Shown here piece by piece: positions 1 through 64,000 of a stretch of DNA of 64,000 bases; position 1 is the first letter of the stretch, and every line of letters begins with the position of its first letter. Source of the DNA: Rhodothermales bacterium (GTDB lineage: Bacteria; Bacteroidota; Rhodothermia; Rhodothermales; UBA10348); the NCBI GenBank assembly GCA_024711125.1, contig JANJTM010000059.1, positions 1-64,000 of the forward strand, read 5' to 3'. The notes below the pieces were generated by a model that made no database searches, was not told the origin of the DNA, and saw only the letters and a list, made by a program, of their open reading frames with translations. The position numbers and the translations under genes were made by a program.

Positions 1-10
1 CACGCAGCGG

Positions 11-3000
11 TTACGAAGAGGCGGCGGATCCGTGCGTTCCGGTGGACCGAAGCGCCCTGCGCCCACCGGCAACCAGGCGCATCCGGGACGGCCGATGGAT
101 CACGGCATGCCGTACCCGGCGCACGCGGACCTTGCGGGCGCGAAGGCCGAGCCGGAGGAAGACCAGGGCCGCCGCCAGTGCCAGCAGGAGCGCAAGGCCC
201 GCACGACGCCGGTCCCGGCCCGGTGCGAGGTCGGCATCGGGCGTGTACGACGGCAGGGCGGCGGCGGGAGCGAGGTCGGCCGTGTCCCGGACCTCGGGCA
301 TGGACGGGGATTCCGGTCGGGCGCTCTCGGCATGGCCCGGTCCGTCGGTCGGTTCCGGGCCGGCCGGTGCATCGACCGGGAGGTCATTGGGGAACGCTTC
401 GGCGCCTGCCGGTACGACCCGATCCGACGGAGCCGCCAGCGACAGCGAAGCCGAGCCGACCATACGGACGGCGCGGCTGCGTCGGGAGACCGGGATGTTG
501 ACCTCGGCCCGGGCGCCCGGACCCACGGTCACCTCGATCGGCTCCTCCGGTGCCCGGAACCCGGCGGGGATCGTCGAGGCCCGGGCCGAAAGGACCCACG
601 TGCCGGGAGGGAGGCCGGTGAGCCGGAAGCTGCCGTCGACACCCGTCATGGCGAGACGCTCGACCGCGCCGTTCGACGCGACGACGGTCATGCCGCGGAT
701 CGCGAGGTCGTCCTGGGACACGTCGTCGGCGAGCATGTCGGGCGAGGACCGTTCGTCGAGCACGAATGCCCCGGACACGGACGAGCCCGGAGTGAGGTAG
801 ATCTCGATCGTCGAGCCGGTCGGCTGCCCGAACTCGAGCGCCTCCGGGTTGAGCACGACGAGCCAGGGATCGATGAGCGAGGCGTCGACGTCGATCCTGC
901 CGTCGCCGGCGCGGCCGAACCAGAACCGCCCGTGCGCATCGGTCAGCACGGTCTGCTCGCCGAGGCGCACGATGACGTCCCGTGCCGGCCGGCCTGATTC
1001 GGCGAGCAGGATCTTTCCGTGTACGCCCGCAGCCCGTCCGGAGGCCGGCACATCCAGAGGCACGCGGTAGGCGATGCCCCCCGCCACGTCGCGCGTCGAA
1101 CGGTACCCGCTCTCGTTCACTACCACCCGCGAGCGCACGGCCAGTTCGTGTCCGAAGGGAAGGCGGTACGCGAGTTCGGCCTCTCCGAGATGCATGCGGA
1201 ATGCATACGGCGACGTGCTCTCGTTGAAGTAATACTGGAGGTCGGCCGTGAGACCCTGCCCGACGCGCAACGTCATGCCGGCACCCAGCTGGCGACGGCG
1301 CGAATCGACGGGGAAGAAGACCCGGGGGCCGTCGTCCTGCGACGCCGACAGGTTGACGGCGAGACGTCCGTACCTAAAGTAAAACGTGAGGTCCGAGTGC
1401 CCGAAGGATTGCGCGGAAATCACTCCGTCTGTCACGCCGCGTTCGTACGCGAACCGGGCGCCGACGCGGGCGTGGCTGAGCGAGGCGAAGGTCGAGAGGC
1501 CGAGTTCGCGCCTGTCGATGCCCTGGGCCGCAGAGACGTGCGTCCGTTCCGATGCGGCGACACCGTGCTGCAGGGAGAAGCCGAGCGGCAGGCGAAGAAC
1601 GTTGGCCAACCCGATCCGGCCGTATTCCTGGGTAGTCGGCGCCGCGCTCGAGAAGTCGTACGCGCGGCGGGTCGACTGGAACATCGCGTCGAGCGAGAGC
1701 CGCCGGACGAGGGTGATCGAACCCGAGCCGGTGACCTGGGTGGTGCCACGGAACGTGCCCGGGAATCCGGAGGTGGCCCGGTGGTACCGGAGATCGATCC
1801 GGCGGCCGTCGCCGGAGAACCGCGCCCGGGTCGACAGGCCGGTGCCGGTCTCCCCGTCGTACGATCCGGCGGCGGCTTCCACGTGCACGCCGGTGGTGGG
1901 CGACGGGGCCCAATCGGCCGTCAGCGACGCGGCGCGCGACGCGGCGAGATAACGTTCGGTGGTCGCTTCGAGGCCGACCCGGAAACCGGCTCCGAGCGGG
2001 AGTCCGAGGCTGAGGCCCTGGCGGTCCCTGGTCGGGAATCCGTACCGCGAGCGCAACGCGTACGCGGCCGCCTCGAGGCGTCCGATCGGGCCGGCGACGC
2101 GAAGGCCGAACCCCGGGGCGCCCTGGGTTACCAGTTCGGTCTGGCGCACGTACTGGTCGCCGAGCCGGACGTCGTAGCCGGCCCGGGTATAGGAGGCCTG
2201 GTAGAAGTCCTGCGAGGCGAAGAGCCCTGAGCGCGTAGGCCGGGGTCCACGTACGGTGATATCGGCCGTTCCGCCGGCGACGTTCCACTCGGCGACCGAG
2301 AGGTCGAACTGCCGCGAGGAGTAGCCGTCGACGGACTGGGCCGAGACCCCGAGCCGGACGGGAATGGTGCGACCGCGGGCGGCCAGTGACCGGCCGCGGG
2401 GCATGACGAGGGTTTCGGCCTGTGTACGGGCCGAGGGGGACTCTCCGCCCGAGGATTCTCCGGTGGCCGTCAGGGCCAGGAGGTGCCGGTGGCGCCCGTC
2501 GATGCGCGGATCGGGGGTGATGACGGCCACGACTTCGGCCGATGCGAACGGCGCGAGCTGCAGGCGCGAAGGGGTGAATTCCACCTCGAAACCAAGCGAG
2601 CTGGACACGTGCAAGTCAATGCCCTGCCGCACGTTACCGTCGTTGGTCACGGCAAAGCGTACGGTGTGGGAGTCCTGCGTAGGCGCTGCCTGGGGGGCGG
2701 CGAGCACCGAGGCCTGGAGTCTGCGCGACGCCAGGACGCGGACCGGGCTGTGCGCCGAGGAGAGCGTGTCGCCGTCCGCCGCGAGGGCGTGCAGACCGAC
2801 GATAGAAGTGTCGGGCAACGCCTTCCGCCCGGTCTTGAACGCCACGAGCAGGTTGCCGGACGCGCCCGGTGCCAGGCGGAGGGGTGCGGGGCGGGCCGCT
2901 ACCGTCCAGCCCTCGGGAAGTTCGATCGAGGTCGCCACCGCCAGGGTGTCCGTTCCCAGGTTATCGGCGCGGAAGAGCACGGTCGCGATCGCGCCCGCCG

Positions 3001-3115
3001 CGACCGGCTTCACCTCGTCGCCGACCGGTGAGAGGCGAAGACGCGACTGGGCCGCCGCGTCCGGTGAGGTCGCGGCGGCCAGGAGAAGGAGCGCTATGGT
3101 GAGCGGGCGGACCAC
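11..3115 (-). CDS. Usher-like outer-membrane assembly protein (putative)
   Basis: Exported 1034-residue protein, probably the outer-membrane platform of a surface-fibre system. Residues 1-22 form a signal peptide ending AAAQS. Residues about 25-240 form two Ig-like domains (NEW3-like, with LPEGWTV). Residues about 250-690 are rich in alternating amphipathic strands and Gly/aromatic turns (for example YDVRLGDQYVR), as in usher or porin barrels. Residues about 700-895 hold two carboxypeptidase-regulatory-like beta domains (DAHGRFWFG, DGSFRLTGLPPG), resembling usher C-terminal domains. The last about 65 residues are odd: a hydrophobic helix (about 972-990) followed by a very basic tail. It is the last gene of a run with a chaperone-like gene 25 bp upstream. 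The usher role is inferred from architecture and context, because no family signature is certain. Alternatively it is a periplasmic scaffold anchored by the C-terminal helix. Confidence 0.6.
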   Translation of the reverse strand: MVRPLTIALLLLAAATSPDAAAQSRLRLSPVGDEVKPVAAGAIATVLFRADNLGTDTLAVATSIELPEGWTVAARPAPLRLAPGASGNLLVAFKTGRKALPDTSIVGLHALAADGDTLSSAHSPVRVLASRRLQASVLAAPQAAPTQDSHTVRFAVTNDGNVRQGIDLHVSSSLGFEVEFTPSRLQLAPFASAEVVAVITPDPRIDGRHRHLLALTATGESSGGESPSARTQAETLVMPRGRSLAARGRTIPVRLGVSAQSVDGYSSRQFDLSVAEWNVAGGTADITVRGPRPTRSGLFASQDFYQASYTRAGYDVRLGDQYVRQTELVTQGAPGFGLRVAGPIGRLEAAAYALRSRYGFPTRDRQGLSLGLPLGAGFRVGLEATTERYLAASRAASLTADWAPSPTTGVHVEAAAGSYDGETGTGLSTRARFSGDGRRIDLRYHRATSGFPGTFRGTTQVTGSGSITLVRRLSLDAMFQSTRRAYDFSSAAPTTQEYGRIGLANVLRLPLGFSLQHGVAASERTHVSAAQGIDRRELGLSTFASLSHARVGARFAYERGVTDGVISAQSFGHSDLTFYFRYGRLAVNLSASQDDGPRVFFPVDSRRRQLGAGMTLRVGQGLTADLQYYFNESTSPYAFRMHLGEAELAYRLPFGHELAVRSRVVVNESGYRSTRDVAGGIAYRVPLDVPASGRAAGVHGKILLAESGRPARDVIVRLGEQTVLTDAHGRFWFGRAGDGRIDVDASLIDPWLVVLNPEALEFGQPTGSTIEIYLTPGSSVSGAFVLDERSSPDMLADDVSQDDLAIRGMTVVASNGAVERLAMTGVDGSFRLTGLPPGTWVLSARASTIPAGFRAPEEPIEVTVGPGARAEVNIPVSRRSRAVRMVGSASLSLAAPSDRVVPAGAEAFPNDLPVDAPAGPEPTDGPGHAESARPESPSMPEVRDTADLAPAAALPSYTPDADLAPGRDRRRAGLALLLALAAALVFLRLGLRARKVRVRRVRHAVIHRPSRMRLVAGGRRALRSTGTHGSAASS

Positions 3116-3140
3116 GGGGTCCTGCAGGTAGAAACCGGAC

Positions 3141-3938
3141 TTAAAGTGTCAGATTAAGTGACGCCCCGAATACGTTCTCGTCACCTGCGTCGGCGATGAG
3201 GATCGCCGAGTACGATCCGGGCGCCGCGCCCTGCAGTCGCACGACGTGCCGTACCGAGGTGCCGGGGTAGAGGCGTTTCGGGTCGGACGAATACGAACCG
3301 ATCTCCCGGCCCGCGTCGTCGACGATGCGCAGCGTCACGCCGGGACGGAGGAACACGTCGCCGGTATTGACGACGTCGATGCGGAGCACCGGGCCGTCGT
3401 CGGTCGCCTCGAGGCCCCCGTTGGTGAATTCGATCGAGGGGGTGCCCTGGCCGAGGTGCGTGGCGATCTGCACGCCGAACCGCGTGATCTGCCGCACGCC
3501 GATCTGGCCCTCGGCCGGTGCCGCGCCCTCATCCTTCGGCACGCCTTCGATCATCAACATGCTCCAGAACGATCCGGCGTCGTGGCCCTCGGGAAGCTCT
3601 GACGGGACCTGCACGCGGAATCGCACCGTCTCCCGCAGGCCGGGTTCGATCACGATGACGGAGGGCTCGTAGGTGACCCAGGAGGCGTTGGAACGGGATA
3701 CCGAGCCCGGCGCGCCGAAGGCGTTGGACCCATCGGCCGCGAACGAGTAGTCGGTCTGGTAGAGCCGCGCCGTCACGGGCTCCTCGCCGAGATTCTCGAC
3801 CTCGAAGCTCCGTTCGATGTACTGCCCCGGGATTGCCGGCAGGTCGTAGGCCAGCTCGCCCAGCACGTTGAGCTGGGCGTGTGCCGTGCCGACCGAACAG
3901 GCGGCAAGGAGTGCAAGGAGCGCGGAAAGCCTTTCCAT
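3141..3938 (-). CDS. Pilus-chaperone-like two-domain periplasmic protein
   Basis: 265-residue secreted protein. The signal peptide ends near residue 21 (GTAHAQ). The mature part reads as two Ig-like domains. Domain 1 (about 25-140) has the layout of FimC/PapD-type chaperones: a first strand, then SWVTYEPSVIVIEPG, then a run equivalent to the chaperone G strand and linker (VRFRVQVPSELPEG...FWSMLMIEGVP). Domain 2 (about 150-265) contains VVNTGDVFLRPGVTL and ends in a beta strand. It may also be related to DUF916-type cell-surface proteins. The start at MERLSALL is chosen because it gives a clean signal peptide and sits 2 bp after the preceding stop; upstream codons in frame look non-coding. Its place between a small secreted subunit gene and the usher-like gene supports a chaperone role. 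No in-frame relative is certain. Confidence 0.6.
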   Translation of the reverse strand: MERLSALLALLAACSVGTAHAQLNVLGELAYDLPAIPGQYIERSFEVENLGEEPVTARLYQTDYSFAADGSNAFGAPGSVSRSNASWVTYEPSVIVIEPGLRETVRFRVQVPSELPEGHDAGSFWSMLMIEGVPKDEGAAPAEGQIGVRQITRFGVQIATHLGQGTPSIEFTNGGLEATDDGPVLRIDVVNTGDVFLRPGVTLRIVDDAGREIGSYSSDPKRLYPGTSVRHVVRLQGAAPGSYSAILIADAGDENVFGASLNLTL

Positions 3939-3940
3939 GG

Positions 3941-4435
3941 TCAGGGAGTGACGAGGGTGAAGGTGAGGGTGTGTGCGTCGGTACCGTTCTCGGTGGAGGT
4001 ACCCTGGTCGACGGTGGCCGTGGCGAGGTATCGCAGGGTGGCCTCGCCGCGTTGGTTGGCGGGCATGTCCACCACGAGGTCCATCGGGGCCATGCCGTCG
4101 AAGAGCGATACCGGACCGGTCCCGGTGCCGTTCACGAGCGAGATCGCTTCGATCGAGAGGTCGAACGACTGTCCCGGACACGAGCTGTACACCACGATTT
4201 TCGCGATGTCGCGGGGTCGGCCCCACGAAAGACGCGTATTCTGGTTGGTGACATCGGTCGGTTCCTGCCCGGGTACGGCGGCCACGACCGACAGCGTCAC
4301 CGTTCCGCCCGTGATGCGGATCTGGTTGTTGCCCTGGGCCGAAGCGCCCTCCGTGCCGATCCACGCCAGCACCGCGACGACGAGGAGTCGACGCGTGCGC
4401 GGGGCAGATAACAGGGGGCGGAAAACGCTGGACAT
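3941..4435 (-). CDS. Small secreted subunit-like protein (minor fibre subunit candidate)
   Basis: 164 residues, with a signal peptide of about 34 residues (RRLLVVAVLAWIG...GASAQ) and a mature part of about 130 residues that looks all-beta (RITGGTVTLSVVAAVPG at the start, HTLTFTLVTP at the end). Alternating hydrophobic residues at both termini suit a donor-strand-type pilin or an adhesin/tip subunit. Two cysteines occur, one in the signal/mature region context SSCPGQSFDLSIEA, so no classical pilin disulfide is evident. The ATG at 4435 is preferred over upstream in-frame codons because those would place about 48 low-complexity basic residues before the signal peptide. The chaperone-like gene begins 2 bp downstream. 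Function is not recognised by family and is inferred from context. Confidence 0.55.
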   Translation of the reverse strand: MSSVFRPLLSAPRTRRLLVVAVLAWIGTEGASAQGNNQIRITGGTVTLSVVAAVPGQEPTDVTNQNTRLSWGRPRDIAKIVVYSSCPGQSFDLSIEAISLVNGTGTGPVSLFDGMAPMDLVVDMPANQRGEATLRYLATATVDQGTSTENGTDAHTLTFTLVTP

Positions 4436-4577
4436 GGAACGGGTCGTGGTGACGCGGAGCAGAGGGCGATTGTCGTGCCAAAAGGCGCACGAATCGGGGC
4501 GTCTGCGCTGATTTTCCGCGTGCGGTGTCCCCGGGGTCTGCGCGGCCGTGGGGCGGCGCGAACGGGCGGGTGGCGGC

Positions 4578-4611
4578 AAAAAAAACGGGGGCGCCGTGGG
4601 GCGCCCCCGTT
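4578..4611 (-). terminator. Strong intrinsic terminator after the major subunit gene
   Basis: Perfect 12-bp inverted repeat (arms 4584-4595 and 4600-4611, loop 4596-4599). On the minus strand it is followed by eight consecutive T (4585-4578). It lies 26 bp after the stop of the 158-residue subunit gene and before the rest of the cluster. It should end most transcripts there and let only read-through reach the downstream genes. Confidence 0.9.
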
Positions 4612-4637
4612 CCGGGGCATCCGCTGTCGAACCGGGT

Positions 4638-5114
4638 TCAGTTCGTGATCGTGAAGGTCACGACGAACGCGTTGTTCTGGATGTCGGCGGCCACGGTCGC
4701 GGCAGCCGTGTAGGTCATGCCGATGCCGCTTTCGGCCTTCTTCGACACACCGGTGACCATGTCGACCGCCGTGGTGCCCAGGGCCTGGTTGCCGGCCGAG
4801 GTACCGCCGGTCGGGGCGGTCATGTTGAGCGAGAGCGTGACGCCGGTCGGCATCGCGACGTCGGTCTGGGCGGTGATCTTCTTGCCCGAGCCGTTGGTCG
4901 TGATGGCGTAGGTCGAGGCGCCCGTATTCGAATCGGGTTCGGAACCGGCCGTCGCGTTCGTGATGTTGATCGTCGGCCCGGCGGCGACCGAAATCACGTT
5001 GATGGCCTGCACGTTGACGTTGACCGTGTGATTGGCCGTCTGCGCCGCAGCGAACTGCGGCGTGATAATCACCAGGGCGGCGATGGCCAGGGTAGTGAGG
5101 GCGAACTGCTTCAT
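4638..5114 (-). CDS. Major secreted fibre-subunit-like protein
   Basis: 158 residues with a typical signal peptide ending at about residue 24 (PQFAAAQ). The mature protein of about 134 residues is Thr/Ala/Gly/Asn-rich, cysteine-free and predicted all-beta. It opens with an alternating strand (TVNVNVQAINVISV), which could act as a donor strand, and ends with AFVVTFTITN, a beta strand finishing on alternating hydrophobics as in chaperone-usher pilins. It is the first gene of the cluster and is followed at once by a strong terminator, as expected for a subunit made in excess over its assembly machinery. The upstream 146 bp hold no gene and no recognisable Shine-Dalgarno. Pilin-type function is an inference; spore-coat-U-like or other surface beta proteins are alternatives. 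Confidence 0.6.
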   Translation of the reverse strand: MKQFALTTLAIAALVIITPQFAAAQTANHTVNVNVQAINVISVAAGPTINITNATAGSEPDSNTGASTYAITTNGSGKKITAQTDVAMPTGVTLSLNMTAPTGGTSAGNQALGTTAVDMVTGVSKKAESGIGMTYTAAATVAADIQNNAFVVTFTITN

Positions 5115-5260
5115 GGCTGTTGGCGGGGAATTTCCGTAGGAGGGTTGTGGATACGATCCCGGTCCGGGAATGCAGCGGGTGCTGCGACCGGAACCGCGTC
5201 AGGGCAGGAATCGTCCGTTTCCACCCGTCCTAAAGCCCCCCGCGTCCTCTTAATGCAGTC

Positions 5261-6529
5261 CTAACCCCCGGATGCCACGCGGTCCGCGATCGAAACCGGT
5301 GTTCCCGACCGGATCGCCTCGATGCCGCACGCCACCGAAACGCCGCCGGCCCACGCCACGTCGATGCCCGCGTCCTGCCGCATGCCGGTCCGGATCACCT
5401 GCGTGAACGCGGCGCACGCGCGCAGTCCGGGATCGCCGTCCTCCTCGGGTTCGACCACGATGCGCTCCCCGGGGCCCCGGTACGGCATGTCGCCGCTGGT
5501 GGAGAGGCTCGGAACGGCGGTCGATTCGAGCAATTCCGCAGGTACGGCGCTCGCGGCGCGCGCCGGTTCGTAGTACATCGTGGCGTCCTCCAGCGTCAAC
5601 TCGACCGATCCGCCCGTTCCGAAGACCTGGATCTGAAAGCCCGTGCGCTGGTTGCCGATGATCGAACTGAAGAACAGCATGCGATCGCCGGGGTAGCGGT
5701 AGATCGCCTGTACGTGGTCGAACGTCTCCCGGCCGTCGCGGTAGAACGTGATGCCTCCGTCGCCCACGACCCGCTCCGGAAGCGCCTCGAAGATCCAGTT
5801 CGCCGTGTCGATGTGGTGCGAGCCCAGCTCGGCGAGCAGGCCGCCGGACCATTCGCGGTACAGGCGCCAGTTGAGGAGCCGCTCGAGCGACGGATCGGGC
5901 ACGGGCCTGCGCCAGTTGTAGTTGCGGTGCCAGTAGGCGTGGATGTGGGTCGGTCGTCCGATCGCGCCCGCGCGGATGCGGCGGACGGCTTCGGCGTACC
6001 AGCCGGCGTAGCGGTACTGCGTTCCGATCTGGAATACCTTGTCGGAACGGAGGGCCGCCGCGCGGATGGCGTTGCACCCTTCGACGTTGAGCGCCAACGA
6101 CTTCTCGAGGAACAGGTGAAGTCCGGCGTCGAGTGCGGCGACCGCGTGGTCGGCGTGAAGTCCGAGGGGCGTGGCGATCACGAGGGCGTCGAAGTCGCGT
6201 GCGCGGTCGAGCAGGCGCCGGTAATCGTCGAAGGTCGGCGTCGCTTCGGCCGTGATCGCGCGGGTCTCGGCAAAACGCGGTGCGTAGACGTCGCAGATCC
6301 CGTCGAACCGGACGCCGGGAAGTCGCAGGAACTGGTTCACCAGGTACTGACCTCGGCTCCCGGCGCCCAGGATCGCCATGCGCAGCGTATCGGACGGCTC
6401 GATTCCGCGGGAACGGATCGCAGGAGCGCGTCGGGTCGCGGCGACCGGGACGGTGTCCGGCGCGGCGGCTGCCGTCAGCGGAACGGCGGCCGTCGCGAGG
6501 GCGGCCTGGAGAAAATCGCGACGTTTCAT
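5261..6529 (-). CDS. Tat-exported Gfo/Idh/MocA-family oxidoreductase
   Basis: 422-residue NAD(P)-dependent dehydrogenase of the Gfo/Idh/MocA family, which acts on sugars, inositols or sugar acids. MKRRDFLQAALATAA at the start is a twin-arginine signal. The Rossmann motif follows (LGAGSRGQYL, about 54-63), then EKSLALN in place of the family's EKP motif, and the C-terminal alpha/beta domain with GGLLAELGSHHIDTANWIF carrying the family's catalytic-region histidines. The start is set by the Tat motif; upstream codons in the same frame are antisense-like. It is the last gene of a probable operon with fucosidase, T9SS protease and ApbE, 41 bp after ApbE. Tat export implies it folds with cofactor in the cytoplasm before transport. 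The substrate cannot be read from the sequence. Confidence 0.88.
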   Translation of the reverse strand: MKRRDFLQAALATAAVPLTAAAAPDTVPVAATRRAPAIRSRGIEPSDTLRMAILGAGSRGQYLVNQFLRLPGVRFDGICDVYAPRFAETRAITAEATPTFDDYRRLLDRARDFDALVIATPLGLHADHAVAALDAGLHLFLEKSLALNVEGCNAIRAAALRSDKVFQIGTQYRYAGWYAEAVRRIRAGAIGRPTHIHAYWHRNYNWRRPVPDPSLERLLNWRLYREWSGGLLAELGSHHIDTANWIFEALPERVVGDGGITFYRDGRETFDHVQAIYRYPGDRMLFFSSIIGNQRTGFQIQVFGTGGSVELTLEDATMYYEPARAASAVPAELLESTAVPSLSTSGDMPYRGPGERIVVEPEEDGDPGLRACAAFTQVIRTGMRQDAGIDVAWAGGVSVACGIEAIRSGTPVSIADRVASGG

Positions 6530-6570
6530 CGGGTGTTCGGGACGGTCGGCCGCGGGGGCCGCTCCTCGGT

Positions 6571-7557
6571 TCATGGGTCCGGCGCGGCGATCCACCCGGA
6601 GCTCCCGGGCACGAAACGCGCCCGGGCTCCCGGGAAACGGGCGAGGATGGACGGGGCCGACGATTCGCCGGCAACATACAACGCGGTGGACAAGGCGTCC
6701 GCATCGAAGGCCGTGTCGGCGAGAACGTGGACCACGCCCCCGGTCCCTGCGGGCCGTCCCGATCGCGGGTCGAGCAGGTGTCCCCACGTGCGGCCGTCGG
6801 CCACGAAGGAGCGGCCCGAAGCGCCCGAAGTGGAGAGCGCCACGTGGGCCAACAGGATCCCGTCGCCGTCCGACGAACTGCCCGGAAGTCTTGCGGGCCA
6901 CCCGGCGCGTCCGGGCGGGGGTGCGGAAGCCCGGTACGTGCTGGCACCCGCGTCGAGCAGTGCACAGTTCGCGCCCAGCATGACAAGAATACCTATAACC
7001 CGATCGGCAGCATAACCTTTGCCGAACCCGCCCGGGTCGAGTCGATACGGCGGCGAGGGTAGGGTGAGACGCCGTTCTTCCGCATCGAAACGGATACGGT
7101 TCCACCCGGAGATCGCCGTCAACCGTGCGAGCGTCGAGTCGGACGGCACGGCGAACCGTCCCGAGCGGAACCCCCAGGCGTCCATCAGCGCGCCCACGGA
7201 CGGATCGAAGAGGCCGCCCGTGGCCGCGACGATCGCGTCCACGTGTCGCAGCACGCCGAACAGTTCCGGGTCCGTCACGACGGACCGTTCCCGATGCAGT
7301 CGCTCCCACTCGCTGTCGGAGCGGTAGTCGCTCAGGAGCCGATCGACCCGCTCCACCTCCTCCCGCGCCCGCTCGGCCCAGGCTTCGGCGGTCGTCCGAT
7401 CCGGAGCCACGACCTGCAGTCGGAACCGGGTCCCCATCGCTTCCCATGCCGAGGTGTACACGCTGTCGCCGGGACACGCCTCCTGGGCCCGGGACGCGGC
7501 CGGGTGCACCGTCCAGGCGACGGACCAGGCGACGAGGGTCCCGAGGAGTCGTTTCAC
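6571..7557 (-). CDS. apbE: ApbE-family FAD:protein FMN transferase
   Basis: 328 residues beginning with GTG that overlaps the preceding stop (GTGA), so translation is likely coupled to the upstream protease gene. An N-terminal secretion signal (residues 1-25) is followed by the ApbE fold: AMGTRFRLQVV at the start of the domain, GGLFDPSVGALMDAWGF, the flavin/Mg-site segment LDPGGFGKGYAAD, LSTSGASGRSFV, HLLDPRSGRPAG and the C-terminal DADALSTALYVAG. The family hydrolyses FAD and attaches FMN covalently to Thr/Ser of extracytoplasmic proteins. No obvious flavinylation target of the [ST]GA[ST] type was seen in neighbouring proteins, so its substrate is unknown. A second ApbE lies near 35 kb, again beside Gfo-family enzymes. 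Confidence 0.9.
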   Translation of the reverse strand: MKRLLGTLVAWSVAWTVHPAASRAQEACPGDSVYTSAWEAMGTRFRLQVVAPDRTTAEAWAERAREEVERVDRLLSDYRSDSEWERLHRERSVVTDPELFGVLRHVDAIVAATGGLFDPSVGALMDAWGFRSGRFAVPSDSTLARLTAISGWNRIRFDAEERRLTLPSPPYRLDPGGFGKGYAADRVIGILVMLGANCALLDAGASTYRASAPPPGRAGWPARLPGSSSDGDGILLAHVALSTSGASGRSFVADGRTWGHLLDPRSGRPAGTGGVVHVLADTAFDADALSTALYVAGESSAPSILARFPGARARFVPGSSGWIAAPDP

Positions 7558-10500
7558 CGGGTGATCACGATGGAACGCAGGAACACGCCGCGCGGCGTGG
7601 TTACCCGCAGTCGGTAGACGCCCGAGGCGATGCCGGCGGTTTCGAGTGCGAAACGCGGTCGTCCGGCGGTCGCCGCTTCCGACCGGTGCAGTCTTCTTCG
7701 GCCGAGCATGTCGATCAGCTCGAACGTGACCGTGCCGGGGGCCGGCACGTCGACCAGGACGTGCAGCACGTTCGACGCCGGCACGGGATAGACCGCCGCG
7801 ACCGCCCACCTGCCGGGTGCGGGTTTCCCGTCGCCCGGGTCGGGCCCGACGAGAACGGACAGGAGGCTCTCGGTCGAGAGGCCGTAGGGGTCCGCGCCCG
7901 TCAGCCGGACGTCTGCCCGGCCGAGCCGGAGCGGCACGACCACGAGTGACGTATCGGTGACGGTCACTTCCACGATGCCATCGGGCGCCGCCACGGCCGA
8001 CAGCGTGAGCGCGTCGCCGTCCGGATCGGCCAGCAGCGTCGAGCGCACCAGCGTGACGGCGGAGCCCAGGAACGCCTTGACGCCCGCGTCCGGCACCGTG
8101 AACGCGGGCGCGAGGTTACCCCGGACCGAGATCGGGACCTCGATCGACGTCGAGCCGCCGAGCGTGTCGGTCGCCGTGACGCGGAAAACGCCCGACCCGG
8201 CCAGGGCGGCCTGCAGCGTGAAGACGTTTTCTTGCCGGTCGACGCCCACGAGTTCCGGCGGCACGGCCTCGACGCGGATCTCGACCGGATCGCCGTCGGG
8301 ATCGTCCGATACCGCCGAGATCTGCCGAGCGGGGCCGCCGACGATGAGCGCGACGGCTTCCGGCTCGACCCGCAGCCCGGGCAGCCGGTTCGCGTCGACC
8401 ACGACGTCGAGGAGAAGCGACGCCGAGGTCCCGTCAGGCGACTCGGCCTGCACCACCACGACGGCCCGCCCGGCACCGTGCGGGCGCAGTCGCAGCCGGC
8501 CCTCGGCGATCGTCGCGACGACCACGGTCGAGTCCGAAGCGAAGGTGGAAAACCCGAGGGCCTCACCGTCGGGGTCGACGAACCATGGGGCGGGGTCGAG
8601 CAGCGCCGCATGGCCCCTTTCCCGCAGGGACACGGCGGGTGGAGCCGTAACGACGACCGGCGGTCGGTTCTCGAGAGGGACTCCGAACAGGCGCACGTCG
8701 GACCACGGACCCGCTCCGGCCGGCGACACCGCCCGGACGCGCCAGCGATAGACGAGGCCCGGTTCGGCGAGGTCGAAGGGGTACGGCGGCGCCGAGCGGG
8801 TGTCCTGGACGAGGGGCGACTCGAACGACCCGGACGCCGATACCTCGATCCGGTAGGTCGCGTGGGGCTGTTCGCGCCAGGCGAGGTCGATCCGTCCGGC
8901 CGGCAGGCCCAGGTTGGCGTCGGCGGGCGAGACGAGGTCCGTTCCGGCGGGCACGGGCGCCAGTCCGGGGTCGTTTTCCGCGTCGGCCAGGAGCCACCGC
9001 ACCAGGCGGCCCGCATCGGCGGGCTCTTCGAGATCGAGGGGAGAAAACGTGAGGCCCACGACGCGCCCCGGGACGCCCACGTGGCGCCAGGCGACGACGC
9101 GCCCGCGCACACGGAGAAGAGGAGCCGCGCCCTGTGCCGGTTCGACGTGACCCAGGCGCGCACCGGGGCGAAGGCGGAAGCGCACTCCGGACCACCCGGG
9201 CATCGACGACTCACCCTCGACGAGGCCTGCCGGGTCGCCCGTGCCCGTCGGGGTCGGCAGCGGGCCGAGCGGCTCCGCATGCAGGCTCGCGATCGTCCAC
9301 CCGCTGGCGTCGGGCGACGCGACACCCGCGCCCATGGCCAGGAGGGGGGTACCGCCCTCCACGGCGCGCATGAGCGCCTCGCGCTCCGGAGCCTGGTCGA
9401 AACCCCGGTCACCGCGCGCCCAGACTACCAGGCGATAGGCCGAGAGCGCCTCGCCGGTCACGGCACCCCGAACGTCGTACTCCCACGCATCGACGCCGAG
9501 TCCGGCCGAATCCAGGAGTGCCGCGTGTGCCGAGGTACGCGATTCGGTTTCGGACCACGCGACGAGCAGGCGCTCATTCGAGGTTCGAAAGGGGACCGAC
9601 GACAGGAAGCGCACGCCTTCGCGTTCGGTGACGTTGCCGCGCTCGTCCTCGGCCACGAGATCGAAGCGGAAATCGGCTTCGATCCGGGGGGTGAAGGCGG
9701 CCGCGAAACGCCGGTCGTCGGCGATCTCGTCGAAATGGAGACGGTAGGCGCCGTCGTCGTAGAGCGCCAGGCGGGTGATCTCGACCGACGGTTCGTTGCG
9801 ATCGCGCACCACGAGCTGTGCCCGGGTGATCGGGCTGCCGTCGAGCAGGTGCATTTCCAGGATGACCGTGGTGCCCACCTCGACGAACCCGCGCCCCCAG
9901 TTCGGGATCACGGCAAACGGTACGGGCGGAACGGCGTCGGCGAGGCCGACCGTCCACCGGAGCGTATCGGCCCCGACCAGTCTTCCGCCCGCGTCGAAAA
10001 CGCGCAGCGGCACGCGGGCCCGGTGGCCTTCCGGCGCCCTGAAGGACGTCCAGATGGCGGGAATCCAGTGGTGGTACCCCGTCGGGCCGCCCCGCGAGAT
10101 CGTCCAGGATTCGGCCATTCCGAGGACCTGCCGTCCGATTTCGCCGGCCCACGACGCCATCTGGGAATCGAAGTCCAGGTCCAGGTCGATACGCCCGCCC
10201 TCGAGGTCGAGCGAAGTATCGAGATCGAGCCGGACCCCGTACACTCCGCCGGCCGTGAGCGACGTCGCTTCGACCGACGTGTCCCAGCCGTCCGGACCGA
10301 AAAGCCGGTCCGCGGGGAAGAAGGCGCGCCCCGCGAGGCGGACCGCGGGCCGGGCGGTGAAGTCGGCCGTGTGGTTTCCGGCTACGACGCCGACCTCGCG
10401 GGCTTCCTGCGCGAAGTCATAGAACGAGCGGTCCGGACGCACGACGTACCGACCGGGTGCGATGGCGTCGAAGAGGAAGCGTCCGTCCGGACCGGTCGTG

Positions 10501-12353
10501 GTGCGGGCGTTCGTCGGGCCGTCGATCGCGACCTCGACGCCGCGAAGACCGATCCCGTCCAATACCAGCCGTCCGGAAATGGAGGGAGCCGGCGGAGGAC
10601 CGTCGGACGACTCTCCGAGCAGCAGGGCGAAGGCCTGCGCCGCAGCGCCCTTGCGGTGCAGAACCCGCACCCGGTACCTCCCCGGTGCCAGGCCGTCGCG
10701 GAAGACCTGTTCGACGTTGTCCAACGGATTCCGTCCGGTCCGGGCCGCGTCGGCGGGCCGATTGAGGCTCAGGACCCACGGCAGGTAGGGAGTGGGGCCC
10801 AACCCGTAGATTTCCAGGTCCAGGTCGTGCACCAGGACCGAATGGGTGAGGCTGCCGCTCGGAGGGGCGGTCTGTACCGGTCCCGCCGGGTCGGTCCAGG
10901 CCAGCGTCACCCGCAGGATCCCGTCGGCGCCGACGTCGATGCCCGTTTCGAAGTCCGAACCGGGCGCGACCGACGCTTCGAGCCACGTCGGCGATTCGGC
11001 CCGATGGGCGAGCAGGTGGGAGGCCGCGCGGCCCGCGTTGACGAGCCCCCAGCCATGGCGGTAGTCCGGACCGGGGTGGGGGCCTGCCTCGTCGGCCGTG
11101 TGGATCAGCAATCCGCGGATGAGGGCAGAACTCGGCCGCCTTCCGATCGTCTGCTCGAACAGGCGCTGCAGCAACCCGGCAACTCCCGCCACGGCCGGGG
11201 CGGCCATCGACGTACCGGAGGACCACGCGTAGGCCGCGGTCCCGGTCGCGACCGAGGACCAGACCTCGTGGCCCGACGCGACGAGGTCGGGTTTGATGCG
11301 CCCGTCGTTGGTCGGCCCCATGGAGCTGAGCGCGAGCAGGCGGATGTCGGAAGGTGTCGGCTCATCGACCAGGACGTCTTCGACGGCGCCCACCACGAGC
11401 ACGTTCTTCGCGTTGCCGGCGTCGAGCAGCGTGTCGAATCCGGATTCGCCCCCGTCCGGCGACCGGAGCCGGTTCGTGACCTTCCATCCTCCGAAGAAAT
11501 AATCGTGCGGCGTTCCCGGAGCGGGGCCGCGGTCGGCGCGTTCGTTTCCCGCGCTGCGCACGATGACGTATTCGGGTGCCGCGGCCGCGACCGCGTCGAA
11601 CGCGGCCGCGCGGCCGTCGTAGGCCCCGAACTTCCAGTCGGTCACGTCCTCGGGATCGCCCATCCACGCCCACCGGCCCGTGTTGCGCACGTTCCAGGCC
11701 CATCCCCCGAGCGAGCCGTAGGAATGGTTCGAGGCGTACATGCCCTCGAGCGCGGCCTGCGCCATCTCGTTGGCGTCGTCGCTCCAGTCCCACGACCGCA
11801 CGCGGGCGAGCGGGGCCACGCCCCGGGCCTCGGCGGCCACGCCCGCCGCGATCATCGTGCCGGCCACGTGGGTGGCATGATTGGTCACGCTGCCCGTGGC
11901 ATCGACGCGCTCCGCTCGCGCCCCGAATTCCCGGTGACCGGTGAACGCGACCCCGCCGTCCCATATGCCGAGCACGAGGCCGTCGCCCCGGACGTCGACG
12001 CCCAGTCCTCCGCCCGCCGACAGTCGATGCGCGCGTACGGTCCGCGCGGCGGTGGCGTTGTGGGTTCCGAGGAAGACCGGGCGCGTGCCCTCGAGGCCGA
12101 CGAGTTCGTAGACGGTCTCGGTCGTATCCCCGAGCGGGATCACGACCCGGCGCTCCACGCCTGTCACGGCCACCAGCGAATCGACGCGGGCGCGTTGCCG
12201 CGCGGCTTCGGCAGAAAGCTGACTCGACAGCGCGCCGAGGGTTTCGGCTCGGCGCGGGACCTGGCCGGCCGCAGGACCGGCGCCGATCGCCCCAAGTGCG
12301 CCGGCGAAGGTCACCACGAACAATATGCGGCCCAGTGCTTTGGAGGCCTTCAC
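7554..12353 (-). CDS. Large secreted subtilisin-like (S8) protease with T9SS C-terminal sorting domain
   Basis: 1599 residues. A signal peptide (1-30) is followed by a short prodomain and an S8 catalytic domain: Asp132 (GIWDGGV), His162 (NHATHVAGT), oxyanion Asn270 (SAGNERAD) and Ser382 (SSGTSMAAP). Then come a P/homo-B-like beta domain (about 440-590), a carboxypeptidase-regulatory-like Ig domain (about 600-670), further Ig/fibronectin-like modules, a Rossmann-looking segment near 920-1000 (LVVWARGDRGFD), more Ig repeats, and a final domain of about 85 residues with YPVPASN...GIASGVYRLRV, typical of T9SS type A sorting domains. The protein should cross the outer membrane by T9SS and be attached or released at the surface. 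It lies 31 bp after a fucosidase gene and overlaps apbE by 4 bp. It probably degrades extracellular protein or glycoprotein. Confidence 0.92.
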   Translation of the reverse strand: MKASKALGRILFVVTFAGALGAIGAGPAAGQVPRRAETLGALSSQLSAEAARQRARVDSLVAVTGVERRVVIPLGDTTETVYELVGLEGTRPVFLGTHNATAARTVRAHRLSAGGGLGVDVRGDGLVLGIWDGGVAFTGHREFGARAERVDATGSVTNHATHVAGTMIAAGVAAEARGVAPLARVRSWDWSDDANEMAQAALEGMYASNHSYGSLGGWAWNVRNTGRWAWMGDPEDVTDWKFGAYDGRAAAFDAVAAAAPEYVIVRSAGNERADRGPAPGTPHDYFFGGWKVTNRLRSPDGGESGFDTLLDAGNAKNVLVVGAVEDVLVDEPTPSDIRLLALSSMGPTNDGRIKPDLVASGHEVWSSVATGTAAYAWSSGTSMAAPAVAGVAGLLQRLFEQTIGRRPSSALIRGLLIHTADEAGPHPGPDYRHGWGLVNAGRAASHLLAHRAESPTWLEASVAPGSDFETGIDVGADGILRVTLAWTDPAGPVQTAPPSGSLTHSVLVHDLDLEIYGLGPTPYLPWVLSLNRPADAARTGRNPLDNVEQVFRDGLAPGRYRVRVLHRKGAAAQAFALLLGESSDGPPPAPSISGRLVLDGIGLRGVEVAIDGPTNARTTTGPDGRFLFDAIAPGRYVVRPDRSFYDFAQEAREVGVVAGNHTADFTARPAVRLAGRAFFPADRLFGPDGWDTSVEATSLTAGGVYGVRLDLDTSLDLEGGRIDLDLDFDSQMASWAGEIGRQVLGMAESWTISRGGPTGYHHWIPAIWTSFRAPEGHRARVPLRVFDAGGRLVGADTLRWTVGLADAVPPVPFAVIPNWGRGFVEVGTTVILEMHLLDGSPITRAQLVVRDRNEPSVEITRLALYDDGAYRLHFDEIADDRRFAAAFTPRIEADFRFDLVAEDERGNVTEREGVRFLSSVPFRTSNERLLVAWSETESRTSAHAALLDSAGLGVDAWEYDVRGAVTGEALSAYRLVVWARGDRGFDQAPEREALMRAVEGGTPLLAMGAGVASPDASGWTIASLHAEPLGPLPTPTGTGDPAGLVEGESSMPGWSGVRFRLRPGARLGHVEPAQGAAPLLRVRGRVVAWRHVGVPGRVVGLTFSPLDLEEPADAGRLVRWLLADAENDPGLAPVPAGTDLVSPADANLGLPAGRIDLAWREQPHATYRIEVSASGSFESPLVQDTRSAPPYPFDLAEPGLVYRWRVRAVSPAGAGPWSDVRLFGVPLENRPPVVVTAPPAVSLRERGHAALLDPAPWFVDPDGEALGFSTFASDSTVVVATIAEGRLRLRPHGAGRAVVVVQAESPDGTSASLLLDVVVDANRLPGLRVEPEAVALIVGGPARQISAVSDDPDGDPVEIRVEAVPPELVGVDRQENVFTLQAALAGSGVFRVTATDTLGGSTSIEVPISVRGNLAPAFTVPDAGVKAFLGSAVTLVRSTLLADPDGDALTLSAVAAPDGIVEVTVTDTSLVVVPLRLGRADVRLTGADPYGLSTESLLSVLVGPDPGDGKPAPGRWAVAAVYPVPASNVLHVLVDVPAPGTVTFELIDMLGRRRLHRSEAATAGRPRFALETAGIASGVYRLRVTTPRGVFLRSIVITR

Positions 12354-12384
12354 GTGATGTAGTACACGAAATATCGACGACGGC

Positions 12385-13692
12385 TCATCGCGTCGTGATC
12401 ACGACCACCTCGTCCACGAGATCGGTGGGGCGGTCGGGCAGCCGGACGACCAGGGCGCGCCCGTCGGCCGAACGCGAGGCTTCCACGGTTTCCCCGGTGC
12501 GGAGGAGCCGCGCGCCCGTCACCTCGACCGACGGATCCCACCGCAGGGCCAGCGCGGGTTCCGCCCAGTCGAGCACGTGCAGGTAAATCGCGCCGTCCTT
12601 CCGGGTCGAGACGCCCCAGTCCCCGGCCGGCACCGGACCGCCGCGGGTTCCGTAGATCGATTCGCCGTACTGCCGCAGCCACGCACCGACCGCCGCGAGC
12701 CGTTCCCGGTGCTCGGGCTGGATACGCCCGTCGGGCATCGGTCCCACGTTCAGCAGGAAGTTGGCGTCATGCCCCGCCGCGCGCACGAGGTAGCGGACAA
12801 GGTCCGGCACCGACTTGTGCCGCGAATCGGTGATGTTGTACCCCCACGAACCGTTGATGGTCTCGCAGGTCTCGAGCGGAAGCCCGCTGATCGTCGTCGT
12901 GTTGAACCCCGCCGTGTTGGCTCCGGGCAGGTCCTTCTCGAACATCTGGAAGTCCTCGCCGGGGAACGGGGCGACGTGGTGGTTCGACCCCACGAGCGCC
13001 GCCGGCTGCAGGCGGTGGATCAGCGCGTAGGTCTCGTCCAGGCGCCACGGCGCGTCGGGCCGGTCCCACCACCCGTCGAACCAGATGCCCGCGATGGGGC
13101 CGTAGTTCGTCAGCAGTTCGGTCAGCTGGGCGTTCATATAGTCGATGTAGCGGTCCCAGTCGCCGGATTCGGGGCGGCCGGTGTTCCGCCCGGTGCGTCC
13201 CCGCGGGAAGTAGTCCGGGTGGTGCCAGTCGAGCTGCGAATAGTAGAAGAACAGCTTGATGCCCGCCTCGTGGCAGGCGTCGGCGAGCTCCTTCAGCACG
13301 TCGCGCTTCGACCGCGTGCGGTCGACGATGTCCCAGTCGCTCACCTTCGAGTCGAACATCGCGAAGCCGTCATGGTGCTTCGACGTGATCGTGATGTAGC
13401 GCATGCCGGCGTCCTTGACCATCCGGACCCACTCGCGCGCGTCGAAATGCTGCGGATCGAACGTGTCCGGCAGCCGCTCGTAGGCCTCGACCGGGATCGA
13501 CCGGTTGTTCATCACCCACTCGCCGTCACCGAGCACCGAATACACGCCCCAGTGCACGAACAGGCCGAAACGGTCCTCGCGGAAGGCTTCCCGCGCGGCC
13601 AGGTTGGCGTCCGCCGGACGGTAATCGGGCTGGGCGGAGGCCGGGGACGCAGCGAGCAGCGCGGCAAGGACGAAGAACGGGGTGCGATTCAT
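12385..13692 (-). CDS. Secreted GH29 alpha-L-fucosidase
   Basis: 435 residues with a signal peptide ending near residue 20 (SPASAQ). Family GH29 hydrolyses terminal alpha-L-fucose with retention. Visible motifs are FGLFVHWG (42-49), TSKHHDGF (103-110), and GIWFDGWWD (202-210), where Asp206 is the expected nucleophile. C-terminal beta domain about 340-435. The start MNRTPFF gives the signal peptide; an upstream in-frame ATG would add nine residues. First gene of the probable fucosidase-protease-ApbE-Gfo operon, suggesting use of fucosylated glycans or glycoproteins. Without a metal or loop marker, the linkage specificity is not readable. Confidence 0.93.
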   Translation of the reverse strand: MNRTPFFVLAALLAASPASAQPDYRPADANLAAREAFREDRFGLFVHWGVYSVLGDGEWVMNNRSIPVEAYERLPDTFDPQHFDAREWVRMVKDAGMRYITITSKHHDGFAMFDSKVSDWDIVDRTRSKRDVLKELADACHEAGIKLFFYYSQLDWHHPDYFPRGRTGRNTGRPESGDWDRYIDYMNAQLTELLTNYGPIAGIWFDGWWDRPDAPWRLDETYALIHRLQPAALVGSNHHVAPFPGEDFQMFEKDLPGANTAGFNTTTISGLPLETCETINGSWGYNITDSRHKSVPDLVRYLVRAAGHDANFLLNVGPMPDGRIQPEHRERLAAVGAWLRQYGESIYGTRGGPVPAGDWGVSTRKDGAIYLHVLDWAEPALALRWDPSVEVTGARLLRTGETVEASRSADGRALVVRLPDRPTDLVDEVVVITTR

Positions 13693-13788
13693 GGCGACGA
13701 CACGGGATGACATCGCCATTTACTGCGGCCGGCGCTGCAAATCAAGCGGAGATTCCCGTGTCGCACGGCGACGGGATCGCACGACCGC

Positions 13789-16700
13789 TCAGGCCGACTT
13801 CGGGGTTCGCGCCGAAGGCAGGCGCGATTCCTCGCGGATCGCCGCGCGATCTCCGGACGGCCGGCCCGGCCGCGTCGCCTGCCTGGACGAGGCATTCACC
13901 CGGTCGGTCGAGGCCTTCAAAACGCGGGACAGTTCCTCGATGGCCACCGGTTTCGACAGGTAATCGTGCAGTCCGGCGGCGATGCAGGCGTCACGATCCC
14001 CTTCCATCGCGTTGGCCGTGACGGCGACGAGATAGGGAAGCCGCTCGTCCGGGAGTTCGGCGCGTATGCGGGCCGCGGCCTCGAATCCGTCCATTTCGGG
14101 CATACGGACGTCCATCAGGACCATGTCGAAGGCCTGGTGCCGGCATGCATCCACTGCCTCGATGCCGTTGGATACCACGTCGGCGGCGAATCCCAGCCGG
14201 TTCAGCATGCGGAGCAGCACCCGCTGGTTGATCTCGTTGTCCTCCGCGATGAGGATGCGCACCGTCGTTCCGGGCGCCGCCTCGAGGCTCGATCCGTCGC
14301 CGGAAGCGTCCACCGGTTCGCATCGACGGACTGCAGACACCGCTTCGCGCAGCAAACGGTGCTTGACGGGGCGTGCGACCCATGCATCCGAATCATGCGA
14401 TTCGCCGAGTCGTCCGATGCGGACGATCGGGCACGAGGCGGGAATCCGTTCGCGCAGTCGGTGCGTGGCTTCGGGAACGTTCCGGTCGCCTGCCGAGCCG
14501 AGCAGACAGACGTCCGGGCCGTGAAGCGGGTCGAACGAGACGTCCTCGATGTGGTCGAAAACGGTCGCGTGGAACCCGAGATCGGCCATCTCCTGCCGCA
14601 GCATCCGTCGGAGGGTCGCGTGCGGCTCCACGATCACGGCGCTGCGATCGGCCCGTCGGGCCTGGGAGACGGCCGGTTCGACGATGCCGAGCACCACGTC
14701 GAACCGGAAGGTCGATCCGTGACCCACCCGGCTCGAGACGGAAATGGATCCGCCCATGCGCTCGACCAGCCGCTTACAGATCGCGAGCCCCAGTCCGGTT
14801 CCGCCGAAATTCCGCGTAGTGGACTTGTCGGCCTGCGTGAAGCTCTCGAACACGGCATCGAGCCGGTTCTCCGGGATACCCACGCCCGTGTCCCGTACCG
14901 CGAATTCGATGCGCGCGAAGCCCGGTTCGGCGGCCGTCGGGCGCACGTCCACGACGATTTCGCCCTGCACGGTGAACTTCACGGCGTTGGACAGCAGGTT
15001 CACGAGGACCTGCCGTACCCGCGTCGAGTCGGCCCGCACCGTTCTCGGCAGGTCCGGGGACAGCAGGTATCCGACCTCGAGGCGCCGCTCGGTCGCCGTC
15101 GAGGCGATGGTCTCGATCGCCGATTCCACCAGGTCGCGCAGGGATACGTCGTGTTCGTCCAGGTCCAGGCGGCCCGCTTCGATCTTGGAGAAATCGAGGA
15201 TGTCGTTGATGATCGAGAGGAGGGACGAGCCGCTGTTGCGGATGACGGACACGTATTCCTTCTGTTCCGCGGTCAGGCGGGTCTCTGCCAGCAGCGACGC
15301 CATGCCGATCACGCCGTTCATGGGCGTCCGGATCTCGTGGCTCATGCTGGCGAGAAACACGCTCTTCGCTTCGGTGGCCCGTTCGGCCTCTGCACGCGCG
15401 GCGTCCAGGGCGAGCACCGTGCGCTCCAACTCGGTCTTGGCCACCGACAGTTCCTCTGCCTGCCGGGCGAGCCTTCGCTCGACCTGCCGGCGGTGGCGGG
15501 CCGAGAGAAACGAGGTGACGACCGCGTAAACGATGAATAGGACCAGGGCCCCGGCGGCGGCTATCGCCCACCAGGTCATGAACCACGGTACTTCGATCGA
15601 GAACTCGACGAGCGCGCTCTCGCTCCATGCGTGCCCGGGCTGTCGCGCCTGGACCTCCAACCGGTGGCGGCCCTCGGGCAGTCCCGCCAGGCGGATGCTG
15701 CCGTCCGGGGTTTCGGGCAGCCAGGCCTCGTCACGGCCGAGCAGGCGTACCCGGTAGGAGAGGCCGTCCGGCGGATAGGCCGGAGCGGTGACCGTGAACC
15801 GCAGCACGGAGCCGTACGGCAGGCTCCAGCGGGACTCCACCCTGGATTCGTTGACGGCCACGGTGGCGAGCCGTGGGCGATGCGTGGGCTGAATCGTCGG
15901 CGGCGCGAGCATCCAGTAGCGCAGACCCTGCGCCGTGGCGACCCACGGGCGCGCGAGCGCGTCGACCTCGATGTCAGACACGGCACCGAGCGGATTCCCG
16001 CCGTTCTGGTCGAACGAAACGAGCTCTCCTTCCTCCAGGAGGAAGAGGCCGGCGTCCGTTCCGACCCAGATGAGGCCGCGGTCGTCGCTGGCGATGGAAG
16101 TGATTTTCGACGACGCGAGGCTCCGGGTCCCTGCCGGGCGGTCGATCACTCCGCGACGGTACTGAAGGAGGCCCTGGTCCGTGGCGAGCCAGAGGGATCC
16201 GTTCGAGTAGGTGACGTCGAAGATTTCGGGGCGGAAGCCGGCGGCCGACGCCGGATAGGCGTCCACGAATCGATCGAGCGCCGCGTCGTAGCGCAGAAGG
16301 CCCCCGCCGGTGTCGTTCGAGCCGACGAGCCACTCGCCGCCGACGAACCGGATGAAGTTCGCCTTTCCGGGCACACCGTCCGGCGCCCCGTAGACCTGCA
16401 TCGAGTGATCGGGGCGGATACGCACGATGCCGGCGCGGCCGTGCTGCGTCACCCAGGCACCGCCGAGCGGACCGACCGACATCGAGGTGACGGCGGCACC
16501 GGAGGGCAGTCGCAGTACGCGCGCGGGTCCCAGTCCGCCCGCGCCCAGATGGAGTACCGTTCCGGATCGCGTACCGATCCAGATGCCGGTGGGCGTTTCC
16601 ACCGCGGCCGAGAAATCGGTTCCGCCCGCGACGAGGCGGCCGGTCGGGGTCTCGATCGAGGAGGCCGAGAGGACCTTCAATCCGTCGGCGTCCAGGTAGA

Positions 16701-17748
16701 AGATGGAACCGGCCGGGCCCTGCGCGAGCGGGGCGAGTGCCGCCGTCGGGCGGGTGGAGAAACTCGCGAAATCGGCACCCGGGAGCGCGGCGATACCCTC
16801 GTCGGTTGCCACGATGATGCCGTGATCCTCCAGGCTCGCGACCGCGTCGACGACCGGGGACGGCAGTCCGGTCACGGGAACGAGGGTATGCGCGTGGGTG
16901 AGCCGGTACAGTCCACTGGCCGCGGTACCGATCAGGACGGTACCGTCGGCGGCCACCGTGAGCGAGCGGACGGGAGGCGAATCGATCGAACGGTCGACCA
17001 CGAGTTCGTCGCCCCGGAGGTCCAGGATCTCGAGCGATCGATCGGTCGCCGCCAGGTAATGACCGTCCGCCTTGCGTGTCAGCGCGGCGATGGGGCCGAT
17101 TCCGCCCGGAACGCGCACGGGCGAGAGCGTGAGCGTGGACGTGTCGAGGAGGCCGAACCACCCCTCGGTCGTTGCAGCCAGCAGCCGCGTACGGTCGGCC
17201 TGCACGAGGTGGACGGCGGCGGCCGGGCTCGCGGTATCGGGAAGCCACACCGCTTTCCCGGTCTTGGCGATGTCGTCGAGGGCGAAGATGCGGTGTCGGT
17301 CCGTGCCCCAGACGCGCCCCGCCTGGTCCTGGAACAGCGCGCCGGGCGCCGAGACCGTGGTGTCCCCGACGTGGTCGGCGGCCTCGACGATGCGCGTGAA
17401 GGCGATCTGTCCTTCCGGGTATTCGATGCGGACGATCGCGCGATCCGACACCGCGTAGACCTGGTTGCGGCGGTCGACGAAGAGGTGGCGGTATTCGGCC
17501 GACTGCAGGCCGTCTGCGGGTCCGTACCGGGTATACGTGGTTCCGTCGTAGCGCAGGAGACCCTGGTCGGACGCGATCCAGAGGAATCCGTCGCGATCCC
17601 TGACCATGTCCCTGGCGCGGAAATCCGCGACGCCCGCATGGGCCGCCGGGTCGTCGGACGCCGTCGGGCGCTGGGCGGAGGCCGGCGTTCCGATCGCCGC
17701 GGCCGACGCCACCACGAGTACCGCGACGAGGGCGGCACGAACGGGCAT
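13789..17748 (-). CDS. Hybrid two-component sensor kinase with Reg_prop/Y_Y_Y sensor
   Basis: About 1319 residues. Signal peptide, then a periplasmic double propeller of two-component-regulator repeats (for example [35 protein letters not shown]) to about residue 625, a Y_Y_Y Ig domain (about 640-735), one membrane helix (about 740-762), a HisKA domain with phospho-acceptor His804 ([10 protein letters not shown]), HATPase_c ([21 protein letters not shown]), a receiver-like segment that has lost its phosphorylatable Asp ([11 protein letters not shown]), and a final intact receiver with Asp1213 ([12 protein letters not shown]). No DNA-binding domain, so it is unlike hybrid regulators of Bacteroides polysaccharide loci and must pass the signal on. 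The start is ambiguous: an ATG at 17784 adds 12 residues before the signal peptide. The ligand is unknown; glycan or protein-derived signals fit the neighbourhood. Confidence 0.9.
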
Positions 17749-17866
17749 CGTGGGCTGCGGCAACATCGGATCGACGGGAGGCATGTCGTGCGGGACGGGG
17801 TACTCGCGGTATCGTCCGCACGCGGGTGCGGTTAAGGCCCGGCTCGGTTTATTGCGGCGATCCCGC

Positions 17867-17874
17867 TACCTTTG
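17867..17874 (+). promoter_or_regulatory. Bacteroidota-type -7 promoter element
   Basis: TACCTTTG matches the TAnnTTTG -7 consensus of Bacteroidota sigma factors. A T-rich stretch (GGTTTATTG) lies 13-20 bp upstream where a -33 element would be. The hydrolase start codon is about 49 bp downstream. Confidence 0.45.
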
Positions 17875-17922
17875 CGCGGGACGGCGTTCGTCGCCGGCGA
17901 CCTTCCACGGATCCTGAGGCCG

Positions 17923-19794
17923 ATGCGATCGAGATTCCTTCTTTTCGCCCTCCTGCTCACGATGGGTTGCGGGGCCAACGCGCGGCAGTCCACCCTCGAA
18001 CGGCTGTACACCAAGGCCGAATTCGACATCCCGATGCGGGACGGCGTGCGCCTGCACACGGTCGTCTACTCTCCCCGGGATCGTTCGGAGGACTATCCGT
18101 TCCTGCTTCGCCGCACCCCGTACGGATGCGGGCCGTACGGCGACGAATACGCCCCGAGCGCGGGTCCCGGGGGATCGGAACGCTTCCTGGAAGCCGGCTA
18201 CCATTTCGTCTGCCAGGACGTGCGCGGCCGGTTCCTCTCCGAGGGCACGTTTCTGAACATGACGCCGCACCGTCCGGTCAAGAACGCTCCGGAGGACGTG
18301 GACGAATCCAGCGACACGTACGACACCGTCGAGTGGCTGCTCGCGAACGTCGACGGGCACAATGGGCGCGTCGGCCTCCACGGGATTTCGTACCCCGGGT
18401 TCTACGCGGCGGCGAGCGTCATCGACACGCATCCCGCCATTCGTGCGACGTCGCCCCAGGCGCCGATCGGTGACTGGTTCATCGGGGACGATTTCCACCA
18501 CAACGGGGCCTTCTTCCTCCAGGACGCGTACGGCTTCTTCGGCGGATTCGAGGGCATGGCGCCCAATCCTGCACCGACCCGCGGCGAGCGACTGAACGGA
18601 TACGACGACCAGGAGGACGCGTACCGGTTCTTCCTGGATCTCGGACCGGTATCGACGATCCCGGAAAAGCGCTTCGCCCGCCCGATCGCGTTCTGGGACT
18701 CGATGTTCGCCCATCCCGACTACGACGAATTCTGGCAGCGCCGGAACATCATCCCCAACCTGCGCAACGTTTCGGCGTCGGTCCTGACGGTCGCCGGCCT
18801 CTACGACGCCGAGGATCCGTACGGCCCGATCGAAATCTATCGCTCGATCGAGCGGCAGAATCCGGACACGGAAAACCGGCTCGTGCTCGGACCGTGGTTT
18901 CACGGGGGATGGGAGCGATCCACGGGCGACCGGTTGGGAAACGTGTCGTTCGGACAGGAAACGGCAACCTGGTACCGCGAAAACGTCGACTTGCCGTTCT
19001 TCGAGTCCCGGCTCAAGGACAAGGGCGACGACGGTCTTCCGGAGGTGCTCGCCTTCGCGTCCGGATCGAACGCCTGGCACCGGTTCGACGCGTGGCCGCC
19101 GGACGAGGCGGTGCCCGTCGATCTCTATCTCGGCGAAGGGGGCAGCGTGCGTTTCGAGCGGCCGTCGGGCGAGGGCGCCGACTCGTACGTGTCGGATCCC
19201 GCGACCCCGGTTCCGTATACGCAGGAACGCCGAATCGAGCGTACGCGGGAATACATGGTGGAGGACCAGCGCTTCGTCGAAGGGCGGCCCGATGTGCTCG
19301 TCTACACGTCCGAGCCCCTCTCCGAGGACTACACGATCGCCGGGCCGCTGTCGGTCGAACTCTTCGTGTCGACGACCGGCACCGACGCCGATTTCGTCGT
19401 CAAGCTGCTCGACGTGTACCCGGAGGATGAGCCGGAATGGCAGCCGGCCGAGGAGAAGTACCTGCCGACGCCCATGGCCGGTTATCGCATGATGGTGCGC
19501 GGAGAGGTTTTCCGCGGCCGATACCGGAACGACTTCGAATTCCCGGAGCCGTTCATTCCCGGCGAGGTCTCCCGCGTCGCTTTCGAGACGCCCCACGTGT
19601 TCCACACGTTCAAGGCCGGGCATCGCATCGCGATCCACGTCCAATCCAGCTGGTTTCCGCTCGTCGACCGCAACCCGCAGAAGTTCGTCGAGAACATCTA
19701 CCGTGCCCCGGCATCCGATTTCGTGTCCGCGACCCACACCGTGCACCGTTCCGAGGCCTGGCCGTCCCGCATCACGGTGGGGCGGATCCGGTGA
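17923..19794 (+). CDS. CocE/NonD-family alpha/beta hydrolase (S15 peptidase/acylase-like)
   Basis: 623 residues. The start at MRSRFLLFALLL gives a signal peptide, possibly a lipoprotein (MGC at 14-16), and lies downstream of a good -7 element. An in-frame ATG 51 bp upstream lacks a signal. The alpha/beta-hydrolase domain has IPMRDGVRLHTVVYSP at the start, QDVRGRF near 98-104 and the nucleophile elbow GISYPG with Ser156; a cap domain follows. A C-terminal jelly-roll (about 400-620; YTIAGPLSVELFVSTTG, GHRIAIHVQSSWFP) is as in X-Pro dipeptidyl peptidases, cocaine esterase and glutaryl-7-ACA acylases. It hydrolyses an amide or ester in the periplasm, but the substrate is not readable. PPK2 starts 19 bp downstream. 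Confidence 0.9.
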   Translation: MRSRFLLFALLLTMGCGANARQSTLERLYTKAEFDIPMRDGVRLHTVVYSPRDRSEDYPFLLRRTPYGCGPYGDEYAPSAGPGGSERFLEAGYHFVCQDVRGRFLSEGTFLNMTPHRPVKNAPEDVDESSDTYDTVEWLLANVDGHNGRVGLHGISYPGFYAAASVIDTHPAIRATSPQAPIGDWFIGDDFHHNGAFFLQDAYGFFGGFEGMAPNPAPTRGERLNGYDDQEDAYRFFLDLGPVSTIPEKRFARPIAFWDSMFAHPDYDEFWQRRNIIPNLRNVSASVLTVAGLYDAEDPYGPIEIYRSIERQNPDTENRLVLGPWFHGGWERSTGDRLGNVSFGQETATWYRENVDLPFFESRLKDKGDDGLPEVLAFASGSNAWHRFDAWPPDEAVPVDLYLGEGGSVRFERPSGEGADSYVSDPATPVPYTQERRIERTREYMVEDQRFVEGRPDVLVYTSEPLSEDYTIAGPLSVELFVSTTGTDADFVVKLLDVYPEDEPEWQPAEEKYLPTPMAGYRMMVRGEVFRGRYRNDFEFPEPFIPGEVSRVAFETPHVFHTFKAGHRIAIHVQSSWFPLVDRNPQKFVENIYRAPASDFVSATHTVHRSEAWPSRITVGRIR

Positions 19795-19813
19795 CCCACC
19801 AGCCAGCCAAGCC

Positions 19814-20650
19814 ATGTCTGCCATCGACCGCATCGATCTCGAACGTCTCGTCGTTCGTCCCGGGACGGACCCGAACCTCGCCGACCGCGACCCCGGGTGG
19901 GCGCAGGACCTCGGGATCGGAAAAAAGGAAGGGCGGGAGGAGCTGGAAGCCGCGGTCGATCGCATTGCCGGACTGCAGGAACGGCTCTTCGCCGAGGGCC
20001 GACGCGCCGTGCTGCTGGTGCTGCAGGCCATGGATACCGGCGGAAAGGACTCCACGATCCGCGCCGTCACGCGGGGACTGAACCCGCAGGGATGCCGGGT
20101 CGTCGGTTTCAAGGCACCGTCCCGAGCCGAGCTCGCGCGCGATTTCCTCTGGCGCGTGCACGCGGAAGTTCCCCCGAAGGGCACCGTCGGCATCTTCAAC
20201 CGCTCGCACTACGAGGACGTGCTGATCGTGAAGGTGCATGGCTGGGCTCCGCCCGACGTCATCGAACGCCGGTACGACCACATCAACGCGTTCGAACGGC
20301 TTCTCCACGACGGCGGCACCCGCGTGGTGAAGGTCATGCTGCACATCTCGAAGGACTACCAGCTGCAGCAGCTTCGGGAACGCGTGGAAACGCCCGAGAA
20401 ACGATGGAAATTCAATCCCGACGACCTGGCCGAGCGGGAGCTGTGGGATCGGTACCACGAGGCCTACGAAACGGCCCTGGCGCGCTGCTCGACGGCCGCC
20501 TCGCCGTGGTACGTCGTCCCGGCCGAGACGAAGTGGTTCCGCAACCTCGCCGTCGCGCGCATCCTGCTCGACACGCTGCGGGAGATGGACCCGCAGTACC
20601 CGGAGCCCTCGTGGGATCCGGGGGATTTCACGGCGTCGAGACTGCGATGA
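19814..20650 (+). CDS. ppk2: Polyphosphate kinase 2 family protein
   Basis: 278-residue PPK2-family kinase, which transfers phosphate between polyphosphate and nucleotides in the cytoplasm. Walker-A-like MDTGGKDSTIRAVTRG (about 76-91), NPQGCRVVGFKAPS, the lid and catalytic segments LARDFLWRVHAEVPPKGTVG and GIFNRSHYEDVLIVKVHG, then WKFNPDDLAERELWDRY and the C-terminal APSWYVVPAE-like segment (SPWYVVPAETKWFRN). These are the conserved blocks of PPK2 class I/III enzymes of normal length. The start at MSAIDRIDL is chosen because it follows the preceding stop by 19 bp; upstream in-frame sequence overlaps the hydrolase gene. ADP versus AMP preference is not determined. Confidence 0.93.
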   Translation: MSAIDRIDLERLVVRPGTDPNLADRDPGWAQDLGIGKKEGREELEAAVDRIAGLQERLFAEGRRAVLLVLQAMDTGGKDSTIRAVTRGLNPQGCRVVGFKAPSRAELARDFLWRVHAEVPPKGTVGIFNRSHYEDVLIVKVHGWAPPDVIERRYDHINAFERLLHDGGTRVVKVMLHISKDYQLQQLRERVETPEKRWKFNPDDLAERELWDRYHEAYETALARCSTAASPWYVVPAETKWFRNLAVARILLDTLREMDPQYPEPSWDPGDFTASRLR

Positions 20651-20689
20651 AAGATCGTTCCGGCGTGTCGGGCCACGGCACCCCGGGAC

Positions 20690-20697
20690 TATCTTTG
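20690..20697 (+). promoter_or_regulatory. Bacteroidota-type -7 promoter element
   Basis: TATCTTTG fits TAnnTTTG exactly. It lies about 34 bp before the ATG of the DUF4332 gene, which also has a GGAGGG Shine-Dalgarno at 20722-20727. Confidence 0.5.
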
Positions 20698-20730
20698 GTG
20701 CCGATATTCACCAGCCCCCGTGGAGGGATC

Positions 20731-21135
20731 ATGTCGAAACTGACCGACATCGAAGGAATCGGCCCCGCCTACGCCGAGAAGCTGCAGGCCGCGGGCGTGA
20801 CCACCGTGGAAAAGCTGCTCGAGCACGGTGCGACGAAAAAAGGACGCGAGTCCGTCGCCGACGCCTCGGGCATCGAATACTCCCGGATCCTGAAGTTCGT
20901 GAACCACGCTGACCTGATGCGCATCAAGGGCATCGGCGGCGAGTATGCCGAACTGCTCGAAGCCGCCGGCGTGGATTCCGTGCCCGAACTCGCGAACCGC
21001 AAGCCGTCGAACCTGCACGCCAGGTTGGTCGAGGTGAACGAGACAAAGAAGCTCGTCCGCCAGGTCGCCGCCGAGTCGCAGGTCGAATCCTGGGTGGAGC
21101 AGGCCAAGGCCCTCGACCGCATCGTGACCCACTGA
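20731..21135 (+). CDS. DUF4332 helix-hairpin-helix protein
   Basis: 134 residues, almost entirely a DUF4332-type domain made of two helix-hairpin-helix units: LTDIEGIGPAYAEKLQAAGV (4-23) and LMRIKGIGGEYAELLEAAGV. The GIGxxYAxxL pattern resembles the HhH motif that contacts the DNA backbone non-specifically, so it is probably a small DNA-binding protein or partner. The start has a clear Shine-Dalgarno (GGAGGG, 4 bp spacing) and a -7 element upstream. The HerA-like ATPase gene begins 3 bp after its stop, so the two are co-transcribed and perhaps work together. No catalytic residues are visible. Confidence 0.85.
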   Translation: MSKLTDIEGIGPAYAEKLQAAGVTTVEKLLEHGATKKGRESVADASGIEYSRILKFVNHADLMRIKGIGGEYAELLEAAGVDSVPELANRKPSNLHARLVEVNETKKLVRQVAAESQVESWVEQAKALDRIVTH

Positions 21136-21138
21136 TCG

Positions 21139-23544
21139 ATGGCGGCCACGGCTCTTCCCGCGTTCGAATTGCCCGGCTCCTTCTACCTCGGGCGGACCAT
21201 AGGTTCGCCCGAGGGCGATCCGGGCGACGAGGACGTGCTCTACGACGCGCGCGACCTGACGACGCACGCGGTAATCGTCGGTATGACCGGCAGCGGGAAA
21301 ACCGGTCTCGGGATCTCGATGCTCGAGGAGGCCGCGCTGGACGGAGTCCCCGCCATCGCGATCGACGTCAAGGGAGACCTGGCCAACCTGCTGCTGACGT
21401 TTCCGGATCTCAAGGCGGAGGACTTCAGGCCGTGGATTGACGAGGGCGCTGCCGCCCGTACCGGAACCACGCCGGATGCGCTCGCCGCGTCGACCGCCGA
21501 GACCTGGCGCTCCGGGCTTGCCCGGTGGGGCCAGGATGGGGCACGCATCGCTCGCATGCGTGCGGCGGTGGACCTTGCGCTGTTCACCCCGGGATCGACC
21601 AGCGCCACCCCGATCTCCCTCCTCGGATCCCTCGACGCCCCGGGTGCCGCGCTGCTCGACGACCGCGACGGACTCCGGGACCGCATCGCGGGCACGGTTT
21701 CGGGACTCCTGACGCTCCTGGGTCTCGAACCCGATCCGGTGCGCAGCCGTGAGCATATCCTGCTCTCGGGCATTCTCGACGCGGCGTGGCGCTCCGGGCG
21801 GTCGCTTTCGCTTGCCGACCTGGTACGGTCTGTCCAGACGCCGCCCTTCACGTCGGTCGGGGTCGTCGATCTCGAGTCGTTCTTTCCCGCCGGCGAGCGC
21901 GCCCAGCTGGCGATGCTGCTCAACAACCTCCTGGCGTCGCCGGGTTTCCAGGCCTGGCGGGAGGGAGAGCCCCTGGACATCGACCGCCTTCTCACGGCGC
22001 CCGACGGGCGACCCCGCCTTTCGATCCTGTACATCGCGCACCTGTCGGATGCCGAGCGCATGTTCTTCGTCACGCGCCTCCTGCACGAGGTGGTGGCCTG
22101 GATGCGCACGCAGCCCGGCACGGGCAGCCTGCGCGCGCTGCTGTACATGGACGAGGTGTTCGGGTACGTGCCGCCGACGGCCAACCCGCCGTCGAAGACG
22201 CCGCTGCTGACGCTGATGAAGCAGGCCCGCGCGTTCGGGCTGGGCGTCGTGCTCTCGACGCAGAACCCGGTCGATCTCGACTACAAGGGATTGTCCAATG
22301 CCGGGACCTGGATGCTCGGAAGGCTCCAGACCGAGCGGGACAAGGCGCGCGTTCTGGACGGACTCGAGGGCGCCTCGTCCGGGGCCGGGTTCGAACGGGC
22401 GGCCATGGACGGGATCCTCTCGGCGCTCGGAAAGCGGCGATTCGTGCTGCACAGCGTGCATGAAGCGGCACCGATTCTCTTCCAGACCCGGTGGGCCTTG
22501 TCGTACCTCGCCGGCCCGCTGTCGACCGCACAGGTCCGATCGCTGGGAACGCCCAGGCCGGCTCCGTCGCCGTCGTCCTCCACGGCATCGGCCGCCGTGA
22601 CCGGATCGGATCGTCCGGTGCTTCCGCCGGCGGTGCCGGAGACCGTGCTCGAGATTCGGGGTGCGTTCCGACCGGGCGACACGGTCGTCTACCGGCCGAG
22701 CCTGCGCGCGACCGGCCGCGTTCGATACGTGAAGGCCGATTTCGGGCTCGACTCCTGGAAGACCTTCGATCTGCTGGTGCCGGTGGCGGCCGCGATCGAG
22801 TGGTCGCTCGCCCTCGACGCCACCGGCGCGGAACAGGCCGGGCAGCCGATCGAAGGCGCGTCCTGGGAGCCGCTGCCGGCCGAAGCGGCAAGACCGGCCT
22901 CCTACGTCCGATGGGAGGAATCCGTGCGCGACCACGTCTACCGCGAAAGGCCGTTGGAACTGCTGCGCTGCGAGGCCCTGGATGCGGTATCACAACCCGG
23001 CGAAACCGAGACGGCCTTCCGCTCGCGGCTGCGCCTGCTCGCGCGGGAGCGGCGGGACGCCGAGGTGGACCGGCTGCGCGACCGATACGCCTCCCGTCTC
23101 CAGGCGGTTCAACGCCGGGTGGCGGCGGCCGAGGAACGCGTGGTCAAGGAGGAGGCCCAATACGACCAGACCAAGCTGTCGGCGGCCCTGAACGTCGGCA
23201 CGTCGCTCCTGGGGGCCCTGCTGGGAAGGCGGGGACGCTCCTCGCTGGGCGGTGCCTCGCAGGCCGCGCGGGGCCTCGGTCGCGCGGCGCAGGAGCGGAC
23301 CGACGTGCGACTCGCCGGGGAGAAGCTCGAGGCGGCACGACGCGAACTCGCGGAACTCGAGGCGGAGCTCTCCTCGGACGTCGCTGCGCTGACCGCGAGC
23401 TACGAGCCGGAGTCACTCGTCGTGACGACGGTTCCGGTCGCCCCGCGCCGGAGCGACGTCCAGGTCACTTCCGTCCAGCTGGCATGGACGCCGTGGGTCC
23501 GCACGGGCGACGAGCCCGCGAGGGCCGCGTGGACGGTCGGCTGA
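21139..23544 (+). CDS. HerA/DUF87-type ATP-binding protein with C-terminal coiled coil
   Basis: 801 residues. The N-terminal ATPase of HerA/FtsK type has Walker A GMTGSGKT (48-55), a conserved DVKGDLANLL segment, Walker B LLYMDEVFGYVPP (about 333-345) and sensor-like VVLSTQNPVDLDYKGLSNA. Residues about 480-600 hold a linker and a beta domain (GAFRPGDTVVYRPSL). Residues about 620-780 form a long charged coiled coil interrupted by a Gly-rich stretch (GTSLLGALLGRRGRSS). The family contains DNA-translocating ATPases, often uncharacterised. Here it follows an HhH DNA-binding protein by 3 bp, which supports DNA translocation or repair. It has no Tat or Sec signal and should be cytoplasmic. It lies tail-to-tail with the beta-CASP gene. 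Confidence 0.85.
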   Translation: MAATALPAFELPGSFYLGRTIGSPEGDPGDEDVLYDARDLTTHAVIVGMTGSGKTGLGISMLEEAALDGVPAIAIDVKGDLANLLLTFPDLKAEDFRPWIDEGAAARTGTTPDALAASTAETWRSGLARWGQDGARIARMRAAVDLALFTPGSTSATPISLLGSLDAPGAALLDDRDGLRDRIAGTVSGLLTLLGLEPDPVRSREHILLSGILDAAWRSGRSLSLADLVRSVQTPPFTSVGVVDLESFFPAGERAQLAMLLNNLLASPGFQAWREGEPLDIDRLLTAPDGRPRLSILYIAHLSDAERMFFVTRLLHEVVAWMRTQPGTGSLRALLYMDEVFGYVPPTANPPSKTPLLTLMKQARAFGLGVVLSTQNPVDLDYKGLSNAGTWMLGRLQTERDKARVLDGLEGASSGAGFERAAMDGILSALGKRRFVLHSVHEAAPILFQTRWALSYLAGPLSTAQVRSLGTPRPAPSPSSSTASAAVTGSDRPVLPPAVPETVLEIRGAFRPGDTVVYRPSLRATGRVRYVKADFGLDSWKTFDLLVPVAAAIEWSLALDATGAEQAGQPIEGASWEPLPAEAARPASYVRWEESVRDHVYRERPLELLRCEALDAVSQPGETETAFRSRLRLLARERRDAEVDRLRDRYASRLQAVQRRVAAAEERVVKEEAQYDQTKLSAALNVGTSLLGALLGRRGRSSLGGASQAARGLGRAAQERTDVRLAGEKLEAARRELAELEAELSSDVAALTASYEPESLVVTTVPVAPRRSDVQVTSVQLAWTPWVRTGDEPARAAWTVG

Positions 23545-23554
23545 TCCGGCCGGA

Positions 23555-24955
23555 TCAGCGCAGCTCGGCCGATTCGCCCTGTTCCGGGATGCGTACGTCC
23601 CGGTATCCCTTGGACCGCAGCGTCCCGGCCATGATCTCCTGCCGGTCGGGTGCCCCGTGCACCAGGAAGATGGACTTCAGCCGTTCGGGATCCATTTTCC
23701 CGATGAAGTCGATCATCCCCGGCTCGTCGGCGTGCGCCGAGAACGAGTTCATCACGACCACCTCGGCCCGGAGGCGGTGCGGCTCGCCGAAGATGCGCAC
23801 CTCCGGCAGCCGGTCGACGATCTTCTTTCCCAGCGTATGGTCGGCGCAGTACCCGACGATCATGACCGTGTTGCGGTCGTTCTCGATCGTATTGCGCAGG
23901 TGGTGAAGGATGCGTCCCGCCTCGCACATGCCCGAGGCCGAGATGATCACCATCGGCACCCGCGAGGCGTTGAGCTCCTTGGACTTCTCGGCGTCGCGGA
24001 TGTACGTGAGCCGGTCGAAGCCGAACGGGTTCTCGTCGGTGAGCATGTACCGGTTCAGTTCCCGGTCGAAACACTCGGGATGGGCAAGGAAGACACCCGT
24101 CGCGCTCACCGCGAGCGGGCTGTCCACGAAGACCGGGATGGGCGGAAGCTTGCCCTCGTTGAACAGCTGGTCGAGCGCGTACACGATTTCCTGCGTTCTT
24201 CCGACCGCGAATGCGGGGATCACGACCTTGCCGCCGCGGGCGCTCGTGCGCCGGATCACCTCGAGAAGTCGTTCTTTCGCCCGGTCGGCCGGTTCGTGCA
24301 CATTGCCGCCGTAGGTCGATTCCGAGATCAGCCAGTCGCAGTCGAGCATCGGCTGCGGATCGCGGAGGATCGGCCGCCCCGGGTTGCCGACGTCACCCGT
24401 GAAACCCAGCCGCGCGGCTTTTCCGCGCTCCGTGACCGTGAGGGTCATGGACGCCGATCCGAGGATGTGTCCCGCATCCCGGTATTCCACCGAGACCCCG
24501 GGTACGGGAGAGAACGCCTGCCGGTAGCCGACGCCGACGAACAGCTCCAGTACGCCCTCGGCGTCGGCCTGCGTGTACAGCGGCTCCACGGGGTGTTCGC
24601 CATGGCGTGCACGGATCTTGTTCACGAAGCGGACATCCTTTTCCTGGATGTGCGCGCTGTCCATCAGGAGGAGTCCGCTGAGCGACACCGTGGCGTGCGT
24701 CGCGTAGATGCGGCCCCGGAACCCATCGGCGTACAGCTTGGGAAGCAGTCCGGCGTGGTCGATGTGCGCGTGGGAGAGCAGGACGGCGTCAATGGACGCC
24801 GGATCGAACCCGAACCGGCTGTTCATGGCGTCGGATTCCGCCCGGCGACCCTGGAAGAGCCCGCAGTCCAGCAGCAGTCGATGCCCGGATTCGAGTTCCA
24901 GGAGATGCTTGGAGCCCGTGACCGTGCGGGCGGCGCCGTGGAAGAAGAGTCGCAT
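23555..24955 (-). CDS. Beta-CASP metallo-beta-lactamase-fold RNA hydrolase
   Basis: 466 residues of the beta-CASP family (YSH1/CPSF73-like bacterial RNases). The MBL zinc motif is SHAHIDHAGL (61-70: His62, His64, Asp66, His67), preceded by LLDCGLFQG. Further metal-ligand segments are AGHILGSAS, FTGDVGN and a late HADEPGM histidine (motif A-C region). The beta-CASP insertion holds PAFAVGRTQEIVY and SASGMCEAGRILHHL. Such enzymes are endo/exo-ribonucleases acting in the cytoplasm. The start ATG overlaps the preceding stop by one base (TAATG), so expression is coupled to the lipoprotein gene. Family assignment is firm, RNA target unknown. Confidence 0.93.
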   Translation of the reverse strand: MRLFFHGAARTVTGSKHLLELESGHRLLLDCGLFQGRRAESDAMNSRFGFDPASIDAVLLSHAHIDHAGLLPKLYADGFRGRIYATHATVSLSGLLLMDSAHIQEKDVRFVNKIRARHGEHPVEPLYTQADAEGVLELFVGVGYRQAFSPVPGVSVEYRDAGHILGSASMTLTVTERGKAARLGFTGDVGNPGRPILRDPQPMLDCDWLISESTYGGNVHEPADRAKERLLEVIRRTSARGGKVVIPAFAVGRTQEIVYALDQLFNEGKLPPIPVFVDSPLAVSATGVFLAHPECFDRELNRYMLTDENPFGFDRLTYIRDAEKSKELNASRVPMVIISASGMCEAGRILHHLRNTIENDRNTVMIVGYCADHTLGKKIVDRLPEVRIFGEPHRLRAEVVVMNSFSAHADEPGMIDFIGKMDPERLKSIFLVHGAPDRQEIMAGTLRSKGYRDVRIPEQGESAELR

Positions 24956-25578
24956 TACTGTACCCGGGTCCGTACGATGTCGATGGGGCGGGGATAGGCG
25001 ATCGGGCCGATGGGCGTGTCGATCGTCGGAGTGGCGCGCAGGCGCACGTCGGTCGGGCGGCTGCCCTGCCCGGTCAGGCCGAGCACGAGGTTCACGAGGT
25101 CGCGCGCTCCGCTGTCGAAGAAATCGGCGAGGTTCACTTCGACCGCCACCGGAATGGCCACCGTCTGTCCGGTCGGAATGTCCACCGCCTGCTCGACGAT
25201 GCCCCGCACCGTCTCGGTGTGATTCAGGAACAGCGACCAGTCCAGGCGCAGCATGCGGGCCGACGGATTGTCGGACGGGTTCGCGGCGGCCACGAAGACC
25301 GTCATGCGCAGCGGCAGACGCTTGGTGGCGACACCGGCCGTGATCCGACCTGCGTCGAGCAGGCCGATGTCGTCGAAGGAGGAGACGCCGGACACGTCGA
25401 CGCCGGCAAGCGAGATGCCGCCCACCCGGTCGACGGAAAAGTCGACCGAGCGCAGCGCGGCGACCTTGCCGAGCATGGCGCAGCCGGGGACGAGGAGGAG
25501 CAGCAGGAATGCCGCCGAACCCGGAATGCCCGGGCGGCGCCGGCGCGGTGCCGATCCGGAAACGGGAGGGAGTCGCAT
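24955..25578 (-). CDS. LEA14/WHy-like lipoprotein
   Basis: 207 residues. An Arg-rich start is followed by a hydrophobic stretch and a lipobox-like LLVPGCAML (Cys near 33), so it is probably a lipoprotein. The mature part has the pattern of the LEA type 2/WHy beta domain: TVFVAAANPSDNPSARMLRLDWSL, then VDIPTGQTVAIPVAVEVNL, then VRLRATPTIDTPIGPIAYP. These domains are structural beta sandwiches, and their bacterial role is unclear. Stop and downstream start overlap (TAATG), linking it to the beta-CASP gene. A -7-type promoter (25603-25610) lies 25 bp upstream. Family call is by pattern. Confidence 0.65.
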   Translation of the reverse strand: MRLPPVSGSAPRRRRPGIPGSAAFLLLLLVPGCAMLGKVAALRSVDFSVDRVGGISLAGVDVSGVSSFDDIGLLDAGRITAGVATKRLPLRMTVFVAAANPSDNPSARMLRLDWSLFLNHTETVRGIVEQAVDIPTGQTVAIPVAVEVNLADFFDSGARDLVNLVLGLTGQGSRPTDVRLRATPTIDTPIGPIAYPRPIDIVRTRVQ

Positions 25579-25602
25579 GGAGTCAACCGGGAATGGTCAC
25601 CG

Positions 25603-25610
25603 CCAAGATA
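25603..25610 (-). promoter_or_regulatory. Putative -7 promoter element for lipoprotein/beta-CASP operon
   Basis: Minus-strand TATCTTGG, a one-base variant of TAnnTTTG also seen at several other starts in this window. It lies 25 bp upstream of the lipoprotein ATG. Confidence 0.4.
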
Positions 25611-25663
25611 GGGCGTGGCCGCAGAATCGACCGACGATGTACTTTCGCGTCGAGGAACTCCCG

Positions 25664-26482
25664 ATGATTCCGACCGAACCCCTTCCTGTCGCCGCCATCC
25701 AGCTTCGTTCCACCGGCGACGTTGCCGATAACCTGGCCCGTGCCGGGCGCCTCGTGGACGAAGCCGCGGGACTCGGCGCGCGCATCGCGGTGTTGCCCGA
25801 ACACTTCGGCCGCATGGGGCGCGAAGGATCGGCCCGCCTGTCGGGCGAGAGGGTCGGCGAGGGGCCTGTTTCCTCGTTCGCCCGCGAAACTGCGCTCAGG
25901 AACCGCATCTTCCTCGCCGCCGGGAGCCTGCCGCTGGTCACGGACCGGGACGACCGGGTGACGAATTCGCTCCTGGTCTGGGCCCCGGACGGCACGCTCG
26001 CGGCGAGGTACGACAAGATGCACCTGTTCGACGTCAGCCTGGCCGGCGAGGCCGCCTACCGCGAGTCACGCCACGTGGAACCGGGCGCGAAGCTCGTCAC
26101 GGTCGATGTGCTCGGGTGGAAACTGGGGCTTTCGATCTGTTACGACCTGCGTTTTCCGGAACTGTACCGCGCGTTGTCGGCCTCCGGAGTCCATGCGCTG
26201 GTGGTACCCGCCGCGTTTACCGTTCCCACCGGCAGGGCGCACTGGGAATTGTTGCTGCGCGCACGGGCGATAGAGAACCAGGCCTGGCTGATCGCGGCCG
26301 CGCAGTGGGGTTCCCACGCTCCGGACCGCGAGAGCTGGGGCCGATCGATGATCGTGGACCCGTGGGGTGACGTGGTCGCGCGCAGGGACGAAGGGGAGGG
26401 CGTGGTGATCGCGACCCTCGATCCGGGGCGGCTCGCCGAGGTGCGGTCGGCGATCCCTGCGCTGGCCAACCGCAGGATGTGA
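25664..26482 (+). CDS. Nitrilase-superfamily amidase (Nit1/omega-amidase-like)
   Basis: 272 residues of the carbon-nitrogen hydrolase superfamily. The catalytic triad is Glu46 (LPEHFG), Lys118 (YDKMHLFD) and Cys159 (SICYDLRFPELYR). The downstream conserved VPAAFTVPTGRAHWELLLRARAIENQ points to the Nit/omega-amidase branch, which hydrolyses deaminated glutathione or alpha-keto acid omega-amides in the cytoplasm. The ATG at 25664 is preferred because a GAGGAA Shine-Dalgarno sits 6 bp before it; an in-frame ATG at 25637 would add nine residues. Single gene, plus strand, diverging from the lipoprotein operon. The exact substrate is not readable. Confidence 0.92.
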   Translation: MIPTEPLPVAAIQLRSTGDVADNLARAGRLVDEAAGLGARIAVLPEHFGRMGREGSARLSGERVGEGPVSSFARETALRNRIFLAAGSLPLVTDRDDRVTNSLLVWAPDGTLAARYDKMHLFDVSLAGEAAYRESRHVEPGAKLVTVDVLGWKLGLSICYDLRFPELYRALSASGVHALVVPAAFTVPTGRAHWELLLRARAIENQAWLIAAAQWGSHAPDRESWGRSMIVDPWGDVVARRDEGEGVVIATLDPGRLAEVRSAIPALANRRM

Positions 26483-26525
26483 CACGCGCGGAATGCGGTT
26501 CGCGTGCAGCGGAGCCGCGGCAGGC

Positions 26526-26577
26526 ACAAAAAGAAAGCAGCCCGACCCGCTGTGCTACCCCCAGGGTCGGGCTGCTT
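26526..26577 (-). terminator. Intrinsic terminator of the structured small RNA
   Basis: A 14-bp perfect stem (arms 26535-26548 and 26564-26577) is followed on the minus strand by TTTCTTTTTG. It abuts the closing stem of the RNA candidate, and no minus-strand protein gene ends nearby, which implies a stand-alone minus-strand transcript. Confidence 0.8.
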
Positions 26578-26707
26578 CACCCAGAACCAATCATCACTGA
26601 GAGGTGACCCACCCGTCGGGAGCGGTGCTCCCCGGTGGCTGGATCAATGGTACGACGGGAGCCGGGCCCCGGTCTGTAGGTCACCCTCCGAGAGCGATGT
26701 GGGTGAA
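26576..26707 (-). ncRNA. Candidate structured small RNA (rod-like, possibly 6S-type)
   Basis: About 132 nt, with no protein gene on either strand, that can fold on the minus strand into one long rod. The closing helix is TTCACCCA with TGGGTGAA (26700-26707 and 26576-26583). Inside it lie CATC/GATG, then GAGGGTGACC/GGTCACCTC with one bulged G, an asymmetric bubble, then CCCGTCG/CGACGGG around an inner GGGAGC/GCTCCC hairpin. A strong terminator follows at once. A rod with an internal bubble and terminator is how 6S RNA looks, but no diagnostic primary-sequence motif was recognised, so the 6S label is only a suggestion. Conserved cores of RNase P, tmRNA and SRP RNA were looked for and not seen. 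Confidence 0.45.
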
Positions 26708-26732
26708 TTCCTTACCCGCATGCCGTCTTTGG

Positions 26733-27214
26733 TTAGGGCGTGTTCACGCTCCGGGTACTCGTTCTGCTACGACGCGCGTGATGCGATACGGTGAGCGGAA
26801 GAAGGACCTCGGCCGCATCACCCGCAAGATGCGCTCCGCCCGGCTCAGGCAGCCCGAGGCCGAGGGATTCATCCACCGGCAAGCCTACCCGGTCATTCCG
26901 CCCTGGTGGGGCGCCATTTCCCGCTCTCGGCGCGACGAAGTGGAATTTCGCCTCCTATTCCACTTCCCGGACGAGGTCGCTCGCAATAGCACCACGAGAT
27001 GTTCGGCAGGCCCCGGGGCGGGCTGGGTGGTGTAGCAGGCGTGCGCCACGCAACGCCGGGGCCCGCCCTGGCCGGAAAGGGATCCGCGCGGATTCGAGCC
27101 CGCCCCCCGACAAACCTCGGGCGTTTGTCCTGGTTGACGATTCCGCTTCGATCTGGCCCCTGCTAGCAGGACGTGCCGGAGCGGGCGTCAACCAGGAGAG
27201 TGAACACGCCCTAA
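26733..27214. mobile_element. MITE-like element or IS remnant with 23-bp terminal inverted repeats
   Basis: 482 bp bounded by inverted repeats that match at 21 of 23 positions (26733-26755 and 27192-27214); the outer 15 bases, TTAGGGCGTGTTCAC, are identical. If the outer TA is counted as target duplication this suits TA-targeting transposons, but other placements are possible. A secondary inverted repeat near the right end has arms CCTGGTTGACG/CGTCAACCAGG. No intact transposase or credible gene fragment is visible inside on either strand. It sits between the small RNA candidate and a LytTR regulator gene and occupies the likely upstream region of the small RNA. Only one copy was found in the window. 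Confidence 0.6.
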
Positions 27215-27231
27215 TCCCGTGGCGTCGGATC

Positions 27232-28074
27232 TCAGATGCGGAGCCGGTCCTTGATCGCCTTCGAGCGCTCCCTGGAGGCGATCACCTCGTGGCCGCCGGT
27301 CAGTACGAGCTTGTATCGTCCCGAGAACCACGGGATGATCTCGCGGATGTGGTCGAAGTGCACGATCGCCGATCGATGCACCCGCATGAAGACCTCCGGA
27401 TCGAGCAGGGCTGCCAGTTGGTCCAGCGTATACGCCACGATGTGCGCCTTCACCTTGGGTTTCGTCCCGGGCACCGGCTCCTCGATCACGTGGAGGCGCG
27501 TGATGCCGTCGGCGATCTCGGCCGATACCACCGATTCCACCGGCGCCACGAGGATCCGGTCGCGGTACGGTATGGAGAGCTGCCGGATCGGACCGTCACG
27601 GATCTCCGGGGGCCCGGTCGGCTCGGCGCGGGGCGTGGACGACGTCTGCGTTTCGACCCAGTCGAGCAGCCGCGCTATCCTGTCGTCCTCCGCCGGGCCC
27701 CGGGCTCCGGACGCGCGTTCCGCCCGCCCGAGGGCGTCGTCGAGCCTATCGCGGGACACCGGCTTCAGCAGGTAGTCGATCGCGTTCGCCTCGAAGGCGC
27801 GTACGGCATATTCATCGAATGCCGTCGTGAATATCACGAACGGCCGGCACGAGGGGTCCAGGCGCTCGAGCACCTCGAATCCGTCGAGGCCGGGCATGCG
27901 GATGTCCAGCAGGATGACATCGGCCTCGCCCCGGTTGATCCGGCGCACGGCCTCGGGTCCGTCCGCGGCTTCTCCGGCCACGGCTACCCGTCCGGATGCC
28001 ACCCACGGTTCCAGCAGCTTTCGCAGGCGCGTGCGTGCGGGCGTTTCGTCGTCGGCGATGAATACGCGCATCAT
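27232..28074 (-). CDS. LytTR-family response regulator
   Basis: 280 residues. The receiver domain (2-120) has acidic pocket DDE (8-10), phospho-acceptor Asp57 (VILLDIRMPGLDG) and the Lys of LLKPVSRD. The linker is Pro/Glu-rich. The LytTR DNA-binding domain (about 175-280) is recognisable by PYRDRILVAPVESVVSAEI, FMRVHRSAIVHFDHI and the C-terminal GRYKLVLTGGHEVIASRER. It is the transcriptional output of the neighbouring membrane kinase; the start ATG overlaps the kinase stop (ATGA). Regulon unknown. LytTR regulators usually bind paired 9-bp direct repeats. Confidence 0.95.
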   Translation of the reverse strand: MMRVFIADDETPARTRLRKLLEPWVASGRVAVAGEAADGPEAVRRINRGEADVILLDIRMPGLDGFEVLERLDPSCRPFVIFTTAFDEYAVRAFEANAIDYLLKPVSRDRLDDALGRAERASGARGPAEDDRIARLLDWVETQTSSTPRAEPTGPPEIRDGPIRQLSIPYRDRILVAPVESVVSAEIADGITRLHVIEEPVPGTKPKVKAHIVAYTLDQLAALLDPEVFMRVHRSAIVHFDHIREIIPWFSGRYKLVLTGGHEVIASRERSKAIKDRLRI

Positions 28075-30581
28075 GGAGTTTGCGGGTCTGGTGAATCCGG
28101 AACCGGCAGGAAGAGCCGGGCGACCGTTCCCGATCCGGGCTCGCTCGACAGATCGAGCAGCCCGTCCCTGCCGTAGTGGGCGCGCAGGCGCTCGCTCACG
28201 TTTCGCAGGCCGATTCCGTGGAAGGAGGTGTCGCCGGACGAGTGCAGGGCGTCGATGCCGACACCGCTGTCCGCCACCTCGACCGACAGGCCGCCGGGAA
28301 CGCGGTGGGCCGTGACGCGGACCGAACCGCCGCCCACCTGCCGCTCGATGCCGTGCTTCACCGCGTTCTCGACGAGGGTCTGGATCACGAACGCCGGGAC
28401 CGGGACGCTGCCGCACCCCGGCTCGACCTCCACCGAGAGCGCGAGCGTTTCGCCGAACCGCGCCTTCTCGATGGCGAGGTAGTGCGACACGAGACCGATC
28501 TCGTCCTCCAGCGATACGAACGGCCGTTCTCCCACCTGGAGCGTGAAGCGGAAGATCGACGCAAGGTGCTCGACGACCGCTTCGGCCGCTTCCGGCCGTT
28601 CGTCGATCAGCGCCGCGATGGTATTCAGCGCATTGAAGAGGAAATGCGGATTGATCTGGGACCTCAGCGCCAGGAGTTGCGCCTCCGACGCCTCGCGGGC
28701 GAGCAGACGCTCCCTTTCGACCAGGACGAGGCGCTCGGCGGCCAGGGCGAGCTGCCCTGCGATCGAGCGCAGGAGGTCCAGGTCCTCGAGCGTATACACC
28801 CGGCGCGTCGATCGCTTGTGGCCCAGCACGAGCAGGCCCGCCGACTGCCGGTCGCGCCGGATCGGCACGGCCACCGCCGCGCGCCGCGCGAGAAGGAGCC
28901 GGCGGGCGTCCTCGGGGAGGAATCGTTCGTCGATCTCGGGATTTGCCGACCACGGCCGCGGATCGTCCTCGAACCACGGCCAGACGGCCCGGAGATCGTT
29001 CTCGGTGAAGTACGGAGGCTCGGGATGGAACGTATGCGATACCCAGCGGTCCTCCGATTCGACGGACTTGAGGAACAGTACGGCCGACCGTGTGCGCACG
29101 GCACGCGCCACCTTCTCGACCGCCTCGGCGCACAGCGTTTCGAGATCCAGCAGGTCCCGCATCCGCTCCTGGAAGCGGCTGAGGTCCTGGAGCGCGCGTT
29201 CGTGTTCCGAGCGGAAGAACGAACGGGAGACCCCGCGCAGGGAGCGCGCCAGCCGGTCCGCGACGAGAAGGAGCAGGACCACGTACAGGCCCGCGACGAC
29301 GTTCCGGGTCGCCGCGCGGCCACCGAAGAACGGCTCGAGGAGCGACATTCCGGCGACGAAGGCGAAGAAGATCAGGCCGAGAACGACGAGGTAGATCAAC
29401 GCCCGGGTGATCATGTCCTCCAGTTTTCCGTGGCGCAGGGTTCCGTACGAGTACAGCGTGACGGGTACCACGGCGAGCAACTGGGCCGAGACGAGCAGCC
29501 AGCCCGCCCCCTGGTTCGAAAACCCCTCGGCGACCGGCAGAACGCCGATCACCGCGAGGGCCATGACGAAGGCCACGGTCGCGATGGCAAGGCTGCCCCA
29601 CGGTCCCCAACCGCCGAACAGCCGGTCCGCATCGTCGGACCGTACCCGGTGGGCGATCTGGACGACGAGTGCGGCCGCGCCGATGGTGCAGGACGCGTAG
29701 AACAGGATCGGGACGACGAGGCTTTCGAGCGTCAGCGGTTCGGGCAGTCCGGTGGTCGCCGAAGCCGTCACCGCGACCGCGAGGACAAGGGCGGGCACGA
29801 AGAGGACGGCGCGCACGATGTCGCGCGGCCGGTACCGGTGTGGCCGCGTGTCCAGGAGTACGCCGTGCAGGAGCAGGACCGGGAACAGGATCCATCCGGC
29901 CAGCCCGACCACGGCCAGCGCAGTCTGCACGATGTCGAGTGCCGAGTCGGGATCGGGGGGGCCGAACAGCGTAACCAGCACCATCCGGGCCAGGTTGGCG
30001 ACCATCCAGGTCGCCGACAGCAGGATGAGAAGGAACTCGTCCCGTGAGCGGCGGTGGAGCCGCGCGAGCGGCGCCGCGACCGCGAGCCCCACGAGATGCA
30101 GGAAGGCGCCCACGCCGAAGGACCACAACGCGAAGTACCACAACGTCTTCGACCTGGGAAAGAGAAACGTCGGATACCGCGCGAGCCGCACGGAGGCCTC
30201 GATATGCGTGCCGTCCCGCTGCACGACGTACGAGCGCGTTCGGCCCGGCGGCGTGCCGCGGATGGCCGAGCGCAGATCTTCGACGTCAAATACCTGCGCG
30301 TATTCGAGCAGGTAGAACCGGTCTCCGCGGCGCAGGCCCGCCAGGTCCCCGGGGCCCAGCGGGAAGACCCACGAGGCCTCGATGTGGCCGTCCCGTTCGG
30401 TCCACCATACCCAGTCGAACCCTTCGGCCGTCGGGCCGGAACCCGCGCCCTCCGCCGGCCGAAGGTCGGCGGTGTACCGCGTCCACGTACGCAGGTCCAT
30501 ACCGAGACGCACGACGGGCCCCAGCGCCAACAGGGTCGCGGCGACGGCGACGATCGAGGCGACACGTTCGAGTCTCGTCAT
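28071..30581 (-). CDS. LytS-type membrane histidine kinase with PDZ-like and GAF domains
   Basis: 836 residues. One membrane helix (about 5-27) precedes an extracytoplasmic PDZ-like domain (about 65-140; GPGDLAGLRRGDRFYLLEYA). A cluster of about eight membrane helices follows (about 150-440), then a GAF-like domain (about 470-620), His_kinase with His646 (QINPHFLFN), and HATPase_c with N box Asn739 (ENAVKHG) and ADSGVGID. This is the LytS/YehU-like kinase architecture that phosphorylates LytTR regulators. A PDZ domain before the helices is less usual and may sense a C-terminal peptide or misfolded protein. The start is set by the signal-anchor helix and a -7 element about 48 bp upstream. It is divergent from tatD. 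Confidence 0.92.
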   Translation of the reverse strand: MTRLERVASIVAVAATLLALGPVVRLGMDLRTWTRYTADLRPAEGAGSGPTAEGFDWVWWTERDGHIEASWVFPLGPGDLAGLRRGDRFYLLEYAQVFDVEDLRSAIRGTPPGRTRSYVVQRDGTHIEASVRLARYPTFLFPRSKTLWYFALWSFGVGAFLHLVGLAVAAPLARLHRRSRDEFLLILLSATWMVANLARMVLVTLFGPPDPDSALDIVQTALAVVGLAGWILFPVLLLHGVLLDTRPHRYRPRDIVRAVLFVPALVLAVAVTASATTGLPEPLTLESLVVPILFYASCTIGAAALVVQIAHRVRSDDADRLFGGWGPWGSLAIATVAFVMALAVIGVLPVAEGFSNQGAGWLLVSAQLLAVVPVTLYSYGTLRHGKLEDMITRALIYLVVLGLIFFAFVAGMSLLEPFFGGRAATRNVVAGLYVVLLLLVADRLARSLRGVSRSFFRSEHERALQDLSRFQERMRDLLDLETLCAEAVEKVARAVRTRSAVLFLKSVESEDRWVSHTFHPEPPYFTENDLRAVWPWFEDDPRPWSANPEIDERFLPEDARRLLLARRAAVAVPIRRDRQSAGLLVLGHKRSTRRVYTLEDLDLLRSIAGQLALAAERLVLVERERLLAREASEAQLLALRSQINPHFLFNALNTIAALIDERPEAAEAVVEHLASIFRFTLQVGERPFVSLEDEIGLVSHYLAIEKARFGETLALSVEVEPGCGSVPVPAFVIQTLVENAVKHGIERQVGGGSVRVTAHRVPGGLSVEVADSGVGIDALHSSGDTSFHGIGLRNVSERLRAHYGRDGLLDLSSEPGSGTVARLFLPVPDSPDPQTP

Positions 30582-30628
30582 GTCGGGCGCGGAACGGGCG
30601 GGGTCGTGGGCCGTTGTGCGATGCGGCT

Positions 30629-30636
30629 CCAAGGTA
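30629..30636 (-). promoter_or_regulatory. Putative -7 promoter element for the kinase/LytTR operon
   Basis: Minus-strand TACCTTGG, one base off TAnnTTTG, about 48 bp before the kinase start. Confidence 0.35.
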
Positions 30637-30721
30637 CCCCACGAGGGGCTGAAACGACCCTGTGCGCACTCGAACGGTCGGCCCGGCGTCCCCAGTCGTA
30701 TCCGTTCGTCCCGCAACCGCC

Positions 30722-31513
30722 ATGCGACTCGTCGATACCCACGTCCACATCTACCTGGACGCGTTCGCCGCGGACCGCGATGCGGTTCTCGACCGGGCGC
30801 GGAACGCCGGCGTGCGTGCCTTCCTGCTTCCGGCCATCGACGTCGCCTCGGTCCACGCCGCGCTCGACCTTGCGGCGCGAAACGACGACATCTGGGTAAT
30901 GGCCGCGCTGCATCCATCCGAAACGAAGACCGCGGGCGAAGCCGAATTCAGGGAGATCGAGGAGCTGTCGCGGGAGGACCGGATCGTCGCCGTAGGCGAA
31001 ACCGGGCTGGACCACTACTGGGACCGTACCTTCGACGAGCGGCAGGAGGACATGCTGCGGCGACACATCGGGCTGGCGGCCGAGCGCGATCTCCCGCTCG
31101 TCTTTCATACGCGCGATTCGCTCGACGACGTAGTGCGTGTCGTGCACGAGGAGCGGGACCGGATCGACCGTCCGGACCGGATCCGGGGCGTTTTCCATTG
31201 TTTCGGAGGCAGCGCGCGGCAGGCCGAATCGGTACTCGCGCTCGGATTCCACCTCGGGATCGGCGGCAGCCTCACCTTCCGGAACGGCGGGGTTCCGGCC
31301 GGCATCGCCGGGGTGCCGCTGGACCGCGTCGTGCTCGAGACGGACGCACCCTTTCTTGCCCCCGTCCCGTTCCGCGGCAAGCGCAACGAACCGGCCCACG
31401 TGGCCATCGTGGCTCGGTTCCTCGCCGAGCTTCGCGGCATCGACGCGGATTCCGTGGCAGACGCGACGACGAGGTCGGCCGAAGCCGTCTTCGGCGTGCG
31501 GTTTCCCCCGTGA
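30722..31513 (+). CDS. tatD: TatD-family metal-dependent deoxyribonuclease
   Basis: 263-residue TIM-barrel hydrolase. Metal ligands are DTHVHIYLD (HxH near the start), a glutamate in AVGETGLDHYW, His in PLVFHTRDS, His in VFHCFGGS, and Asp in VLETDAPFL. The family members are 3'-5' DNases/RNases that act on DNA damage or RNA turnover; they are cytoplasmic despite the name. The start MRLVDTH matches the family N-terminus; an in-frame ATG 60 bp upstream would add unrelated residues. It lies head-to-head with the kinase operon and tail-to-tail with the DUF4954 gene. Confidence 0.93.
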   Translation: MRLVDTHVHIYLDAFAADRDAVLDRARNAGVRAFLLPAIDVASVHAALDLAARNDDIWVMAALHPSETKTAGEAEFREIEELSREDRIVAVGETGLDHYWDRTFDERQEDMLRRHIGLAAERDLPLVFHTRDSLDDVVRVVHEERDRIDRPDRIRGVFHCFGGSARQAESVLALGFHLGIGGSLTFRNGGVPAGIAGVPLDRVVLETDAPFLAPVPFRGKRNEPAHVAIVARFLAELRGIDADSVADATTRSAEAVFGVRFPP

Positions 31514-31532
31514 CCGTCGCGCGGTACGCCGC

Positions 31533-33377
31533 TCAGCGCACACCCATGGATGCCAGCGCGGTGCGCACCCGCTCCCCGGTTCGCCGGGATTCGTCGTGCG
31601 CGCGAAGGACCACGGGATCCTCCGACGCGGGGGGGTGCACCGACGCGTAGTCCTCGATGACGCGCGGGCCTCGCCGATCGTCGCGCGCCTTGCAGGCTTC
31701 GACCGCGTCGGCCCAACGCCGTGTCTCGGCCGCGTGCAGCCTCAGGACGGCAACGGGATCCGAACCGACATCGGGTCCCAGGAACCCGCTCAGCGATCCG
31801 GAATCCCCGGTTCGCGGTACGCTCCCGAGAATCGATTCCGCGGCCTCGGCCAGGGCCAGGCGGCGCAGGGTCGATCGGTATGCCGCGATCCCGTCGAGTC
31901 GCGCCGCCTCGGTGAGCACGTTCTTTCCGATGCCCGCGAGGTCGCGCTCCGTGTAGTGCGACTTGCCGCCGAGCGCCTCGAGAGCCCCGAGAGCCCCGAC
32001 CACGGAGTCCACCACGACCGGGCGGAAAACGCGGACATCCACGCGCGAGCGCTCGGCCCGATGCCGCTCCGCGAACTTGAGTTCGTTACGCAGCAACGCG
32101 TACGGGTTTTCGGACAGTACCCACCCCGGGAAGATGTCGTTCAGTGCGGGCGGGCAGTCGGCGTACGCCCGCGCCGGGGCAGCGACGAGCGAGAACGGAA
32201 GCGTGATGCGCTGCGGCAGCGTATCGGTGCCGCTCGCGAGCAGCAGGTACGGTGCGCGCGACCAGTCCGAAGGATACTTGACGTTCACCCCGAGACCGAA
32301 GAACGCACCCTCTCCGGGACGGATTTCCTGGTCGGGAGCCTTGCCCGTGTGGTTGGATCCCACGTTCGCCCCGTAGCCCACGTTGCCGCGTCCCTCGGGC
32401 CAGTAGGCCGAGACGAGCAGGGCCTGGTGGTGGAACCCGACGAGCGGCCCGACGAGCGATTTCGATACCTCACCCTCGGCCACGACGCAGTCGGGGCCGA
32501 TGACGCTGCCCTGCACGATCCCGTGCCGTTCCACCACCGAACCCTCGAAAATCATCGAGTCGGCCACGAAGGCGCCGTCGGCGACGCGAACGCCCCATTG
32601 GAGCACGGCGTCCCGCACGATCGCCCCGTCGCGCACTTCGGTCGGACGATGTCCCGTGGAAAACACCGTTGATCGTTCGATCGCCGCCGCGCCGCGGACG
32701 ACGGCACCCGGCCCGATCCAGGCGGATTCCAGCCTTCCGCACCCCCCGACACGCGCCGAATCCCCGATCCACGCCCAGTCGGAACGCCATGCGGCGGCGG
32801 CCCGGGCGCCTTCGGCTTCTCGTGGCGCCGGATCGGACGCCTGGACACACGCGTCCTCGAACGTCATCAGCGCGTGGATCGCCACCGGCCTTCCGCCGGG
32901 GTTGCAGACGAGCCGGAGCACCCGTCCGTTGGCGAAAGAACCGCCGGGCTCGTGGGTCAGCTCGTCCGTGGTCGTCACGACGGCGCCGGCGGCCAGCGCC
33001 ACCCGGTGCATCAGGCCGACACGGTCCACGAGGACCCCGTCCGAGAGCGCGCAGTCCGACACGGTGGCGTCATCGAGGCCGGAACGGACCACCAGGCCCG
33101 CGGCGCGTTCGACGTCATGCCCGGTGGAGCCTATCGCGACGCGGCCCCGGAATCGTACCGACCGGACGTCGGCGGCGTGAAAACCGGGCGCCACGCGGAC
33201 GAGGGACCAGTCGTCGGCGCGGCATCCCGCCCGCTCGAGCTCGTCGATCTCGTCCGGGGCAAGGGCGCGAAGACCGCGCGGGAAAAGCCGCGCGTCGTCG
33301 TACGGCGTCCGGTCCGCGTAGACCGGCAGATCGGACGATCCGCAGGCATCCGTCACCGGGTCATGCGCCGACTGCAT
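31533..33377 (-). CDS. DUF4954 family protein with left-handed beta-helix
   Basis: 614 residues. The middle (about 200-330) shows hexapeptide-type repeats of a left-handed beta-helix (AWIGDSARVGGCGRLESAWIG..., GAIVRDAVLQWGVRVADGAFVADSMIFEGSVVE), followed by conserved blocks VGPLVGFHHQALLVSAYWPEGRGNVGYGANVGSNHTG and FGLGVNVKYPSDWSRAPY that are typical of DUF4954 proteins of Bacteroidota. The fold suggests nucleotide-sugar pyrophosphorylase or acyltransferase-like activity, but no reaction is established. No signal peptide, so probably cytoplasmic. It is the last gene of the Gfo-ApbE-Gfo-DUF4954 operon, 12 bp after the Gfo gene, which suggests a carbohydrate-related role. Confidence 0.85.
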   Translation of the reverse strand: MQSAHDPVTDACGSSDLPVYADRTPYDDARLFPRGLRALAPDEIDELERAGCRADDWSLVRVAPGFHAADVRSVRFRGRVAIGSTGHDVERAAGLVVRSGLDDATVSDCALSDGVLVDRVGLMHRVALAAGAVVTTTDELTHEPGGSFANGRVLRLVCNPGGRPVAIHALMTFEDACVQASDPAPREAEGARAAAAWRSDWAWIGDSARVGGCGRLESAWIGPGAVVRGAAAIERSTVFSTGHRPTEVRDGAIVRDAVLQWGVRVADGAFVADSMIFEGSVVERHGIVQGSVIGPDCVVAEGEVSKSLVGPLVGFHHQALLVSAYWPEGRGNVGYGANVGSNHTGKAPDQEIRPGEGAFFGLGVNVKYPSDWSRAPYLLLASGTDTLPQRITLPFSLVAAPARAYADCPPALNDIFPGWVLSENPYALLRNELKFAERHRAERSRVDVRVFRPVVVDSVVGALGALEALGGKSHYTERDLAGIGKNVLTEAARLDGIAAYRSTLRRLALAEAAESILGSVPRTGDSGSLSGFLGPDVGSDPVAVLRLHAAETRRWADAVEACKARDDRRGPRVIEDYASVHPPASEDPVVLRAHDESRRTGERVRTALASMGVR

Positions 33378-33389
33378 GGCGATCCGTCA

Positions 33390-34628
33390 TCACGGCAGGT
33401 ATTCCGACGGCTCGATCGTCACGCGGTTTCCCGTTCGGACTGCGTCGCGGGCGGCCACGGCCAGGACCGTGGTCGCGAATCCGAGATTCGCATCGGCCAC
33501 GGGCGGGAACGGACCAAAGAAGTAATTGTCGGCGAAGGCCTTGAGCGCGTGCCAGAGCGGGGATTTCTGGTTGGGGTCGTCGGCCGTCGGGTCGGTACCG
33601 ATCGCGTCGAGCTTGGTCGCGTTGGCGAGCAGCGCGATGCCGGTCTCCTTGTAGAACCGGTCCCGCCGCGCATAGACCTCCCATCCCAGCTGGGGGGCAT
33701 CCACCTCCTTGAACATCCAGGCCTTCTGCTCGCGCAGCATGATCGTGGCGTCGCTGCCGTAATACAGTTCGTAGGCCGAGTCGAACGAGCTGGCCAGGGT
33801 CGCGTCCCACATCAGTCGCTGCCCGCCCTCGTATTCGAACACCGTTTGCACCGTATCCGGTACCGTTCGTCCATCGTTCCAGAAGAGCCGGGACGAGAAC
33901 CCGTGTACCGCCGTCGGGAATCCCGCGAACACCCAGTTCGATCCGTCGATCTGCTGCAGTCCCAACTCGCCGACCATTCCGAGGCTGAGTTCCGGATCGA
34001 GCCGCCAGTCCATGGCCTTCTGCCGGGCAGGGTCGCTCGTCGGCCGACGCCACGAGTCCTTTGCATGCCACTGTGCCTTGCCGTAGAGCGGTTTCCCGAG
34101 TGCACCGGAACGGATGAACCCGAAGACCGACCGGTACTGGGGTTCGGTACGGAGGTGCAGCCCGACCTGGAATACCTGGTCCGGAGAGGATGCGGCCGCT
34201 TCGGCCATGGCCCGGGCGTCGTCGACCGTTGCAGCCATCGGGGCCTCGCAGTAGACGTGCTTTCCCGCCGCGAGGGCATCGATCGCCACGTGGCGATGCA
34301 GGTGCGTGGGGGTGGCTATGAATACGGCCTGGACCGCCGGATCGTCGAGGACCGCACGGTAGTCCGGAACGCGCTTCGTGTCCGGGTTGGACCGCTGGGC
34401 ACGGCGCAGCATGATGGGGTAATCGTCGCAGATCGCCTCGAGCGCCATCTCGGGGATGTCCTCGATGGCCGCCGCGATGTCGCGCCCCTGCGGGCCGAAG
34501 CCGATTACCGCGCACCGGAGCGGCTCTTCGGTACGGGCTTCGCGCAGCTCGGCGCCCGCTACGGACGGACCCACGATGGAGAGTAATGTGCCCATCGAGC
34601 CTTTCTTGAGGAATCTGCGCCGGTCCAT
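33390..34628 (-). CDS. Tat-exported Gfo/Idh/MocA-family oxidoreductase
   Basis: 412 residues. MDRRRFLKKGS is a twin-arginine signal. The Rossmann motif VIGFGPQGRDIA follows near 40-51, then TPTHLHRHVAIDALAAGKHVYCEAPMA, in which EAP stands where most relatives have EKP, so the usual catalytic-region lysine is replaced. The C-terminal domain includes SLGMVGELGLQQIDGSNWVF. The EAP change may mean altered chemistry or a non-dehydrogenase role. The start is fixed by the Tat motif. It lies 28 bp after the ApbE gene and 12 bp before DUF4954. The substrate is unknown, probably a sugar or polyol derivative. Confidence 0.88.
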   Translation of the reverse strand: MDRRRFLKKGSMGTLLSIVGPSVAGAELREARTEEPLRCAVIGFGPQGRDIAAAIEDIPEMALEAICDDYPIMLRRAQRSNPDTKRVPDYRAVLDDPAVQAVFIATPTHLHRHVAIDALAAGKHVYCEAPMAATVDDARAMAEAAASSPDQVFQVGLHLRTEPQYRSVFGFIRSGALGKPLYGKAQWHAKDSWRRPTSDPARQKAMDWRLDPELSLGMVGELGLQQIDGSNWVFAGFPTAVHGFSSRLFWNDGRTVPDTVQTVFEYEGGQRLMWDATLASSFDSAYELYYGSDATIMLREQKAWMFKEVDAPQLGWEVYARRDRFYKETGIALLANATKLDAIGTDPTADDPNQKSPLWHALKAFADNYFFGPFPPVADANLGFATTVLAVAARDAVRTGNRVTIEPSEYLP

Positions 34629-34656
34629 CGCGGGTCGGGTCTGTTGATGTCGGAAA

Positions 34657-35595
34657 CTAGGGTTTCCCGGGGTCGGGTAGGAGCCCCCGGCCCAGGATGT
34701 CTGCCGGGTGTGCCCGCACGACGACGAAATCGACGCCCGGGTTCCGGGGGTCCGGGTGGTCCAACGCACTCGGATCCACGAGCAACGCGGTCGCGAAGGC
34801 GTCTGATCCGGCGGCCGACGCACAGCGCACCGCGGCGAGCCGGGCGGCCCGCGTCGGCATGCCGCTACGCGGGTCGATCACGTGTCCGTGGAAACCCGTG
34901 TCGTCCTCGAACCCCTTGGATCGGGGTTCCGATACCGAAAGAGCCGCGCCGTCGAGGTCGACCGTGCACAGGAGCGTTCCCGGGGTGCGGGGGTCCGGAA
35001 CGCCGACACGCCACGGCGTTCCGTCGGGCGCCCTCCCGAAAGCGGCCACCGTGCTGGTTCCGCCGTGCATCAGGGCGTGGGGGACGCCGACCTCCCGCAG
35101 CACCGTGACCGCTTCGTCTATCGCGAAGCCCTTTCCGATGCCTCCCAGGTCGATCGCCATGCCCGCGCGTTCGAACGCCACTGCCCGGCTCGCGGCGTCG
35201 AGGCGGACATACCCGAAACCGCACCGGGACCGGGCCTCGGCCAGGACATCGGCTTCGGGACGGCGCATCGTTCCGCCGGCCATCCCCCACGCGCGCATCA
35301 GCGGCCCTACAGTAGGATCGAACGCGCCCCCGGTACGCGCCCAGCAATCCCGCGCGCTCTCGACCGCATCGTAGAGGGGGGCGGGGAGCCCATGCGCGAC
35401 ACCGGGCACGGAGCGGTTCAGCCGTCCCAGCGCTCCGGCAGGTCGGTAGAAGCTCAGGATGTCCTCCAGGCGCTCGATTTCTCGCAGGGCCTCCTCACCC
35501 GCGGCACGCAGGCGCACCGGGTCGTCCCCGTGCAGCACGAGTTCGAAACGGGTCGCCATGGCGTCGAGGGCCAGGCGCACCACGGGTTCGGTCAT
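34657..35595 (-). CDS. apbE: ApbE-family FAD:protein FMN transferase lacking a signal peptide
   Basis: 312 residues from the ATG at 35595; a TTG at 35616 would add seven. ApbE motifs are present: DAMATRFELVLHG, GAFDPTVGPLMRAWGM, AIDLGGIGKGFAIDEAV, HVIDPRSGMPTRAARLAAV and GSDAFATALLV. Unlike the copy near 7 kb it has no N-terminal hydrophobic segment or Tat motif, so it appears cytoplasmic, or acts before Tat export of a pre-folded partner. The family transfers FMN to Ser/Thr of target proteins. It sits between two Tat-exported Gfo-family genes (24 and 28 bp gaps), which makes these the first candidates for partners, although no classic flavinylation motif was seen in them. Confidence 0.9.
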   Translation of the reverse strand: MTEPVVRLALDAMATRFELVLHGDDPVRLRAAGEEALREIERLEDILSFYRPAGALGRLNRSVPGVAHGLPAPLYDAVESARDCWARTGGAFDPTVGPLMRAWGMAGGTMRRPEADVLAEARSRCGFGYVRLDAASRAVAFERAGMAIDLGGIGKGFAIDEAVTVLREVGVPHALMHGGTSTVAAFGRAPDGTPWRVGVPDPRTPGTLLCTVDLDGAALSVSEPRSKGFEDDTGFHGHVIDPRSGMPTRAARLAAVRCASAAGSDAFATALLVDPSALDHPDPRNPGVDFVVVRAHPADILGRGLLPDPGKP

Positions 35596-35619
35596 CGCGG
35601 CCCGGACGGCGGCCAACCG

Positions 35620-37053
35620 TCAGGAAAGTTCGAGCGTGCCGTAGGTGATCGGCGCCAGTTCGCGGCCCGATCCGGTCGTGATCTTCCGGGTGGCTTCGTC
35701 GAAGTGCAGCATTTCGCCGAGCCGCTCCGACATTTCGGCCAGCGAGATGATCGTCTGGGCGCGGACGGCGAGGTCGATGTTGCCGTTCGGCTGCTTGTCG
35801 TTGCGGATCGAGTCGAAGAGGTTCGCCACGTGCTCCGGAATGCTGACGCCGGGCCGGAGGTTCGATTCCTGCACCTGGTCCACGAGGTCGGCAAAGGGAC
35901 GCTCGGGGCGCAGTTCCAGCGAATCGGAGCCGAGGTAGATCGTGCCCTCCTGGCCACGGATGACCGTACCGAGCCCCTGCTCGTTGACGGTCGCCCCCAT
36001 GACGACGATTCCGAGGCCGCTCGGGAAGTCGGCGAGAACCTGGGTCTGGTCATTCACGTCGCGATCCTCCTCTCCGAGCTGTGCCACCGTGATCTGGCGA
36101 TTGCCGAGGCACGCCACGCGCCGCGGAAACTCCGGGTTGCCGGTGGCCAGGATGAGCGGATGGATGACGTGGGCGAGCAGGTCGCCGAGGATGCCGCAGC
36201 AGTACGGGTAGTACTTGCGCCAGCGGGCCCAGTGGTGGTTGTTGAAGGGAATCCGGCGATTGACCTTGCCGAGCCACTTGTCCCAGTCGAGCGTCTCGGG
36301 CGTCACCTGGCCCTCCATCGGGTCGTAGTAGTTCCACTCCCCGTCGGGCGAATTCCGCATGTACGAATGCTGGGCCACGACGAGCGGACCGATGCCGCCG
36401 GCACGAATCAGCTCAGCCGCGCGGTGCCACTTGCCCTCGGTCGTGTACTGCGAGCCGATCTGGAACTTCATCCCGGTTCGCTTGGCCGCGTCGTGGATCG
36501 CGAACGCTTCGTCGAGATACCGGGTCATCGGCTTCTCGCAGTAGACGTGCTTGCCCGCCTCCATCGCATCGATGGCGATCTGCGCATGCCAATGGTCCAC
36601 CGTGCCGATGAAGACGACGTCGATGTCCTTGTTTTCGAGGAGCTGCCGATGATCCTCGTGCATCGTCACGTCGTACGATCCCAGGCCGCGCTGGTCTCGG
36701 GCCTGCAGCAGGAGGTCGCGGGTGCGCTCGCGGAAGCCCTTGTACAGGTCGCACGACGCGATGCCCACCGCGTTGTAATCGAATTCATGGAACGATTGCC
36801 CGTTGCCGCCGATGTTCGCGACGGTGCGCACGTGGGCGTTGAATCCCTGCCCGCCGACGCCGACGAAACCGACGTGGAGCCGGTCGTTGGCGCCGAGGAC
36901 CGAACCGGGCGCAAACGCGCGGCGCGGCCTGGCGGGTGTCGCGGTCCGGCCGACCGCGGGCGCGACGCCGGCCACGACGGCCGTGGCGGCGAGGGCGCCC
37001 TTCTTGAGGAACTCGCGACGGGATTCGGAAGCGGGGTCGTTCGAGGCGTTCAT
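35620..37053 (-). CDS. Tat-exported Gfo/Idh/MocA-family oxidoreductase (long type)
   Basis: 477 residues. SRREFLKKGALAATA (about 11-25) is a twin-arginine signal. The Rossmann motif VGFVGVGGQGFNA (about 60-72) and GKHVYCEKPMTRYLDEAF, with the intact EKP lysine, are followed by a C-terminal domain with RNSPDGEWNYYDP, GLTPETLDW-like PETLDWDKWLG and a CCGILGDLLAHVIHPL metal/substrate-site segment. This long type with NHHWARWRKYYPY is common in Planctomycetes and Bacteroidota and is usually linked to carbohydrate oxidation in the periplasm. It is the first gene of its operon, with a -7 element about 130 bp upstream. Confidence 0.9.
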   Translation of the reverse strand: MNASNDPASESRREFLKKGALAATAVVAGVAPAVGRTATPARPRRAFAPGSVLGANDRLHVGFVGVGGQGFNAHVRTVANIGGNGQSFHEFDYNAVGIASCDLYKGFRERTRDLLLQARDQRGLGSYDVTMHEDHRQLLENKDIDVVFIGTVDHWHAQIAIDAMEAGKHVYCEKPMTRYLDEAFAIHDAAKRTGMKFQIGSQYTTEGKWHRAAELIRAGGIGPLVVAQHSYMRNSPDGEWNYYDPMEGQVTPETLDWDKWLGKVNRRIPFNNHHWARWRKYYPYCCGILGDLLAHVIHPLILATGNPEFPRRVACLGNRQITVAQLGEEDRDVNDQTQVLADFPSGLGIVVMGATVNEQGLGTVIRGQEGTIYLGSDSLELRPERPFADLVDQVQESNLRPGVSIPEHVANLFDSIRNDKQPNGNIDLAVRAQTIISLAEMSERLGEMLHFDEATRKITTGSGRELAPITYGTLELS

Positions 37054-37180
37054 GGCGTCATTCCTGGCAGGGAAGAGCGACCTCGCGGACGGCGGGTCAT
37101 GGCGCCGCCCGGGACATCGCTCGAGTCGTGGTCGAATGCGGTTCGCGGGAGGTGTCGGAAGCGGTTCCGACCCATCGCGA

Positions 37181-37188
37181 CGAAGATA
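37181..37188 (-). promoter_or_regulatory. Putative -7 promoter element for the Gfo-ApbE operon
   Basis: Minus-strand TATCTTCG, one base from TAnnTTTG, preceded on that strand by an A/T-rich run (AAAAAAC). It lies about 128 bp upstream of the Gfo gene, in the divergent gap shared with yceI. Confidence 0.35.
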
Positions 37189-37275
37189 GTTTTTTCACGG
37201 ATCGAAACCACCCCCCGGGCGTGTTCAGCGGCGGTTGCCGTCCCGAGGCAACCCGACAAGCAACCCTCTTCCGCC

Positions 37276-37863
37276 ATGCGCAGTCTTCGATCCGGCCGTC
37301 TGCCCGTCCTCCTTTCGCTCGTCGCCGCCGCCTGGGCCGGGCAGTCCGTCGCCGCGCAGGACCTGGCCCTGAGGCCCGCCCCCGAGAGCCGAATCTGGGT
37401 GGACGGCACGTCGAACAAGAGCGACTGGACGGTCGAGGCCAAGGCGTTGACCGGGACCTTCACGATCGAAGGGGAGACGGTGACCGGCGCACGCATCGAG
37501 GTTCCCTCCGAGAAACTCGAGAGCCCGCGCAGCAAGATCATGGACCGCCTCATGTACAAGACGCTCAAGTCGGGGCAGCATCCGTCGATCGTGTTCACGC
37601 TGTCGCGCGCGGCGGCCATGGCGGCCGGGGCCGACGGAGGTCGATCGCTGGCCGTGACAGGCGAGCTTGCGATCGCGGGCGTCACGAGGGAGGTGTCGTT
37701 CCCCGTGACGGCCATGCCGGTCTCCGGCGGTGCCTGGAAGTTCGCCGGGCAGGTGTCGGTCCTGCTCACCGATTTCGACATGGTTCCCCCGACCGCGCTG
37801 TTCGGAGCGTTGCACACCGGGGACGAGGTCACGATCCGGTTCGACGTCGTCGCCGGGCGGTGA
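37276..37863 (+). CDS. YceI-family periplasmic lipid-binding protein
   Basis: 195 residues. Signal peptide (1-27, ending SVAAQ), then an eight-stranded lipocalin-like YceI domain: SRIWVDGTSNKSDWTVEAKALTG, VEVPSEKL-like IEVPSEKLESPRSKIMDRLMYKTLKSG, HPSIVFTLS, LAVTGELAIAGVTREVSFPVTA and DFDMVPPTALFGALHTGDEVTIRFDV. The family binds isoprenoid or other long lipids in the periplasm; a precise role is often unclear. The start gives a normal signal peptide. It is a single gene divergent from the Gfo-ApbE operon. Confidence 0.93.
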   Translation: MRSLRSGRLPVLLSLVAAAWAGQSVAAQDLALRPAPESRIWVDGTSNKSDWTVEAKALTGTFTIEGETVTGARIEVPSEKLESPRSKIMDRLMYKTLKSGQHPSIVFTLSRAAAMAAGADGGRSLAVTGELAIAGVTREVSFPVTAMPVSGGAWKFAGQVSVLLTDFDMVPPTALFGALHTGDEVTIRFDVVAGR

Positions 37864-38043
37864 GGCGCCCCGGCCGGCAGGCGGCAGCCCTCCGCCCGGT
37901 GATGTAGGGCATCCTCCTACGAAACCGAGCGGACCGACCGTACACGATTTCGGGCCTGCGGCTCACGGACGGGGTGCGTTCGATTAGGCTCCTTGTCGTC
38001 GGCGGGTAACGCCGCCGTGCGAGCCAGTCAACGAGGAGACGCC

Positions 38044-39303
38044 ATGTTCCGCTCTGAACCCGAAGTCCTGGTTGTCGGTGCCGGCCCCGTCGGCCTCTTC
38101 AGCGCCCTCACGCTCGCCCGCCGCGGGCACCGTGTGCGCGTCATCGACAAGGAATGGCGCCCGGCCGCACACAGCTACGCGCTGGCGTTGCACGGGCAGA
38201 GCCTCGAACTCCTGGAGGAAACGGGCCTGTTGGCGCCCGTGCTTGCCGCGTCCCGGCGCATCCGGAGGGTCTCTTTCCACGAAGGCGATACCCGGATCGC
38301 GGGGATCGATCTGAACCGCGTGCACCGCGATTACACGTTCGTATCGGTACTTCGCCAGGACGTACTGGAGCGGATCCTGGTCGAGGCGCTGGCCGACCGG
38401 GGCGTCAAGGTCTGGTGGAACCACGAGATGACCCAGTTCGAGGACAGCCCCGACGGCCTGGAGATCACGATCGACAAGCTCTCCCGCGAGGGGCTCGGCT
38501 ATTCGGTCCAGCACGGGGAGTGGGTGGTGGCGAAGAGCCGGACCGTGCGACCGCAGTTCGTGATCGGGGCCGACGGCCATCGCAGCCGGGTCCGTTCGAT
38601 CCTCGGGGCGGGTTTCCCCGAGGTGGGGCGCACCCGAAGTTTCGCCGTTTTCGAATTCCGGACCGAGGCCGAGCTCGGCGACGAGATGCGCATCATGCTG
38701 GCCGACGGCTCGCTGAACCTCGTGTGGCCGCTTCCCGACCACTACAGCCGGTGGAGTTTCGAACTGACCGACGACGAGGCGCCGACCGGTTCGCGCATCA
38801 AGGACCGGAGCGAAGTGCAGCTGGGCGGCGTCGAATACCCGCTCATCGAGGAGTCGGCGCTCCTCGAGTTCCTGCGCGCCCGCGCCCCGTGGTTCCGCGG
38901 CGAGGTCGACGACGTGCGCTGGAGACTGCTCGTCCGCTTCGAGCGGCGGCTTTCGACCACCGTGGGCGAAGGGAAGCTCTGGCTGGCGGGGGATGCCCTG
39001 CACATGACGAGCCCGGTAGGCATCCAATCGATGAACGTGGGTTTGCGCGAGGCACGGGACCTGGCGATCGCCATGTCGGACGTCCTGGACGGTCACGCCG
39101 ACCACTCGGCGCTCGAGCGATACCGCGCCGACAGGGAGACCGAATGGGATTTCCTGCTCGGAATGGACGACCGGACCCGGGCCACCGCGTCGACCGATCC
39201 GAGGTTCGTTCCGCTGGTCAACGAACTGCCATCGATGCTGCCCGCGTCCGGGGCAGACCTGGTGCAGCTGCTCGGGCAGCTGGGTATCGAGCGGACCGCC
39301 TGA
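38044..39303 (+). CDS. FAD-dependent aromatic-ring-hydroxylase-type monooxygenase
   Basis: 419 residues of the PHBH/UbiH flavin monooxygenase family. The ADP-binding motif is VLVVGAGPVGLFSALTLARRGH (about 8-29). QFVIGADGHRSRVR is the conserved DG segment near 175-188. LWLAGDALHMTSPVGIQSMNVGLREARDLA (about 310-340) is the FAD ribityl GD motif. No C-terminal thioredoxin-like domain is visible. No signal peptide, so cytoplasmic. A GAGGAG Shine-Dalgarno lies just before the ATG, and an in-frame ATG 51 bp upstream is less likely. The substrate is not readable; no aromatic-degradation or quinone genes adjoin it. Confidence 0.9.
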   Translation: MFRSEPEVLVVGAGPVGLFSALTLARRGHRVRVIDKEWRPAAHSYALALHGQSLELLEETGLLAPVLAASRRIRRVSFHEGDTRIAGIDLNRVHRDYTFVSVLRQDVLERILVEALADRGVKVWWNHEMTQFEDSPDGLEITIDKLSREGLGYSVQHGEWVVAKSRTVRPQFVIGADGHRSRVRSILGAGFPEVGRTRSFAVFEFRTEAELGDEMRIMLADGSLNLVWPLPDHYSRWSFELTDDEAPTGSRIKDRSEVQLGGVEYPLIEESALLEFLRARAPWFRGEVDDVRWRLLVRFERRLSTTVGEGKLWLAGDALHMTSPVGIQSMNVGLREARDLAIAMSDVLDGHADHSALERYRADRETEWDFLLGMDDRTRATASTDPRFVPLVNELPSMLPASGADLVQLLGQLGIERTA

Positions 39304-39441
39304 CGGCGCGGACGAACGCGCAGCCCCCCGCCGCCGGCGGCCGCTCCTTGTGCAGCGATCGTCGTAGGGGGTTTCCGCCCGTGGCCGTAGGGGAGCGCAC
39401 TCGACCGGGTAGCGAACGGTTGCCGCGTGGCACGGATCATC

Positions 39442-39494
39442 CGACAGGGGCGTTCAGGGATCGCCGACAGGCCTTTCGGCGGGCGCACGACAGG
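39442..39494. repeat. Three CGACAGG direct repeats with 23-bp period
   Basis: CGACAGG occurs at 39442-39448, 39465-39471 and 39488-39494, exactly 23 bp apart. The CAGG core recurs at 39455 and 39503. They lie 79-131 bp upstream of the octaheme cytochrome start, in a region with no gene, and may be binding sites of a regulator. Confidence 0.45.
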
Positions 39495-39510
39495 CGCGGA
39501 AACAGGCGAA

Positions 39511-39569
39511 TCGTACCGTGAGGACCGGATCCGGCCCCCATCCGGACCGCATCGACCCTCACGGTACGA
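39511..39569 (+). promoter_or_regulatory. Large nested hairpin at the octaheme cytochrome start
   Basis: 13-bp perfect arms TCGTACCGTGAGG (39511-39523) and CCTCACGGTACGA (39557-39569) enclose a second inverted repeat, CCGGAT/ATCCGG. The structure ends 3 bp before the ATG at 39573, and no Shine-Dalgarno is visible. It could be a translational control hairpin or a dyad operator. Confidence 0.55.
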
Positions 39570-39572
39570 ACC

Positions 39573-40994
39573 ATGAAACGACTCCTGATACCGATTCTCT
39601 CGGTGCTGCTCCTCCTGCCGGCATTCCTGCTCTCCATGCCGGACGCCCAGATCACCGAGGGCCTGCACTACACCCGTGCCGGCAAGGCCTTCTGGTACTC
39701 GGCCTCCAACGGCGGATTCGAACAGTACACGAACGTTCCGATGACCTCGCTCGTGTGCAACAACTGCCATGCGGCCACCCTGGCCAACGGGACTCCGGTC
39801 AACAACGCCACCTACCAGCCGAGCTGCGACGACTGCCACATCGAAATCGGCGACAAGCCCGCCGATGCCGTCTGCCGCGGTTGTCACAGTCGGCAGAACA
39901 CCGAGTTCTCCCTCTCGAAAAACACCAATCCGGTGATTGCCGAGCGTTTCCGCGACGTGCACCGGGACCAGTACGGCATGGGCTGCGTCGATTGCCACAG
40001 CAAGGACGAGCTGCATGGCGACGGGGTGCGCTACAACACCATGTTCGAGGCGCAGCACCTGAATACCACCTGCGAGGACTGTCACCAGGGCTCCGACGCG
40101 CCGTTGTCGACGGTGCCGGAGCACGCGAAGCACATCGCGGACGTCGAGTGCGCCGCATGCCACGCGTCCACCGTAATGGCCTGCGTGAACTGCCATTTCG
40201 AGTCGGAGATCGTGGAGAAGAAGCGGTTCTACGGCGGTCCGCCGATGAACGGCTTCATGCTGCTCGTGAACAACACGTACACGGGGAAGGTCGGCCCGGC
40301 GAGCTTCCAGTCGCTCACGTTCGGCGACCAGACCTTCTTCGGCATGGGTCCGTTCGGGCCCCACACGACGAAAAGGGAAGGCCGTACCTGTTCCGACTGC
40401 CATGACAATGCCAACGTGCGGGCCTACAACCAGAACGGTGCGATCCCGTTCATCCAGTGGAACGCCGCCACGGCTCAGCTCGAGATGAAGGCGCCGGGCA
40501 TCATCCCGGTGCCGGAAGACTACCGGACGGCCCTTGCGATGGACTATGTGACCTTCCTCGGGCAGCCGTCGGATGCCGTCACCAACCCCCGCAACCCGGC
40601 CGAATGGGCGTTCAAGAAGAGCGGTACCGACGACGCCCACATGCTCTTCGCGACCCCCCTGTCGCCGACGCAGATGGCCGCGCTGTCGACCGCGATCGTC
40701 GGCGTCGAGACGTCGCCCGACCTTCCCGACGGATTCCGACTCGACGGGAACTACCCGAACCCGTTCAATCCGACGACCACGCTCGCCTTCGAGCTTCCGA
40801 CCGAGGGCCGCGTGACACTGGAGGTCTTCGACGCCGCAGGACGCAGCCGCGCCGTCCTGGCCGACGGGATGACCTTGCCGGCAGGCAGGCATTACATGCC
40901 GTACGCGGCCGGGGACCTGACGAGCGGAACGTATTTCGTGCGCCTCGCCTGGGACGGATACGTGGTGACGCGGGCGATCACCCTGTCCAGGTAG
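39573..40994 (+). CDS. Octaheme c-type cytochrome with T9SS C-terminal sorting domain
   Basis: 473 residues. Signal peptide (1-25), then eight CxxCH heme-binding motifs with histidines at 66, 89, 105, 142, 171, 197, 208 and 277 (CNNCH, CDDCH, CRGCH, CVDCH, CEDCH, CAACH, CVNCH, CSDCH). Extra histidines between the motifs can serve as distal ligands. After a linker, residues about 385-473 form a typical T9SS type A sorting domain (NYPNPFNPTTTLAFELP, TLEVFDAAGR, LTSGTYFVRL). It should therefore be matured in the periplasm and moved to the cell surface, suggesting electron exchange with extracellular acceptors or donors. It is a single gene, with no cytochrome biogenesis or menaquinol dehydrogenase gene adjoining. 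The enzyme family (for example tetrathionate or nitrite reductases) is not recognised. Confidence 0.9.
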   Translation: MKRLLIPILSVLLLLPAFLLSMPDAQITEGLHYTRAGKAFWYSASNGGFEQYTNVPMTSLVCNNCHAATLANGTPVNNATYQPSCDDCHIEIGDKPADAVCRGCHSRQNTEFSLSKNTNPVIAERFRDVHRDQYGMGCVDCHSKDELHGDGVRYNTMFEAQHLNTTCEDCHQGSDAPLSTVPEHAKHIADVECAACHASTVMACVNCHFESEIVEKKRFYGGPPMNGFMLLVNNTYTGKVGPASFQSLTFGDQTFFGMGPFGPHTTKREGRTCSDCHDNANVRAYNQNGAIPFIQWNAATAQLEMKAPGIIPVPEDYRTALAMDYVTFLGQPSDAVTNPRNPAEWAFKKSGTDDAHMLFATPLSPTQMAALSTAIVGVETSPDLPDGFRLDGNYPNPFNPTTTLAFELPTEGRVTLEVFDAAGRSRAVLADGMTLPAGRHYMPYAAGDLTSGTYFVRLAWDGYVVTRAITLSR

Positions 40995-41034
40995 GGGACG
41001 ATCCGCGGGCACTCGACGCCCGGCAACGAAGTCA

Positions 41035-41065
41035 CCGTGCCCCGGCGGGAGCAGCCGGGGCACGG
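41035..41065. terminator. GC-rich hairpin after the octaheme cytochrome gene
   Basis: 12-bp perfect stem CCGTGCCCCGGC (41035-41046) with GCCGGGGCACGG (41054-41065), 41 bp after the cytochrome stop. No T tract follows on either strand, so it may be a factor-assisted terminator or an mRNA 3'-end stabiliser. Confidence 0.4.
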
Positions 41066-41072
41066 ACGGCCG

Positions 41073-41112
41073 AAAAACGAAGCGCCCCGGTCTGCGGAGA
41101 CCGGGGCGCTTC
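41073..41112 (-). terminator. Intrinsic terminator in the dnaK direction
   Basis: 15-bp perfect stem (41079-41093 and 41098-41112, loop GCGG) followed on the minus strand by CGTTTTT (41077-41073). It is 336 bp beyond the dnaK stop, so dnaK transcripts ending here carry the whole TTACGG hairpin array in their 3' end. Confidence 0.7.
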
Positions 41113-41139
41113 CATGGAGTGCCGGGAGCGGATCCCGGC

Positions 41140-41400
41140 GGGGCCTTACGGGACCCCCTAAATCGGGCCCGGCCCTCGGGCGGCGTCGTGGAGGCCTTAC
41201 GGAGCCTCTCGTTGCGCAGCCACCGGGTCGGGCTACACGCCAGGCAGGGCCTTCTCTCGTCTTACGGGACGGAGCGCCTTACGGGGCGAACTGCACCTGG
41301 ATTGGGCATGCCGGCCTTACGGGGCCGACCGGTTCGGTCTTACGGGACCGAGGCGGCGTCTTACGGGACGCGCTCACGTGTGGTACACCTTACGGGGTGT
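41140..41400 (-). repeat. Array of eight short hairpins with an invariant loop
   Basis: Eight inverted repeats share the same six-base loop (plus strand TTACGG, minus strand CCGTAA), but their 4-6 bp stems differ. Loop positions are 41146, 41197, 41262, 41279, 41317, 41340, 41361 and 41390 (first base). Minus-strand stems, from the dnaK side, are ACACC/GGTGT, GCGTC/GACGC, CGGTC/GACCG, CGGCC/GGCCG, CGCC/GGCG, CGTC/GACG, GAGGCT/GGCCTC and GGGGTC/GGCCCC. The last two contain G-U wobbles on the minus strand but C-A mismatches on the plus strand, so the minus-strand RNA is the likelier functional form. No protein gene is supported here. The array lies between the dnaK stop and a dnaK-oriented terminator. 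Confidence 0.85.
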
Positions 41401-41447
41401 CGCGCACCTATGGTTTGGACGTGGAGAAACGATGATTGTTACACCGA

Positions 41448-43352
41448 TCACTTCTTGTCGTCCTCGTCCACGACCTCGTAATCGACGTCGCGAACCTCTT
41501 TCTCGCCTTCTTCACCGGATTCGGACGCACCCGGGGCCGAAGCCTGCGCCTGCTGCGCATTGTACAGGTCCTGCGACGCCTCGCCCCAGGCCTCGTTCAG
41601 CTGCTGCATGGCCGATTCGATCTCGGCCAGATTGCGTGCCTTGTGAGCTTCCTTGAGGCGGTCGTGGGCCGCGTCGATCTTGGCACGCTTGTCGGCGGGA
41701 AGCTTGTCCCCGTAGTCCTTCAGGTTCTTCTCGGTCGAGAAAAGAAGCGCGTCGGCCGCGTTGAACTTGTCGGCCTCCTCGCGGCGCTTGCGGTCCTCGT
41801 CGGCGTGCGCCTTGGCATCGGTGCGCATCTTCTCGATCTCGGCCTGCGAAAGGCCCGAAGACGCCTCGATGCGGATGGTCTGTTCCTTGCCGGTGGCCCG
41901 GTCCTTCGCCGACACGCTCAGGATACCGTTCGCGTCGATGTCGAAGGTGACCTCGATCTGCGGAATGCCGCGCGGCGCGGGGGGAATACCGTCCAGGTGG
42001 AAACGCCCGATGGTCCGGTTGTCGTTGGCCATGGTCCGGTCACCCTGGAGCACGTGGATCTCGACCGAGGGCTGGTTGTCGGACGCCGTCGAGAAGACCT
42101 CGCTCTTGCGCGTCGGGATCGTCGTGTTGGCGGGGATCAGGACCGTCATCACGCCGCCGAGGGTCTCGATGCCCAGGTTCAGCGGGGTGACGTCGAGGAG
42201 TAGCACGTCGGTGACGTCGCCCGACAGCACGCCGCCCTGGATGGCCGCGCCGATGGCCACGACCTCGTCCGGGTTCACCGATCGGTTGGGCTTCTTTCCG
42301 AAGAACTTCTCGACGACGGCCTGGATGGCGGGGATGCGGGTCGAGCCGCCGACGAGGATGACTTCGTCGATCTTGTCCTTTCCGAGTCCGGCATCCTTCA
42401 GCGCTTTCTCCATGGGCGGAATCGTGCGCTGGATGAGGTCGTCGACGAGCTGCTCGAACCGGGCCCGCGTGAGGTCGAGCGTCAGGTGTTTCGGACCGTC
42501 GGCCGTCGCCGTGATGAACGGCAGGTTGATGGTCGTCTGCGTCGAGGACGAGAGTTCGATCTTCGCCTTCTCGGCGGCCTCCTTGAGGCGCTGGAGGGCC
42601 ATCGGGTCCTTGCGCAGGTCGATCTGCTCCTGCGACTTGAATTCGTCGGCGATCCAGTCGATGAGCCGCTGGTCGAAGTCGTCGCCGCCGAGGTGCGTGT
42701 CGCCGTTGGTCGACTTCACCTCGAAGACCCCGTCGCCGAGTTCGAGGATCGAGATGTCGTAGGTACCGCCGCCGAGGTCGAAGACGGCCACGATCTCGTC
42801 CTGCCCCTTGCGGTCGAGCCCGTAGGCGAGTGCGGCGGCCGTGGGCTCGTTGATGATGCGGCGAACCTTGAGGCCCGCGATTTCGCCCGCCTCCTTCGTC
42901 GCCTTGCGCTGCGCGTCGTTGAAGTAGGCCGGGACCGTGATCACGGCCTCGGTGACCTTCTCGCCCAGGTGGTCCTCGGCGGTCTGCTTGAGCTTCTGGA
43001 GCACGACGGCCGAGATCTCCTGCGGGGTGAATACCCGGTCGTCGATCTTCACGCGGGCCGTATCGTTCTCGCCGTGCACGACCTGGTAGGGGACCTCGCT
43101 GATCTCGTTCGCGACCTCTCCGTACTGACGGCCCATGAAGCGCTTGATCGAGGCGATCGTGTGCTTCGGATTCGTGATGGCCTGCCGCTTGGCCGGCGCG
43201 CCGACGAGGCGCTCGCCGTCCTTCTTGAAGGCGACGATGGACGGCGTCGTGCGGGCGCCCTCCGAATTGGTGATGACGACCGGTTCGCCGCCTTCCATGA
43301 CGGCGACGACGGAGTTCGTCGTGCCCAGGTCGATGCCGATGATCTTGCCCAT
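41448..43352 (-). CDS. dnaK: Chaperone DnaK (Hsp70)
   Basis: 634-residue cytoplasmic Hsp70, of the family's usual length. N-terminal ATPase domain begins [14 protein letters not shown] and carries [37 protein letters not shown] and [11 protein letters not shown]. The linker is [15 protein letters not shown]. The substrate-binding domain (about 390-510) and helical lid follow, ending in an acidic [21 protein letters not shown] tail like other bacterial DnaK. The start is chosen at MGKII; 25 upstream in-frame residues are unrelated. It is divergent from pgsA; grpE and dnaJ are not in the window. The 256-bp upstream gap holds no CIRCE element that I can see. Confidence 0.99.
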
Positions 43353-43564
43353 TCTGCCGTGCGTTCTGTGACGTGGAAATCCGTCGCCGCCTGCGAGCGG
43401 TGGCGTGTGCGCGAACGTGCCGCGCAAGAACGATGCCGAGGCGCCAAGTCGGTCAGATTGGCAGACCGAGGGAAGAAATCACGTCGCGTCGCGGCCGGAG
43501 CGGCAGACACCCGCTGCCCGCGTCCTCCTTCCGGCGTGGGGGTGGAGGGATCGGACCTTCCGCG

Positions 43565-43572
43565 TATATTGC
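43565..43572 (+). promoter_or_regulatory. Putative -7 promoter element for pgsA-pyrE-cinA
   Basis: TATATTGC, related to the TAnnTTTG pattern, 37 bp before the pgsA ATG. The rest of the 256-bp divergent gap to dnaK shows only a weak GCCAA-N10-TTGGC dyad at 43443-43462. Confidence 0.3.
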
Positions 43573-43608
43573 CGCGCACCCGCCCCGCCGACACCGCCGC
43601 AGCTGGCG

Positions 43609-44181
43609 ATGAAGCACCTTCCGAACACGCTGACGATCCTGCGCATCGTGATCGCGCCGATCGTGATCGCGCTGCTCTTCTTCGATACGTTCGCGGCGAA
43701 GGCCTGGGCGTTGGGACTGTTCGTGGCGGCCTCGATCTCCGACTGGCTGGATGGCAGCATCGCGCGCCGGTACGAGGTCGGAAGCCGCCTGGGGCAGTTC
43801 CTCGATCCGCTTGCTGACAAGTTCCTCGTGCTCGGAACGTTCGCCGCCCTGGCAATGATTTCGCCGTGGCTCGTTCCCTGGTGGGCCGTCGCCGTGATCG
43901 CCCTGCGCGATGCGGGAGTCACCGGGCTCCGCGTATGGCACGAGCGGAAGGGGCGATCACTGCGCACGTCGGGCGGAGCGAAGTGGAAGACCGCCTTCCA
44001 GTTGACGTTCCTGATTCTCGTCCTGCTCCTGCTTGCGCTCGCGGAGTTGCCACCCGCCGTGGCCCGCCCGGCCGTGTCGGTCCTCCGGGGCGTGTTCCTG
44101 CAGGGCCTGCTGATAGCCACCGTGGCGGCCACGGTGCTCACGGGCCTCGCGTATTTCCAGGCACCCCGGCATGTCGCCTGA
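43609..44181 (+). CDS. pgsA: CDP-alcohol phosphatidyltransferase (PgsA-like)
   Basis: 190-residue inner-membrane enzyme. The hallmark CDP-alcohol motif DG-AR-G-D-D is complete in SDWLDGSIARRYEVGSRLGQFLDPLADK (split here; D, D, G, A, R, G, D, D all present) near 44-71. NTLTILRIVIAPIVIALLFF at the start and four or five further hydrophobic helices complete the fold. It most resembles CDP-diacylglycerol-glycerol-3-phosphate 3-phosphatidyltransferase, which makes phosphatidylglycerol-phosphate. The start ATG lies right after a -7-like element. The last 11 bp overlap pyrE, so the two are translationally linked. Confidence 0.93.
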   Translation: MKHLPNTLTILRIVIAPIVIALLFFDTFAAKAWALGLFVAASISDWLDGSIARRYEVGSRLGQFLDPLADKFLVLGTFAALAMISPWLVPWWAVAVIALRDAGVTGLRVWHERKGRSLRTSGGAKWKTAFQLTFLILVLLLLALAELPPAVARPAVSVLRGVFLQGLLIATVAATVLTGLAYFQAPRHVA

Positions 44182-44818
44182 TCCTTCGCGCCGGTTGGCC
44201 GCGGACCTGCTCTCGATCGGCGCCGTCGCTTTCTCTCCGGATCGGCCCTTCACGTGGGCTTCCGGACTGCTGTCGCCCGTGTACTGCGACAACCGGCTCA
44301 CGCTGGGCCACCCGGCCATCCGCCGGCGTATCACGGACGGATTCGCGGCGGCCGTTTCCGACCTGCATTTCGACGTCGTCGCAGGGACCGCCACGGCCGG
44401 TATTCCGCACGCGGCGTGGCTGGCCGACCGGCTCGGTCTTCCCATGGTCTACGTGCGATCGGCGGCAAAGGGGCACGGCCGCGGTCGCCGTGTGGAGGGT
44501 CCTCTCGACCCGGGTGCCCGCGTCGTAGTCGTGGAAGACCTGGTTTCCACCGGAATGTCGTCGCTCTCGGCGGTGGAGGGCCTGCGCGACGAGGGCGCCG
44601 AGGTCGTCGCGTTGGTCGCCATCTTCAGTTACGGTCTTCCGGCCGCGCGCGACGCGGTCGCCCGCGCGGGCGTCGACGTGCGCGTGCTCACGACCTTCGA
44701 CGTCCTGCTCGAGGAGGCGGTCGGATCCGGCAGGATCTCGGGCGAGGGTGCCGCATCGCTTCGAGCGTGGTACGAAGACCCGAACGGTTGGTCCAGGGAA
44801 CGGGGGGGAGCGGGATGA
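44171..44818 (+). CDS. pyrE: Orotate phosphoribosyltransferase
   Basis: 215 residues. It converts orotate and PRPP to OMP in pyrimidine synthesis. Family features are FTWASGLLSPVYCDNR (orotate-binding loop region), FDVVAGTATAGIPHAAWLA, the flexible catalytic loop with YVRSAAKGHGRGRRVEG, and the PRPP-binding motif VVVVEDLVSTGMSSLSAV. Length is normal. It overlaps pgsA by 11 bp and cinA by 4 bp (ATGA), inside a three-gene operon. Confidence 0.96.
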   Translation: MSPDPSRRLAADLLSIGAVAFSPDRPFTWASGLLSPVYCDNRLTLGHPAIRRRITDGFAAAVSDLHFDVVAGTATAGIPHAAWLADRLGLPMVYVRSAAKGHGRGRRVEGPLDPGARVVVVEDLVSTGMSSLSAVEGLRDEGAEVVALVAIFSYGLPAARDAVARAGVDVRVLTTFDVLLEEAVGSGRISGEGAASLRAWYEDPNGWSRERGGAG

Positions 44819-46092
44819 CGGGGCGACTGCTGACGATCGGTGACGAGATTCTCGTCGGACAGGTCGTGGACACCAACGCGGCGTGGTTGGGTGAGCTGAT
44901 GACGGGGCTCGGGATCCGCGTGGACCGCGCCGATACGGTGGGGGACGACCGCGCGGCCATTGTCGAGCGGCTGCGCGAGGGGCTGCGAACGGCCGGCGTC
45001 GTCGTGGTGACCGGGGGGCTGGGTCCGACCCACGACGATGTCACGAAATCGGCCGTCATGGAATTGTTCGGCGTCGGATCCCGGTTCGACGAGGCGGTTT
45101 TCGAGCACGTCCGGGCGCGATTCGAGCGGAGGGGGCTCGCGATGGCGCCTTCCAACCGGTCACAGGCCGAGATCCCGGAGGGGTTCGAGGCCCTTCCCAA
45201 TCCCGTCGGTACCGCTCCCGGGCTCTGGCGGGGCGCCGACGGTACGCACGGAATCCTCGTGGTCCTGCCCGGGGTTCCGCACGAAATGAAGACGATCGCC
45301 GTGGGCTCGCTCGTGCCGCGCCTCTCTTCGATCGAGGGGCGTGCCGCGATCGTGCAGCGCACGCTGTTGACGACCGGAATCGGGGAATCGGCGCTGCAGG
45401 AGCGCATCCGGCCGGTCGATCACCTGCTGACCGACGACGTGTCCCTGGCTTACCTCCCGAGCATCCACGGGGTGCGTCTACGACTGACCGGCCGGGGGCC
45501 CGACCCGGAGTCGGCAACGGCCCGACTGGAGGCGCTCGCCGGTCACGTACTGCAGCGGGCGGGCCGCTGGGTGTACGGCGAAGGCGAGGACAGCCTCGAA
45601 GGCGTCGTCGGGAGGCTGCTCCTGGACCGGGCGGCGACGGTGGCGGTCGCCGAGAGCTGCACCGGCGGCCTCGTCACGCACCGCCTCACGAACGTTCCCG
45701 GGGCTTCGGGGTGGGTGAAGGGGTCGGTCGTGGCGTATCACAACGACGTCAAGCGCGATGGGCTGGGTGTCCCGGAATCCGTCCTGGATGCCCACGGCGC
45801 CGTCAGCCGCGAAACGGCGGTGGCCATGGCCACGGGTGCACGCCACGCCGTGGGGGCCGATTTCGGTCTCGCCACGACGGGCATCATGGGGCCGGGAGGA
45901 GGAACGCCGGACAAACCCGTCGGCACGGTGTGGATTGCCGTGGCGCTTCCCGACGGGGCGAACCGCGCGGTCATGCTCCGCCTCGGAACCGACAGGATCC
46001 GCAACAAGGAACGCGCGGCGACGGGGGCCATCGACCTGCTGCGCCGAGCCCTCACCGGTCTCGTCGAGGACGATCCGGGCTTCGTCGCATGA
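44815..46092 (+). CDS. cinA: CinA family nicotinamide-nucleotide amidase/competence-damage protein
   Basis: 425 residues with two domains. The N-terminal MoCF/COG1058 domain begins LLTIGDEILVGQVVDTNAAWL and holds VVVVTGGLGPTHDDVTK. The C-terminal CinA (PncC) deamidase domain begins near 265 and has VAVAESCTGGLVTHRLTNVPGAS with the active Ser/Lys region and TTGIMGPGGGTPDKPVGTVWIAV. The enzymes recycle NMN from DNA ligase to nicotinate mononucleotide and may hydrolyse ADP-ribose. It starts within the pyrE stop (ATGA), and recA follows 136 bp later, a common cinA-recA arrangement. Confidence 0.95.
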   Translation: MTGRLLTIGDEILVGQVVDTNAAWLGELMTGLGIRVDRADTVGDDRAAIVERLREGLRTAGVVVVTGGLGPTHDDVTKSAVMELFGVGSRFDEAVFEHVRARFERRGLAMAPSNRSQAEIPEGFEALPNPVGTAPGLWRGADGTHGILVVLPGVPHEMKTIAVGSLVPRLSSIEGRAAIVQRTLLTTGIGESALQERIRPVDHLLTDDVSLAYLPSIHGVRLRLTGRGPDPESATARLEALAGHVLQRAGRWVYGEGEDSLEGVVGRLLLDRAATVAVAESCTGGLVTHRLTNVPGASGWVKGSVVAYHNDVKRDGLGVPESVLDAHGAVSRETAVAMATGARHAVGADFGLATTGIMGPGGGTPDKPVGTVWIAVALPDGANRAVMLRLGTDRIRNKERAATGAIDLLRRALTGLVEDDPGFVA

Positions 46093-46132
46093 CCCCGTCC
46101 CGCGGCGTGCGAAAAAGTGCGCGCTCCGAGGT

Positions 46133-46140
46133 TATGTTTG
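46133..46140 (+). promoter_or_regulatory. Bacteroidota-type -7 promoter element for recA
   Basis: TATGTTTG fits TAnnTTTG exactly, 89 bp before the recA ATG in the 136-bp cinA-recA gap. No LexA-type operator is recognisable next to it. Confidence 0.45.
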
Positions 46141-46228
46141 CGGGCCCGTGGTGACAATAGGGTGACATCGCGAGGGTCGCATCTTTCGCGACTGCGCATC
46201 CAGAACACGATTCAACGACCATCCGCCC

Positions 46229-47266
46229 ATGTCCATCCAGGATCCGGCCAAGCTCCGCGCGCTCGATCTCGCGCTCAAACAGATCGAGAAGAACTTCGGT
46301 AAGGGCTCGATCATGCGCCTCGGCGATTCTCCCGCCCAGGCGATCGACGTCATCTCGACCGGTTCGCTCGCGCTCGATTCGGCGCTCGGCGTGGGCGGCG
46401 TGCCGCGAGGGCGGGTCGTGGAGATCTACGGCCCGGAGTCTTCGGGCAAGACCACGCTCGCGACCCACATCATCGCCGAGGCCCAGCGCTCCGGCGGAAC
46501 GTGCGCCTTCATCGACGCCGAGAACGCGTTTGACGCGTCGTACGCCGAAAAGCTGGGCGTGGACCTCGAGAACCTGCTCGTGTCCCAGCCGGATACGGGC
46601 GAGGATGCGCTGAACATCTGCGACACCCTGGTGCGTTCCGGTGCCCTCGACGTCATCGTGATCGATTCGGTCGCCGCGCTCGTTCCGCGCGCCGAGATCG
46701 AGGGGGACATGGGAGACAGTCACGTGGGTCTGCAGGCCCGCCTCATGAGCCAGGCGCTGAGAAAGCTGACCGGCACGATCAACCGGACGCGCACGGTCCT
46801 CGTGTTCATCAACCAGATCCGCGAGAAGATCGGGGTCATGTTCGGCAACCCGGAGACGACGACCGGCGGACGGGCACTCAAGTTCTACGCCTCGGTCCGA
46901 ATGGACATTCGGCGCATCGGCGCGATCAAGGACGGCACCGAGGTGGTCGGCAATCGCACCCGGGTCAAGATCGTCAAGAACAAGGTGGCGCCGCCGTTCC
47001 GCGAAGCGGAGTTCGACATCGTGTACGGCGAGGGCATATCGTCGCTCGGCGAGCTGATCGACCTCGGCGTGCAGTATGATGTGCTGCAGAAGTCCGGATC
47101 GTGGTATGCCTACGGCGACGTCAAGGTCGGCCAGGGCCGGGACGCGGCGAAACAGTGGATGGTGGACAATCCTGATCAGCGCGCGGCAATCAAGGCGCGC
47201 GTGCAGGAACACCTCGGCATGCACGGCCCGAAAGTGTCGTCCGGCGGGGGCCTCGACGAGGAGTGA
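46229..47266 (+). CDS. recA: Recombinase RecA
   Basis: 345 residues, full length. Walker A GPESSGKT, Walker B-like [15 protein letters not shown] and L1/L2 loop blocks ([55 protein letters not shown]) are intact. One small oddity: the conserved IDAEHA segment after Walker A reads IDAENAFD, so the usual histidine is asparagine. It drives homologous strand exchange and SOS induction. A -7 element precedes it, and its stop overlaps the GTG of the PAP2 gene (GTGA), so at least part of the mRNA continues into that gene. Confidence 0.99.
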
Positions 47267-47973
47267 ACCGCCCGCCGGCCTCGTCGCGCCTCCTTCTCGC
47301 GTGCGCCGCGGCGGCCCTGTGGCTGGTCGCGGGCGTCTCGCCGGCAGACGCCCGGCAGGTCGACACCACGGCGTACCCGGTGCTCCGCGCGATCTACGGG
47401 ATGGACGGCCCGGCCGCGACCGCGGTTCTCGGCGGGATCGACCGATCTTCGTTGTGGATCGTGTTCGGCGCTCCGCCCGCGCTCGGGGTGGTGAAGGCCA
47501 TGTCTGACGGTCGGTACGGGGATGCCTGGCGGGCCGGGCTGTCGGTCGCCGGGGCGACGATCGCCTTCAAGGCGATCAAGCACGCGGTCCGCAGGGAACG
47601 CCCGTTCCGTACGGTGGAGGGCATCGTCGCGAGGGAAGGCTTCGTCGGGGCCCGCTCGATCGATCGCTATGCGTTTCCGTCGGGACACGCCACGCTGGCC
47701 GCTGCGCTCGCGACGTCGCTGGCGCTCGATCATTCCGAATGGTACGTGACGGTGCCGGCCGTCGCGTGGGCGGCGTCGGTCGGGGTGTCGCGGGTGTGGC
47801 TCGGGGTCCATTTTCCCGGCGACGTCGTGGCGGGATGGGCGCTCGGCGGGGCGCTGGCCTGGGGCTTGCACCGGGCGCGCGAGGCCGTGACTCCCGGCGG
47901 GTGGGACGGGCCGGACCCGCCGGTGGGGGCCGCTCCGAGGACCGTGCTTCCCCCGGTAGTCCTCCGCTTCTGA
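47263..47973 (+). CDS. PAP2-family membrane or exported phosphatase
   Basis: 236 residues from a GTG that overlaps recA. The three PAP2/acid-phosphatase motifs are present: KHAVRRERP (KX6RP), FPSGHAT (PSGH) and [12 protein letters not shown] (SRx5Hx3D). N-terminal 30 residues form a signal or anchor helix, and several further hydrophobic segments suggest an inner-membrane phosphatase. Such enzymes dephosphorylate undecaprenyl-PP, phosphatidic acid, PGP or similar lipids. It is one base from the DUF5686 gene downstream. The substrate is not readable. Confidence 0.92.
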
Positions 47974-47974
47974 A

Positions 47975-50380
47975 ATGAAGTCCCCGTACGTCATCGGCAC
48001 GATACTGGCGCTGGCCTGTGTGCTGCAGCCCGGGCCGGCGGCCGCCCGCCAACCCGTGACGGGCACCGTGTCGGACGCGGCGACCGGTTCGGCGCTGCCT
48101 GCGGCCACGATACAGGTCGAGGGCACGTACTCCGGAACCATCGCCAACGCCGAGGGCCGTTTCCAGCTCGTGGTCTCGGCGTACCCGGTCCGTCTCGTGG
48201 TCCGCTACATCGGGTATGCCACCGCGACGATCACGGTGGAAGGCCCTACCGACCTGGTCGTCCGGCTCGAGCCGGCTCCCGTGACGATGCCGGAGGTCGT
48301 CGTGTCGGGCGAGGATCCCGCCGTGGCGATCATGCGCCGGGTCATCGAGCGGAAGCGGATCTGGCGCGACCGCCTCGAACGATTCCGGGCCGACGCGTTC
48401 GCCCGGATGACCCTCGAGAACGACACGGGCATCGTGACGATTTCCGAGAGCTTCTCCTCGTTCTGGTGGGACCGGGACAAGGGCTCCCGGGAGGTGCTGC
48501 TCGGCTCCCGGCGTTCGGCGAACCTGCCCGGGACGAGCCGGATGCCCGCCGGTCTTTCCACCGAGAACCTGTACGACGACGACGTGGAACTGGCCGGAAC
48601 CAGGCTGATGGGTGTCACCCATCCGAAAGCGCTGGATGTGTATGACGTCAGCCTGGCGGGGACGAGGCGCCTGGACGGGGCACTCGTGTTCGACATCGAC
48701 GTCGTGCCCCGGAGCGATCTCGCCAGTGCCTTCCTGGGTCGGGTTTCGGTGCTGGACGAAGCATTCATCCTGCTCGAGGCCGACCTGCGCCCCGGGCCGT
48801 CGTTCCTCTTTCCGCCCCCGATACGGTACCTGGGTATCCGGATGACGCAACAGTTCCGGATGTTTCCCGAGGGGTTCGTGCTGCCCGTCGATTTTCGGGC
48901 CGACTACGAGGTTGACGTCGGGTTTTCCGGGCTTCTGGAGTTTCCGACCATCCGGGTACGCCAGGTCGCGAGGCTCGACGGATACGAGATCGGCGCCGAA
49001 ATGCCGGATTCCCTCGCCGACGGTACGGCCCGGTTCATCGCCGATCGGCCCACGACCCGGGGCGATTCACTGGTTGCCGCCGGTACACTGGTGCCGCTCT
49101 CGGAGCGGGAGGCGACCGCGCTTGCCGGGATCGACAGCACCGATACCCTGGACGAGGCGTTCCGCCCACGGGGTGCGCTGGCACGATTCGTCCGCATCAG
49201 TACCGACGGAGGGCAGGGGGATGCGCGCCGCCCGAGACGGTTCACGCCGGCGGCCGAGGCCTGGGTCGATCGGGTGGCCGGAGTCCACGTGGCACTGGGT
49301 GGGGTGCTGAAGGTCGCGCCCCGGGGCCGCCTTTTCGGGCGTGCCGGATACGACGGGTCTCCCGGCACGACGAATTGGGGCCTGGGAGGGTCCTGGACGG
49401 TAGTCGGCTCGCCACCCGGGCTCGGGTTTCGGGGAAACCGTCGACCGTCAGACCCGGGATGGTCGTTGGTGGCCTCGTTCGCGCGCGGCGTCGAGCCCCG
49501 GTTCGCTTCGCGCACCCAGGACGCGTTCTTCAATACGCTCCGGGTGGTCTTCAACGGCCACGATTACTTCGATTACCTGCGTCGGGACCGAATGGAGGCC
49601 GGCGTCCATTGGGCGATGCGGGGCCGCCTGCGCCCGTCGATCACCCTCGCCTGGCGACATGACCGGGATCGGTCGATCGCCGCGGGGTCCCCGGTTCGAT
49701 TCACCGGATCCGCGACGCCCCGCGCCAACCCGGCGATTCCCGAGGGAACCCTGGACGCCGCGGTGCTCACCGCCCGATTGGGGACCCGGCCGGACGACTT
49801 CGGATTCGGCGGCGCCAGCGGAGGCGAGTTGGAGATGGAAGCCGCTCCTGCAGGGCTCGGTGCGGCCGCGGAGGGATTCGTCCGGTTCTCGGGTCGGGTG
49901 GACCTGAGGTTCGTCACGGCGTACGCGCGAAGGCTGATTCCGAACACCCTGGATCTCGCCTTCACGGCAGGCAAGGCGCTCGGACCCGTTCCGCCGCAAC
50001 GTTGGGGAGTCGTGGATGGAACGGGCGGCTGGTCGTCCTTCGGTGCGCTCCGCACGCTCGAGGATGCCTTCTACGAGGGGGACGCCCACGTATTCGCGGC
50101 TTGGGAGCACCATTTCCGCACGGTTCCCTTCGAGGCGATCGGGCTGCGTGGACTGGCGCGGCGTGGCTACGGGCTGATCCTGGCCGGCGCGCACGGGCGC
50201 ACGTGGCTGTCGGGACGATCCCGTGGGCTGGCGAAACACGTCCCGACGGTATCGCCCGGCTGGCATCACGAACTCGGGATCTCGGTGTCGGGTGTGGGCG
50301 GCGTGCTCCGGATCGACGTGACACGGAGGCTTGACGCCGTCGGCTGGCGTGTGGGCGTCGGCACGGCCCGGTTGTTCTGA
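47975..50380 (+). CDS. DUF5686 and carboxypeptidase-like outer-membrane protein
   Basis: 801 residues. Signal peptide (1-26), a carboxypeptidase-regulatory-like Ig domain (about 27-110; GTVSDAATGSALPAATIQVEG, GRFQLVVSA), then the DUF5686 region with PEVVVSGEDPAVAIMRRVIERKRIWRDRLERFRADAFARM and DVYDVSLAGTRRLDG. The rest is strand-rich and ends IDVTRRLDAVGWRVGVGTARLF, a C-terminal aromatic as in outer-membrane barrels. Such proteins are common in Bacteroidota and uncharacterised; some sit beside TonB-dependent transporters. None adjoins this one. It is likely co-transcribed with recA and PAP2 (1-bp gap). Confidence 0.85.
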   Translation: MKSPYVIGTILALACVLQPGPAAARQPVTGTVSDAATGSALPAATIQVEGTYSGTIANAEGRFQLVVSAYPVRLVVRYIGYATATITVEGPTDLVVRLEPAPVTMPEVVVSGEDPAVAIMRRVIERKRIWRDRLERFRADAFARMTLENDTGIVTISESFSSFWWDRDKGSREVLLGSRRSANLPGTSRMPAGLSTENLYDDDVELAGTRLMGVTHPKALDVYDVSLAGTRRLDGALVFDIDVVPRSDLASAFLGRVSVLDEAFILLEADLRPGPSFLFPPPIRYLGIRMTQQFRMFPEGFVLPVDFRADYEVDVGFSGLLEFPTIRVRQVARLDGYEIGAEMPDSLADGTARFIADRPTTRGDSLVAAGTLVPLSEREATALAGIDSTDTLDEAFRPRGALARFVRISTDGGQGDARRPRRFTPAAEAWVDRVAGVHVALGGVLKVAPRGRLFGRAGYDGSPGTTNWGLGGSWTVVGSPPGLGFRGNRRPSDPGWSLVASFARGVEPRFASRTQDAFFNTLRVVFNGHDYFDYLRRDRMEAGVHWAMRGRLRPSITLAWRHDRDRSIAAGSPVRFTGSATPRANPAIPEGTLDAAVLTARLGTRPDDFGFGGASGGELEMEAAPAGLGAAAEGFVRFSGRVDLRFVTAYARRLIPNTLDLAFTAGKALGPVPPQRWGVVDGTGGWSSFGALRTLEDAFYEGDAHVFAAWEHHFRTVPFEAIGLRGLARRGYGLILAGAHGRTWLSGRSRGLAKHVPTVSPGWHHELGISVSGVGGVLRIDVTRRLDAVGWRVGVGTARLF

Positions 50381-50386
50381 CCGGTC

Positions 50387-51259
50387 TCAGCCGCGTTCCA
50401 CCGGCCGCGAGGGTTCGGTGATCCACTCGCTCCACGAGCCTGCGTACAGCCTGGCGCCGTCCAGACCGGCGATCGCCATCGCCAGCACGTCGTGCGCGGC
50501 CGTGACCCCCGATCCGCAGTACACGATCGCATCTGCGGGGGGGTGACCGCCCAACGCGTCGAGGTACCGGGCACGCAGGTCGGCGGGCTCCCGGAACCGT
50601 CCGTCATGGACGTTTTCAACCCAGGGCGCCGAGACGGCTCCGGGTATGCGCCCCGCCACCGGGTCGATCGGTTCTTCGTCACCGAGCCACCGTACGCGCT
50701 CGCGCGCGTCGAGGACGATCGCGGATGCGGACCGGGTCGCTTCCAGCACCGTAACGGCGTCGACCACCCACGTGTCGGCGGGGCGCACGGGGTATCGCGC
50801 CGCGGCGGGAATCGCCGGAGCGACGATCGTGTCCGTCGCGAACCCGGCCGCGGTCCACGCGGCGAATCCGCCGTCCAGGACCGAAACGGCCTCGTGCCCC
50901 ACCCACCGCAACAGCCACCACAGCCGGGCGGCGAAAGCGCCGGGGCCGCCGTCATAGGCCACCACCGTCGTATCGGGCGAGATGCCGAGCCTGCCGAGCG
51001 TCGCCGAAAGCGCCGACGGGGAGGGCAGGGGATGCCGCCCGGTGACGCCCGGGACGACCGGCGACGAGAGGTCCTCGTCGAGGTGGACGTACACGGCGCC
51101 CGGAAGGTGGCCGGCCGCGTACTCCCGGATGCCCTGGCCCGGGTCGGAAAGGGCGAAGCGGCAGTCGGCGATCAGGAGCGGTCTGCCGGGGTCGAGATCG
51201 CGTGCGCGCAGGAGCGCCGCGAGGTCGTTTGCGGAAAGGAGGGGTCGGAACATGGACAT
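50387..51259 (-). CDS. sseA: Rhodanese-type sulfurtransferase (SseA-like)
   Basis: 290 residues in two rhodanese modules. The first is inactive (VVAYDGGPGAFAARLWWLLRWVGH). The second has the active-site loop YCGSGVTAAHD with Cys248. CGSGVTA is typical of 3-mercaptopyruvate sulfurtransferases, rather than the CRKGVT of thiosulfate sulfurtransferase. Cytoplasmic, no signal. Two in-frame ATGs lie six bases apart; the first is used. It diverges from mutS with only a short gap that carries a -7-like element. Confidence 0.93.
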   Translation of the reverse strand: MSMFRPLLSANDLAALLRARDLDPGRPLLIADCRFALSDPGQGIREYAAGHLPGAVYVHLDEDLSSPVVPGVTGRHPLPSPSALSATLGRLGISPDTTVVAYDGGPGAFAARLWWLLRWVGHEAVSVLDGGFAAWTAAGFATDTIVAPAIPAAARYPVRPADTWVVDAVTVLEATRSASAIVLDARERVRWLGDEEPIDPVAGRIPGAVSAPWVENVHDGRFREPADLRARYLDALGGHPPADAIVYCGSGVTAAHDVLAMAIAGLDGARLYAGSWSEWITEPSRPVERG

Positions 51260-51271
51260 TGGCCGTGGGTG

Positions 51272-51279
51272 GCAAGATA
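51272..51279 (-). promoter_or_regulatory. Putative -7 promoter element for the sulfurtransferase gene
   Basis: Minus-strand TATCTTGC, variant of TAnnTTTG, 12 bp upstream of the start, which would make a very short leader. Confidence 0.3.
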
Positions 51280-51304
51280 TTCCGTCCCGCCAAGTCTGCC
51301 ACCC

Positions 51305-54016
51305 ATGCCCGCCGACTCCTCGACGAAAGCTGCACTCACTCCCCTGATGCGACAGTACTATCGCATCAAGGAACGTCACGAAGGGGCGGTGCTGCTCTTC
51401 CGCATGGGAGACTTCTACGAGACGTTCGAGGAGGACGCTCGGACACTGCACCGGGTGCTGGGCATCACGCTCACCAAGCGATCCAACGGACAGGCGGCCG
51501 ACGTGCCGCTGGCCGGATTCCCGCACCACGCGCTCGACAACTACCTTCCGAAACTCGTGCGGGCCGGGTTGCGGGTGGCCGTTTGCGAGCAACTCGAGGA
51601 TCCCAAGGAAGCGAAGACGATCGTCAAGCGTGACGTGGTGGAAATCGTGACGCCCGGGGTGTCGCTTTCCGACAGCCTGCTGGAGCCGAGGCGATCCAAC
51701 TTCGTCGCGGCCGTTCACGTCAACGTGACGGAGGGGTCCGGGCGCGGGGTGGCCGGGGTCGTGGGGTCGACCGCGGTCGGCATGGCCTATCTCGACGTGT
51801 CGACCGGCGAATTCGCGGTCACCGAGGTTCCTTACGAACGGCTCGACGATCTGCTGCAGGCGGTCCAGCCGGCCGAACTCCTGGTGCGGAAGGACCTCCT
51901 GCCTCGGTTGGGTCGACCGGGTACGGTGTGCACGGGCCTCGAGGAATGGGTGCTCACCGACGATTTCGCCCGGGAAACCCTGCTTCGGCATTTCCGCACG
52001 CATTCGCTGAAGGGCTTCGGCGTCGACGACCTCGAGGTCGGCATCGTGGCGGCGGGCGCCGTACTGCACTACGTGTCTCAGACCCAGCAAGGTCGCATTC
52101 CGCACGTTCGGAGCCTCGTCCGGCTTTCGATCGACGAGTCGATGGTGCTCGACGGGCAGACGAAACGGAATCTCGAGCTCGTCGCCTCGATGCACGAAGG
52201 GGGCAGGGACGGTTCGTTGGTCTCGATCCTCGACCGGACGCTGACCCCGATGGGAGGGAGGCTCCTGCGCCGGTGGCTGGTTCGGCCGCTACGCGACGTG
52301 CAGGGAATCCGGGCCCGGCTCGACGCGGTGGAGGCCTTCCACGCGTCGCGGAGACTGCGCGATTCGGTCCGGGAACGCATGCAACCGATCGGAGACATCG
52401 AGCGCATCGCGGCGCGGGCGGCTACGGGACGCGCCGGCCCCAGGGATCTGGATCAACTGAAGACGGCGCTCCGCGCCATGCCGGCGATCCGCGAGGCCAT
52501 CGAAACGGAGGCGAACGCCGCGTTGCTCGAGATCGCCGGTTCGCTCGACCCGCTCGAAGCGCTCTGCGAGGAACTCGACAGGGCCCTGGTGGACGATCCC
52601 CCTGCCCTCGTGCGGGACGGAGGCGCGATCCGCGACGGTTACGACGCGCGACTCGACGAGCTTCGCGACCTTGCGCGCACCGGCAAGGACTTCCTCGCCC
52701 GCCTGCAACGGGAGGAATGCGAGCGCACGGGCATCCCGTCGCTCAAGGTGGGCTACAACAAGGTGTTCGGGTACTACCTGGAAATCACCAACGCCCACCG
52801 CGACAAGGTCCCCGACGACTACATCCGCAAGCAGACGCTCGTAGGGGCCGAGCGATACATCACGCCGGGACTGAAGGAATACGAGGAGAAGATCCTTACG
52901 GCCGAGGAGCGCATCGCGCAGCTCGAGAACGAACTGTTCGTCGCGGTGCGCGAACGGGTCGCCGATGCGGTCCCGACGCTACAGGCCGATGCCGCCGCAT
53001 TGGCGTCCTTGGACGTCCTCGCGTCTCTGGCCGAGGTCGCCGTGCGGAACCGGTACGTTCGGCCATGGGTGCACGACGGCCTGGACCTGGAGATCGAGGG
53101 GGGGCGCCACCCGGTCGTCGAGCAGTCGCTGCCGGCAGGGGAGCCGTTCATCCCCAACGCGGTGCGGCTGGACCCCGCGACCGAGCAGATTCTCGTGATC
53201 ACCGGACCGAACATGGCCGGGAAGAGCGTGTACCTGCGCCAGGTGGGCCTCATCGTGCTCCTGGCCCAGATCGGGTCGTTCGTCCCGGCCGAGAAAGCCC
53301 GCATCGGCGTCGTGGACCGGATCTTCACGCGCGTCGGGGCCTCGGACAACCTGGCCGCCGGGGAATCCACCTTCCTGGTCGAGATGAACGAGACGGCCAA
53401 CATCCTTCACAACGCGACGGACCGTTCGCTGGTCCTTCTCGACGAAGTGGGGCGGGGTACCAGCACCTTCGACGGCCTGTCCATTGCCTGGGCCCTCGTG
53501 GAACACCTGCACGAGACCCCCGGGCTCACGCCGCGCACGCTGTTTGCGACGCACTACCACGAATTGAACGAACTGGCCTCCCGCTTTCCGCGCATCCGTA
53601 ATTACCGGGTCCAGGTGCAGGAGCACGGGGACCGGGTCGTATTCCTGCGCCGGGTGGTTCCCGGAGGGGCTGACCACTCGTACGGCATCGAGGTGGCGCG
53701 CATGGCCGGATTGCCCGATCCCGTCATCGCCCGGGCCCGCGAGGTCCTCGCCTACCTGGAGGCGCATCCGCTGGCCGACGCCGTCCGGCCGGTCGAATCC
53801 GGGGACGGCAGTACAGGGACCGTGACACCTCGCGCGGGTCCGTCTCCCGCACACCTCCCGGTGGCCGGCCAGATGTCGCTCTTCGCGGCGGCCGAACCCG
53901 ACCCGCTCACCGAGGCCGTCCGCGGGAGACTGGCCTCCGTCGACCCTGACCGCATGACCCCGATCGAGGCGCTCCTGCTCGTATCGTCGCTCAAGCGCCT
54001 TTTCGACGACGGGTGA
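51305..54016 (+). CDS. mutS: DNA mismatch repair protein MutS
   Basis: 903 residues, full length. The mismatch-reading loop has FYE at 37-39 (RMGDFYETF). Connector, core and clamp domains follow, then the ATPase with Walker A GPNMAGKS beginning at 634, LLDEVGRGTSTFDG (Walker B/signature) and FATHYHELNEL. Near the C-terminus PVAGQMSLFAA is a QMSLF-type sliding-clamp binding motif. The start ATG at 51305 is right for the family N-terminus LTPLMRQYYRIKERH; upstream in-frame sequence is antisense to the sulfurtransferase. It ends flush against the PrsW-like gene, convergent. Confidence 0.98.
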   Translation: MPADSSTKAALTPLMRQYYRIKERHEGAVLLFRMGDFYETFEEDARTLHRVLGITLTKRSNGQAADVPLAGFPHHALDNYLPKLVRAGLRVAVCEQLEDPKEAKTIVKRDVVEIVTPGVSLSDSLLEPRRSNFVAAVHVNVTEGSGRGVAGVVGSTAVGMAYLDVSTGEFAVTEVPYERLDDLLQAVQPAELLVRKDLLPRLGRPGTVCTGLEEWVLTDDFARETLLRHFRTHSLKGFGVDDLEVGIVAAGAVLHYVSQTQQGRIPHVRSLVRLSIDESMVLDGQTKRNLELVASMHEGGRDGSLVSILDRTLTPMGGRLLRRWLVRPLRDVQGIRARLDAVEAFHASRRLRDSVRERMQPIGDIERIAARAATGRAGPRDLDQLKTALRAMPAIREAIETEANAALLEIAGSLDPLEALCEELDRALVDDPPALVRDGGAIRDGYDARLDELRDLARTGKDFLARLQREECERTGIPSLKVGYNKVFGYYLEITNAHRDKVPDDYIRKQTLVGAERYITPGLKEYEEKILTAEERIAQLENELFVAVRERVADAVPTLQADAAALASLDVLASLAEVAVRNRYVRPWVHDGLDLEIEGGRHPVVEQSLPAGEPFIPNAVRLDPATEQILVITGPNMAGKSVYLRQVGLIVLLAQIGSFVPAEKARIGVVDRIFTRVGASDNLAAGESTFLVEMNETANILHNATDRSLVLLDEVGRGTSTFDGLSIAWALVEHLHETPGLTPRTLFATHYHELNELASRFPRIRNYRVQVQEHGDRVVFLRRVVPGGADHSYGIEVARMAGLPDPVIARAREVLAYLEAHPLADAVRPVESGDGSTGTVTPRAGPSPAHLPVAGQMSLFAAAEPDPLTEAVRGRLASVDPDRMTPIEALLLVSSLKRLFDDG

Positions 54017-55024
54017 TCAGGACCGGTCCAGCAGCGTGAGCTGGAACAGGTCGCGCCGCGACCAGCGGTGGATGGGCTCGATGGCGAGCAGTCCCACGCG
54101 ACCGATCGAGCGTTCGAGGTAGCGCAGTTCCTCGAACTTCTCGCGGACTTCAGCCGGCACCTTGACCTCGAATCCCGCCTCGCGCATCATCAGCAGGCCC
54201 TTGGCCCGGAGTGACAGCTCGACGCGCACGCGGATCAGGCACAGCATGTCGGCCACGACCGGGCCGGGAAACCGGACCCGGAGCCTGCGCAGGTACGCCC
54301 CGATACGCGAATCGGAGATGCGGCCGGTCAGGAGCAGTTCGAGCAGTTCCTGGTCGGTGTCGAATCCCGATCCGAGCCAGGAGCGGGTCCGGCGTTCCGA
54401 TACCGCGATGAGGCCCCCGATGGTGACCGACGAGCCGGTCAGCACCACGAGCATGTTCCACGTGGGGGGCAGCACGAACAGATTGTGGAGCGCATGGATG
54501 ATCGCCGCGGCAGCCAGCGCGGCGACGTACCAGCGCAGCGGGTACCGGGCCTCCGCATCGTGCGTCAATTTGGCGAGAATGGCGAAGGCCGCGGCGGTTC
54601 CTCCATGCATCACCGCCGTTCCGAAGCCGCGCACCACCCAGACCGCGAGCTCGGCGGCCCCGAGACGTCCGATGTAGTACAGGTTTTCGGCACAGGCGAA
54701 TCCGGCGCCGACGGCGAACCCGAGGATGGCCGCATCGATGGTGAACCCCACCCTGTTCCGCTGCACCAGGAACAGCAGCCAGGCCGCCTTCAGGGTCTCC
54801 TCCAGCAACGGCGCCGCGAGGACCCGGTACCCGGCGGGGTCCAGGGAGAACAGTTCGGCCACGGGACCGCTCAACAGCCACGCGCCTCCGGCCGCGACGG
54901 CTCCGGCGCCCACCGCGGCCAGCACCGAGCGGAAACGCACCAGCTGGTACGTGTCCACCAGCACGAGGGCCGTCAGGAAGAAGAGGACCGGGGCCAGTCC
55001 GAGAAGGACGGGAAGGAGCAGCAA
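54017..55024 (-). CDS. PrsW-family intramembrane metalloprotease
   Basis: About 335 residues, membrane-embedded. The PrsW signature is present: EETLKAAWLLFLVQRN (the EE motif), GFACAENLYYIGR (second glutamate), FGTAVMHGGTAAAF and IHALHNLFVLPP (histidines). The first about 250 residues hold roughly eight helices; the C-terminal about 90 residues are cytoplasmic and charged. PrsW-type proteases cleave anti-sigma factors in Bacillus, and this one lies about 4 kb downstream of an ECF/anti-sigma pair on the same strand, which makes that pair a testable substrate. No ATG fits; the TTG at 55024 just after the upstream stop is the likely start, and the N-terminal end is uncertain. Confidence 0.8.
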   Translation of the reverse strand: MLLLPVLLGLAPVLFFLTALVLVDTYQLVRFRSVLAAVGAGAVAAGGAWLLSGPVAELFSLDPAGYRVLAAPLLEETLKAAWLLFLVQRNRVGFTIDAAILGFAVGAGFACAENLYYIGRLGAAELAVWVVRGFGTAVMHGGTAAAFAILAKLTHDAEARYPLRWYVAALAAAAIIHALHNLFVLPPTWNMLVVLTGSSVTIGGLIAVSERRTRSWLGSGFDTDQELLELLLTGRISDSRIGAYLRRLRVRFPGPVVADMLCLIRVRVELSLRAKGLLMMREAGFEVKVPAEVREKFEELRYLERSIGRVGLLAIEPIHRWSRRDLFQLTLLDRS

Positions 55025-55034
55025 GGCGGCGGTT

Positions 55035-57959
55035 TCACAGCAGTTTGAGCGAGACCATCCACTCGGAGGCCCACGCTTCGTCGGCGAACCGCGCACGGCC
55101 CCATCCGGCCGACACGGTGGCCGAAAGGTAGGAGAACAGCACGAGCCGCGCATCCACCTGGGTTCCGACGCCGAATCCCTCGGCCCGCGAGGTCGGACTG
55201 TCCGGGTCGGTGAGGAGCCCCGTCGCGAACACGGCGGAACGGATCCACTTCAGGTACAGGAAGGACCCTCCGAGTTCGCGGAAGCGCACCGGCGGCAGGA
55301 TCGTCTCGATCTGGCCCTTTCCGAACGTGCGACCGCCGGCCCGGTCGATCTCGATACCGGGAAGCGCGTAGAGCGTGCGGTACTGCTGTTCGGCCGAGTT
55401 GTCGATCCAGTTGTTGCGGAAACGGCCGAAATAATAGCGGGCAAACGGGTCGTCGATGGCGCCCAGCGCGCCGCCGGCACCCAGGCGGAGCCAGACCGAG
55501 ACGTGCGGGGCGATGAGGCGACCCGTGTCGAACGTTCCCCACAGCCGGGGAATGAACGGTCCGCCGAACACGTTGGCGGCGGTCCCGAGGGACCACTTGA
55601 CGCCCTCCTCGTCGTCGACGGCCCCGAGCGAAGACCTCAGGTCGCGGAAGGCCAGGTTGGCCGACACGTTGGCCAGCGCGGTACGGCCACCGACGCCGAC
55701 GTTCTGGTTTTCCGGAAGGCGCTCGATGTCGAGGTAGCCCGAGGCCCGTACGTTCAGCGACAGGTTGCGACGCGGCCCGTCGGACAGGAGGCTGTAGCGG
55801 CGGCCGAGCGAGGACGTGATGCCCCTGCGGCTGCCCTTCCGTGGTCCGAAGAGGTCGAAAAAATCGGCCTCGTTCAGCGCCGCCGAGAACGACCACGGGG
55901 CGTGGTCGACGCTCAGCCCGAGGTGCGCCCGCTCCCGCGCGGGAAGGGACGGGTCGGGAGACCAGGCCGCGACCGCCTTGAACTCCCAGAATCCCACGGG
56001 ATCGGCCAGGCTGACCCGTAGGCCGTACGCGATGGACTCCTTGTACCCCAGCGCGACCGGCACCACGGTTTCCGGCCGGACGGACCGCAGCGGCCGGTAT
56101 TCGGCGTCCACGGCCCCTTCGGCCTCGAGGTCGATGCGGCCGGGGGGGGGTGCCAGCCACCGGGTCACGACGGGGTGTTTCTCGACCACGTCGTTCCCGA
56201 GGAACGAGATCGCCCCGACCTGCGGCATGGCCGTGTCGGGCACCAGGACGGGCGTAAAACCGCGGTCGGTATACACGAACGCGGCCAGCGAGTCCCCGTC
56301 GAGCGGAACCGGGCGGAAGAAGCCGGTCTCGGCGTTGGTGACCGCCACCATCCGGCGGGTGGCGAACTCGTACCGGTACAGGTTCGACACCCCGGAGTAG
56401 TACGACGAGCCGTAGAGCGACTGCCCGTCCGGGGCGTACACGAAGCTTTCCGGGTTCGAATACTGGAAATCGAAGAGGGTCTCCACGTCGGCCGTCGTCA
56501 CGCCGTCGCGCACCGGGATCCGCACCAGCTTCTGACGGCCGTCCACCTCGGCGAGCGAGGCGATCACCCACCGGCCGTCGGGCGACGCGTCCAGGTCGTA
56601 GACGTCCTGGCCGAACGGAAACGTCAGCACCTGCTCCCATCGCGCGTAGGGCGGCCGGAACCGGACGATGGTCGAAAGCCCCGAGTCGTGCCGCACGCCC
56701 CAGAGGGTCGAGTCGGAAGTTCCGTATGCCAGGTCACCCGTTCGCGTATTGCGGGCGAGCAAGGAATCGACGCCGGTCGCCAGCTCGTAGACCCGCAGGT
56801 CGCGCCAGCGCGCGTGGTCGGTCGTGTAGAACAGCCGCCGTCCGTCCGGATCGAAAGCGAGCGCCGTGACCGAGAACAGCATCGGGCCGCGCACGTCGAC
56901 CAGCCTCTGGAGGCCGCCCGTCCGCATATCGATGGCGGCGAGGTGGGGCAGCGTACCCGGGTAGTTCGCCGCGGTCAGCAGCATTCCCGACGCGCGGTCG
57001 ACGAAAGCCCGCGAAATGGACCCGAGCGGTCGGTCGGAGACGGAACGGTACGTGGTGACCGGGGACTTCCGGATGCGGGCGAGGTTCTCGAGCTGGTACG
57101 ACCGTTCGAAGGCGATCCAGTCGTTCCATGCGCTCGCGAGGGAGCGGCCGAAGACGTGGCGGAACTGGGACGCGAAGTGCGCCCGGCTGCCGTCCGGCCG
57201 CATGAACCACTCCACGATGCGCTCGGGACCGTACAGCAGGGCGAGATACGACATGAACCGCGTGCCGTACAGGTACGAGTTGACCCCGACCTGGAAATCG
57301 ACCGACGTGCCCTCGGACTCGAGTCCCACGAACCCGTAGAAGTGGCCGTCTTCGAGGACTTTCGTCCGGAATGCCATCTCGTCGTAGCCGCCCAGGCTGC
57401 GGCCGAGACCGCCGGACATCCAGGTCTCCATGAATACCGCGATGCCCTCTTGGTACCACCGGGGGGCGTAGCGCCTCGGCGCGGTGGCATACGAATAGAG
57501 CACGGTCAGCGGATCCTGCGAATCGACCGGGACCTTTCCCCCGAGCAGCCGGCGGAAGAATCGGTCGCTGGCGGCAGCCTGGTCGTTCGACGCCACGTGC
57601 ACGAGCTCGTGGTGCAGCGTCGAGTTGATCCGTTCGTTCGCCGGTGCCGTCTCGAACGCGTAGTGCAGCGGGGCGATGGAGAGATGGATCCGGTTGTTGG
57701 GCAGCACGTCGGCCGACGCGTTGCCGTAGTCCGAGCCGTCGTGCAGGAACAGGGTGATCCGGTCCGTGGGCTCGTAGCGCAGCAGGTCGCGGTACACCTC
57801 CAGGGAATTCGTCAGCGAGCGCGCGGCGTGCCCGGTCAGGTAGTCGCTCGACAGGCCGAAGTACACGAGCTTGAGATCCGGGGTCTCCAGGGTCCGGAAC
57901 TGGGCCGACGCCGGGGCTGCGACGAGCCAGGCCAGTACGAGGGCGATTCGGAGCTTCAT
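55035..57959 (-). CDS. Gluzincin metalloprotease - beta-propeller - outer-membrane barrel fusion
   Basis: 974 residues with signal peptide (1-20). The N-terminal peptidase (MA clan) has HHELVHVAS with His117, Glu118 and His121, and the third ligand Glu171 in WYQEGIAVFMETW. Residues about 330-620 hold TolB/WD40-like propeller blades (DPDGRRLFYTTDHARW, SPDGRWVIASLAEVDG, APDGQSLYGSSYYS). Residues about 640-974 are an alternating-strand barrel ending RARFADEAWASEWMVSLKLL, where the terminal aliphatic/aromatic pattern suits a BamA-inserted protein. It is therefore probably an outer-membrane protease or maturation factor. It is 11 bp upstream of PrsW. The start MKLRIALVLAW gives the signal peptide. 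Confidence 0.82.
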   Translation of the reverse strand: MKLRIALVLAWLVAAPASAQFRTLETPDLKLVYFGLSSDYLTGHAARSLTNSLEVYRDLLRYEPTDRITLFLHDGSDYGNASADVLPNNRIHLSIAPLHYAFETAPANERINSTLHHELVHVASNDQAAASDRFFRRLLGGKVPVDSQDPLTVLYSYATAPRRYAPRWYQEGIAVFMETWMSGGLGRSLGGYDEMAFRTKVLEDGHFYGFVGLESEGTSVDFQVGVNSYLYGTRFMSYLALLYGPERIVEWFMRPDGSRAHFASQFRHVFGRSLASAWNDWIAFERSYQLENLARIRKSPVTTYRSVSDRPLGSISRAFVDRASGMLLTAANYPGTLPHLAAIDMRTGGLQRLVDVRGPMLFSVTALAFDPDGRRLFYTTDHARWRDLRVYELATGVDSLLARNTRTGDLAYGTSDSTLWGVRHDSGLSTIVRFRPPYARWEQVLTFPFGQDVYDLDASPDGRWVIASLAEVDGRQKLVRIPVRDGVTTADVETLFDFQYSNPESFVYAPDGQSLYGSSYYSGVSNLYRYEFATRRMVAVTNAETGFFRPVPLDGDSLAAFVYTDRGFTPVLVPDTAMPQVGAISFLGNDVVEKHPVVTRWLAPPPGRIDLEAEGAVDAEYRPLRSVRPETVVPVALGYKESIAYGLRVSLADPVGFWEFKAVAAWSPDPSLPARERAHLGLSVDHAPWSFSAALNEADFFDLFGPRKGSRRGITSSLGRRYSLLSDGPRRNLSLNVRASGYLDIERLPENQNVGVGGRTALANVSANLAFRDLRSSLGAVDDEEGVKWSLGTAANVFGGPFIPRLWGTFDTGRLIAPHVSVWLRLGAGGALGAIDDPFARYYFGRFRNNWIDNSAEQQYRTLYALPGIEIDRAGGRTFGKGQIETILPPVRFRELGGSFLYLKWIRSAVFATGLLTDPDSPTSRAEGFGVGTQVDARLVLFSYLSATVSAGWGRARFADEAWASEWMVSLKLL

Positions 57960-57988
57960 CCGGGGCGAGGGATGGGGTGCAGAAACCG

Positions 57989-58022
57989 CCCAAGGCGGCC
58001 GGATCACTCCGGCCGCCTTGGG
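57989..58022 (-). terminator. Hairpin terminator between the repeat-protein and metalloprotease genes
   Basis: 15-bp perfect GC-rich stem CCCAAGGCGGCCGGA (57989-58003) with TCCGGCCGCCTTGGG (58008-58022). The following minus-strand sequence GCGGTTTCTG has only a weak T tract. It lies 26 bp after the repeat-protein stop. Confidence 0.6.
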
Positions 58023-58048
58023 CCATCGGGACGAAAACTACCGGGGGG

Positions 58049-58885
58049 TCACTCGGCGACGATGCGCTCCAGCTGTCCGGAGCGGGCGAGATCGGCCACC
58101 CTGTCGAACTGTCCCGTGCGGGCGAGTTCGGTGACCTTGTCGAAGGCTCCCGTGCGGGCGAAACCGACCAGGCGCTCGAGCTGTCCGGCGCGCTCGAGGG
58201 CGACGATCTTCTCCAGGGATTCGGCCTTGCCGAGCGACGTGAGGCGTTCGAACTCGGTCGATCGGGCGAAGGCGACCGTGCGGTCGAAGTCGGCCGAGCG
58301 GGCCATGTTCACGATGCGCTCGAAGTCGGCCGAGCGGGAGAGGGCGATGAGGCGCTCCATGCCGCTCGCCCGGGCCAGTTCCGTGGTCTTGGCGAGGTCG
58401 TTCGAGCGGGCCATCGTGACGAGTTTCTCCAGTTCGCCGGCGCGGGCCATGGTCGCGATCTTCTCGAGGTCAGCGGCCCGCGACAGGACGACGAGACGGT
58501 CGAAATCCTCGCTGCGGGCGAGCTGGGAGACGCGGTCGAGCGATCCGCTGCGCGAGAGTTCGGCGACCTTCTCGAGGTTGGCGGTCTTCGCCAGTTCGGC
58601 GATGTCGTACACGAGGGCGAGGTTTCCGCTCGTGACGATCTCGCGGAACGTCTCGTTCTGCATCAGCTCCTGGAACGCGGGATCGGAGGTGACGATGTCG
58701 GCGCTCGTGATCTGGCTGGCGCGGTACCGGGCCGCCGGCTGGGCTCCGACGACCGTGGTGTCACCGCCCGCTCCCATCGTGCCGGAGGCGAACTCGGACG
58801 GAGGAGCGTCCATGGTGATCACGACGACGACGAGGATCGCGCCGAGGATGAGAGCGCCGGATGCGATGAGCTTCTTGCGGTTCAT
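58049..58885 (-). CDS. Membrane-anchored protein with fifteen 12-residue repeats
   Basis: 278 residues. N-terminal signal anchor (KKLIASGALILGAILVVVVI, about 4-23), a linker of about 70 residues, then about 180 residues of fifteen tandem dodecapeptides with consensus [LMF]-[AS]-R-[SAT]-x-x-[FL]-[DE]-[RK]-[LIV]-x-x, for example LARSEDFDRLVV, MARAGELEKLVT, LARTGQFDRVAD. Each repeat reads as a short amphipathic helix plus SG/AD turn, so a compact alpha-solenoid outside the membrane is likely. No cysteine or enzyme motif. It follows the ECF/anti-sigma genes and has its own copy of their promoter motif. The family is not recognised; a stress-induced envelope scaffold or sensor is a guess. Confidence 0.8.
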   Translation of the reverse strand: MNRKKLIASGALILGAILVVVVITMDAPPSEFASGTMGAGGDTTVVGAQPAARYRASQITSADIVTSDPAFQELMQNETFREIVTSGNLALVYDIAELAKTANLEKVAELSRSGSLDRVSQLARSEDFDRLVVLSRAADLEKIATMARAGELEKLVTMARSNDLAKTTELARASGMERLIALSRSADFERIVNMARSADFDRTVAFARSTEFERLTSLGKAESLEKIVALERAGQLERLVGFARTGAFDKVTELARTGQFDRVADLARSGQLERIVAE

Positions 58886-58928
58886 GGCGGTGAGGACTGG
58901 GGTGTGGGTGATGACGGGGTGTTCGGAG

Positions 58929-58958
58929 GGAAATACACCCGGTCGCGTCGGGGGTTGG
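58929..58958 (-). promoter_or_regulatory. ECF-type promoter copy before the repeat-protein gene
   Basis: Minus strand CCAACC (58958-58953), 12-bp spacer, GGGTGTATTTCC (58940-58929), identical in both blocks and spacing to the motif before the ECF sigma gene. The transcript would start about 37 bp before the ATG. Confidence 0.65.
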
Positions 58959-58981
58959 AGAAGTTGCAGCCGCGGTGCGGC

Positions 58982-59539
58982 TCAGAATCGGCCGGTGTAG
59001 AGGATGGAATCCCCCGCGGCGACCGACACGATGATCTCGGGCGCGGCCGCGGCGGGGTCGGGGCGGGCGATCTCGATGCCGACGACGCGCGCGTCGGGCG
59101 TCTCGGATACGGTGACGCGGCCGATGCCTCCCGGGAGCGCCCGGTGGCTCGCGCCGGGCTGTGCCATGGTGCCCGAAGCATCACCCGTCGAAACCGGGTC
59201 GATGCCTCCGGTCACGATGAAGGTGGCGAGGCAGCCCGCCGCGAAGGCCAGCGCCAACCGCGGGGACCACAGCGACCGTAGCCGGGTGGCGAGGTCGTGA
59301 CGGCGCGAAAGCGAGGGCTCCGGCCGGGCGGGAAGCCGGTCCATGACGCCCCGAGTGAAGTGGGCCGGCACGCGGACCGCGGGCATCGCCCGCACCGCCC
59401 CGGCGATTCGATCGAGGTCGCGATACAGGGCGGCCGCCTCGGAGTCTTCCCGCAGCACGCGCTCCAGTTCGGGCCGCCGTGCCGGGTCCAACGTGCCGTC
59501 CACGGCCTCGTTGAGCAGGATGAGGGTTTCTTGGTTCAT
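58982..59539 (-). CDS. Membrane anti-sigma factor
   Basis: 185 residues. N-terminal cytoplasmic anti-sigma-like domain (1-70; LLNEAVDGTLDPARRPELERVL, VPAHFTRGVMDRLP) of the RsiW/zf-HC2 kind but without the zinc-binding Cys/His set. A membrane helix (about 95-112; LALAFAAGCLATFIVTGG) and a short C-terminal extracytoplasmic beta domain (SEIIVSVAAG-like PEIIVSVAAGDSILYTGRF) follow. It starts inside the sigma stop (ATGA), the usual arrangement of ECF/anti-sigma pairs. It should hold the ECF factor at the membrane until a signal releases it. A PrsW-like protease 4 kb downstream could be involved in release. Confidence 0.85.
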   Translation of the reverse strand: MNQETLILLNEAVDGTLDPARRPELERVLREDSEAAALYRDLDRIAGAVRAMPAVRVPAHFTRGVMDRLPARPEPSLSRRHDLATRLRSLWSPRLALAFAAGCLATFIVTGGIDPVSTGDASGTMAQPGASHRALPGGIGRVTVSETPDARVVGIEIARPDPAAAAPEIIVSVAAGDSILYTGRF

Positions 59540-60084
59540 GCGTCGAGCCGGATTCCGCGCGTCGTCAGGACGGTCCGAAGGCGCTGTCGGGCCGTGAACA
59601 GCCTCGATTTGACCAGCGATTCGGTCGTTTCCATGATGAACGCGATGTCGCGATAGGGCAGGTCCTCGTAGTGCCTGAGGATCACGAGCGCCCTGTCCTC
59701 CTCCGTGAGCCGCATCAGCGCCTCGCCGATGGCGTCTTCGAGGTCGGCCGCTTCGAGTTCGCCGTCCGCGACGGCATCGTCGGGGACGTCGTCGGGTTCG
59801 GTACCCGAGACCGGTCGTTTCCTGCGTACCGCGTTCAGGCTCTCGTTGAGCGCGATACGGTACATCCAGGAAAAGAACCGGAAAGACGGCCGGTAGGAGG
59901 GCAGGTGCTCAAAGATCTTCAGGAACACGTTCTGCGCGACGTCCTCGGCGTCGGGGCCCGGGCCGACCGCTCGCGCCGCTACCGAATACACGGTGCCGGC
60001 GTACCGGTCGACGATGGCTTCGAAGGCGCGTCGGTCACCCGCGAGGGTGCGAACGACGAGATCCCTGTCGTCGGCGTCGCTCAT
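59536..60084 (-). CDS. ECF-family RNA polymerase sigma factor
   Basis: 182 residues. Sigma region 2 has AGDRRAFEAIVDRYAGTVYSVAARAVGPGPDAEDVAQNVFLKIFEHL with the usual DAEDVAQ and FFSWMYRIALNESLNAVRR; an acidic linker (GTEPDDVPDDAV) follows; region 4 has LTEEDRALVILRHYEDLPYRDIAFIMETTESLVKSRLFTARQRLR. It activates a small regulon when the anti-sigma factor is removed. A promoter motif just upstream, repeated before the repeat-protein gene, implies autoregulation. Leader length from that motif would be only about 6 nt. Confidence 0.96.
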   Translation of the reverse strand: MSDADDRDLVVRTLAGDRRAFEAIVDRYAGTVYSVAARAVGPGPDAEDVAQNVFLKIFEHLPSYRPSFRFFSWMYRIALNESLNAVRRKRPVSGTEPDDVPDDAVADGELEAADLEDAIGEALMRLTEEDRALVILRHYEDLPYRDIAFIMETTESLVKSRLFTARQRLRTVLTTRGIRLDA

Positions 60085-60096
60085 GGCGTGTCAAGG

Positions 60097-60126
60097 GGAA
60101 ATACACCCGTCGGTCCCGACGGTTGG
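60097..60126 (-). promoter_or_regulatory. ECF-type autoregulatory promoter candidate
   Basis: Minus strand CCAACC (60126-60121), 12-bp spacer, GGGTGTATTTCC (60108-60097), immediately before the sigma start. The same two blocks with the same spacing occur before the 12-residue-repeat gene. Confidence 0.6.
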
Positions 60127-60186
60127 AAGGTTTCGTGCGGAAAACCGCGGGTGTCACACCTGCCGTGTCCGGGCGCGCGGCCGACC

Positions 60187-60468
60187 CTAACGGATCGCGA
60201 AGATGTCCGTCAGGCCCGCGTACTCGAAAACAAGGCGTATATGCGGATTCAGCCCGGACAGCCGAAGGCCGTGCCCGGTGCGGGAGAGTCGTTGCTGGGT
60301 ATGCAGCAGGACACTCAGGCCCGCCGAGGAGATGTAATCGAGTGCGTCGCAGCGAACCTCGACGGAGGTCTCCACGGTGTCGAAGACCCGGTTTGCGGTC
60401 TCCACCTGTCCGGCGTCGAAACGGCCGGCCAAACGAACTCCGTCCGCATCGCGTTCAATCTGGAGCAT
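60187..60468 (-). CDS. STAS-domain anti-anti-sigma factor
   Basis: 93 residues, one STAS domain. VRLAGRFDAGQVETANRVFD near the start, then LDYISSAGLSVLL with the conserved serine that the partner kinase phosphorylates, then LSGLNPHIRLVFEYAGL. It probably binds the ATPase encoded 4 bp upstream in the RsbV/RsbW manner. No downstream target is identified in the window. It lies about 100 bp before the ECF sigma gene on the same strand. Confidence 0.92.
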   Translation of the reverse strand: MLQIERDADGVRLAGRFDAGQVETANRVFDTVETSVEVRCDALDYISSAGLSVLLHTQQRLSRTGHGLRLSGLNPHIRLVFEYAGLTDIFAIR

Positions 60469-60472
60469 GGCG

Positions 60473-60874
60473 TCAGGGGCGGTTCTTGAACAGGCGTATG
60501 GAGGTCTTCCGACCCCGGTAATCGTACTGGACCTCGTCCATCAGCGAACGCACGAGGTGGATGCCCAGACCTCCGGGCCGCCGGGCCTCGAGCGGTGCCG
60601 ACGTGTCGATTTCGGCCATGGCCGTGATGTCGAACGGCTGACTGTCCGGGTCCACCATGCGTACTTCCACGCCGTCGGCGTGGCCGTTGACCGATACCGC
60701 GATATCGCCGGTGCCCGAGCGATTGTACTTCACCATGTTGGTGAACAACTCCTCCACGGCCATGTTGACCGCGAAGGTCGAACCCGGATCGAGGGCGTAC
60801 TCGGAAGCGCACTCGGCCAGGAACGTGAATATGTCGTCCAGGCGCTCCAGGCTGCGCTCGAAAGATCGATCCAT
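60473..60874 (-). CDS. RsbW-like serine kinase/ATP-binding anti-sigma protein
   Basis: 133 residues of the GHKL HATPase type. N box AVNMAVEELFTNMVKY, G1-like VDPDSQPFD, G2 RPGGLGIHLVRSLMDEV and closing YRGRKTSIRLFKN are present; no HisKA domain. Such proteins phosphorylate the STAS serine and sequester a sigma or effector. It is the first gene of the pair, with a -7-like element 36 bp upstream. The start MDRSFERSLERL is chosen as the first codon giving a family-length protein. Confidence 0.92.
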   Translation of the reverse strand: MDRSFERSLERLDDIFTFLAECASEYALDPGSTFAVNMAVEELFTNMVKYNRSGTGDIAVSVNGHADGVEVRMVDPDSQPFDITAMAEIDTSAPLEARRPGGLGIHLVRSLMDEVQYDYRGRKTSIRLFKNRP

Positions 60875-60908
60875 GACCGTGGGGGCTGCGGCTCGTGGAA
60901 AGGGCGGA

Positions 60909-60916
60909 GCAAGGTA
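60909..60916 (-). promoter_or_regulatory. Putative -7 promoter element for rsbW-STAS
   Basis: Minus-strand TACCTTGC, variant of TAnnTTTG, 35 bp before the kinase start. Confidence 0.35.
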
Positions 60917-61000
60917 CACGGCCCGCCGACGGCAAGCCAGTCCCCGCCTGCAGGATCCCTTGTCAGCCGTCCCGGGTACCACCCGTTTTCTGCCCGACCC

Positions 61001-61549
61001 ATGCTGCGTCCTTTCCTCGGCCTTTCTCCGGCCGTTCACGCCTCGGCCTTCGTCGCCGACACGGCCGACGTCATCGGCGACGTCACGCTCGGCGCCCAGT
61101 CGAGCATCTGGTTTCACGCCACCGTGCGCGGCGACGTGCACCGCATCCGCATCGGAGATCGTTCCAACATCCAGGACAACGCCGTCGTGCACGTGACGAA
61201 CCGGACCGCACCCACGACCATCGGAAACGGGGTCACCGTGGGGCACAGTGCGGTCGTGCACGGCTGCACGCTCGAGGACGACGTGCTCGTGGGTATCGGC
61301 GCGGTGATCCTCGACCACGCGGTAATCGGCGCGGGCAGCCTGGTCGGCGCCCGGGCGCTGGTCACGTCGCGCACCGTGATCCCGCCGCGCTCTCTCGTGA
61401 TGGGGAGCCCCGCGACGGTGGTCCGCCCGCTGACCGACGCCGAATACGATTCCGTGCGGTCGTTCGCCACGAACTACGTGCGGTACTCCCGCATTTACCT
61501 CGGCGTCGAGGTGCCGGCGTCGAACCCGTTCTACGAAACCGACCGCTGA
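61001..61549 (+). CDS. Gamma-class carbonic anhydrase family protein
   Basis: 182 residues forming a left-handed beta-helix. Hexapeptide repeats (AFVADTADVIGDVTLGAQSSIWFHATVRGD) carry conserved VRGD and the zinc histidines of NAVVHVTNR (His), VTVGHSAVVHGC (two His). A C-terminal helix follows. Family length and layout match YrdA/PaaY/CamH-like proteins that often have CO2 hydration or acyl-CoA hydrolase roles; activity here is not proven. Single gene, overlapping the convergent glycosyltransferase by 19 bp. Confidence 0.93.
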   Translation: MLRPFLGLSPAVHASAFVADTADVIGDVTLGAQSSIWFHATVRGDVHRIRIGDRSNIQDNAVVHVTNRTAPTTIGNGVTVGHSAVVHGCTLEDDVLVGIGAVILDHAVIGAGSLVGARALVTSRTVIPPRSLVMGSPATVVRPLTDAEYDSVRSFATNYVRYSRIYLGVEVPASNPFYETDR

Positions 61550-62634
61550 GTGACGCGGCCGATGCGGGCCACCAGGTCGCGCACGGCGTCGTCCAGCAGC
61601 GATTCCTCCGGAACCGGAACGGGACGGGGCAGCGCCAGGGCGCGCGCGATCGCGTCCTCGAGCGTCCGGGGAGCGACGTCACGCTGCTCCAACACGACGG
61701 CACGACCCATTTCCACCTGTCGCCGGGCCAGGAACGCCTGTTCGGTCTGGCCCGGGGTCGGCACCAGGACGGCCCGCGCACCCATCCGGTAGCAGTCGGA
61801 GATCGTGCCGTATCCCGGTCGAGCCACGACCACCTCGGCGGCGGCGACGAGGGGCCCCAGCCGTCCGGAGTCCACGAAATCGATCGTTTCGACCCCCGCC
61901 CGGGCAGGCCGCGGGCGATACCCGGTTCGGGTTCCCCGGACGAGCAGCGTTCTCCCGGCGGCGGGGTCGAGGCTCGCGGCGAGCCGCCTTTCGAGCCGGG
62001 TCCGCTGGGGTTCGGGTCCCGAAAGCAGCGCCAGGACCCGGACGGGCGGCGTGGCGGGCTCGCACGCAACGAGAGGTGACAGCACGCCCACGTACCGGCC
62101 CGTCGAGCCGGGAAACGGTCCGGCGAGCGCACCCGTCAATCGCGGGCCGGGGTCGTCCACGACCCAGACCGTGTCGAAGGCGCGTATCCAGCGTCCGAGT
62201 ATCGCGTTCGCCGCGCGACGCTGCCATGCGCGGTGCGACTGGATCTCGAACTGGTTGCCCACCAGGATCGAGGGCACGGCGGGCGAAACGAACCCGAACC
62301 GGGAGTCCGACACGATGGCGTCGATCCGGCCGGCACGCGCGAGGGAGGCCGCGATCCGGCGCTCGGCCGCGATGGCGCGGGCCACGCGGGGCGCCTGGAT
62401 CAGCAGGTCCAGCGTCATGAGGCCCGTGGGATACCGGACGCCGTATGCCGGCAATTCGATCGTTCCGATCGTGGGAAAGGCCCCGCGCAGCAGAGCGAGT
62501 GCGGGCCCGGAAGACGCGATCGTCACCTCGACCCCGGCCTCTTCCAGCGCGCGGACGATCCGGACCGACCGGGCCGCATGCCCCAGGCCCCAGTCCAGGA
62601 CGGCTACGGCGATACGCGGTGGACGGGTTTTCAC
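61531..62634 (-). CDS. Glycosyltransferase of MurG/GT28-like family
   Basis: 367 residues, cytoplasmic. GT-B pattern: N-terminal AVLDWGLGHAARSVRIVRALEEAG, middle SDSRFGFVSPAVPSILVGNQ, and C-terminal nucleotide-sugar domain with ARPGYGTISDCYRMGARAVLVPTPGQTEQAFLARRQ, which is the typical GTxxE/PG..EQ region of GT28-like enzymes. Donor and acceptor are unknown. It overlaps gamma-carbonic anhydrase by 19 bp at the 3' end. Upstream, purD is divergent. Confidence 0.85.
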   Translation of the reverse strand: MKTRPPRIAVAVLDWGLGHAARSVRIVRALEEAGVEVTIASSGPALALLRGAFPTIGTIELPAYGVRYPTGLMTLDLLIQAPRVARAIAAERRIAASLARAGRIDAIVSDSRFGFVSPAVPSILVGNQFEIQSHRAWQRRAANAILGRWIRAFDTVWVVDDPGPRLTGALAGPFPGSTGRYVGVLSPLVACEPATPPVRVLALLSGPEPQRTRLERRLAASLDPAAGRTLLVRGTRTGYRPRPARAGVETIDFVDSGRLGPLVAAAEVVVARPGYGTISDCYRMGARAVLVPTPGQTEQAFLARRQVEMGRAVVLEQRDVAPRTLEDAIARALALPRPVPVPEESLLDDAVRDLVARIGRVTQRSVS

Positions 62635-62697
62635 GGTTCGGCTTCGGCGGTTGTGCCGCGTATTTTACGGCGTCCCATCCCCATCGAGGTCCCGGTG

Positions 62698-63987
62698 ATG
62701 CGCATCCTGGTCGTCGGCGGCGGCGCCCGTGAGCACGCGATCGTGCACGCCCTGTCCCGTTCCGAACTCCGGCCGGAGATCCTCGCGGCGCCCGGAAACC
62801 CGGGAATCGCCTCGCTTGCGCGGTTGGAGGCGGTTCGCGCCGACGACGTCGAAGCGCTCGTCACGCTGGCCGTGGAGCGTTCGGTCGACCTCGTGATCGT
62901 GGGACCGGAGGCTCCCCTCGTGCTCGGCCTCGCCGATCGGTTGGAGACCGCCGGGATCGCCGTCTTCGGTCCCACCGCGGCGGCCGCCCGTCTCGAGGGC
63001 AGCAAGGCCTTCGCGAAGGACTTCATGGAGCGTCACGGCATACCGACCGCCGCATACCGCACCTTCACGTCCGACCGCCACGCCGAGGCCGTCGATTTCG
63101 TGCGGAACCATGGCGCTCCGATCGTCATCAAGGCGAGTGGGCTGGCCGCAGGCAAGGGCGCCGTGGTTTGCGAGTCCGTGGACGACGCGCTCCGTGCCGT
63201 CGACGCCATGCTGCTTGACCGGTCGTTCGGCGAAGCGGGGGACTTCGTCGTCGTGGAGTCCTTTCTTCGCGGCGAGGAAGCGAGTCTGTTCGCGGTGTGC
63301 GACGGCGAACGGTACGTGCTGCTCTCGTCGGCCCAGGATCACAAGCGCATCGGCGAAGACGACACCGGCCCCAATACGGGCGGAATGGGAGCCTATGCGC
63401 CGGCGCCGGTCGCGACGGAAACCGTACTCGAGGCCGCACGGCGTCGGGTCATCGAGCCGACGCTGCGTGGCATGCGAGCCGAGGGCGCGCCGTATCGCGG
63501 CGTACTGTACGTCGGGCTCATGATCGACGGGGAGGACATATCGGTCGTCGAGTACAATTGCCGTTTCGGCGACCCCGAGGCGCAGGTGGTCCTTCCGCTC
63601 CTCGCTTCGGACCCGGTCGAGCTGTTTCACCGCGCGGCGACCGGGCGCCTTGCCGGATACGAACCGCGCAACGGGGACGGAGCGGCGGCGTGTGTCGTGC
63701 TCGCGGCCGAGGGCTACCCGGGCCCGGTGTCGAAGGGGCGGCCCATCGCCGGGCTGGGGTCGACGCGTCCGCACGTAGCGGTCTATCACGCGGGCACGGC
63801 GATCGACGGTGAAGGCCGCACCGTGACCTCCGGAGGGCGCGTACTCACGGTCTCGGCGTCCGGTTCGGATCTCGCCGAGGCGCTCGATCGCGCGTACGAG
63901 GGCGTGGCGAACCTCTCCTTCGAGGGCATGCAGTTTCGCCGCGACATCGGTCGGAAGGGGCTGCGAAGGCTCGGCCTGGCTCCGTGA
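62698..63987 (+). CDS. purD: Phosphoribosylamine-glycine ligase
   Basis: 429 residues, full length. It joins phosphoribosylamine and glycine in purine synthesis, ATP-dependent. N domain ILVVGGGAREHAI and IVGPEAPLVLGLADRL; ATP-grasp with IVIKASGLAAGKGAVV, VVVESFLRGEEASLF, GPNTGGMGAYAP and VVEYNCRFGDPEAQVVLPLL; C domain with CVVLAAEGYPG. The ATG at 62698 follows an in-frame GTG by one codon; both are possible. It is the last gene; 13 bp remain after its stop. Confidence 0.98.
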   Translation: MRILVVGGGAREHAIVHALSRSELRPEILAAPGNPGIASLARLEAVRADDVEALVTLAVERSVDLVIVGPEAPLVLGLADRLETAGIAVFGPTAAAARLEGSKAFAKDFMERHGIPTAAYRTFTSDRHAEAVDFVRNHGAPIVIKASGLAAGKGAVVCESVDDALRAVDAMLLDRSFGEAGDFVVVESFLRGEEASLFAVCDGERYVLLSSAQDHKRIGEDDTGPNTGGMGAYAPAPVATETVLEAARRRVIEPTLRGMRAEGAPYRGVLYVGLMIDGEDISVVEYNCRFGDPEAQVVLPLLASDPVELFHRAATGRLAGYEPRNGDGAAACVVLAAEGYPGPVSKGRPIAGLGSTRPHVAVYHAGTAIDGEGRTVTSGGRVLTVSASGSDLAEALDRAYEGVANLSFEGMQFRRDIGRKGLRRLGLAP

Positions 63988-64000
63988 CGGCCCGCGTCGT

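Follow-up and report, generated by a model that had tools for sequence, protein, structure and literature searches.

Why a six-base loop should be held constant eight times over behind a dnaK gene, on stems that are unrelated to one another, is the question raised by the DNA analysed here, a window of 64,000 nt from a Rhodothermales bacterium (GCA_024711125.1, contig JANJTM010000059.1, positions 1-64,000 of the forward strand). On its plus strand the word TTACGG occurs at 41146, 41197, 41262, 41279, 41317, 41340, 41361 and 41390, which corresponds to CCGTAA on the minus strand, that of dnaK. If only perfectly paired stems are counted, with G-U accepted, their lengths on the minus strand are 6, 6, 4, 4, 7, 6, 5 and 5 bp in order of rising plus-strand coordinate. 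The initial annotation had reported TTACGG eight times within 250 bp, each time as the loop of an inverted repeat with a varied stem, between the dnaK stop and a terminator oriented like dnaK; both the positions and this placement (stop 41448, terminator 41112-41079) are confirmed, with stems of only 4 bp in two of the copies. In the direction of dnaK transcription the features of the locus are:

41448-43352, minus strand: dnaK (Hsp70), Pfam HSP70 with E 3e-265, an orthologue being present in 31 of 31 relatives; same strand as the array and upstream of it
41385-41400, minus strand: hairpin 1, stem 5 bp, loop CCGTAA at 41390-41395
41356-41371, minus strand: hairpin 2, stem 5 bp, loop CCGTAA at 41361-41366
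41334-41351, minus strand: hairpin 3, stem 6 bp, loop CCGTAA at 41340-41345
41310-41329, minus strand: hairpin 4, stem 7 bp, loop CCGTAA at 41317-41322
41275-41288, minus strand: hairpin 5, stem 4 bp, loop CCGTAA at 41279-41284
41258-41271, minus strand: hairpin 6, stem 4 bp, loop CCGTAA at 41262-41267
41191-41208, minus strand: hairpin 7, stem 6 bp with a U-G closing pair, loop CCGTAA at 41197-41202
41140-41157, minus strand: hairpin 8, stem 6 bp including one G-U pair, loop CCGTAA at 41146-41151
41079-41112, minus strand: intrinsic terminator of the dnaK transcript, downstream of the array, a 15-bp stem followed by GTTTTT; its loop is CCGC, not CCGTAA, and it is also detected by a terminator scan

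The hairpin array and its strand

The first hairpin follows the dnaK stop by 48 nt, and beyond the array lies a convergent gene for a multihaem cytochrome with a C-terminal sorting domain, which ends at 40994. Just past the dnaK terminator, at 41035-41065, there is a second strong inverted repeat of 12 pairs. No promoter belonging to the array itself was seen, and a search for sigma-28-like promoters upstream of the array and upstream of the dnaA site of the same genome found none.

All eight array copies of CCGTAA are paired, with stems of 0-3 bp at the eight other occurrences of the word in the 64-kb window. Dinucleotide shuffles of the array region gave a mean of 0.004 such hairpins and a maximum of one, against the eight observed. 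When every hexamer loop in the window was scored for clusters within 300 nt on stems of at least 4 bp, CCGTAA came first with eight, and the next best, its own complement aside, reached two. The hairpins are irregularly spaced (17 to 65 nt) and their stems have no sequence in common, which argues against a plain tandem repeat. They are also spread over all three reading frames, so that a coding repeat or repeat protein could be ruled out. A T-tract directly after the stem is present in none of the eight, so that the array cannot be read as a series of terminators.

Two of the stems bear directly on the transcribed strand. At 41140-41157 and 41191-41208 a C-A mismatch on the plus strand turns into a U-G pair on the minus strand, as had been noted earlier, and the reverse case, a mismatch mended on the plus strand, is absent from the inner four pairs of all array stems. 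Folding energy alone does not choose between the strands, as the RNA of the dnaK strand folds with z = -3.5 and the opposite strand folds well too. Among relatives (the named ones are Rhodothermales MAGs) a T-tract lies on the CCGTAA side after 25 of 28 hairpins. The one-strand U-G pairs and the T-tracts on the CCGTAA side together indicate that, as judged from the sequence, the transcribed RNA is the CCGUAA (minus, dnaK) strand. This agrees with the minus-strand RNA of fixed loop and compensatory stems put forward in the initial annotation, for which the covariation described below speaks as well.

A covarying motif of the Rhodothermales

The window's own genome contains three further hairpins, two just 3' of dnaA, the second being the terminator itself, and one between bcp and an epimerase gene. 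A covariance model built from the 11 hairpins of this genome found further matches in 30 relatives. The homologues for which such a search had been proposed include hairpins 3' of dnaK in a different genus, and G055 has a further array of several hairpins. A model of 35 hairpins shows double changes at all eight pairs and 66 compensatory cells versus 21.7 +/- 3.5 in shuffles, and 85% of the cells of its alignment pair versus 24-44% when it is slid. The loop reads CYGUAA in all 35 aligned hairpins, the sole common change being C to U at position 2. The closing pair is pyrimidine-purine, nearly always C-G and rarely U-A or U-G, and the pair two positions beyond it is purine-pyrimidine without exception.

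In 114 genomes of the order, at a threshold of at least 27 bits, the CYGTAA model gave about 57 matches versus four for a model with the same stems and the loop reversed, the matches in those genomes on which the 35-hairpin model was trained being partly circular. Genomes outside the training set also carry the hairpin, namely G047, G049, G051, G054-G057 and G064-G071. Families f13 and f15 have no match and f14 has one; the reversed-loop control model does match these three. A sample of the phylum outside the order, searched with strict filters that leave absence unproven, returned only one weak match. A model match in Rhodothermus (G020) sits within an open frame and was left uncounted as real. 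Copies per genome are few and mostly single, and large arrays are rare, one species having eight copies, one five and one three. By these comparisons the hairpin counts as an RNA motif restricted to part of the Rhodothermales, within which it is widespread. Neither the array nor any of 13 related loci passed the gathering threshold of an Rfam 15 family, in line with the earlier remark that no described family with this loop was known, and literature searches for the loop found no bacterial motif. This suggests that the CYGUAA hairpin motif has so far gone undescribed.

Simpler word searches were less informative. A double-CCCGTAAG pattern gave, known arrays aside, about as many matches as its reversed control; a triple-CCGTAA pattern recovered mostly coding sequence or unrelated repeats, plus two true arrays; and a first census of all hairpins with stems of at least 9 was overwhelmed by coding sequence and uninformative. 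In the window's own genome CTTACGGG is scarce, with 42 copies (10 of them in hairpins) versus 184 for the reversed word, which is an incomplete control for composition. A regular repeat in G054 (C15:25-155, L220), CCCGTAATTTCTACGAG at every ~42-44 bases, is CRISPR-array-like and unrelated to the hairpins.

Genomic contexts of the hairpin

By a simple open-frame and GC3 rule for coding status, 24 of 28 CYGTAA matches are intergenic, and 25 of the 28 run into a T-tract; the 20 best reversed-loop matches are all coding by the same rule, and one of them is followed by a T-tract. The motif thus reaches well beyond dnaK: in relatives it is found most often, in few copies, where other transcripts have the loop of their intrinsic terminator. 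That terminators in general prefer this loop was rejected, since the loops of the other terminator-like hairpins in ~860 kb are all different; CCGTAA is hence not the general terminator loop here.

Several positions recur across genera or families. A hairpin pair lies 3' of dnaA together with a conserved block, CCAGAACACCG, in genera g1, g4 and g10, and one further genome keeps the first hairpin in its dnaA 3' region, with the loop CTGTAA. The block precedes the dnaA hairpin pair and is kept in at least four genera (L007 5488-5760; L069, L071, L073, L081; L150). Downstream of dnaK, in two genera, there are the eight hairpins of the window, one in G009 and one, with the loop CTGTAA, in G018. 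The hairpin follows hemW and a DUF192 gene in families f9 and f12, and it stands upstream of folK in families f3 and f8; some copies are found upstream of an exo/endonuclease-family gene and others. In the hemW-linked RNA of f12 (L120, L113, L117) a first hairpin with the loop CCGTCC is followed by a CCGTAA terminator. The second array, in G055 of another family, has five hairpins 3' of an 83-codon frame (L246 4827-5060), and one long outer terminator stem (GTAGACTTCTTCAGC ... GCTGAAGAAGTCTAC) encloses all five before a run of TTTTTTT. The three-hairpin array is in G008.

A further setting is provided by putative short RNAs of ~60-100 nt with the hairpin at their end, which lies 68-79 nt downstream of a sigma-28 (FliA)-like promoter (TAAG-N14-CCGATAA, called by consensus only), in families f1, f2 and f7; f3 has a similar short RNA at a promoter distance of 113 nt, and one of the seven copies in f1 (G001) has no scoring promoter of this type. 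At L093, L100, L103, L111, L112 and L127 the sigma-28-like promoter lies ~75-79 nt upstream of the loop, and such promoters are likewise present at L106, L108 and L075. In f1 the short RNAs are followed by a conserved gene that matches no Pfam family and has the motif FLDC..CDFDYVRR.

Possible readers of the loop

The retention of the loop despite stem drift and changing position suggests that it is read by something. The usual readers of such loops are proteins, e.g. CsrA and ANTAR proteins, and in sponge RNAs of the CsrB/RsmZ type many hairpins with one fixed loop are bound by a protein. The parallel with these RNAs drawn in the initial annotation stands as far as architecture is concerned: in both cases many short fixed-loop hairpins of free stem sequence are carried on one RNA, here with eight hairpins in the window and five in G055, and single sites occur in other transcripts. 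It does not extend to the protein, because CsrA (PF02599) was found in none of 31 genomes while the E. coli, B. subtilis and T. maritima controls were positive. The Csr loop is GGA, unlike the CYGUAA found here, where GGA is absent from the loops of all 35 aligned hairpins, and the array differs further in lying behind dnaK.

Targets of ANTAR proteins (EutV, NasR, AmiR) resemble the motif in being paired hexaloop hairpins of which the second overlaps a terminator. However, ANTAR-target loops require A1 and G4 (PMC8164766, PMC3369931), whereas the CYGUAA hairpins, though often paired, have C1 and U4. Membership in this class was rejected on the loop; an ANTAR domain was found in none of the 31 genomes, though the control genomes were silent too. 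A different precedent is offered by Nrd1 of the yeast Nrd1-Nab3-Sen1 termination system, which binds CCGUAACC (Kd 2.1 uM; PMC10317158) and thus resembles the proposed reader in that GUAA is read near transcript ends; unlike the hairpins, its sites are single-stranded, the system is eukaryotic, and no homology is claimed. An RRM protein as the shared reader was also rejected, RRM_1 being missing from the hairpin carriers G024, G025, G026 and G028. With Csr and ANTAR membership failing and RRM missing in four carriers, the reader, if a protein, would be of another kind.

The explanation that we favour, at roughly even chances, is that a loop-reading RNA-binding protein binds CYGUAA hairpins at transcript ends, the dnaK array being a multivalent site. 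Each hairpin would be one recognition element to which the putative protein binds: its stem is short and free in sequence, its closing pair is pyrimidine-purine (almost always C-G), and its hexaloop reads C-Y-G-U-A-A. Single or paired copies, often in the loop of an intrinsic terminator, would mark the ends of chosen transcripts, where the bound protein may influence the 3' end by affecting its stability, its termination or its pairing with other RNAs. The eight copies in the dnaK 3' untranslated region, ahead of the terminator, would form a multivalent site, which might load the dnaK mRNA as a hub or titrate the protein as a sink under strong dnaK expression. A sponge role of the dnaK array, which the initial annotation had suggested beside control of the 3' end of the dnaK mRNA, is possible, and as most copies are single, titration would at best be a special case. 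The array, its strand, the covariation, the distribution over the clade and the link with terminators are observations, whereas the binder protein, its titration and any effect on dnaK are inferred.

Alternative explanations

Part of this pattern could be explained by a loop preference of terminators or by an RNA partner. The plainest rival is a purely structural role, in which the hairpins would do no more than shape 3' ends, as terminators or as additional barriers to 3' exonucleases, and the loop would simply be one that folds well and has no partner. Most copies in relatives being intrinsic terminators, and the array lying directly upstream of the dnaK terminator, this account fits the many single copies, but it fits neither the fixed loop nor the T-tract-less array. 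Blocking exonucleases needs no invariant loop over diverged stems and several families and no copies devoid of a T-tract, the other terminators of the same genomes have loops that all differ, and the motif has few copies per genome; we therefore regard this account as doubtful.

As a second alternative, the loops might be a surface for RNA-RNA pairing, with CYGUAA kissing a UUACGG partner, which could for instance be a small RNA or come from the antisense 3' end of a convergent gene. The common change of C to U at position 2 would still pair with UUACGG through G-U, which makes an RNA partner a fair rival; several copies form the ends of putative short RNAs with sigma-28-like promoters, and dnaA and dnaK each face a convergent gene. 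Against this, the analysis found no conserved partner RNA, pairing over six bases with a single loop type would leave little target choice, the closing pair is constrained as well, and the first-hairpin loop CCGTCC in f12 breaks the pairing, so that we hold it to be rather unlikely.

An ANTAR-type switch made of two hairpins and working by antitermination or attenuation, in which one hairpin ahead of a terminator hairpin would control read-through, is consistent with the recurrent hexaloop pairs whose second member is within a terminator, and with the several copies upstream of folK, an exo/endonuclease-family gene and others. The loop positions and the lack of ANTAR domains described above (with the silent control) count against it, as does the lack of a co-oriented gene after dnaA or dnaK, and it appears quite improbable. 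Finally, a DNA-level element, be it a REP-like repeat or a single-stranded DNA hairpin for a nuclease or transposase, is very improbable, given that, although the copies are intergenic, palindromic and scattered, their stems lack a common sequence, unlike REP families, and their G-U pairs and T-tracts are confined to one strand. The DNA uptake sequences of Neisseria and Pasteurellaceae, which lie within the stem of terminator hairpins and have very many genomic copies, share with the motif a fixed sequence inside terminator hairpins; in the present motif, by contrast, it is the loop that is fixed, and there are few copies.

Implications

Taken further, a loop-reading protein might belong to a post-transcriptional network of the Rhodothermales, in which an RNA-binding protein of a new type would read CYGUAA loops at the 3' ends of the dnaA and dnaK mRNAs and of the short RNAs with sigma-28-like promoters, and the arrays would serve as a sponge, i.e. 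a Csr-like logic where CsrA was not found. We offer this broader proposal tentatively and consider it less probable than the binding of the hairpins by a protein as such. Little is known of how RNA regulates genes outside the model phyla, and CsrA was not found in the 31 genomes considered here. As the six-base loop is the only fixed part of the element, the hairpin could be used as bait for a protein or RNA reader. If a protein were found, it would be a new loop-reading regulator and possibly represent a second, independent invention of the hairpin sponge.
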